The notes beneath the pieces are model-generated. The model was given only the letters and a program-made list of their open reading frames with translations, searched no databases and was not told the DNA's origin. Source: Reyranella massiliensis 521 (GTDB taxonomy: Bacteria; Pseudomonadota; Alphaproteobacteria; Reyranellales; Reyranellaceae). Taken from it: DNA of 32,671 nt. The stretch is taken from contig CAMARK010000055.1 in the NCBI GenBank assembly GCA_945860205.1, positions 1-32,671 on the forward strand. Reading direction: 5' to 3'. Position numbers and translations under genes: made by a program. Position 1 is the first letter of the stretch, and each line of letters begins with the position of its first letter. Below are positions 1-32,671 of this stretch, in pieces.

Positions 1-180
1 GTGATCTTGGCGAAATTCGACATCAGGGCGACGACGGCCATGATCGGAACGGCTTCGCGCGGGCCGAATGCCAGGACCAGGATCGGCAGCAGGATGATGG
101 TGGCGCCAGTGCCGACGACTCCGCTCACCGTCCCGGCTGCGAAGCCGACGACGAGGACGAGGGCGTAGATCAGGAGCGGA

Positions 181-191
<11 letters not shown>
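1..191 (-). CDS. TauE/SafE-family membrane permease, N-terminal part
   Basis: The 63 visible residues begin with a hydrophobic stretch and the glycine-rich pattern [17 protein letters not shown], followed by the [17 protein letters not shown] segment. Both are typical of the first helices of TauE/SafE (DUF81) permeases, which move sulfite, sulfoacetate or other organosulfur anions across the inner membrane. The rest of the gene lies beyond the left edge. No ATG or GTG precedes the first helix, so TTG at 191-189 is the best start; it lies inside the end of the upstream metH gene, with an 11-nt overlap. That position makes it the last visible member of the methionine operon. A sulfur-related substrate is therefore attractive but is only inferred, because the family is broad. 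Confidence 0.7.
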
Positions 192-2831
<2,640 letters not shown>

Positions 2832-2832
<1 letters not shown>

Positions 2833-3887
2833 CAGAAGAAACTCGCTGCTTCCATACCACTGAGACGCAGCGCCGGCGGCAGCGCATGCCACTGCCGGGG
2901 TTTTACGCCCTTCACTGCCTCGGAGATCGCTTTGATGTGGGCCGGCGTCGTGCCGCAGCAGCCGCCGACCACATTCAGCCAGCCGTTCTCGGCCCAACCC
3001 TTGACCAGCTTGGCGGTCATGGCGGGAGGCTCGTCGTAGGCGCCGAGCTCGTTGGGCAGGCCGGCGTTGGGATAGACGCAGAGCAGACCCTCGACCTGCG
3101 GGTTGAGCGCGTTCACGTAGGGGTGGAGCTCGGTGGCGCCGAAGCTGCAGTTCAGTCCCATGGTGAGGGGCTTGGCGTGCCGCACTGAATGCCAGAACGC
3201 TTCGACCGTCTGGCCCGAGAGGTTGCGGCCGGCGAGATCGGTGAGGGTCATCGACACCATCACCGGCAGTTCCTCAGCCCGCGCTTCCGCTGCTTCATCG
3301 GCTGCGACAAGGGCGGCCTTGGCGTTCAGCGTGTCGAACACCGTCTCGATCAGGATGAAGTCGACGCCGCCGTCGAGCAGCCCGTCGATCTGCTCGCGGT
3401 ACATGTCCTTGACCTCGTCGAAGGTGACGGCGCGATAGCCGGGATCGTTGACATTGGGCGACACCGACAGGGTCTTGTTGGTGGGGCCGAGCGCGCCGGC
3501 TACGAAACGCGGCTTGCCCGGATCGCGCGCCGTGGCGGCATCGGCGCAGGCGCGCGTGAGCTTGGCCGCGGCGATGTTGATCTCGCGCGCCATGCCGGTG
3601 ATGCCGTAGTCCGAGAGGCTGATGGCGTTGGAGTTGAAGGTGTTGGTCGCCACGATGTCGGCGCCGGCATCGAGATAGGCATTGCAGATCTCACCCACGA
3701 CGTCGGGCCGCGTCAGGTTGAGCAGGTCGTTGTTGCCCTTCTGGTCGTGGTTGAAGGTGCGTCCGCCGCGGAAGCCTTCCTCGTCAAGCTTATAACTCTG
3801 GATCATCGAGCCGTAGGGCCCGTCCTTCACGACGATTCTCTCGGCGCCGATCTCGCGCAGCAGGTCGGCTTTTTCAGCGCGTGTCAT
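2832..3887 (-). CDS. metH: Methionine synthase, homocysteine-binding subunit (split MetH)
   Basis: The 351-aa protein is a homocysteine S-methyltransferase barrel equal to the N-terminal third of full-length MetH. The three zinc ligands are present: Cys247 in GLNCSFGA, and Cys310 and Cys311 in GGCCGTTP. Substrate loops such as GDG-like KDGPYGSM (21-28) and [10 protein letters not shown] (181-190) are recognisable. It binds and activates homocysteine for methyl transfer from cobalamin on the downstream-encoded subunit. The protein ends with linker-like residues ([11 protein letters not shown]) that in one-piece MetH would run into the pterin domain, so the split falls at the natural interdomain linker. 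Its ATG overlaps the metF stop by 4 nt (ATGA), and GGGAG lies roughly 10 nt upstream. Confidence 0.95.
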
Positions 3888-4798
3888 CGCGGACGTACTC
3901 CCAGCAGATGGCAGGTGGCAAAGGTAAGGTCGGCGCGGTTCAGCGTATAGAAATGGAACTGGTCCACGCCCTCGGCCTGCAGCCGGCGGCAGAGGTCACC
4001 GGCCACGGTGGCCGCAATCATGCGCCGCGTCTCGATGTCGTCGTCGAGCCCCTGGAACATCTCGGCGAGCCAGGCCGGCACCTTGGAACCGCACAGGCCT
4101 GCCATCCTGGCAATGCCCTGGAAGTTCGAGACCGGCATCACGCCCGGCACGATCGGCACATGGACGCCGGCCGCCGCCGCGTCGTCGCGAAAGCGCAGGA
4201 AATCGTCGGCGTCGAAGAAGAACTGGGTGATGCAGCGGTCGGCCCCGGCATCGACCTTGCGCTTCAGGTTCTCGAGGTCGGCCTTGGCGTCGGCCGAATC
4301 GGGGTGCTTCTCGGGATAGCCCGCGATGCTGATCTGGAAGTTGCCGATCTTCTTCAGGCCGGCCACCAGTTCGGCGGCGTTGGCATAGCCGCCGGGGTGG
4401 GGGCTGTACTTGCCGCCCATGCCGGACGGCGGATCGCCGCGCAGCGCCACGATGTGGCGGATGCCGGCATCCCAATAGGCGCGCGCCACATCGTCGATCT
4501 CGCCCTGGGTGGCGGCGACGCAGGTGAGGTGGGCAGCAGCATCGATGCCGGTCTCGGATTTTAGCCGCGCGACGGTCTCGTGCGTGCGCTGGCGCGTCGA
4601 GCCGCCGGCGCCATAGGTTACGGAAAAGAACGTCGGCTGAAGCGGCGTGAGACGGGTCACCGTTTCCCACAGAGTGCGCTCGGCCGCTTCGGTCTTGGGC
4701 GGCGAGAACTCGAACGAGACCTTCAGCCGCTGCGGTGCGCGCGCGGGAAAGTTGGAAGTGCCGGCGCCTGTGCTGAGGGGCCCGGTATCGGGACTCAT
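3884..4798 (-). CDS. metF: 5,10-methylenetetrahydrofolate reductase
   Basis: This is a 304-aa MTHFR of normal bacterial length. It reduces 5,10-methylene-THF to 5-methyl-THF with FADH2 supplied by NAD(P)H, which makes the methyl donor for the two MetH subunits encoded downstream. Visible marks are FEFSPPK at 29-35 (Glu30 is the catalytic glutamate equivalent), the FFSVTYGAGGST segment, ALRGDPP with Asp122, and the QFFFD and PGVMP motifs of the barrel. The ATG at 4798 was chosen over a much longer open frame because it follows GGAG at good spacing and overlaps the upstream stop codon (ATGA). The N-terminal 25 residues are low-complexity and probably disordered. Confidence 0.96.
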   Translation of the reverse strand: MSPDTGPLSTGAGTSNFPARAPQRLKVSFEFSPPKTEAAERTLWETVTRLTPLQPTFFSVTYGAGGSTRQRTHETVARLKSETGIDAAAHLTCVAATQGEIDDVARAYWDAGIRHIVALRGDPPSGMGGKYSPHPGGYANAAELVAGLKKIGNFQISIAGYPEKHPDSADAKADLENLKRKVDAGADRCITQFFFDADDFLRFRDDAAAAGVHVPIVPGVMPVSNFQGIARMAGLCGSKVPAWLAEMFQGLDDDIETRRMIAATVAGDLCRRLQAEGVDQFHFYTLNRADLTFATCHLLGVRPR

Positions 4799-5781
4799 CG
4801 GGGAACTCCGTGCGAATGGTCGGCGGCAAGGGCAGGGCGTTGCACGAGCTCGCGCTCGGCGCGCCAGATGCCGGTCATCAACCGGCGGCCGGGAAAGTGG
4901 ATGGGCTCCAGCACATTGAGCCCGGCGCTCCTGAGCCAGCCCTGGACCTGGTTGTCGGCGAAGCCGAGATGGACGTGGGCATGCTCGCGCTTCAGCTCGA
5001 CCATGTCGTGCGGCGAGAAATCGACGACCAGCACGGTGCCGCCCGGGCGCACGACGCGAGCCGCCTCGGCGAGCGCCGCGGCGGGATCGTCGGCGTAATG
5101 CAGGACGTGGTGGATGGTGACGACATCGAAGCCGTCGGCCTCGAACGGCAGCGCATACATGTCGCCCTGGCGGATCTCGACATTGTCGAGGCCGGCGCGG
5201 GCAAGGTTGGCGCGGGCCAGCGCCAGCATCTCGCGCGACTGGTCGACGCCCACGGCCTGCACGACCTTGGGGGCCAGCACTTCGAGCAGGCGGCCGGTGC
5301 CGGTGCCGATGTCGAGCAGCCGGCGCGCGCCCAGCGGCAGGTGATGGGCAAGCGCGCGCTCGATCTCGCGATCGGCGACGTGCAGGGCCCGCAGTTCGTC
5401 CCAACGCTGGGCGTTGTCGCGGAAGAAGCGCGCCGCGGCGTTCTGGCGGCGCTGCTGCAGGGCGTCGAGCCGGGCCCGGTCGGTGGCGATACGGGGATGC
5501 TTGGGATCGAGCCGGCGCACGAACTCGCGCACCAGGGCGGCGTCCTCGCCGGCGGTGACCAGGCGGAAGCGGGTGAATTGACCCTCGCGGAAGCGCTCGA
5601 GGAGGCCGGCCTCGACCACCAGCTTGAGATGGCGCGACACCCTGGGCTGGCTCTGGCCCAGCACATGGACGTAGTCGCTGACCGTCAGATCTTCGCGCGC
5701 CGCCAGCGCCAGGATGCGAAGCCTTGTGTCTTCGGCCGCTGCCCTCAGGAGGGTGAGAAGGTGATCCATGAATTCGTTCAT
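4795..5781 (-). CDS. ArsR-family regulator fused to a SAM-dependent methyltransferase domain
   Basis: This 328-aa protein has an N-terminal winged helix of ArsR type (about 5-75, with recognition helix SQPRVSRHLKLV) and a class I methyltransferase fold (about 145-265) with the SAM-binding glycine motif DIGTGTG at 157-163 and a GDMYALPF acidic loop. It has no cysteine at all, so a thiol metal site is impossible and the usual ArsR metalloregulator label does not fit. It heads the metF-metH operon and is coupled to metF through ATGA. The simplest inference is a repressor that reads SAM or S-adenosylhomocysteine through the methyltransferase fold and controls methyl-cycle genes, similar in idea to the SahR regulators described in Proteobacteria. 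Enzymatic methyl transfer cannot be excluded. The ATG at 5781 has no clear Shine-Dalgarno; an internal ATG at 5769 is the alternative start. Confidence 0.85.
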   Translation of the reverse strand: MNEFMDHLLTLLRAAAEDTRLRILALAAREDLTVSDYVHVLGQSQPRVSRHLKLVVEAGLLERFREGQFTRFRLVTAGEDAALVREFVRRLDPKHPRIATDRARLDALQQRRQNAAARFFRDNAQRWDELRALHVADREIERALAHHLPLGARRLLDIGTGTGRLLEVLAPKVVQAVGVDQSREMLALARANLARAGLDNVEIRQGDMYALPFEADGFDVVTIHHVLHYADDPAAALAEAARVVRPGGTVLVVDFSPHDMVELKREHAHVHLGFADNQVQGWLRSAGLNVLEPIHFPGRRLMTGIWRAERELVQRPALAADHSHGVPR

Positions 5782-5797
5782 ATAAGCATATCTTTAT
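5782..5797. promoter_or_regulatory. 16-bp palindrome, candidate operator of the methionine operon
   Basis: On the minus strand the bases read ATAA-AG-ATAT-GC-TTAT, which is perfectly symmetric except for the AG/GC pair. AT-rich dyads of this size are typical of ArsR-family operators. The dyad directly abuts the regulator's start codon. The bases around it could also supply a -10 element (TATGCT) with TTGC-type sequence upstream, so bound protein would block transcription initiation. The operator role is inferred from position and symmetry. Confidence 0.5.
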
Positions 5798-5983
5798 GTT
5801 TGCAATAGCAAAGTGATGGCGGCTTGTGTGGCTCGGGAATCACAGATGGCGCGTCCTTTGGCTATTCACTTCAAACCGTCGCGCACGTGTGCAACACTGC
5901 GGCAGAATAGCGGCGGCCTAACGCCGCTTCATGTTTTTGGGTCCAGCGTGGCCGGACCGGCGGGATGGACCAGGGTAGTGTTG

Positions 5984-6790
5984 ATGGCCGAGAGTCTGTC
6001 TGGAACGATGAAGCGGAAGGCGCGCCGTTCGCTCGTCGCAATGGCTGTTGCCGCCACTTTGATGGGCGGATGTGCGACCGGTGACACTGGCGCCACCGAA
6101 GTCTGGGACCCGATCGAGACGCCCAACCGCTTCCTGTTCTCGCTCAACCGCGTCGTCGACATCATCGCGCTGCGCCCGGTCGCCGTCATCTATCGCGACT
6201 GGGTGCCGGAGCCCGCTCAGAAGAGCGTGCGCAACCTGCTCGACAATCTCGGTGAGCCGGTGACGGCGATCAATGAGGTGTTCCAGGGCGATCCGAACCG
6301 CGCCGCCACGACCATGGCGCGCTTTCTCGTGAATTCGACCATCGGCGTCGCCGGACTGTTCGACGTGGCCACCATGCTTGGCCTCGAACGGACCAAGGAA
6401 GACGCCGGCAAGACCATCGGCCTCTACGCCGGCGTCGAGCCGGAAAACGGCGGCTTCTATCTCATGCTGCCGCTGCTCGGGCCTTCCAATGCCCGCGACG
6501 GCACCGGCCTGATGATCGACTACCTGGCCGATCCATTCCGCATCCTGACCTTCAATCTGGCCGTCGACTGGACCGCCTATCAGGCAGCGCGCTACGGCAT
6601 GAACGTGGTCGACTACCGCTCGCGCACCATTTTCGCCCTCGACGACCTGGAAAAGAACAGCGTCGATTACTACGCCGCGCTGCGCAGCGCCTATACGCAG
6701 AATCGCGCCGATATGATCCGCCAGCGGCGCGAAAAGACCGATACCAAGGGCGAATTGGAACGTCGCGACAACCTCGCTCTGGTACGCTAA
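5984..6790 (+). CDS. mlaA: MlaA (VacJ) outer-membrane lipoprotein
   Basis: The product (268 aa from this start) is a MlaA-family lipoprotein. It sits in the outer membrane and removes mislocalised phospholipids from the outer leaflet, passing them to periplasmic MlaC. After a basic n-region (KRKARR) and hydrophobic core comes the lipobox LMGGC, with the lipidated cysteine at residue 30. The mature part has the family's WDPIETPNRFLFSLNR opening, YRDWVPEPAQ, NLGEPVTAINEVFQGD and the GLYAGVEPENGGFYLMLPLLGPSNARDG region. The ATG at 5984 follows AGGG at normal spacing; an ATG at 6008 would give a shorter, more classical signal peptide and is equally possible. The reading frame is open back to 5813 but that part looks non-coding. 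The next gene is mlaC, which supports the assignment. Confidence 0.93.
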   Translation: MAESLSGTMKRKARRSLVAMAVAATLMGGCATGDTGATEVWDPIETPNRFLFSLNRVVDIIALRPVAVIYRDWVPEPAQKSVRNLLDNLGEPVTAINEVFQGDPNRAATTMARFLVNSTIGVAGLFDVATMLGLERTKEDAGKTIGLYAGVEPENGGFYLMLPLLGPSNARDGTGLMIDYLADPFRILTFNLAVDWTAYQAARYGMNVVDYRSRTIFALDDLEKNSVDYYAALRSAYTQNRADMIRQRREKTDTKGELERRDNLALVR

Positions 6791-6829
6791 GACTCCACCG
6801 TCCGAAGTCCTTTTTCAGGGAGCGAACCA

Positions 6830-7426
6830 GTGTCGCTGCTCGCCTTTCGTCGTGTCGCGATGCGCCTTGCCGGCGCCGCCCTCCTTTTCGTCCTTCCCGC
6901 CCTCGGCCAGTCGGCCTCGGCCGCCGATCCTGCGCAGCTCGTGCAGAGCACGGCGCAGCAGGTGATCGACATCGTCAAGAACAAGACCGGCGCGGACCGC
7001 CAGACCGCGATCCTGACGGTGCTGCAGGCCAGTTTCGACATGCCTGCAATGGGCCGCTCGGCGCTGGGCACGAACTGGAACAAGGCGACCGAGGAGGAGC
7101 GCACGCGCTTCCTCAAGGCCGTCGCCTCGGCTGAGGCCCGAGCCTACAGCGAGCGCTTCGGCCAGTACGCCGGCCAGACGCTGACGGTGAGCAAGGTGAC
7201 GCCGCGCGCCAACGGCGTGTCGATCGTCGAGAGCAAGCTGAACCAGGCCACCGGCCAGCCGATCAAGATCGACTGGGAGGTTCGCGGCGACCGCATTACC
7301 GACGTCAAGGTCGAGGGCGTCAGCATGGTCATGACTAGACGTTCGGATTTCAATTCCTACATCCAGAACCATGGCGGGAAAGTCGACGCCCTGGTCCAGG
7401 AACTGGAAATCCGGGCCAACCGCTAG
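6830..7426 (+). CDS. mlaC: MlaC-like periplasmic phospholipid-binding protein
   Basis: This 198-aa protein has a signal peptide (hydrophobic core LAGAALLFVLPALG, likely cleavage after SASA) and the MlaC/Ttg2D fold: an N-terminal helical part with FDMPAMGRSALGTNW, then TEEERTRFLKAV and strand-rich QPIKIDWEVR with ITDVKVEGVSM. MlaC carries phospholipids through the periplasm between the MlaA complex and the MlaFEDB ABC transporter, whose genes are not in this window. The GTG start at 6830 is chosen because AGGGAG sits at the right distance; an in-frame ATG ten codons later lies inside the signal peptide. It is 39 nt downstream of mlaA and probably co-transcribed. Confidence 0.92.
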   Translation: MSLLAFRRVAMRLAGAALLFVLPALGQSASAADPAQLVQSTAQQVIDIVKNKTGADRQTAILTVLQASFDMPAMGRSALGTNWNKATEEERTRFLKAVASAEARAYSERFGQYAGQTLTVSKVTPRANGVSIVESKLNQATGQPIKIDWEVRGDRITDVKVEGVSMVMTRRSDFNSYIQNHGGKVDALVQELEIRANR

Positions 7427-7427
7427 A

Positions 7428-7494
7428 CTCCCGCCGCCCCCAAAACGGGGCGAATTGCGCCTGTAACGCAACCGACGTAAGCTTCCTGCGGGAG
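7428..7494 (+). promoter_or_regulatory. Nested-hairpin intergenic element before cysE
   Basis: The mlaC-cysE gap can fold into a closed multi-hairpin. An outer 7-bp stem pairs CTCCCGC (7428-7434) with GCGGGAG (7488-7494). Stacked inside are CGCCCC/GGGGCG (7435-7440 with 7447-7452) and TTGCG/CGCAA (7455-7459 with 7467-7471). No T-run follows, so it is not a standard intrinsic terminator. It could be an RNA leader, an mRNA-stabilising 3' end for mlaC, or chance pairing in GC-rich DNA. Confidence 0.3.
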
Positions 7495-7550
7495 GCGTGT
7501 CAGTCGCTCCGCAGGCCGTAAGGGACGGCAGCGGACCGGAGGAGAGCGCC

Positions 7551-8375
7551 ATGGATAGCGTACTGCTGAAGAATTCGGCCGAGCCCAGATCTGCGGATTT
7601 GAGGGCTGTCGACCCTGTCTGGGCCAGGATCCGCGAGGCCGCCCAGGCTGCTGCCGCGGCCGAGCCGGTGCTGGCAGGGACGCTGCATGCCACCATCCTC
7701 AGCCAACCCAAATTCGAGAGCGCACTCAGCTACCACCTGGCAAGGCTTGCCGGGACGACCGAGGTGCCCGCCGCCCTGATCCGCCAGACCTTCGACGAGG
7801 CCTTCGCCGCCGATCCCGCCATCACCATTGCCGCCCGTGCCGATATCATGGCGGTGGCCGACCGCGATCCGGCCTGCACCAGCCTTCTCGATCCGCTGCT
7901 CTGGTTCAAGGGCTATCACGCGCTGCAGACCTATCGCGCCGCCCATTGGCTGTGGCTGCAGGGCCGCCAGTCGCTCGCCCATTTCCTGCAGAGCCGCGCC
8001 AGCGCACTGTTCGGCCTCGACATCCATCCCGGCGCCGTGATCGGCAAGGGCATCTTCATCGACCACGGCACCGGCGTGGTGATCGGCGAGACCGCGGTTG
8101 TCGAAGACGGCGTCTCCATGCTGCACGGCGTGACCTTGGGCGGCACCGGCAAGGAGCGTGGCGACCGGCACCCGAAGGTGCGGCGCGGCGTGCTCCTGGG
8201 CGCCGGCGCAAAGGTGTTGGGCAACATCGAGATCGGCGCCTGCGCCAAGATCGCGGCCGGCAGTGTCGTACTGGAGCCGGTCCCGGCCGGCTGCACCGCG
8301 GCCGGCGTGCCGGCGCGCATCATCGGCTGCGTCGACGTGCCGGAACCGGCACTGGAGATGGATCAGAGGATCTAG
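7551..8375 (+). CDS. cysE: Serine O-acetyltransferase
   Basis: This 274-aa CysE transfers acetyl from acetyl-CoA to L-serine, giving O-acetylserine for cysteine synthesis. The N-terminal helical domain (about 20-145) has WFKGYHALQTYRAAHWLW. The left-handed beta-helix follows, with hexapeptide turns, the active-site DIHPGA at 157-162, DHGTGVVIGETA, HGVTLGGTG and GDRHPKVR at 204-211, and ends in AAGVPARIIG. The ATG at 7551 is preceded by a strong GGAGGAG at 7-nt spacing, which rules against the GTG 54 bases upstream whose ribosome site would be too close. With the methionine operon on the other side of mlaAC, the region is enriched in sulfur amino-acid functions, though the two lie on opposite strands and are not one operon. 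Confidence 0.96.
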   Translation: MDSVLLKNSAEPRSADLRAVDPVWARIREAAQAAAAAEPVLAGTLHATILSQPKFESALSYHLARLAGTTEVPAALIRQTFDEAFAADPAITIAARADIMAVADRDPACTSLLDPLLWFKGYHALQTYRAAHWLWLQGRQSLAHFLQSRASALFGLDIHPGAVIGKGIFIDHGTGVVIGETAVVEDGVSMLHGVTLGGTGKERGDRHPKVRRGVLLGAGAKVLGNIEIGACAKIAAGSVVLEPVPAGCTAAGVPARIIGCVDVPEPALEMDQRI

Positions 8376-9191
8376 ATGGCCGTGGAGCACAAGTTCCGCG
8401 GCATCGCGCTTCACACCTGGACGGTCGATACGACGCCGCTTGAACAGGCGCTGGCGGCGGCCAAGGCCGGCGGCTTCGACGCCGTCGAGCTGCGCCGCGT
8501 CGACTTCGTGCGCCATCCTAACGCGCTCGATCTCGTGACGAAGAGCGGCCTGCCGGTCGCCTGCGTCGGCGTCGAGCCCGGCTGGATCTTCTCCTCGAAG
8601 GGCGACGAGCAGGAGCGGCTGTTCGGGGTGTTCCGCGAGAGCTGCCAGGCCGCCGTGGCGCTCGATTGCCCGACACTGATGAGTGCGATCGGGCCTGGCA
8701 CCGCGAGCCTCGACGAGGTGGTTGCCAATATTCGCCGCGCCGGTGCCATCGCCGCCGAATTCAAGCTGCGGCTCGCGGTCGAGTATCAGTTCCAGCATCC
8801 GGTCGTGAAGAGCCTCGATATCCTGCGCGATCTCGTCGCCAGGGCCGAAGAGAAGAGCGTCGGCCTGCTGCTTGACGCTTATCACCTGCAGCGCGGCGGC
8901 CGGCCCGGCGCCGGCTTCTCCGACGTGCCCGAGGCCGAAATATTCTACGTGCAATACAGCGACGTGCCGGACGCGCGACCCAACGGCCCGCCGCCGACCG
9001 ACCGCCTGCCGCCGGGCAGGGGCGTCGTGCGCTGGACCGACCTGTTCCAACTCCTCGCCGCCAAGAACTACGACGGCTACGTCAGCTACGAAGCGCCCAA
9101 TCCCGCCCATTGGGAACGAAGCGCTGCCGACGTCGCGGCCGAGGGTGCCGAAGCCACCCGCCGCGCCCTTGTGGACGCCTTTGGTCGCTAA
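8376..9191 (+). CDS. Sugar phosphate isomerase/epimerase-like TIM barrel protein
   Basis: This 271-aa protein belongs to the AP-endonuclease-2/xylose isomerase-like barrel family (IolE/IolI/hydroxypyruvate isomerase type). Early barrel strands carry GGFDAVELRR, and likely metal ligands are Glu136 in VEYQFQHP, Asp167 and His170 in LLDAYHLQRGG, and the Glu in VSYEAPNP. The segment GRGVVRWTDLFQLL is the usual family signature near the C-terminus. The substrate cannot be assigned; members isomerise sugars, inositol derivatives, dehydroshikimate or small keto acids. The ATG follows the cysE stop directly, with no gap, so translation is probably coupled, but function more likely belongs with the downstream catabolic genes. 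Confidence 0.85.
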   Translation: MAVEHKFRGIALHTWTVDTTPLEQALAAAKAGGFDAVELRRVDFVRHPNALDLVTKSGLPVACVGVEPGWIFSSKGDEQERLFGVFRESCQAAVALDCPTLMSAIGPGTASLDEVVANIRRAGAIAAEFKLRLAVEYQFQHPVVKSLDILRDLVARAEEKSVGLLLDAYHLQRGGRPGAGFSDVPEAEIFYVQYSDVPDARPNGPPPTDRLPPGRGVVRWTDLFQLLAAKNYDGYVSYEAPNPAHWERSAADVAAEGAEATRRALVDAFGR

Positions 9192-9200
9192 CTGCCGCGG

Positions 9201-10835
9201 ATGCGCCGTCTACGCACATCCGTCTTGATCGTCGGCGGCGGGCCGGTCGGCTCGACCCTGGCGCTCGATCTGGCCGGACGTGGCATCGACGTGATCGTGG
9301 CTGAGCAGAACCCGCCGGGCCACATGCCCGGGGTGAAGTGCAATCACGTTGCGGCGCGAACGATGGAGATCTTCCGCCGCCTCGGCATCGTGGTCCGCGT
9401 GCGCGACACCGGCTTGCCGGCCGACCATGCCAATGACGTCGCCTTCCGCACCACGGCAGTGGGCATCGAATTCGCGCGCATCCATATTCCCTGCCGGCGC
9501 GACCGTTACACCGACAAAAGCGGCCCCGACGGCGGATGGCCGACGCCGGAGCCGCCGCACCGCATCAACCAGATCTATCTCGATCCCCTGCTGGCCGACG
9601 CGGCGGCGGCGCATCCCAAGGTGCGGTTCCTGAACCGCACGCGCGTGCGCGGCTTCACGCAGAACGAGGCCGGCGTCACCGCCGAGGCCGAGGATCTCGA
9701 GGGCGGCGGCAAGCTCCTGATCGACTGCGCCTATCTTGTGGGCTGCGACGGTCCCGCGTCGGAAGTCCGGCACCAGATCGGCGCGCGGCTGGCCGGCGAC
9801 GCCATGATCGGCCGTACCCAGTCGAGTTACATCCGCGCCCCGGGCCTGGCCGGGCGGATGCAGGCCGCGCCCGCCTGGTCGACGCAGGTCATGAACCCGC
9901 GGCGCAGCGCCAACATGTTCGCCGTCGACGGCCGTGAGACCTGGTTGGTCCACAATTATCTGCGGCCCGACGAGGCCGATTTCGATGCGATCGATGCCGA
10001 TGGCTGCCTGCGCGACATCCTGGGTGTCGACGGATCCGTCGACGTCGAGGTCATCGGCCGCGAGAACTGGATCGGCCGCCGCCTGTTGGCCGACCGCTTC
10101 CGCGACCGCCGCGTCTTCATCTGCGGTGATGCTGCCCACATCTGGGCGCCCTTCGCCGGCTATGGCATGAACGCCGGCATCGCCGACGCGACCAATCTCG
10201 CCTGGATGCTGGCGGGGGTGCTCGACGGCTGGGCCGATCCGGCGATCCTGGCGGCGCACGAGGCCGAGCGCTGGCCGATCACCGAGCAGGTTTCCAAATA
10301 TGCCATGGGCACCGCGCTCTCACTCGCCCGTGCCCGCGCCGAGGTGCCCGCCGACATCGAGGCGATGGGCCCCGACGGCGACGCTCGGCGGGCCGACCTC
10401 GGCCGGCGGCTGCTGGACATGCACACGCCGCAGTTCTGCTGCGGCGGCCTGAATTTCGGTTCGTTCTACGATCGCTCTCCGATCGTGGCCTACGACGGCG
10501 AGGCGGCGCCCGCCTACACGATGGACAGTTTTACACCCTCCACCGTGCCCGGCTGCCGCACGCCGCATGTCTGGCTTGAAGAGGGACGGTCGCTTTACGA
10601 CGCCATGGGCTCCGGCTTCACCTTGCTGCGCTTCGACCGTGCGGTCGAGGCGACGGGGCTCGTCGAAGCGGCGGCCCGGCGCGGTGTGCCGCTGTCGGTG
10701 CTCGATCTCGCGCCGCAGGCGCCTTATCGCGAGAGGCTGGTGCTGTCCCGCCCGGACCAGCATGTCGCCTGGCGGGGCGATGTATTGCCCGGCGATCCCT
10801 TGCCGCTGATCGACCGGATTCGCGGGGCGCTGTAG
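9201..10835 (+). CDS. FAD-dependent class A aromatic monooxygenase
   Basis: This 544-aa flavoprotein resembles the phenol/dichlorophenol/3-(3-hydroxyphenyl)propionate hydroxylase group. The FAD dinucleotide fold has GGGPVG at 12-17, the NAD(P)H/FAD DG motif is GCDGPASEVR at 181-190, and the second FAD motif is CGDAAHIWAPFAGYGMNAGI with Gly309-Asp310. A C-terminal thioredoxin-like domain (about 400-544) follows, ending in RPDQHVAWRGDVLP, as in TfdB and MhpA. Such enzymes hydroxylate aromatic rings with O2 and NAD(P)H in the cytosol. It starts 9 nt after the sugar-isomerase-like gene and is 53 nt from the SMP-30 gene, suggesting one catabolic transcript. The substrate is not determinable from sequence. 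Confidence 0.9.
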   Translation: MRRLRTSVLIVGGGPVGSTLALDLAGRGIDVIVAEQNPPGHMPGVKCNHVAARTMEIFRRLGIVVRVRDTGLPADHANDVAFRTTAVGIEFARIHIPCRRDRYTDKSGPDGGWPTPEPPHRINQIYLDPLLADAAAAHPKVRFLNRTRVRGFTQNEAGVTAEAEDLEGGGKLLIDCAYLVGCDGPASEVRHQIGARLAGDAMIGRTQSSYIRAPGLAGRMQAAPAWSTQVMNPRRSANMFAVDGRETWLVHNYLRPDEADFDAIDADGCLRDILGVDGSVDVEVIGRENWIGRRLLADRFRDRRVFICGDAAHIWAPFAGYGMNAGIADATNLAWMLAGVLDGWADPAILAAHEAERWPITEQVSKYAMGTALSLARARAEVPADIEAMGPDGDARRADLGRRLLDMHTPQFCCGGLNFGSFYDRSPIVAYDGEAAPAYTMDSFTPSTVPGCRTPHVWLEEGRSLYDAMGSGFTLLRFDRAVEATGLVEAAARRGVPLSVLDLAPQAPYRERLVLSRPDQHVAWRGDVLPGDPLPLIDRIRGAL

Positions 10836-10888
10836 ACGAACAGCTTCAGGCAGTCGATCATCGCACCCAAGACAGGCGGAGGAACGCG

Positions 10889-11800
10889 ATGAGCGACGTG
10901 CGTATTCTGGCGAGCGGCTTCGGCTTTCCCGAAGGTCCGGTGGTCCTGCCCGACGGGTCGGTGATCCTGACGGAGATCCGCAACAACCGCTGCTCGCGCG
11001 TCACGCCTGACGGCAAGGTGTCGTTGTTCTCGGCGACCGGCGGTGGCCCCAACGGGCTCGCGGTCGGCCCCGACGGCGCGCTCTATCTCTGCAACAATGG
11101 CGGCAGCCGCTACGTCGAGGGCAACTCGATGGGCGTGGCGCCGCATCCCGACTACAAGCACGGCTTCGTCCAGCGCCTCGACCGCGCCACCGGCAAGATG
11201 AACGAGCTCTACATCGAATGCGACAGCCACAAGTTGTCGGCACCCAACGACCTGGTGTTCGACAAGGCGGGCGGTTTCTACTTCACCGATCTCGGCAAGC
11301 GCTACGCCCGCCAGCGCGATCATGGCGGCATCTACTACGCCAAGCCGGACGGCTCCTCGGTCAAGTGCCTCGTCCATCCGTTTCTCAGCCCCAACGGCTG
11401 CGGCCTGTCTCCCGACGGCAAGATCCTCTACGTCGCCGACACCGAAAGCGCGCGGCTGTGGGCGTTCGACATCGAAGGTCCGGGCGAGGTCGCCAAGCCG
11501 ACCGGCAATGCCCATCACAGCGGCCGCGTCGTCGGTGCCGTCGGCAGCAACGCGCGCTTCGACAGTCTGGCGGTGCTGGAGAACGGCAACATCACGGTGG
11601 CTACGCTCAACACCGGCATGATCACCGAATTCTCGCCGGCCGGCGCCGTCGTGCGCGAAGTGAAGATGCCGGACATCTATCCGACCAACATCTGCTTCGG
11701 CGGCCCCGACATGCGCACCGCCTACATCACTCTGTCGGACAAGGGCCAGCTCGCAACCATGACCTGGCCGACTCCGGGGCTGAAACTCAACTACACTTGA
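10889..11800 (+). CDS. SMP-30/gluconolactonase-like beta-propeller hydrolase
   Basis: This 303-aa protein is a six-bladed propeller of the SMP-30/LRE family. The conserved divalent-metal ligands are visible: Glu15 in GFPEGPVV, Asn120 in SAPNDLVF and Asp225 in RFDSLAVL, with an additional conserved LSPNGCGLSPD around 166-176. Relatives hydrolyse lactones of sugars or of cyclic oxidation products. Next to a flavin monooxygenase, a role opening a lactone made during ring breakdown is a reasonable inference. The ATG at 10889 has GGAGG 8 nt upstream. It has no signal peptide, so it acts in the cytosol. Confidence 0.9.
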   Translation: MSDVRILASGFGFPEGPVVLPDGSVILTEIRNNRCSRVTPDGKVSLFSATGGGPNGLAVGPDGALYLCNNGGSRYVEGNSMGVAPHPDYKHGFVQRLDRATGKMNELYIECDSHKLSAPNDLVFDKAGGFYFTDLGKRYARQRDHGGIYYAKPDGSSVKCLVHPFLSPNGCGLSPDGKILYVADTESARLWAFDIEGPGEVAKPTGNAHHSGRVVGAVGSNARFDSLAVLENGNITVATLNTGMITEFSPAGAVVREVKMPDIYPTNICFGGPDMRTAYITLSDKGQLATMTWPTPGLKLNYT

Positions 11801-11814
11801 GAGGAGACTCCGCC

Positions 11815-12189
11815 ATGGCGGGCAACGAACGGGGAGTCATCGATCTCGACAGGAAGCGCATGCGGGCGATGGCGGCCAAGGATGTCGAGACTCTGGAGAA
11901 TCTGCTGGCCGACGATCTGGTCTACACGCACTCCTCGGCGCGCCTCGACACCAAGAGGAGCCTGATCCAGGCCATGGTGTCGGGCACGACGGTCTACACC
12001 AGCGTCGAGCCGTCCCACGTCAAGGCGCAGGACCTCGGCGATACGGTGGTGCTGACCGGGGTTGCACAGATCAAGGTCGTGTCCAATGGCACGCCCAACG
12101 CCTTCGGTGTCCGCTTCACCGACGTCTACACCAGGCGCGATGGCCGCTGGCAAATGGTAACGTGGCAGTCGACGCGTCTGCCGGCATAG
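11815..12189 (+). CDS. NTF2-like (DUF4440/SnoaL-type) small protein
   Basis: This 124-aa protein has the cone-shaped NTF2-like fold pattern: an N-terminal helix (RKRMRAMAAKDVETLENLLADDLVYTH is split over helix and first strand), TKRSLIQAM, then strands ending in RFTDVYTRRDGRWQMVTWQSTRLP, the standard C-terminal signature of DUF4440. Members are enzymes, ligand-binding proteins or ring-hydroxylase accessory subunits, so the role here is open. The open frame extends far upstream, but the ATG at 11815 follows GAGGAG and lies 14 nt behind the SMP-30 stop, and the upstream frame is just a shadow of that gene. Confidence 0.87.
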   Translation: MAGNERGVIDLDRKRMRAMAAKDVETLENLLADDLVYTHSSARLDTKRSLIQAMVSGTTVYTSVEPSHVKAQDLGDTVVLTGVAQIKVVSNGTPNAFGVRFTDVYTRRDGRWQMVTWQSTRLPA

Positions 12190-12200
12190 GAGACAGAGCA

Positions 12201-12665
12201 ATGACCGAGACCCAGATCGCCCCCAATCTTCCGCAATGGATGAAGGACCATGTCGACCGCTACCTCTCGAGCGGCGGCACCGATGGGCACATGTACAAGA
12301 TCACCCTGCCCAACCTGCCGGAACTCAACGTTCCGTCGCTGCTGCTGGTCACCAAGGGCCGCAAGTCGGGACAGAAGTTCCTGTTCCCATTGTTCTACGG
12401 TCGGGCCGGCAAGGGCTACTTCGTGATCGCTTCCAAGGGCGGCGCGCCGGAGCATCCCGGCTGGTACCGCAACCTGCTGGCCAATCCCGAGGTCGAGATC
12501 CAGGTCGGCACGGAGAAGATGAAGGCGCGGGCACGCGTCGCGTCAGGTGAAGAACGGGCGAAGCTGTGGAAGGAGGGCGTGGTTTTCTGGCCGCCCTATG
12601 CCGACTATCAGGTCAAGGCGGGCTCGCGCGAAATCCCCGTCGTCGTGCTCGATCCGCTGGCCTAG
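12201..12665 (+). CDS. Deazaflavin-dependent nitroreductase-like protein (DUF385)
   Basis: This 154-aa protein matches the split-barrel family of F420-dependent nitroreductases (DUF385): LLVTKGRKSGQKFLFPLFY, FVIASKGGAPEHPGWYRNL, NPEVEIQVG, and the tail FWPPYADYQVK with REIPVVVLDPL. These are nearly all the hallmarks of the family, which reduces nitro compounds, enones or quinones with F420 in actinobacteria. Proteobacterial copies may use F420 or FMN, and the cofactor here is unknown. The window also encodes a luciferase-like protein of the often F420-linked group at 18304-19173, which is suggestive only. The ATG at 12201 follows GGAGACA; the earlier in-frame ATG overlaps the previous gene and lacks a ribosome site. 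Confidence 0.87.
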   Translation: MTETQIAPNLPQWMKDHVDRYLSSGGTDGHMYKITLPNLPELNVPSLLLVTKGRKSGQKFLFPLFYGRAGKGYFVIASKGGAPEHPGWYRNLLANPEVEIQVGTEKMKARARVASGEERAKLWKEGVVFWPPYADYQVKAGSREIPVVVLDPLA

Positions 12666-12672
12666 GCCGTGG

Positions 12673-12742
12673 GTGGACTGTCGGAGTCCGCCCTACCCCA
12701 ATAGCGACCAAATTCCGCGGCGCGGCGCAGCGAGGCGCCGCG
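12673..12742 (+). repeat. Tandem GC-rich hairpins after the DUF385 gene
   Basis: Two hairpins lie in the 198-nt gap before the Bug receptor gene: GTGGACT/AGTCCGC (12673-12679 with 12685-12691, one G-T pair) and CGCGGCGC/GCGCCGCG (12721-12728 with 12735-12742, 6-nt loop). Neither is followed by a T-run, so they could be weak or Rho-assisted 3' ends. The rest of the gap holds an inverted repeat TTGCGT/ACGCAA (12823-12828 with 12841-12846) just upstream of the next gene's ribosome site, and no gene that I can support. Confidence 0.3.
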
Positions 12743-12863
12743 ATGTGCCAAGAAGAGGCATTGGCCCCTTCCGCCTTCTCGCAAGACTGGTGTAGCCTGC
12801 TCCCGCCGAGCGTCCAGTTGAGTTGCGTAGTCGCGTCGTAACGCAAACTGTGGAGGCAGCATC

Positions 12864-13841
12864 ATGAAATTTCCCCGCCGCTCATTCGTGCATCTGGCCG
12901 CGAGTGCCGCCGCCTTGCCGGCCGTGTCCGGCGTTGCCCGGGCACAAGCCTATCCGTCGCGGCCGGCACGGATCGTCGTCGGCTTTCCCGCCGGCGGGGC
13001 GACCGACATCATGGCGCGCCTGATGAGTGACTGGCTGACGGAGCGCCTCGGTCAGCAATTCCTCGTCGAGAACAAGCCCGGCGCCAGCGGCAGCATCGGG
13101 ACCGACACGGTCGCCAAGTCACCCGCCGATGGCTACACGCTGCTGCAGGCCGTGACCCCGAATGCGATCAATCCCTCGCTCTACAGCAATCTCGGTTTCG
13201 ACTTCATCCGGGACTTCGCGCCGGTCATCTACCAAGCGCGGCTGGCCTACGTCGTCGTGGTGAATCCGTCGGTCCCCGCCAACACGCTGCCCGAGCTCAT
13301 CGCCTACGCCAAGGCCAACCCGGGCAAGATCAACTACGGATCGGCGGGCCAAGGCACGCCGCAGAACATCACCTGCGAACTCTTCAAGATGATGACCGGG
13401 GTGAACCTGGTCCACGTGCCGTACAAGGGCGGGGCGCCTGCAGTCGCCGATCTGCTCGCCGGCCATGTGCAGGTGATTTTCGCGCCCATCTCGGAATCGA
13501 TCCCGCAGATCAAGTCCGGCAAGCTGCGCGCCTTGGCGGTAACGCCCGTGAAACGTCTGGACGTGCTGCCGGACGTTCCAACGATTGCCGAGTTCGTGCC
13601 GGGCTATGAGGCCAGCGGTTTTGCCGGCATGAGCGTGCCCAAGGGCACCCCGGCCGCAATCATCGATGTGCTGAACAAGCAGCTCAATGCCGCCCTCGCC
13701 GATCCCAAGATCAAAGGCCGGATCGAGGAGCTGGGCGGCACGGTGATGGGGGGCACGCCGGAAGAATTCGGGAAGCTCGTCGCGGAAGCCACCGAAAAGT
13801 GGGCGAAGGTCATCAAGGCCGCAGGCATCAAGCCCGAATAG
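12864..13841 (+). CDS. Bug-family tripartite tricarboxylate transporter receptor, orphan
   Basis: This 325-aa periplasmic solute-binding protein has a leader with twin arginines (PRRSFVHLAASAA, Arg5-Arg6) and cleavage likely after ARAQA, so export may use the Tat route. The mature part has the family marks YPSRPARIVVGFPAGGATD at its start, LVENKPGASGSIG, ANPGKINYGSAGQGTPQ and VHVPYKGGAPAV. Bug proteins bind carboxylates or aromatic acids and deliver them to TctA/TctB permeases, or act as sensors. No TctA or TctB gene is present here, so it is an orphan receptor, which is common in this family. It presumably gathers the compound processed by the surrounding enzymes (inference). GGAGG lies 9 nt before the ATG. 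Confidence 0.94.
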   Translation: MKFPRRSFVHLAASAAALPAVSGVARAQAYPSRPARIVVGFPAGGATDIMARLMSDWLTERLGQQFLVENKPGASGSIGTDTVAKSPADGYTLLQAVTPNAINPSLYSNLGFDFIRDFAPVIYQARLAYVVVVNPSVPANTLPELIAYAKANPGKINYGSAGQGTPQNITCELFKMMTGVNLVHVPYKGGAPAVADLLAGHVQVIFAPISESIPQIKSGKLRALAVTPVKRLDVLPDVPTIAEFVPGYEASGFAGMSVPKGTPAAIIDVLNKQLNAALADPKIKGRIEELGGTVMGGTPEEFGKLVAEATEKWAKVIKAAGIKPE

Positions 13842-13859
13842 CGCGCACGGCCCCGCGCC

Positions 13860-14660
13860 TTAGTTGGCGGTCATGCCGCCATCGATCACGAGCTCGCTGC
13901 CGGTGACCCAAGCTGCGTCGTCGGAGGCGAGGTAGAGGCAGCCCGCGGCAATATCGTCCGGGGTTCCGAAGCGGCCGAGCGGCGTTGCCTCCAGACGCTG
14001 GCGCGCGACGTCGGGATTGGAATGGCCGGGCCCGGTCATCGGCGTGTCGACGAAACCCGGATGCACCGAGTTCACGCGGATCTTGTCCGGCGCGTATTGG
14101 ATCGCCGCGGCCTTGGAGAAGATCCGCACCGCGCCCTTGGAGGCGTGATAGGCGGCATTGGCGTGCGAGCCGACGATGCCGCAGATCGACGAGATGTTGA
14201 TGATCGACCCGCCGCCAGCGCGCAGCATCGCCGGTACCGCGGCCTTGGTGCCGAGGAAGACGCCCGTGGCGTTGATCTCCATGACCCAGTTCCACTGCTC
14301 CAGCGTCTGGTCGGCGAGGCGCGGTCCGGCGGTCAGGCTGGTCTGGATGTTGAGCTTGGGGTCGCGGCCCGAGATGCCGGCGATGTTGCACAGGATGTCG
14401 AGGCGGCCGTAGGTCTTCTCGGCATCGGCCACGATTTCGGCCCATCGCGCCTCGGCGCGCACGTCCTGGGGCGCGAACATCGCGGTTCCGCCTCCCTCGA
14501 CGATCTCCTTTTCCATCGCCTTGCCGAGGATAGTGTTGCTGTCGGTGAGCACGACCGCGGCGCCATGCAGGGCGAATGCCCTGGCCGTTGCGGCGCCGAT
14601 ACCCGACGCGCCGCCCGTCACGATGGCGACTTTTCCGATCAGTCTCTTTCCGGGTTGCAT
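13860..14660 (-). CDS. SDR-family oxidoreductase
   Basis: This 266-aa classical short-chain dehydrogenase/reductase has the cofactor motif TGGASGIG at 15-22, the NNAG-equivalent CNIAG at 91-95, and a Ser-Tyr-Lys triad at Ser158, Tyr171 and Lys175 (YHASK). Asp40 at the end of beta-2 favours NAD over NADP. The tail SDDAAWVTGSELVIDGGMTAN is typical of FabG-like alcohol or hydroxyacid dehydrogenases. The ATG at 14660 follows GAGGAG at 8-nt spacing, better than the upstream in-frame ATG at 14690. It converges on the Bug gene with an 18-nt gap and is divergent from a second SDR gene. The substrate is unknown. Confidence 0.92.
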   Translation of the reverse strand: MQPGKRLIGKVAIVTGGASGIGAATARAFALHGAAVVLTDSNTILGKAMEKEIVEGGGTAMFAPQDVRAEARWAEIVADAEKTYGRLDILCNIAGISGRDPKLNIQTSLTAGPRLADQTLEQWNWVMEINATGVFLGTKAAVPAMLRAGGGSIINISSICGIVGSHANAAYHASKGAVRIFSKAAAIQYAPDKIRVNSVHPGFVDTPMTGPGHSNPDVARQRLEATPLGRFGTPDDIAAGCLYLASDDAAWVTGSELVIDGGMTAN

Positions 14661-14742
14661 GCTGGCTCTCCTCACTTCTCCGACATTCATTGCGGCCGCG
14701 ATCGTGGCATGACCGGCAGCGAAACGACAGGCGGCGGCCTGA

Positions 14743-14778
14743 TTGACTCCCCCGACCGGGGCCGCACAATCGAGTCAA
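14743..14778 (+). promoter_or_regulatory. Promoter candidate with a 7-bp inverted repeat between two SDR genes
   Basis: The divergent region contains TTGACTC (14743-14749) and its exact reverse complement GAGTCAA (14772-14778). The left arm also supplies a -35-like TTGACT followed after 16 nt by CACAAT (14765-14770), a fair sigma-70 pair directed at the plus-strand SDR operon. The two arms are 29 bp centre to centre, close to three helical turns, as expected for a dimeric regulator touching two sites. Regulatory function is inferred. Confidence 0.4.
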
Positions 14779-14805
14779 CCAAGAAAGAGATAGGGCGAGG
14801 AAACC

Positions 14806-15582
14806 ATGCGCTTCACGAACAAGGTGGCGGTGATCACCGCGGCCGCCAACGGCATCGGCCGCGCGACAGCCCAGATCATGGTGCGCGAAGGCGCGACCGT
14901 GATCGTCGTCGACAATCACCAGGCCCGCCTCGATGAGGCAGTGCCGGCGCTCAGCAAGATTGCGGGCAAGGGGCCGGGACGCGTGGAGGGCAAGCTGGTC
15001 GACGCGCTGGATGCCGCCGCGGTCGACAGGCTGGTGGGCGACGTGGCGCGCGATCAGGGCCGCATCGACATCCTGGTCAACGCGGTGGGCGGCAGCACGG
15101 TGATCGCCAACCCGCAGGCGACGACCGAGCAGCTGGCCTTCGCCGACTGGCAGAAGCTGATCGCCTTCAATCTCGACGGCACCTTCTTGTTCACCCACGC
15201 GGTGATCCCGGTGATGAAGCGGCACCGCAGCGGCAAGATCGTCAACCTGGCCTCGATCGCCGGGCGCGGCCTCAGCGTGAACAGTTCGAGCGCCTATGCC
15301 GCGGCCAAGGGCGGCATCATCGCCTTCACCCGCAAGCTTGCCTATGAACTCGGCCCCGACGGCATCAACGTCAATGCCATCGCGCCCAGCGTGACGCTCA
15401 CCGAACGCATCCGGCCGCACTGGGAGAAGCGCTCCCAGGCCTCGCAGGCCGAGGAGATCGAACGCACGCCGCTCCGCCGCGTCGCCGAAGCCGTCGACCA
15501 GGCTAACGTGATCTGTTTCCTGGCCTCGTCCGAATCAGATTTCGTCACCGGCCTCACCATCGATGTGACTGGCGGCATTTAA
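14806..15582 (+). CDS. SDR-family oxidoreductase
   Basis: This 258-aa SDR has the variant cofactor motif TAAANGIG at 11-18, in which alanine replaces the first glycine; this variant is seen in a subset of active SDRs. NAVGG (92-96) and the catalytic Ser150, Tyr164 and Lys168 (YAAAK) are present, with SESDFVTGLTIDVTGGI at the end. Asp36 after beta-2 points to NAD preference. It is the first gene of a plus-strand run with the 3-hydroxyisobutyrate-dehydrogenase-like, hydrolase and amidohydrolase genes, 15 nt upstream of the next. It most likely oxidises a cyclic or secondary alcohol intermediate; the exact substrate is not visible. Confidence 0.92.
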   Translation: MRFTNKVAVITAAANGIGRATAQIMVREGATVIVVDNHQARLDEAVPALSKIAGKGPGRVEGKLVDALDAAAVDRLVGDVARDQGRIDILVNAVGGSTVIANPQATTEQLAFADWQKLIAFNLDGTFLFTHAVIPVMKRHRSGKIVNLASIAGRGLSVNSSSAYAAAKGGIIAFTRKLAYELGPDGINVNAIAPSVTLTERIRPHWEKRSQASQAEEIERTPLRRVAEAVDQANVICFLASSESDFVTGLTIDVTGGI

Positions 15583-15597
15583 GTCTGGGAGAAGAAC

Positions 15598-16512
15598 ATG
15601 GCGGGCAAGGTCGGATTCATCGGGCTCGGCGCCATGGGCGGGCCGATGGCGCTCAATCTCGTGAAGGCCGGCTTCAAGCTGGTGGTGCACGACATCGACC
15701 AGACCAAGACGGCGCCGCTCCGCGCCAAGGGCGCCGAACTTGCCGGCACGGCCGAGGCCGTCGCTGCCGAAGTCGAGCGGACCATCGTCATCGTCGAGAC
15801 GACCGACCAGGCCCAGGCGGTGATCGCGGGCGAGCGCGGCATCATCAAGAGCGCCAAGCCGGGCCACATCGTTCTCTGCATGGCCACCATCGATCCCTTC
15901 GCCGCGCGGACCTTGGCCGATCAACTGGCGGCACAGGGCATCGCCATGCTCGATGCGCCGGTGAGCGGCGGCACGGGCCGCGCGCAATCGGGCGACCTGT
16001 CGGTGATCGTGGGTGGTGCCGCAGACGTATTCGCCAAGTGCGAGGACCTGTTCAAGGTCATGGGCAGCCGCTCGTTCCATGTCGGGCCGCTGGGCAGCGG
16101 TCTCGCCATGAAGCTGGTCAACAACATGCTGGTCCAGGTCAACACCGTGGCGGTGGCCGAGGCCATGGTGCTGGGCGTCAAGGCCGGGCTCGATCCGCAG
16201 ATGATCTACGACGTGGTGCGCGTCTCGACCGGCGCAAGCGCTGCGTGGGAGCTGCGCGTGCCGCGGATCCTCGCCGGCGACTTCGAGCCGGGCGGCACGA
16301 TCGACATCTCCTACAAGGACCAGGAATTGGAGACCGCCTTCGCTAAGCGCCTGGGCGTGCCGCTCCTGCTCGCGAACGTGACGCAGCAGGTCTATCAGAT
16401 GGCGCGCGCCAAAGGGCTGAACAAGCAGGACGGCTCGGCGATCGTGAAGGTGTTCGAACAGATGGCCAATGTGACAGTGGGCGTGACGGTGAAAAAGGGG
16501 ACTGAGCGATGA
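15598..16512 (+). CDS. 3-hydroxyisobutyrate dehydrogenase-like NAD(P)-dependent oxidoreductase
   Basis: This 304-aa beta-hydroxyacid dehydrogenase has the N-terminal Rossmann motif GLGAMG at 9-14, the substrate-binding DAPVSGGTGRAQSGDL at 119-134, and catalytic Lys172 in GLAMKLVNNML, followed by the all-helical C-terminal domain. Family members oxidise 3-hydroxyisobutyrate, tartronate semialdehyde, 6-phosphogluconate or similar beta-hydroxyacids. Its stop overlaps the next gene's start by 4 nt (ATGA). Co-transcription with an SDR and two hydrolases suggests a beta-hydroxyacid intermediate in a degradation pathway, but which one cannot be told from the sequence. Confidence 0.92.
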   Translation: MAGKVGFIGLGAMGGPMALNLVKAGFKLVVHDIDQTKTAPLRAKGAELAGTAEAVAAEVERTIVIVETTDQAQAVIAGERGIIKSAKPGHIVLCMATIDPFAARTLADQLAAQGIAMLDAPVSGGTGRAQSGDLSVIVGGAADVFAKCEDLFKVMGSRSFHVGPLGSGLAMKLVNNMLVQVNTVAVAEAMVLGVKAGLDPQMIYDVVRVSTGASAAWELRVPRILAGDFEPGGTIDISYKDQELETAFAKRLGVPLLLANVTQQVYQMARAKGLNKQDGSAIVKVFEQMANVTVGVTVKKGTER

Positions 16513-17198
16513 CCACATTCGTGCTGATCCACGGCGCCTATCAGGGTGGCTGGATCTGGAATCCCGTGGCCGAGCAGCTGCGCGCCAAGGGCCACCTCGT
16601 GCTGGCGCCGACGCTGGACGGCTGCGCCGAACGCAAGGGCCAGCTCCGCGCCGGCATCAACACCGAGACGCACGCCGACGAAGTTGCCGAGCTGCTGTTC
16701 TACAACGATCTGAAGGACGTGGTGCTGGCCGGCACCAGCACCGGCGGCATGGTGATGGCGCGTGTGGCCGAACTGGCGCGCGAGCGGGTGGCGCGGGTGG
16801 TGTTTGCCGATGCGCTGGCGTTGCTCGACGGCGAGGCCTTGCCGGACATCGTGAAGCGCCCGACCGCCGTGAACACCGAACTCGGCACCGGCCCGTCGCG
16901 GCAGGATTTCGAGACGCGCCTGTTCGCCGATCTCGATCCCAGGACGCGGGCCTGGGCACTGGACCGCTGCACGCCGCATCCGATCGCCGCCATGCAGGCG
17001 CCGGTCAAGCTGGAGAAGTTCTGGAACCAGGCGTGGAACGCCTCGGTGATCTGGTGCCGCAAGAGTTCCAATCCGCCTGTCGCCCACCAGCGTCGCACGG
17101 CGGACAAGTTGAAGGGCCGCTGGCATGAGCTGGACACCGGCCATTATCCGATGCTGACCGAGCCGGAGGCTCTGGCGCGCCTGATCGCGGAGGGATGA
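16509..17198 (+). CDS. Alpha/beta-fold hydrolase
   Basis: This 229-aa hydrolase opens with FVLIHGAYQGGWIW, including the oxyanion His-Gly, carries the nucleophile elbow GTSTGG with Ser77, and has a C-terminal catalytic histidine His212 in DTGHYPML. The overall pattern resembles the small hydroxynitrile lyase/salicylate esterase-like (EstC/MES) group. It likely cleaves an ester, lactone or carbon-carbon bond in the cytosol. Its ATG overlaps the preceding stop (ATGA), and its own stop overlaps the region of the next start, so all three are translationally linked. Confidence 0.88.
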   Translation: MTTFVLIHGAYQGGWIWNPVAEQLRAKGHLVLAPTLDGCAERKGQLRAGINTETHADEVAELLFYNDLKDVVLAGTSTGGMVMARVAELARERVARVVFADALALLDGEALPDIVKRPTAVNTELGTGPSRQDFETRLFADLDPRTRAWALDRCTPHPIAAMQAPVKLEKFWNQAWNASVIWCRKSSNPPVAHQRRTADKLKGRWHELDTGHYPMLTEPEALARLIAEG

Positions 17199-17203
17199 CG
17201 GAC

Positions 17204-18307
17204 ATGTCGGATTCGAAGAGCGCCTCGTCACTCGGCTCGATGTTGGCCAGCCGCAAGCCTGGCGAACCGACGCGATTCGGCCGCATCTTCAAGCCCGACG
17301 ACGCGTGGCTCGCCACGGCGCCGAAGGAGGAGGTCCTCGAGCCCGACCTGCCGATCGTCGACACGCACCATCACCTCTGGGATTTTCCCGGCTATCGCTA
17401 CCTGCTGGACGAGCTGCTGGCCGACCTCGGCACCGGCCACAACGTCGTGGCGACGGTGTTCGAGGAATGCAGATCGATGTATCGCGCCCATGGGCCCGAG
17501 GAGATGAAGCCGGTGGGCGAGGTCGAGTTCGTGGCCGGCGTCGCCGCCATGAGCGCAAGCGGCCGCTACGGTGCGACGAAGGTCGGCGCCGGCATCGTGG
17601 GCTTTGCCGACCTGACCCTCGGCGACCGCGTCGCTTCAGTTCTGGAGGCCGAGATCGCCGCCGGTGGTGGACGCTTCCGCGGCGTGCGCCATTCGGCGGC
17701 CTGGGATGCCGATCCGATTATCGGCAACAGTCACCACTTCGACGGGCCGGGCCTCTACCGCGACTCGAACTTTCGCGCCGGCATGGCAAGGCTGACGGCC
17801 CTCGGCCTGCCGCTCGATGCCTGGGTCTTCCATCCGCAGCTCGCCGAGGTGGTCGATCTCGCGCGCGCATTCCCGCGGGCCAACATCGTCATGTGTCATA
17901 TGGGCGGGCCGCTGGGCTACGGCCCCTATGCCGGCAGGAAGGACGAGGTGTTCGCGATCTGGAAGGCGAGCATGAAGGAGCTGGCCGCCTGTCCCAACGT
18001 GTCGGTGAAGCTGGGCGGCGTGATGATGCGGTTGGCTGCCTACGACTACATGCAGCTTCCGGCGCCACCCTCGTCGGAGGCGCTCGCGGGATACTGGGGG
18101 CCTTATGTAAAAACCTGCATCGAGCTGTTCGGCGCCGATCGCTGCATGGTCGAGAGCAACTACCCCGTCGACAAGATGGGCATCGGACCGGCCGCCCTCT
18201 GGAACGCTTTTAAGCGCATGACGGCAGGCGCGTCGGCCGACGAGAAGAAGGCGATCTTCAGCGGCACGGCGAACCGCGTCTATCGCCTTGGCCTCACGGG
18301 AAGCTAG
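17204..18307 (+). CDS. COG3618 amidohydrolase (lactonase-like metal-dependent hydrolase)
   Basis: The 367-aa protein is a TIM-barrel hydrolase of the 2-pyrone-4,6-dicarboxylate lactonase/COG3618 group. Signature segments are VDTHHHLWDFPGY near residue 52, RGVRHSAAWD, AWVFHPQLAEV, VMCHMGGPLGYG, NVSVKLGGVMM and the C-terminal DRCMVESNYPVDKMG, which replaces the usual SNFP motif with SNYP. Such enzymes open lactones or cleave amides in aromatic-acid pathways. The ATG at 17204 sits about 9 nt after GGAGGG; the ATG at 17195, which overlaps the previous stop, has that site directly against it and is less likely. Its stop codon shares two bases with the stop of the convergent next gene. Confidence 0.9.
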   Translation: MSDSKSASSLGSMLASRKPGEPTRFGRIFKPDDAWLATAPKEEVLEPDLPIVDTHHHLWDFPGYRYLLDELLADLGTGHNVVATVFEECRSMYRAHGPEEMKPVGEVEFVAGVAAMSASGRYGATKVGAGIVGFADLTLGDRVASVLEAEIAAGGGRFRGVRHSAAWDADPIIGNSHHFDGPGLYRDSNFRAGMARLTALGLPLDAWVFHPQLAEVVDLARAFPRANIVMCHMGGPLGYGPYAGRKDEVFAIWKASMKELAACPNVSVKLGGVMMRLAAYDYMQLPAPPSSEALAGYWGPYVKTCIELFGADRCMVESNYPVDKMGIGPAALWNAFKRMTAGASADEKKAIFSGTANRVYRLGLTGS

Positions 18308-19173
18308 GCGGCCTTCTTCACCAGCTGTTCGATCTCGAGCAGGCGCGGGTCGACCTTTTCGGGCCGCTGGCTACCCAGCATGACGACCAGACGGTCGACG
18401 CCCAGGTCGGCATAGGCCTTCAGCGAATCGGCCGAAGCACCCATCGGCGGCGTGACGATGATCTCGAACTTCTTGTCGCGCTTGCGTCCGGCCTTGGCGA
18501 AGGCCTCATCGAGCTTAGCCAGCATGCCCTTGGTGCGCTCGGGATCGAGGTTGAAACCGTACCAGCCGGCGCCGAAGCGCACGGCGCGACGGAACGCGGC
18601 ATCGGCATAGCCGCCGACGATGATCGGCACATGCGGCTTCTGGATCGGCTTGGGATCGAGACGCATGGTCTCGAACTTCACCCACTTGCCGGCGAAGTCG
18701 ACCACCGGCTCGGTCCACAGCCGGCGCATCACTTCGAGGAATTCGTCGCAGCGTGCGCCGCGGTCTTCCCAACGGTAGCCGCAGGCCTCGACCTCTTCCT
18801 TGTTCCAGCCGACTCCGATGCCGAAATCGATACGACCGTCGGTCAGCCAGTCGAGCGTGCACATCTCCTTGGCGGTGTAGATCGGGTTGCGCTGCGGTAC
18901 CAAGGCGACTCCGGTACCGAGCCGCATTTTGGTGGTGGCGGCCGCCAGGAAACCGAAGGTGGCGGTGACGTCCAGCATGCCGCCGCCGTCGGGCACGGGA
19001 ATGCGGCCGTCCTTCGAGCCGGGATAGCCGTAGGTGTTCTTGTCGAATAGTGCGACGTGCTCGCCCATCCAGATCGACTCTATGCCCATGCCCTCGGCGC
19101 GGCGGCCGAAGTCGCGGATCATCTGCGGCGTCGCCTGGGGCGACATGAAGGTGGCGAAGACTCCGATCTTCAT
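18304..19173 (-). CDS. LLM-class (luciferase-like) flavin oxidoreductase
   Basis: This 289-aa protein is a luciferase-like monooxygenase of the TIGR03619-type F420-dependent subgroup: GIESIWMGEHVALF, TKMRLGTGVALVPQRNPIYTAKEM (split between strand and helix), LTDGRIDFGIGVGWNKEE, and KPHVPIIVGGYADAAFRRAVRFGAGW. It would use FMNH2 or F420 in an oxidation or hydride transfer. Cofactor identity is not certain in Proteobacteria. The ATG at 19173 follows AGGAG. It is convergent to the amidohydrolase operon, sharing CTAG at the two stops, and divergent from the HWE kinase, so its regulation is separate from both. Confidence 0.9.
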   Translation of the reverse strand: MKIGVFATFMSPQATPQMIRDFGRRAEGMGIESIWMGEHVALFDKNTYGYPGSKDGRIPVPDGGGMLDVTATFGFLAAATTKMRLGTGVALVPQRNPIYTAKEMCTLDWLTDGRIDFGIGVGWNKEEVEACGYRWEDRGARCDEFLEVMRRLWTEPVVDFAGKWVKFETMRLDPKPIQKPHVPIIVGGYADAAFRRAVRFGAGWYGFNLDPERTKGMLAKLDEAFAKAGRKRDKKFEIIVTPPMGASADSLKAYADLGVDRLVVMLGSQRPEKVDPRLLEIEQLVKKAA

Positions 19174-19233
19174 GGGGAACTCCTGTCTGGAAGGGATGCC
19201 ACCAGTATGCGTGCAATCGGCGGCGTCAGGCCA

Positions 19234-19278
19234 CCCCCCCCCCGCCCCGTGACTCAGGCTTGCTGTCGGCCCTATAGT
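19234..19278 (+). promoter_or_regulatory. C10 tract next to a promoter candidate for the HWE kinase
   Basis: A run of ten C bases (19234-19243) is followed by G and four more C. Six bases later come GTGACT (19249-19254) and, after 18 nt, TATAGT (19273-19278), a good -10 match. The start of the kinase gene lies 23 nt downstream of that hexamer. The C-run is the longest homopolymer I noticed in the window. Confidence 0.4.
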
Positions 19279-19301
19279 ATCGGGCAGTCTCAGGCAGTCA
19301 C

Positions 19302-20735
19302 ATGACCACCGACGACTTTTCCTTCTTGAGCCGTGACGGCGGAGACCCGGGTCTCCTCGCCGAGGCTGTGAGGAACAGCCACGCGCTCCTGAAGCTCGCC
19401 GAGAAGTCGGCCGGCATCGGCATCTGGGACACCGATCTCGCGACCGATCTCGTGCAGGCGACGCCCACTTTCTTCCGCATCATGGGCTTGCCGCCCTCGG
19501 CGGCGCCGGTGCCCAACGACACGGTGCGCGCCGTGCGCCATCCCGAGGACGCGCCCCGCGTGGTCAAAGGCTTCCGCAGGGCACTGGCTCGCGGCCTCGA
19601 CCACTACGAGGTCGAATACCGCATCGTCCGGCCGTCGGATGGTGCGCTGCGCTGGATCTTCGGCCGAGGCCGTGTCGTGCGCGACGGCGCCGGCACGCCG
19701 GTGCGCTACAGCGGCGTCGACATCGACATCACCGACCGCAAGCGCGCCGAGCAGCAGTTGCGCGAAAGTGAGGAGCGCTTCTCCAAGGCCTTCAATGCCG
19801 CCGCTCATCCCATGAGCATCACCACGCTGCAGGAGGGGCGCTACGTCGACATCAATGCCGCCGGCCTCGCCGCCAGCGGCCTCGCGCGGGACGAGGTGAT
19901 CGGCCGCACCGTGCGCGACCTCGGCTTCTACAGCGACGCGGAGACCTACAGGAAAATCCGCGCGCTGCTGGCCACCGAGGGCCGCTTTACCGAGCTCGAG
20001 ACGACCCTGCAGAGCCGGGGCGGCCCGCGCATCTATCTGCTGTCGGGCGCGCTGGTCGATCTGCACGGCGAGTCCTGCCTGCTCACCTCGGCCGTCGACA
20101 TCACCGAGCGCAAGCAGGCCGAAGAGCACGTGCAGCTGCTGATGCACGAGCTCAACCACCGCGCCAACAACCTGTTGGCGATCGTGCAGGCGCTGACCCG
20201 CCAGACCGCCAACACCGCCGATCCGAAGGTCTTTGCCGAACGGCTGTCGCAGCGGTTGATCGCCCTGGCTGCTTCCAACAGCCTCCTGGTCTCGGGCAAG
20301 TGGCAGGGTGTCGGCATGGCCGAACTCATCGCCTCGCAGCTCTCGCCTTTCGCCGACCTCGGCGAGCGGATCGCACTCGATGGACCCGAGGTGCGGCTCA
20401 CCCCCGCCGCGGCTCAGGCGATCGGCATGGCGCTGCACGAGCTTGCCACCAACGCCGCCAAATACGGCGCCCTGTCGCAGGGCGGCGGGCGCATCGCGAT
20501 CCGCTGGTCGTCCGACGTCGTGGAGGGCACGCCGACCTTCGCCATGACCTGGTCGGAACATGACGGCCCACCCGTCGCGGCCCCGCGCCGTGTTGGCTTC
20601 GGCCGGACCGTCGTCGAGCGCCTGATCACCGGCACGCTGGATGGCACCGCCGCGCTCGACTTCGACTCCGCGGGCGTCGCGTGGACGTTTACCTGCCCGT
20701 CCGGAAAAGCCCTCGAGGGCGACGGCAAGGCATAG
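19302..20735 (+). CDS. PAS-PAS HWE-family sensor histidine kinase, orphan
   Basis: This 477-aa kinase has no membrane segment. PAS domain 1 (about 25-148) ends in the PAC-type GVDIDITDRKRAEQ, PAS domain 2 (about 153-275) ends in SAVDITERKQAEE, and the HWE kinase core follows. The phosphoacceptor is His286 in MHELNHRANNLLA; the N-box is HELATNAAKYGALS (379-392), and the Trp-X-Glu that names the family is Trp417-Ser418-Glu419. The F-box of ordinary kinases is absent, as expected. HWE kinases are mostly alphaproteobacterial and include light, stress and general-stress-response sensors. No response regulator is adjacent, so the partner is elsewhere. The first PAS lacks an obvious LOV cysteine motif (NCRFLQ), so blue-light sensing is not supported. 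Confidence 0.93.
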   Translation: MTTDDFSFLSRDGGDPGLLAEAVRNSHALLKLAEKSAGIGIWDTDLATDLVQATPTFFRIMGLPPSAAPVPNDTVRAVRHPEDAPRVVKGFRRALARGLDHYEVEYRIVRPSDGALRWIFGRGRVVRDGAGTPVRYSGVDIDITDRKRAEQQLRESEERFSKAFNAAAHPMSITTLQEGRYVDINAAGLAASGLARDEVIGRTVRDLGFYSDAETYRKIRALLATEGRFTELETTLQSRGGPRIYLLSGALVDLHGESCLLTSAVDITERKQAEEHVQLLMHELNHRANNLLAIVQALTRQTANTADPKVFAERLSQRLIALAASNSLLVSGKWQGVGMAELIASQLSPFADLGERIALDGPEVRLTPAAAQAIGMALHELATNAAKYGALSQGGGRIAIRWSSDVVEGTPTFAMTWSEHDGPPVAAPRRVGFGRTVVERLITGTLDGTAALDFDSAGVAWTFTCPSGKALEGDGKA

Positions 20736-20736
20736 C

Positions 20737-20764
20737 GCCGGTCAGCCCTTTCGGTGACGCCGGC
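20737..20764. terminator. Hairpin just after the HWE kinase gene
   Basis: GCCG-GTCA (20737-20744) pairs with TGAC-(GC)-CGGC (20755-20764) as an 8-bp stem with a 2-nt bulge. It begins one base after the kinase stop codon. No T-run follows on either strand, so termination efficiency is doubtful; it may simply protect the 3' end of the transcript. Confidence 0.3.
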
Positions 20765-20858
20765 AGTGATACCAGAGGCCCGCGGCGAGCAGCATCGCGG
20801 CGACGGCCGCCGCCGCCACGACAAACATGAAAATGAGATCGTTGAATTCATAGGCCAC
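20742..20858 (-). CDS. Possible 38-aa single-pass membrane protein
   Basis: From a GTG at 20858 the frame encodes a short hydrophilic head (AYEFNDL), one strongly hydrophobic helix rich in Ala, Val, Leu and Phe, and a basic tail (YHCRRHRKG), the layout of a small inner-membrane protein with its C-terminus in the cytosol. An open frame with a TTG start reaches 20930. Only a weak GGGGG lies upstream of the GTG. Evidence is limited to this composition and to its placement on the same strand as, and downstream of, the channel-like gene. It may be spurious. Confidence 0.27.
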   Translation of the reverse strand: MAYEFNDLIFMFVVAAAAVAAMLLAAGLWYHCRRHRKG

Positions 20859-20953
20859 CGCGCTGATCCCCCGGCCGGTTCGCGTGAGAACGCACCTTTC
20901 CGCAACAGGCCGGCCGCGTCGTGTGACCAACGCATGACCGCGAGAAAATTAGG

Positions 20954-21421
20954 CTACCGGCGGTGGGAATCGTGGTTGGCGGTGGGCCAGACGCGCTGGA
21001 TCATGGCGAACAGGAAGGCGGTGGTGAGGCCGAACAGCAGCATGCCGTTCAGCGCCTCGAGGGCGCCCATCATCTGCCACCTGGCTTCGAGGCGGACCTC
21101 GTCATGGCCGTAGGTGGTGAGCGCCCCCAGCGAATAGAGCATGGCCGATTTGTTGTCGGCGATGGCGCCGGTGATGCGGTAGGCCGCCGCCCAGACGGCG
21201 GCCTCGACGATGTGCAGGCCGGTCACGAAGATCACCGCGACACCCACGACCACGGCAAAGGCAGGCACGAAGTGACGGTGCGACTTGAAGCCGTGCAGCG
21301 CGCTCTCGACCTTCTGCGTGAACAGCGCGAGGCAGAAGACGTGGATGACGACGTTGAGCGCGATCAACGGCACGCCCCACGCCCAGTCGACCCCCCATTG
21401 CATGTAGTCGAAGGGGTTCAT
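20954..21421 (-). CDS. Small ion-channel-like membrane protein with an altered pore motif
   Basis: This 155-aa protein has three or four hydrophobic segments (about 14-35, 51-75, 94-104 and 116-141). The last two resemble the pore helix and inner helix of two-transmembrane potassium channels (Ion_trans_2): SLGALTTYGHDEV (98-109), then WQMMGALEALNGMLLFGLTTAFLFAMIQ around 115-142, split over the inner helix. In true channels the filter reads T-V-G-Y-G; here it reads T-T-Y-G-H (102-106), so potassium selectivity is not assured. I infer a divergent channel or a sensor derived from one. It begins 8 nt after the ettA stop and is likely co-transcribed with it. A substantial longer frame upstream is only a shadow of ettA. 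Confidence 0.75.
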   Translation of the reverse strand: MNPFDYMQWGVDWAWGVPLIALNVVIHVFCLALFTQKVESALHGFKSHRHFVPAFAVVVGVAVIFVTGLHIVEAAVWAAAYRITGAIADNKSAMLYSLGALTTYGHDEVRLEARWQMMGALEALNGMLLFGLTTAFLFAMIQRVWPTANHDSHRR

Positions 21422-21429
21422 CGACCGTC

Positions 21430-23106
<1,677 letters not shown>

Positions 23107-23161
23107 GGCGAGCTTGTAGCGACCCCGCCGAACGGGTTCAATGACGGCGGGGGAAATGCGC

Positions 23162-26100
23162 ATGCTGGCGGAACCAACCGTCCTGGCCCTGTCTTTGGCC
23201 TATCTCGGCCTGCTGTTCGCCGTGGCCTATATCGGCGACCGCTACGCCCGCGACTGGTCGGCCAGTTCGGTGGCCCCGGCCGTCTATGGCCTGTCGCTGG
23301 CCATCTACTGCACCTCCTGGACCTTCTACGGCGCGGTCGGGCGTGCCGCCACCAGCGGCATCGACTTCATCTTCATCTACACCGGCCCGGTCATCGTGGT
23401 GGTCCTGGGCTATCCGATGCTCGCCAAGATGGTGCGCGTGGCCAAGCGCCACAACGTCACCTCGATCGCCGATTTCCTCGCCTCGCGCTACGGCAAGAGC
23501 CGCGCCGTCGGCGTCAGCGCCACGCTGTTCGCCACCGTGGGCGTGCTGCCCTATATCGCGCTGCAGCTCCAGGCGGTGTCGTCGTCCTTCCGCACCATCG
23601 CCGAGCCGACCCAGGGCGTCGCCGGCGGCGTCGTGCACACCGATACGTCGCTGATCGTCGCGGCGTTGATGGCGGTGTTCACCATCCTGTTCGGCGTGCG
23701 CAACGTCTCCGCCTCGGAGCAGCACCGCGGCATGATGCTGGCCATCGCCTTCGAATCGGTGGTCAAGCTGCTGGCGCTGCTGACGGTCGGGCCGTTCGTC
23801 CTCTGGGTGCTGTTCGACGGGCCGTCCGACCTGATCGCGCGAGTGGCGCAGGCGCCGGCGATCGCCGAACGCCTCACTCACAGCGGCACGCCGCTCAGCT
23901 GGATCGTGATGTCGCTGCTTTCGGCGATGGCGTTCCTCTGCCTGCCGCGCCAGTTCCATGTCGCGGTGGTCGAGCACGGCCATCCGGCCAGCCTCAGGAC
24001 GGCTCGGTGGCTGTTTCCGCTTTATCTCGTGCTGATCAATCTCTTCGTCGTGCCGATTGCGGCCGCGGGCCTGCTGCTGCTGGGGCCGCAGGCGAGCCCC
24101 GATCTCTATGTGCTGCAGTTGCCGCTGGCCAACGGCGAGGGCTGGCTGTCGGCCTTCGTCTTCATCGGTGGCCTGTCGGCGGCGACGTCGATGGTGATCG
24201 TGGCCTGCATGGCCTTGTCGGGCATGATCGGCAACGAACTGGTCATGCCCTATCTGCTGAGACGACAGGCAGGGGTCGCGCGCGAGATGGGGCCGCTTGT
24301 GGTGTTCGTGCGCCGCGTCGCCGTCGTGCTCATTCTGATGGCGGGCTATTCGTACGAGCGCATCATCTCGGGCTACCTGCCGCTCGCCTCGATCGGCCTG
24401 ATCTCGTTCTGCGCCGTCGCCAATCTCGCCCCGGGCCTGGTGCTCGGGCTCTACTGGCGGGGCGCCCATCGCTATGGCGTCGTGGCGGGGCTGGCTGGCG
24501 GCTTCGTCGTCTGGCTCTACGCGCTCCTGCTGCCGACCCTGCACCAGAAGACCGGTATCGCGCAGGTGGCGCCGCTGAAGCCCTACCTGCCGGCGCCGCT
24601 GTCCGATCTCGATGCCGTGGGCCAGGGCTTCGTCGTCTGCATCCTGGTCAATGCGGCCCTCCTGATCGGCGTCTCGCTGCTGGCCCGGCCGATCGCCCGC
24701 GACCGCGAGCAGGCCAGCTCCTTCGTGTTGGGCGCCGAGCCGGAACAGCCGCAGCAGCAGGCGCCGGCCGATACCGCGCGCATAGAAGAGCTGCGCGAAC
24801 TGCTGACCCGCTTCGTCGGCTCCGAGCGCGCGCGGCGGGCGCTCTCCGGCGAACGGCTGTCGATCGAGGTGGCGCTGGCGCGCGCCGAGCGCATGCTGTC
24901 GGGAACGCTCGGTTCGGCCTCGGCCCGCATCATCATCGCGGCCTTCGGGCGTCGAGGCCGGTTGCTCCCGCGCAGCGCACGCGCGCTGATCGACGAGGCC
25001 TCGGAAGCGATCCGCTACAACTACGAGATCCTGCGCAACACGCTCGACCATGTCGGCATGGGCATCGCCGCCTTCGATCGCGAGGGCCGCCTGGAAATCT
25101 TCAACGACCGCTTCACGACCCTGCTGTCGCTCGACGACGATGCGGTCGCGGTCGGTGCCGCGCCGCAGCAGTTCGGCGCCGCGGCGGACGTCGTGGCCCT
25201 GCTGCGCCGGCCGGAAACGCCGCAGACGCACGAGATCGCCACCCGCGAGGGCCGGGTCATCGAACTGCGGCTCGATCCGCTGCCCGGCGACGGTTTCGTC
25301 GCCACCTGCAACGACGTGACGGCGCGCGTCCATACCGCCCAGGCGCTGCGCGAAAGCGACCACCAGTTGCGGCAATCGACGGAGACGCTGGAACAGCGCG
25401 TGATCGAGCGCACGGCGGAACTGGAAGCCAGCCGCGCCGAGGCGGAGGCCGCCAATCTCGGCAAGACGCGGTTCATCGCCGCCGCCAGCCACGATCTGCT
25501 GCAGCCGCTCCATGCCGCGCGCCTGTTCACCGCGGCGATGATCGACCGCGATCCCGGCAATGACCTGAGCGGCAAGATCGATGCGAGCCTGGGCGCCGTC
25601 GAATCGCTGCTCGATGCGCTGCTCGACATCTCCAAGCTCGACGCCGGCGCCTTCAAGCCCGAGAAGCGGCCGTTCGCGCTGCAGCCGCTGTTCGAGTCGC
25701 TCGCCACCGCTTTCGCGCCGGTCGCCGCGCGTCACGGTGTCGAGTTGGTCGTCGTGCCGACGCAGGCCTTCGTGTCGACCGACCCGGCCTTCCTGCGCCG
25801 CATCCTGCAGAACCTGCTGTCCAACGCGCTGCGCTACGGCCGGGTCGAGGGCCGGCCACCGCGTGTGCTGCTGGGTTGCCGCCGGGCGCTCCAGGCAGGG
25901 GGGGGCGAGGAACTGCGCATCGAGGTCAAGGATAACGGGCCCGGTATCGCGGCCGACAAGCAGGTCATCATCTTCGACGAATTCGTTCGGCTGCAGCCCG
26001 AGGACGAGGCGCCGCGCGAGGAGCGGGGCCTCGGCCTCGGCCTCGCCATCGTCGATCGCATCGCGCGCATGCTCGACCTGCCGGTCGGCCTCGCCTCGGC

Positions 26101-26593
26101 GCCGGGCCGCGGTTCGACCTTCTCGGTGATCGTGCCGCGCGTGCCCACCGTGGCCGCCGCCCCCATCGCGGCGCCGGCGCCGCAGCCCACGCTCTCGATC
26201 GTGGCCGAGAGTTTCGTGCTCTGCATCGACAACGAGGCCCGCGTGCGCGAGGCGATGGCGACCCTGCTCGGCGGCTGGGGTTGTCGCGTGGCGATCGCGG
26301 CCACCCATGCCGAGGCTCTGGAGCAGGTGGCGCGCTTCGGCCGGCTGCCCGACCTCGTGCTGGCCGATCTCCATCTGGACGAGGGGCCGGATGGGCTGGA
26401 AGTCGTCGATGCCCTCCGCCGGGCCTGGGGCCGTGCGGTTCCGGCGGCCCTCATCACCGCCGATCGAGATCCGACGTTGCGCCTCCGGACGCGGGCGCGA
26501 AACGTCGAACTGCTGCACAAGCCGGTGAAGCCGGCGTCGCTGCGTGCGCTCCTGCGGATGCGCGTCGCCGCTCCCGGGCGTCTTACGGCTTGA
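23162..26593 (+). CDS. CrbS-like hybrid histidine kinase with SSF transporter domain
   Basis: This 1143-aa protein begins with about 13 transmembrane helices of the sodium/solute symporter (SLC5) fold (1-520). A STAC-type linker domain follows (about 540-605, LRELLTRFVGSERARRAL), then a PAS domain (from 618), HisKA with His777 in ASHDLLQPLHAARLF, HATPase_c (KDNGPGIA; GLGLGLAIVDRIARML) and a receiver domain (from about 1020) with phosphoacceptor Asp1069 in VLADLHLDEGPDG. The usual acidic pair of the receiver reads CIDNE. The architecture is that of CbrA, CrbS and MxtR, which sense or transport small carboxylates or amino acids; CrbS controls acetate use. The convergent LuxR-type regulator and the DUF4212/symporter genes favour the CrbS type. 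The ATG at 23162 fits GGGGGA spacing better than those at 23141 and 23156. Confidence 0.92.
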   Translation: MLAEPTVLALSLAYLGLLFAVAYIGDRYARDWSASSVAPAVYGLSLAIYCTSWTFYGAVGRAATSGIDFIFIYTGPVIVVVLGYPMLAKMVRVAKRHNVTSIADFLASRYGKSRAVGVSATLFATVGVLPYIALQLQAVSSSFRTIAEPTQGVAGGVVHTDTSLIVAALMAVFTILFGVRNVSASEQHRGMMLAIAFESVVKLLALLTVGPFVLWVLFDGPSDLIARVAQAPAIAERLTHSGTPLSWIVMSLLSAMAFLCLPRQFHVAVVEHGHPASLRTARWLFPLYLVLINLFVVPIAAAGLLLLGPQASPDLYVLQLPLANGEGWLSAFVFIGGLSAATSMVIVACMALSGMIGNELVMPYLLRRQAGVAREMGPLVVFVRRVAVVLILMAGYSYERIISGYLPLASIGLISFCAVANLAPGLVLGLYWRGAHRYGVVAGLAGGFVVWLYALLLPTLHQKTGIAQVAPLKPYLPAPLSDLDAVGQGFVVCILVNAALLIGVSLLARPIARDREQASSFVLGAEPEQPQQQAPADTARIEELRELLTRFVGSERARRALSGERLSIEVALARAERMLSGTLGSASARIIIAAFGRRGRLLPRSARALIDEASEAIRYNYEILRNTLDHVGMGIAAFDREGRLEIFNDRFTTLLSLDDDAVAVGAAPQQFGAAADVVALLRRPETPQTHEIATREGRVIELRLDPLPGDGFVATCNDVTARVHTAQALRESDHQLRQSTETLEQRVIERTAELEASRAEAEAANLGKTRFIAAASHDLLQPLHAARLFTAAMIDRDPGNDLSGKIDASLGAVESLLDALLDISKLDAGAFKPEKRPFALQPLFESLATAFAPVAARHGVELVVVPTQAFVSTDPAFLRRILQNLLSNALRYGRVEGRPPRVLLGCRRALQAGGGEELRIEVKDNGPGIAADKQVIIFDEFVRLQPEDEAPREERGLGLGLAIVDRIARMLDLPVGLASAPGRGSTFSVIVPRVPTVAAAPIAAPAPQPTLSIVAESFVLCIDNEARVREAMATLLGGWGCRVAIAATHAEALEQVARFGRLPDLVLADLHLDEGPDGLEVVDALRRAWGRAVPAALITADRDPTLRLRTRARNVELLHKPVKPASLRALLRMRVAAPGRLTA

Positions 26594-27224
26594 CCAGTTC
26601 TGCGGCGGGAAGCGCGAGACTGCGGGCCTCGATCACGGCCTGTGTACGCGATCGGACGCCGAGCTTGCGTAGAATCACCGTCACGTGTGCTTTCACGGTC
26701 GCCTCGCCGACGTTGAGCTTGTGGGCGATCTGCTTGTTCTGATCGCCGCGGACCATGAGGGAGAGCACGCGCCATTGCTGGGGTGTGAGCTGAGAAGCAC
26801 GTTGCGCGAAGGTGTCAATGGGGCCCGTCTCGGGTGGCGCGAAGATCTCGCCGCGCAGAACCGCGCCAACGATCCGCGCAATCTCCTCCAGAGACGCTGA
26901 CTTGTCGATGTAGGCCGAGGCCCCGAACTCGTAGGCGCGCCTCACCACGGCCATTTCGCGAGCAGCCGATACGACGATGACCGGAACCGCGGGATGGCTG
27001 GAGCGGATGAGAGCCAGTCCGGTGAGACCATCCATCCCGGGCATGTCGAGGTCGAGCAGGACGGCATCGGTCTCCGGCTCGTGTTCCAGCGCGGATAGCG
27101 CCTGCTCCAGCGTACCGGCCGGCGCAATCGCCGCACCGACGAAGCTCTGCCGCAAGGCCGTGCCCAGCGCATCGCGCACCATCGGGTGATCGTCGGCGAC
27201 GATGAAGCGTTCGGCATGCGCCAT
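26583..27224 (-). CDS. CrbR/ErdR-like LuxR-family response regulator
   Basis: This 213-aa regulator has an N-terminal receiver (about 5-120) with the acidic pair Asp11-Asp12, phosphoacceptor Asp58 in LLDLDMPGMDG and Lys108-type DKSASLEEI, and a C-terminal LuxR HTH (about 145-205): LTPQQWRVLSLMVRGDQNKQIA, then LNVGEATVKAHVTVILRKLGV. It would bind DNA when phosphorylated by the neighbouring hybrid kinase; CrbR-type proteins activate acetyl-CoA synthetase and acetate-permease genes. The 3' end overlaps the kinase gene by 11 nt tail to tail. The ATG at 27224 is preceded by only a weak GGGA. The pairing is inferred from proximity and known family organisation. Confidence 0.92.
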   Translation of the reverse strand: MAHAERFIVADDHPMVRDALGTALRQSFVGAAIAPAGTLEQALSALEHEPETDAVLLDLDMPGMDGLTGLALIRSSHPAVPVIVVSAAREMAVVRRAYEFGASAYIDKSASLEEIARIVGAVLRGEIFAPPETGPIDTFAQRASQLTPQQWRVLSLMVRGDQNKQIAHKLNVGEATVKAHVTVILRKLGVRSRTQAVIEARSLALPAAELVKP

Positions 27225-27256
27225 TCCCAAAGCTTGACCGCTCGGCCCCGGCAGGG

Positions 27257-28717
27257 TCAAGGCGTCCGCTCGAGGCTCCTGTTGGTGAGAGCCTCGCGCA
27301 CCCGTTCCGGTGTCTCGCCGGCAACGGCGAGCGCCTTGCGCAGCCGGCGCAGGCCGGCGCGCTTCAGCCGCTTCGGGTCGACACGCGTCGATGGCGCCAG
27401 TCCGGCGGCGACGTCGGCGAGTTGCTGGTCGAGAATGGCCTCCACGATCGCGGCACGGGCCGCCGTGAGGTCGGCGGCCGTATCGGGCGGCAGCGCGCCC
27501 TTTGCCGCCGACTCGGCCAGTCGGGAATCGGTCGAGGTCGCGGCGGACTTCCAGGCGAGGGCGATCGCCCGGGCGCCGGCGACGACGGGGAACAGCCCGC
27601 GCAGCTTGAGATCGCTGCGGCCATTCTCGGTGCGAAGCCGGCCCAGCAGGTCGAAGGCACCATCGCCACGCTCGCTTGCCGCTGCAAGCAGGCGCAGGAA
27701 CATCGGCGACTTCGCCGCGGCGGCGACGGCATGGTTGCGCAAGGCGTGGGCCAGCGAGCGCTCTCCCAGGACGGGGGCAAAGTCGTAGAAGATATCGACG
27801 TTCAGCATTGCATCGGGTTGCGGCCGGTCGATCCAGGAATCGATCTCGCTGCACCAGCCGTCGAGGGATCGGCGGAAGGTCGCGTTGCTCGCCATCACGC
27901 CACCCTTGCAGAAAGGCACGCCAGCGGCATCGAGGAGACTATTCAGTTTCTCGGCGAAGGCTGCGAACCAGGAGTCGACCGTGTCGCTGCCGTCGTGGAT
28001 CAGCGCATTGTCCTGATCGGGTGTCAGCAGGGTCTCGCCGCGGCCGGCCGAGCCGAGGACCAGCAGGCACCATCTCGCCGGCGCCTCGCCGCGGCCCAGC
28101 TCGCGCATTGCCGCTTGCGCCAGTTCGCCTGCGCGAGCGGTGACATCGCGCGTGACGCCGGCGATGACGGCGGAAACCTGGACCGCCGCGACATCCTCTT
28201 GGCGCAGGGCGGCGGCCAGCGCGGGCAGCTTGGCAAAGGCCGTGCGCAGGGTCGCGGCATCCGCCGCATGATCGATCTCGTCGCCCAGCGTCAGGGCAAG
28301 CGACGCGCGCTGCTTCAGGAGGCTGCGCGCGGTGAGCATGCCGAGCGGCCGGCCGGCCTCGTCGATCACCGGCAGGTGCCGGACACCGAGTCGCGCCATG
28401 CGGGCAAGGGCGCGATAGACCAGCGCATCGGCATCGATGCCGTGGACCGGTGTTCCCATGATCTCGGCCACGCCGAGCGCAGGATGTGCGGGATCGCGTA
28501 CGACTGTTCGCATCACGTCGTGTTCGGTGACAATGCCCTGCAACCGTCCGTCATCATCCAGCACTGCGACGGAGCTGACGTGACGCTCGATCATCGTGCG
28601 CGCCGCTTCGGCGACCGTCGCCGTTGCGGGCACGGCGACGATGGGCGCGGTCATCAGGTCGGCCACGCGATGGCGGTAGGGGAAACTGTCGAGCCGCTCC
28701 AGGGGGGCGGTGTCCAC
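27257..28717 (-). CDS. CBS-domain DUF294 nucleotidyltransferase-like protein
   Basis: This 486-aa protein has two CBS domains (about 15-75 and 83-137), then a DUF294 nucleotidyltransferase-like domain whose core is GSAGRGETLLTPDQDNALI (222-240), with the paired acidic residues Asp234 and Asp236, followed by a helical DUF294_C region with KLRGLFPVVAGARAIAL. CBS domains usually bind adenine nucleotides; the second domain resembles GlnD/GlnE-type transferases, whose targets here are unknown. Longer homologues add an N-terminal cyclic-nucleotide-binding domain, which is absent in this one. The GTG at 28717 gives a full first CBS domain, and GAGG lies upstream within the end of the exonuclease gene; the two genes are separated by 5 nt. 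Homologues travel with SSF symporters and CrbS-type kinases. Confidence 0.9.
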   Translation of the reverse strand: MDTAPLERLDSFPYRHRVADLMTAPIVAVPATATVAEAARTMIERHVSSVAVLDDDGRLQGIVTEHDVMRTVVRDPAHPALGVAEIMGTPVHGIDADALVYRALARMARLGVRHLPVIDEAGRPLGMLTARSLLKQRASLALTLGDEIDHAADAATLRTAFAKLPALAAALRQEDVAAVQVSAVIAGVTRDVTARAGELAQAAMRELGRGEAPARWCLLVLGSAGRGETLLTPDQDNALIHDGSDTVDSWFAAFAEKLNSLLDAAGVPFCKGGVMASNATFRRSLDGWCSEIDSWIDRPQPDAMLNVDIFYDFAPVLGERSLAHALRNHAVAAAAKSPMFLRLLAAASERGDGAFDLLGRLRTENGRSDLKLRGLFPVVAGARAIALAWKSAATSTDSRLAESAAKGALPPDTAADLTAARAAIVEAILDQQLADVAAGLAPSTRVDPKRLKRAGLRRLRKALAVAGETPERVREALTNRSLERTP

Positions 28718-28722
28718 GGCGT

Positions 28723-29385
28723 TCAGCGCCTCGGCGCACGATGGGCGGCCATGGCGCCGCCGAACGTGCCGCGGCCTTGGCCGATCAGCTTCCGGGCAAG
28801 GGCAACGAAGAGGTCCGCGGCCATCCTTGCGTCTCCGGCCGCACTGTGCCGCGTACCATTCGGTTCGATGCCGAGGCGCGCCAGCATGTCGACGAGGTCG
28901 ATGTTGCCCGCAGCAAGGCCCAGGCCAGCCATCAGTTCACATGTGTCGAACCAGGGTGGCTCCCGCCAATCGCAGCCGTTGCGGCGCGCCTCGACGGCAA
29001 GCATCGCCAGGTCGAAACTGACGTGGTGTCCGACGACGACGCACCCCGCCAAGGCCGTCTGGATTTCGTCGTAGGCTTCGGCAATCGTCGGTGCGTTGGC
29101 AACTTGCGCATCGTCGATGCCGTGCACGGCTATGGCGCGGGCCGGAATGGGCATGCGGGGATCGATCAACGTATCGAGGATCGGCGGCTCGATCACGCTG
29201 AGGCCCGCCGCGATCTTCACCGCTGCGATCGACACGATGCGATCCCGGCGCGAATCGAGGCCGGTGGTCTCGCAGTCGATCACCACCATCGGCAGCCTTT
29301 CGAGCGGCGTGTGCTTGGGGACACGCAGCCGCTTGAGCGATTTCGGTTGGCCGAGATAGCGGTCGAAGATGTCGGCGATCGTCAT
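28723..29385 (-). CDS. DnaQ-like DEDDh 3'-5' exonuclease
   Basis: This 220-aa protein has an N-terminal extension (about 1-30), then an exonuclease domain. Exo I is VVIDCETTGLD (Asp37, Glu39), Exo II is GHHVSFDLAML (Asp125), and Exo III is HSAAGDARMAADL (His180, Asp185), so all DEDDh residues are in place. It is not the PolIII epsilon subunit by length and context; such proteins degrade ssDNA, RNA or small oligonucleotides. Its ATG overlaps the preceding stop (ATGA) and its own stop is 5 nt from the DUF294 gene. A nuclease in a carboxylate-signalling locus is recurrent but its role is unexplained. Confidence 0.93.
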   Translation of the reverse strand: MTIADIFDRYLGQPKSLKRLRVPKHTPLERLPMVVIDCETTGLDSRRDRIVSIAAVKIAAGLSVIEPPILDTLIDPRMPIPARAIAVHGIDDAQVANAPTIAEAYDEIQTALAGCVVVGHHVSFDLAMLAVEARRNGCDWREPPWFDTCELMAGLGLAAGNIDLVDMLARLGIEPNGTRHSAAGDARMAADLFVALARKLIGQGRGTFGGAMAAHRAPRR

Positions 29386-29981
29386 GTTGCGTGGCTGGAG
29401 AGGTCCTGTACCAGGGCAGCCGTGTCGAGCCGCCGCGGCAGCCGGTCGTTGAAAGAGATCAGGCCGAAGGTCATTGCCGCGCCAAGAACGGCGCTTTCCT
29501 CTTCTACGGCGTTGGCGCGCACGGGCGCCTTGCCATAGATCAAGACGCCGGTCTTGTAGCCGATCACCTTGAGCTCGGGAGGCCGGCCGTCGGAAGTGGC
29601 GCCGAAACGCGCGAGAAGGGCGGCATGACAATCGCTCCAGCCTTGCGGGCGGTGCACCGGGTTGGGGTACTCGCCAAGCACATCGGCGTAGACGGCGAGC
29701 AGCGGCGGATCGAGCCCGGGCCCGGCCGCAAGATGGGCACGCACCAGGAAGGTCATGTCGGCGGCGATGGCGGCAAACGATTCCCAGCGGCAAATGGCAA
29801 AGGCTTCGTTGAATTTCGCATCCCCCAGGATGTGCTGGCCATGCCAGGCCAGCGTGTTGCGCGAAAATTCATAGGTCGCGCGTTGTGCGAGGTAGGAGGC
29901 TTCGCCGCTCACGAACCGGCGCAGCACTGGCCGGGTCGTCACCCGGCTGGGGAAGAACCGGTCTCGGAGCTTCTGCAACAT
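29382..29981 (-). CDS. Uncharacterised 199-aa protein coupled to the exonuclease
   Basis: I do not recognise a named family. The protein starts with a basic stretch (MLQKLRDRFFPSR), has a likely helical block (about 15-75: RRFVSGEASYLAQRATYEFSR, then FNEAFAICRWESFAAIAADM) with aromatic and arginine-rich faces, a middle segment with DVLGEYPNPVHRPQGW, and a strand-rich tail (ELKVIGYKTGVLIYGKAPVR). There is no signal peptide or membrane segment. Predicted soluble and cytosolic. It opens the minus-strand unit with the DEDDh exonuclease (ATGA overlap) and the CBS/DUF294 protein, opposite the DUF4212/symporter genes, so an accessory or partner function in that system is likely. Confidence 0.8.
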   Translation of the reverse strand: MLQKLRDRFFPSRVTTRPVLRRFVSGEASYLAQRATYEFSRNTLAWHGQHILGDAKFNEAFAICRWESFAAIAADMTFLVRAHLAAGPGLDPPLLAVYADVLGEYPNPVHRPQGWSDCHAALLARFGATSDGRPPELKVIGYKTGVLIYGKAPVRANAVEEESAVLGAAMTFGLISFNDRLPRRLDTAALVQDLSSHAT

Positions 29982-30207
29982 GCGACCTGCCTATCACCCC
30001 GAGATATCCAGCCCATTAGACTAAAGTATGAGGCGACGCGCATTGTAAGCAAACAATTGCTCGTGTAGTGAATTAAGGCAACAATACGACCATGCGCCCG
30101 AGAAGCGCTGGCGATGGGGAAACGCAAAAGAATCGGGATTGAGCCGACTTCTACATCGCGGCGATAGCTTGAGCGCTCCCCACAAGGTCGATTGAAGGGA
30201 GCGGACA
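29982..30207. promoter_or_regulatory. Divergent promoter region with an AGCAA-N4-TTGCT dyad
   Basis: The 226-nt gap separates the exonuclease unit from the DUF4212-symporter unit and is richer in A/T than its surroundings. A dyad AGCAA-ACAA-TTGCT lies at 30048-30061. Its two halves double as -35-like elements: TTGCTC with AACAAT 17 nt on (plus strand, 30057-30085), and TTGCTT with TACTTT 18 nt on (minus strand). A shared operator, perhaps for the LuxR-type regulator encoded at 26583-27224, is plausible. GGGAG at the right end is the ribosome site of the DUF4212 gene. No gene is supported in the gap. Confidence 0.45.
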
Positions 30208-30477
30208 ATGGCCGAAAAGCGACTGACAGGCGAGCAACAGGCCGCCTACTGGCACAAGACGCGGAACCTCATGTGGGTGATCCTCGCCGCATGGTTCATT
30301 TTCAGCTTCGTGGTCCACTTCTTCGCGCCGCAGCTGAACAAGATTCACATTCTGGGCTTCCCGCTGGGCTACTACATGGCCGCCCAAGGGTCGCTAATCG
30401 CCTTCGTCCTGATGTGCGTGTGGAACGCCAGGTCGCAGGACGCGATCGATCGCGAATTCGGCGTCCAGGACGAATAG
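30208..30477 (+). CDS. DUF4212 small subunit of a sodium/solute symporter
   Basis: This 89-aa protein has the DUF4212 pattern: a short N-terminal hydrophilic part with AYWHKTRNLM, a first membrane helix (WVILAAWFIFSFVVHFFAP), the conserved PLGYYMAAQGSLIAF segment of the second helix, and a cytosolic tail with IDREFGV. It is invariably found beside large symporters of the VC_2705 type and is assumed to be their small subunit. It has a GGGAG ribosome site, and the symporter gene starts 20 nt downstream, so the two are almost certainly one transcript. Confidence 0.95.
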   Translation: MAEKRLTGEQQAAYWHKTRNLMWVILAAWFIFSFVVHFFAPQLNKIHILGFPLGYYMAAQGSLIAFVLMCVWNARSQDAIDREFGVQDE

Positions 30478-30497
30478 CAGGTTAGGGGAGAACAACC

Positions 30498-32387
30498 ATG
30501 GCAGCCATGCAGGGCGGGTTTCTCGCCAACCTCGGCAAGGTCTACGGCATCTACACCGGCACCTTCGTCGGCTTCACCGTTTTCATCGGTATCCTGGAGG
30601 TCTTCGGCGTACCGAACAGGATCCTGGGTTACCTGTTCATCTTCCTGACGATCGGCGTTTACGGGCTGATCGGCTATCTGGCCCGGACGTCGGAGGTCAC
30701 CGAGTACTACGTGGCCGGCCGCACGGTGCCGGCGTTCTATAACGGAATGGCGACGGGCGCCGACTGGATGAGCGCCGCGTCGTTCATCGGCATGGCGGGT
30801 TCGCTCTATTTCGGCGGCTACGGCGGCCTCGCCTTCGTGCTGGGCTGGACCGGCGGCTATGTGCTGGTGTCGATCCTGATGGCGCCGTACCTGCGCAAGT
30901 TCGGCCAGTTCACCGTGCCGGACTTCTTCAGCGCCCGTTACGGCGGCAACGTCGCCCGCGGCTTGGCCGTGATCGTGCTGATCACCGCGTCGTTCGTCTA
31001 CGTCGTGGCCCAGATCGTGGGCGTGGGCATCATCACCGCCCGCTTCCTCGACATCGGCTTCGAGATCGCCTGCTTCGTCGGCCTCATCGGCATCCTGGTG
31101 TGCTCGATGCTGGGCGGCATGAAGGCTGTCACCTGGACCCAGGTGGCGCAGTACATCATCCTGATCATCGCCTACCTGATCCCGGTGGTCGTCATGTCGG
31201 CCAAGGTGACCGGCGTGCCGATCCCGCAGTTGATGTACGGTCAGGCACTGGAGAAGATCGAGGTGCTGGAGAAGACTCTCGGCGTGACGCAGCCGTACAC
31301 CGCGGCCTTCGTCGATGCCAAGGGCAACTACAGCCCGATAGCGATGTGGAACTATTTCGCCCTCATCCTCTGCTTGATGGTCGGCACCGCGTCGCTGCCG
31401 CACATCCTGATGCGGTATTTCACGACGCCGTCGGTCAAGCAGGCACGTGACTCGGTCGCCTGGTCGCTGTTCTTCATCTTCCTGCTCTACTTCACGGCGC
31501 CGGCATACGCGGCCTTCGCCAAGCTGGAAGTCTACCAGGACGTGATCGGCCAGCCGATCGCCCAATTGCCCGCCTGGGTCGCCTCGTGGGGCAAGATCGG
31601 CCTCGTCGGCGCCTGCGACGCGGCCAACGCTTCGGAGATCTACAAGCTCTGCGCCGGCGTGAAAGGCAACGGCGACGGCATCCTGCAACTCTCCGAGTTC
31701 CGGCTCCACACCGATGCGGTGGTGCTGGCGACGCCGGAGATCGCCGGCCTGCCGTACGTCATCTCGGGCCTGGTCGCGGCCGGCGGTCTTGCCGCCGCGC
31801 TCTCGACCGCCGACGGTCTGTTGCTGGCGATCGCCAACGCCCTCAGCCACGACGTCTACTACAAGATGATCGACCCCAACGCCGACACCAAGCGTCGCCT
31901 CGTGATCAGCCGCGTGCTTCTGGCGCTGGTCGCGGTGGTGGCGGCCTATGTGGCCGGCACGCTGGGGGCGGACATCCTGTTCCTCGTGTCCTGGGCCTTC
32001 TCGATCGCCGCCGCCGGCCTGTTCGCAGGCCTGGTGCTCGGCATCTGGTGGAAGCGGGCCGGCAATGCCGCCGGCATCGCCGGCATGGTGGTGGGCTTTG
32101 GCCTCTGCATGTTCTTCCTGCTCGCGACCGAGTTCTACGGGCCGTGGGTCAAGGCGAGCATGAGCTGGATGGGCGACATCAACATCGTCAAGATCCGCGG
32201 TCGCGATGTCGCCTACATCTGGGGCATCAACAACATCTCGGTCGGCATCTTCGGCATCCCGGCGGCCTTCCTGGCGATGATCGTCGCCGGCTACATGTCG
32301 AAGCCGGCGTCGCGCGAGATGCAGGACTTCATCGACTCGATCCGGACTCCGTCCGGATCGGTTCGCAACGTCGAAGCGGCGCATTGA
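30498..32387 (+). CDS. Sodium/solute symporter, VC_2705 subfamily (ActP-like)
   Basis: This 629-aa integral membrane protein has about 13 helices of the SSF fold. Recognisable segments are EVTEYYVAGRTVPAFYNGMATGADWMSAASFIGMAG (split over helices 2-3), FGQFTVPDFFSARYGG, LGGMKAVTWTQVAQYIILI, TASLPHILMRYFTTPSVKQAR and ISGLVAAGGLAAALSTADGLLLAIANALSHD. It resembles ActP acetate permeases but belongs to the longer type paired with DUF4212. A hydrophilic loop of about 70 residues between helices holds KGNGDGILQLSE (389-400), an EF-hand-like loop lacking the first aspartate. The likely cargo is acetate, propionate or another short carboxylate with Na+, inferred from homology and the neighbouring CrbS-like kinase. 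AGGGGAG precedes the ATG. Confidence 0.95.
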   Translation: MAAMQGGFLANLGKVYGIYTGTFVGFTVFIGILEVFGVPNRILGYLFIFLTIGVYGLIGYLARTSEVTEYYVAGRTVPAFYNGMATGADWMSAASFIGMAGSLYFGGYGGLAFVLGWTGGYVLVSILMAPYLRKFGQFTVPDFFSARYGGNVARGLAVIVLITASFVYVVAQIVGVGIITARFLDIGFEIACFVGLIGILVCSMLGGMKAVTWTQVAQYIILIIAYLIPVVVMSAKVTGVPIPQLMYGQALEKIEVLEKTLGVTQPYTAAFVDAKGNYSPIAMWNYFALILCLMVGTASLPHILMRYFTTPSVKQARDSVAWSLFFIFLLYFTAPAYAAFAKLEVYQDVIGQPIAQLPAWVASWGKIGLVGACDAANASEIYKLCAGVKGNGDGILQLSEFRLHTDAVVLATPEIAGLPYVISGLVAAGGLAAALSTADGLLLAIANALSHDVYYKMIDPNADTKRRLVISRVLLALVAVVAAYVAGTLGADILFLVSWAFSIAAAGLFAGLVLGIWWKRAGNAAGIAGMVVGFGLCMFFLLATEFYGPWVKASMSWMGDINIVKIRGRDVAYIWGINNISVGIFGIPAAFLAMIVAGYMSKPASREMQDFIDSIRTPSGSVRNVEAAH

Positions 32388-32411
32388 TCAGCCTTGGCGG
32401 CTGATCTAGGG

Positions 32412-32447
32412 AAGGGCGGGGGTCACACCCCGCCCTTTGCGTTTTGG
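32412..32447 (+). terminator. Intrinsic terminator after the symporter gene
   Basis: A perfect 10-bp stem (AAGGGCGGGG at 32412-32421 with CCCCGCCCTT at 32428-32437) encloses a 6-nt loop GTCACA and is followed by TGCGTTTT. It lies 24 nt after the symporter stop and just before the next gene, so it probably ends the DUF4212-symporter transcript. Confidence 0.85.
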
Positions 32448-32452
32448 ACTCG

Positions 32453-32671
32453 ATGAACCAGCCCGAATTCTTCTGGGGCTATCTGCCCTTCTGGATCCTG
32501 AATTACGGCCTGTCCCTGGTCGCCTGGGCCTGCGTGGGACGCTGGGCGCTCTCGTTCTTCATGCCGGCGGTACAGCCCCGGAACTATATCTGGCGATCCT
32601 TCGTGTGGCTCACGGAGTGGGCCGTCGTCGCGGCGCGCTTCATCTCGCCCAGTTCGATCGGTCCGCGCTGG
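32453..32671 (+). CDS. Small membrane protein, N-terminal part
   Basis: The first 73 residues are visible; the gene runs off the right edge. The sequence begins MNQPEFFWGYLPFWILNYG and contains one long hydrophobic segment through ACVGRWALSFFMP, followed by NYIWRSFVWLTEWAVVAARFISP, which could be an amphipathic or second membrane helix, loosely like YggT-type proteins. I do not assign a family. It lies directly behind the symporter terminator, without a clear Shine-Dalgarno, so it may have its own promoter or be expressed by read-through. Confidence 0.6.
   Translation, partial: MNQPEFFWGYLPFWILNYGLSLVAWACVGRWALSFFMPAVQPRNYIWRSFVWLTEWAVVAARFISPSSIGPRW

Follow-up and report, generated by a model that had tools for sequence, protein, structure and literature searches.

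The window analysed here is the whole stretch of 32,671 nucleotides from Reyranella massiliensis 521. The closest named relatives belong to Reyranella or come from records labelled Rhodospirillales or Alphaproteobacteria. The locus has the following features:

23141-26593, plus strand: CrbS-like hybrid histidine kinase, convergent with the response-regulator gene
26583-27224, minus strand: CrbR/ErdR-like response regulator of the LuxR family, the final gene of the run that begins with X
27257-28717, minus strand: protein of 486 aa with a CBS pair, DUF294 and DUF294_C (Pfam), GTG start, GlnE-like architecture with G-x11-D-x-D
28723-29385, minus strand: DEDDh 3'-5' exonuclease of 220 aa (Pfam RNase_T, E 3.3e-30), catalytic motifs intact
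29382-29981, minus strand: protein X, 199 aa, ATG start, predicted to be all-helical and soluble, of an unnamed alphaproteobacterial family that tracks the divergent symporter
30015-30031, minus strand: ACTU-like predicted CrbR box, TCATACTTTAGTCTAAT, between X and the DUF4212-symporter genes, recognized by matrix score and conservation
30208-30477, plus strand: DUF4212 small membrane protein, 89 aa (PF13937, E 4.3e-29)
30498-32387, plus strand: VC_2705-family sodium/solute symporter, 629 aa (TIGR03648, 693.8 bits; NCBIfam cut-off 320.75)

The coordinates bear out the tight layout that a first-pass annotation had described for X, the exonuclease and the CBS-DUF294 protein. The stop codon of X and the ATG of the exonuclease overlap in the sequence ATGA (29385-29382), and 5 nt separate the exonuclease from the CBS-DUF294 gene. 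The run has a fourth gene that the annotation had left unnamed, the CrbR/ErdR-like response regulator, which follows after 32 nt, and the genes for DUF4212 and the VC_2705-type symporter run divergently from X. The motif residues of both enzymes had been read as intact, and the sequences agree with this. The exonuclease carries DCETTG, GHHVSFD and HSAAGDA, so that D-x-E, D and H..D are all present, and the DUF294 protein, which matches PF03445 and PF10335 (DUF294, E 1e-38; DUF294_C, E 2.7e-24) in addition to two CBS stretches, retains GSAGRGETLLTPDQD and DIFYD, with the GS..D-x-D motif and a third acidic residue. The genes for the kinase and the response regulator are convergent, with an 11-bp overlap at their 3' ends (26583-26593). 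At the other end of the window, positions 181-5781 hold a methionine-cycle block, judged from the translations, in which two overlapping ORFs apparently encode methionine synthase and further ORFs a MetF-like reductase and a regulator of the ArsR type that includes a methyltransferase part.

The best NCBIfam model for the response regulator was ErdR (182.8 bits, below the cut-off of 390), and the kinase scored 397.9 bits with the NahK/ErcS C-terminal model, for which the cut-off is 400. Read by eye, the N-terminal part of this CrbS-like kinase is symporter-like; Pfam gave no SSF match there. The ACTU motif of CrbR has been published (PMC5715377), and a matrix was built from six published sites, two of which are predictions only (PMC5715377). 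With this matrix, positions 30015-30031 rank first of the 65310 scored positions in the window. An ACTU-type site of at least 14.5 bits was found in all 24 close-relative loci (23 of them with a CrbR gene in view) and in 1 of 17 other loci, and the box is conserved while its flanks vary. For each of these 24 loci, between 0 and 8 of 60 random stretches drawn from the same locus, which may overlap the site itself, scored at least as high as the site. The strict ACTU core occurs once in the window versus 0.26 expected, for a pattern that was written after the sites had been seen. The predicted box lies 33 bp from the start codon of X in the window and 13-71 bp from it in the other loci. Judged from the sequence, 33 bp would be close for an activator of X, and as far as distance goes the box may drive either of the divergent runs. 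A second block, CCCCATCGCC...GGGCGCC, is conserved with few differences between the CrbR-type box and the DUF4212 gene (30032-30207) in the window and in L058-L070, and may serve the symporter run as a promoter or as a site for a regulator.

Parts of this arrangement are familiar from other bacteria. In P. putida, the CBS protein PP_0354 and the exonuclease PP_0353 are reported to form an operon linked to MxtR/ErdR, the equivalent of CrbS/R (PMC9927547), and ErdR is reported to bind the PP_0354 promoter region (PMC8402216). Deletion of pp_0353 is described as impairing growth on pyruvate and not on acetate, with the authors calling its role on pyruvate unclear, and the deletion of the CBS protein is described as having no growth defect on acetate (PMC9927547). 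In P. fluorescens, PFLU5625 is listed in the CrbS/R regulon, and its mutant is described as having no phenotype (PMC5715377); PFLU5625 is annotated with a cAMP-binding domain, whereas Pfam found none in the DUF294 protein here. The CrbS/R system also serves growth on acetate in the alphaproteobacterium S. fredii (PMC9100948). The acetate regulon that CrbS/CrbR (MxtR/ErdR) controls in Pseudomonas and Vibrio has the ACTU-type box and genes for a CBS-nucleotidyltransferase and an exonuclease, as in PP_0354/PP_0353, in common with the present locus, whose kinase and regulator also appear closest to the CrbS and ErdR types. The present locus differs in that the exonuclease precedes DUF294, the run begins with X, and the symporter is of the DUF4212/VC_2705 type (best ActP model, 174.1 bits, compared with 693.8 bits for TIGR03648). 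The RpuS/R-MctP pyruvate system of Sinorhizobium fredii likewise combines an SLC5/STAC kinase and a LuxR regulator with a monocarboxylate symporter in an alphaproteobacterium (PMC9100948). However, the legend that describes its gene context names a DUF3311 protein and not X, the exonuclease or DUF294, and its promoter site is given as a direct repeat rather than the ACTU inverted repeat (PMC9100948). In the accessible text of PMC5436829 we found no mention of the genes of the locus, and a literature search returned no paper on DUF4212.

The exonuclease and the CBS-DUF294 protein form a pair, as natural fusions demonstrate. Among the 66 loci searched, 12 ORFs join the exonuclease, the CBS stretches, DUF294 and DUF294_C in one polypeptide; ten of these are complete (712-753 codons from stop to stop) and two are cut by the end of the locus. 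D-x-E-T-T-G, H-x-A-x-x-D-A and GS-x-GR-x-E...DQD are kept in all 12, and the third acidic motif in the ten complete ORFs. In the 12 fusion loci, X is a separate ORF or is absent from the stretch. Pairwise distances for the exonuclease and DUF294 across 25 loci (the window and 24 close loci, with genes covered by less than a quarter dropped) correlate at 0.96. The exonucleases of a number of other alphaproteobacterial loci have N-terminal stretches that look like transmembrane segments (L026:10327-11667, L027, L090, L093, L098, L109, L114-L116 and L131), and the one that was scanned, from L026, gave a weak PAS match below the cut-off. These extensions hint at a link between nuclease activity and sensing at the membrane.

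The nucleotidyltransferase part of the pair resembles GlnE, the glutamine synthetase adenylyltransferase. A model of the CBS-DUF294 protein (pLDDT 86.2) had its two closest fold matches in the two halves of the E. coli enzyme, 1v4a (Z 26.5, rmsd 4.8, 335 residues aligned) and 3k7d (Z 26.2, rmsd 3.2, 311 residues aligned). The first-pass annotation had credited this protein with a preserved nucleotidyltransferase core, and the fold of the model, like the motif, is in keeping with that. The protein AMP-transferase DrrA followed with Z 24.4, and the other matches listed were to the CBS pair. GlnE was not among the 50 best Foldseek matches listed, which are matches to the CBS pair. The two proteins share a nucleotidyltransferase followed by a helical C-terminal domain, and the G-x11-D-x-D spacing is in register, with GSAGRGETLLTPDQD aligned to GKLGGWELGYSSDLD in a profile alignment that is itself of low significance (E 0.066 and 0.038; probability about 1%). 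DUF294_C has been classed with the partner domains of the GlnD/GlnE type (PMC3710099). Differences from GlnE are that the sequence similarity is very weak and that the DUF294 protein has one catalytic half, preceded by a CBS pair, and is partnered by a DEDDh exonuclease. A nucleotidyl writer/eraser pair is plausible but unproven; if the exonuclease does act as the eraser, it would represent a new way of reversing protein nucleotidylation. The locus also gives a lead on the unexplained pair PP_0354/PP_0353 of the CrbS/R regulon, in that natural fusions of related activities exist and the transferase is GlnE-like.

The same pair could instead work on RNA, with DUF294 adding nucleotides to 3' ends and the exonuclease trimming them, which would give post-transcriptional control during growth on carboxylates. 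Membership of the exonuclease in the DEDDh RNase_T family and the ORFs that join a 3' nuclease with a nucleotidyltransferase are both in line with such a role. However, in fold the nucleotidyltransferase part comes closest to protein adenylyltransferases, and the published classification of DUF294_C puts it beside the partner domains of the GlnD/GlnE type (PMC3710099). We regard an RNA substrate as unlikely.

Protein X belongs to a family that is apparently undescribed. We obtained no match for X in Pfam, NCBIfam or PHROGs up to E 1. Searches with 36 relatives touched ten Pfam families, each matched by one relative only (best E 3.4e-4), and a profile of the 36 sequences found nothing below E 0.43 among PDB sequences. 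Neither the X family nor the exonuclease-DUF294 fusion was found in the literature searched, which covers few subscription papers and in which X has no name to search by. Searches recovered the family from 14 of 61 relatives, from 61 of 385 genomes of a class sample (39 of 276 genera) and from 6 of 398 genomes of a phylum sample, five of them of the same class and the sixth a weak match (E 8.7e-5, one stop); it is essentially alphaproteobacterial. Loci from the separate X-family searches overlap, many being on the same contigs. In-frame stops that had been flagged in two genomes of 1.2 Mb (G134, G410) proved by their coordinates to be the stop codons of the genes themselves.

The AlphaFold2 model of X is all-helical (pLDDT 92.8, pTM 0.90) and had no convincing structural relative in Foldseek (best E 0.83) or VIA-align (best Z 5.5). 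Matches to bestrophin and to helical bundles in the PDB, VIA-align and viral fold searches were at noise level and were rejected. A membrane protein was also rejected, because the most hydrophobic 19-residue stretch averages 1.27 and no transmembrane helix is therefore expected. In HEPN-MNT pairs, the helical protein carries a conserved R-x4-6-H. X was rejected as a HEPN protein of this kind since its R-x5-H is not conserved: the His of RNTLAWH is kept in the near copies of L059 and L061 and is Tyr, Phe or another residue in most relatives. Across 34 diverse members W66, R125 and P153 are invariant, and Q33, F57, D75, P108 and R111 occur in at least 31.

In profile searches X was found adjacent to the symporter gene and divergent from it in all 39 testable loci of the genome-contig scan and in 31 of 35 class loci; the latter had been chosen for fetching, count one genome twice (G416, as L112 and L162) and leave out L001-L057 and L137-L142. 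A TIGR03648 symporter is present in 60 of the 61 genomes of the class sample that have X, and 52 of the 61 X genes are divergent from it within 3 kb. The other nine comprise four that are near and non-divergent, one 7.7 kb away and four on contigs without a symporter match. X accompanies one class of symporter only. It is present in 60 of 63 genomes with a lower-scoring symporter (<760 bits) versus 0 of 29 with a higher-scoring one (at least 760 bits), a split that was set after the gap in scores was visible and between genomes that are related, like the loci behind the other counts, so that the Fisher value is not clean. Four of the 63 have partial symporter matches (G236 and G212 with X, G110 and G039 without), and in G225, where the symporter is complete, X was not found.

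A tree of 53 symporters gave the same division. Its rows are sequences of at least 560 aa from the window and the loci searched for fusions, including the second copy of L149 on a very long branch. The 11 symporters from high-scoring contexts group together as a single clade (100/100) on a long branch, without X, and 39 of the other 42 come from stretches with X; for two of the remaining three, X is present in the genome (G158, G124) but lies on a different contig. None of the ten high-scoring contexts that were read (L125-L132, L135, L136) has X. Since DUF294 is present in two of these (L129, L131) and the exonuclease in one (L131), the exonuclease-DUF294 pair is not tied to the symporter class of X. 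Distances for X across the 25 loci correlate most closely with those for the symporter (0.96), followed by DUF4212 (0.89), the exonuclease and DUF294 (0.87 each), CrbR (0.62) and CrbS (0.40). Relative to the window, ten loci (L078-L086, L092) have a CrbS that is 84-94% identical where measured, a symporter that is 62-69% identical and an X that is 37-41% identical. From the genomic association, the co-divergence and the soluble helical model we infer that X contacts or regulates the symporter; in all likelihood it acts in the cytosol as an accessory or regulator of the lower-scoring class. Conserved gene order does not in itself demonstrate contact, however, and none of the fold matches of X points to a function. 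An unnamed family is thereby placed beside a defined symporter class, and its role is open to direct test.

Alternatively, X might be a hitchhiker, or a factor in the expression or assembly of the symporter, that is kept in place by a shared divergent promoter and not by joint action. The shared intergenic region with its CrbR-type box would suit such an origin, as would the lack of a fold clue for X. Its restriction to one symporter class, in both the genome counts and the tree, argues against it, as do the co-divergence of the two proteins, the retention of X in genomes of 1.2-1.3 Mb and the four genomes of the class sample in which X lies near the symporter in a non-divergent orientation. 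We consider this explanation unlikely and favour a functional partnership of X with its symporter class.

The first-pass annotation had treated X, the exonuclease and the CBS-DUF294 protein as a single coupled system. Its second half stands, on the strength of the fusions and the correlation of 0.96, and the membership of X is not supported. X, exonuclease and DUF294 do occur together in many loci: an exonuclease gene is located no more than 4 kb downstream of X in 18 of 29 loci of the genome-contig scan and 10 of 33 class loci, as counted with the window sequence alone at E 1e-5, a search that diverged copies may escape, and the same is true of DUF294 in 20 of 29 and 11 of 33. The annotation had said that its reading would fall if the X family were mostly found apart from the exonuclease; by these downstream counts, that is the case in the broader class set and not in the other. 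Four of the 22 class loci with neither partner downstream of X (L099, L100, L109, L110) have the pair elsewhere in the stretch, and in L073 and L074 the exonuclease is on the opposite strand. By eye, the genes that follow X in eight loci without the downstream pair seem unrelated. In 7 of 25 close-group loci, X leads directly into the CrbR gene. Reyranella aquatilis KCTC 52223 (L068) has X but neither exonuclease nor DUF294 at this locus, and Azospirillum oleiclasticum (L090) has all three. DUF294_C is within 8 kb of X in 33 of the 61 X genomes, elsewhere in 14 and unmatched at E 1e-6 in 14, some of which are incomplete and one of which is a 99% complete genome of the window's own genus. A single co-translated unit in which X serves as adaptor of the nuclease and nucleotidyltransferase, as the ATGA overlap, the 5-nt gap, the 18 of 29 and 10 of 33 loci with both partners downstream and the correlation of 0.87 of X distances with both exonuclease and DUF294 might suggest, is very unlikely in view of the 11 of 29 and 23 of 33 loci with no exonuclease downstream of X, the 14 genomes without a DUF294_C match, the seven close relatives with nothing between X and CrbR and the separation or absence of X in all 12 fusion loci.

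The locus appears to consist of two distinct modules and not of a single machine with three parts, because in the comparison X tracks the symporter and the exonuclease pairs with CBS-DUF294. We think it reasonably probable that this is a CrbS/CrbR-type locus for carboxylate uptake composed of two cassettes. The first would consist of the DUF4212-symporter genes and the divergent X, with X working together with this class of symporter. In the second, the CBS-DUF294 protein would be a nucleotidyltransferase of the GlnE kind whose gating depends on adenylates at its CBS pair, and the exonuclease would serve as eraser or trimmer on the target of this enzyme. Once carboxylate is sensed, activated CrbR would bind the ACTU box between X and DUF4212 and switch on the X-exonuclease-DUF294-crbR run, the symporter run or both. 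A more elaborate version, in which the cycle of nucleotidyl transfer to protein, gated by adenylates through the CBS pair, and erasure by the exonuclease (the same polypeptide in some alphaproteobacteria) sets the activity of the symporter through X as a symporter-specific regulatory subunit, seems to us very doubtful.

Further features of the symporters were noted. Of 38 symporter ORFs from loci that contain X, 27 have an EF-hand-like calcium loop (e.g. DANGDGILQLAE) immediately ahead of ATPEIAGLPY, compared with 1 of 14 from loci without X; it is seen in relatives such as L026, L027, L099, L104, L112 and L146. The copy of this loop in the window symporter (residues 389-400, 31662-31697) reads KGNGDGILQLSE, without the first acidic ligand, and several symporters from loci without X have an EDKNGDG-like stretch elsewhere in the protein. 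Two SSF-type symporter genes are found in tandem in L132, L133 and L149, the second copy of L149 being very distant. The divergent X-symporter pair is kept in L099-L102, which are from single-contig genomes of 1.2-1.3 Mb, and in L099 and L100 DUF294 and the exonuclease are also close by.
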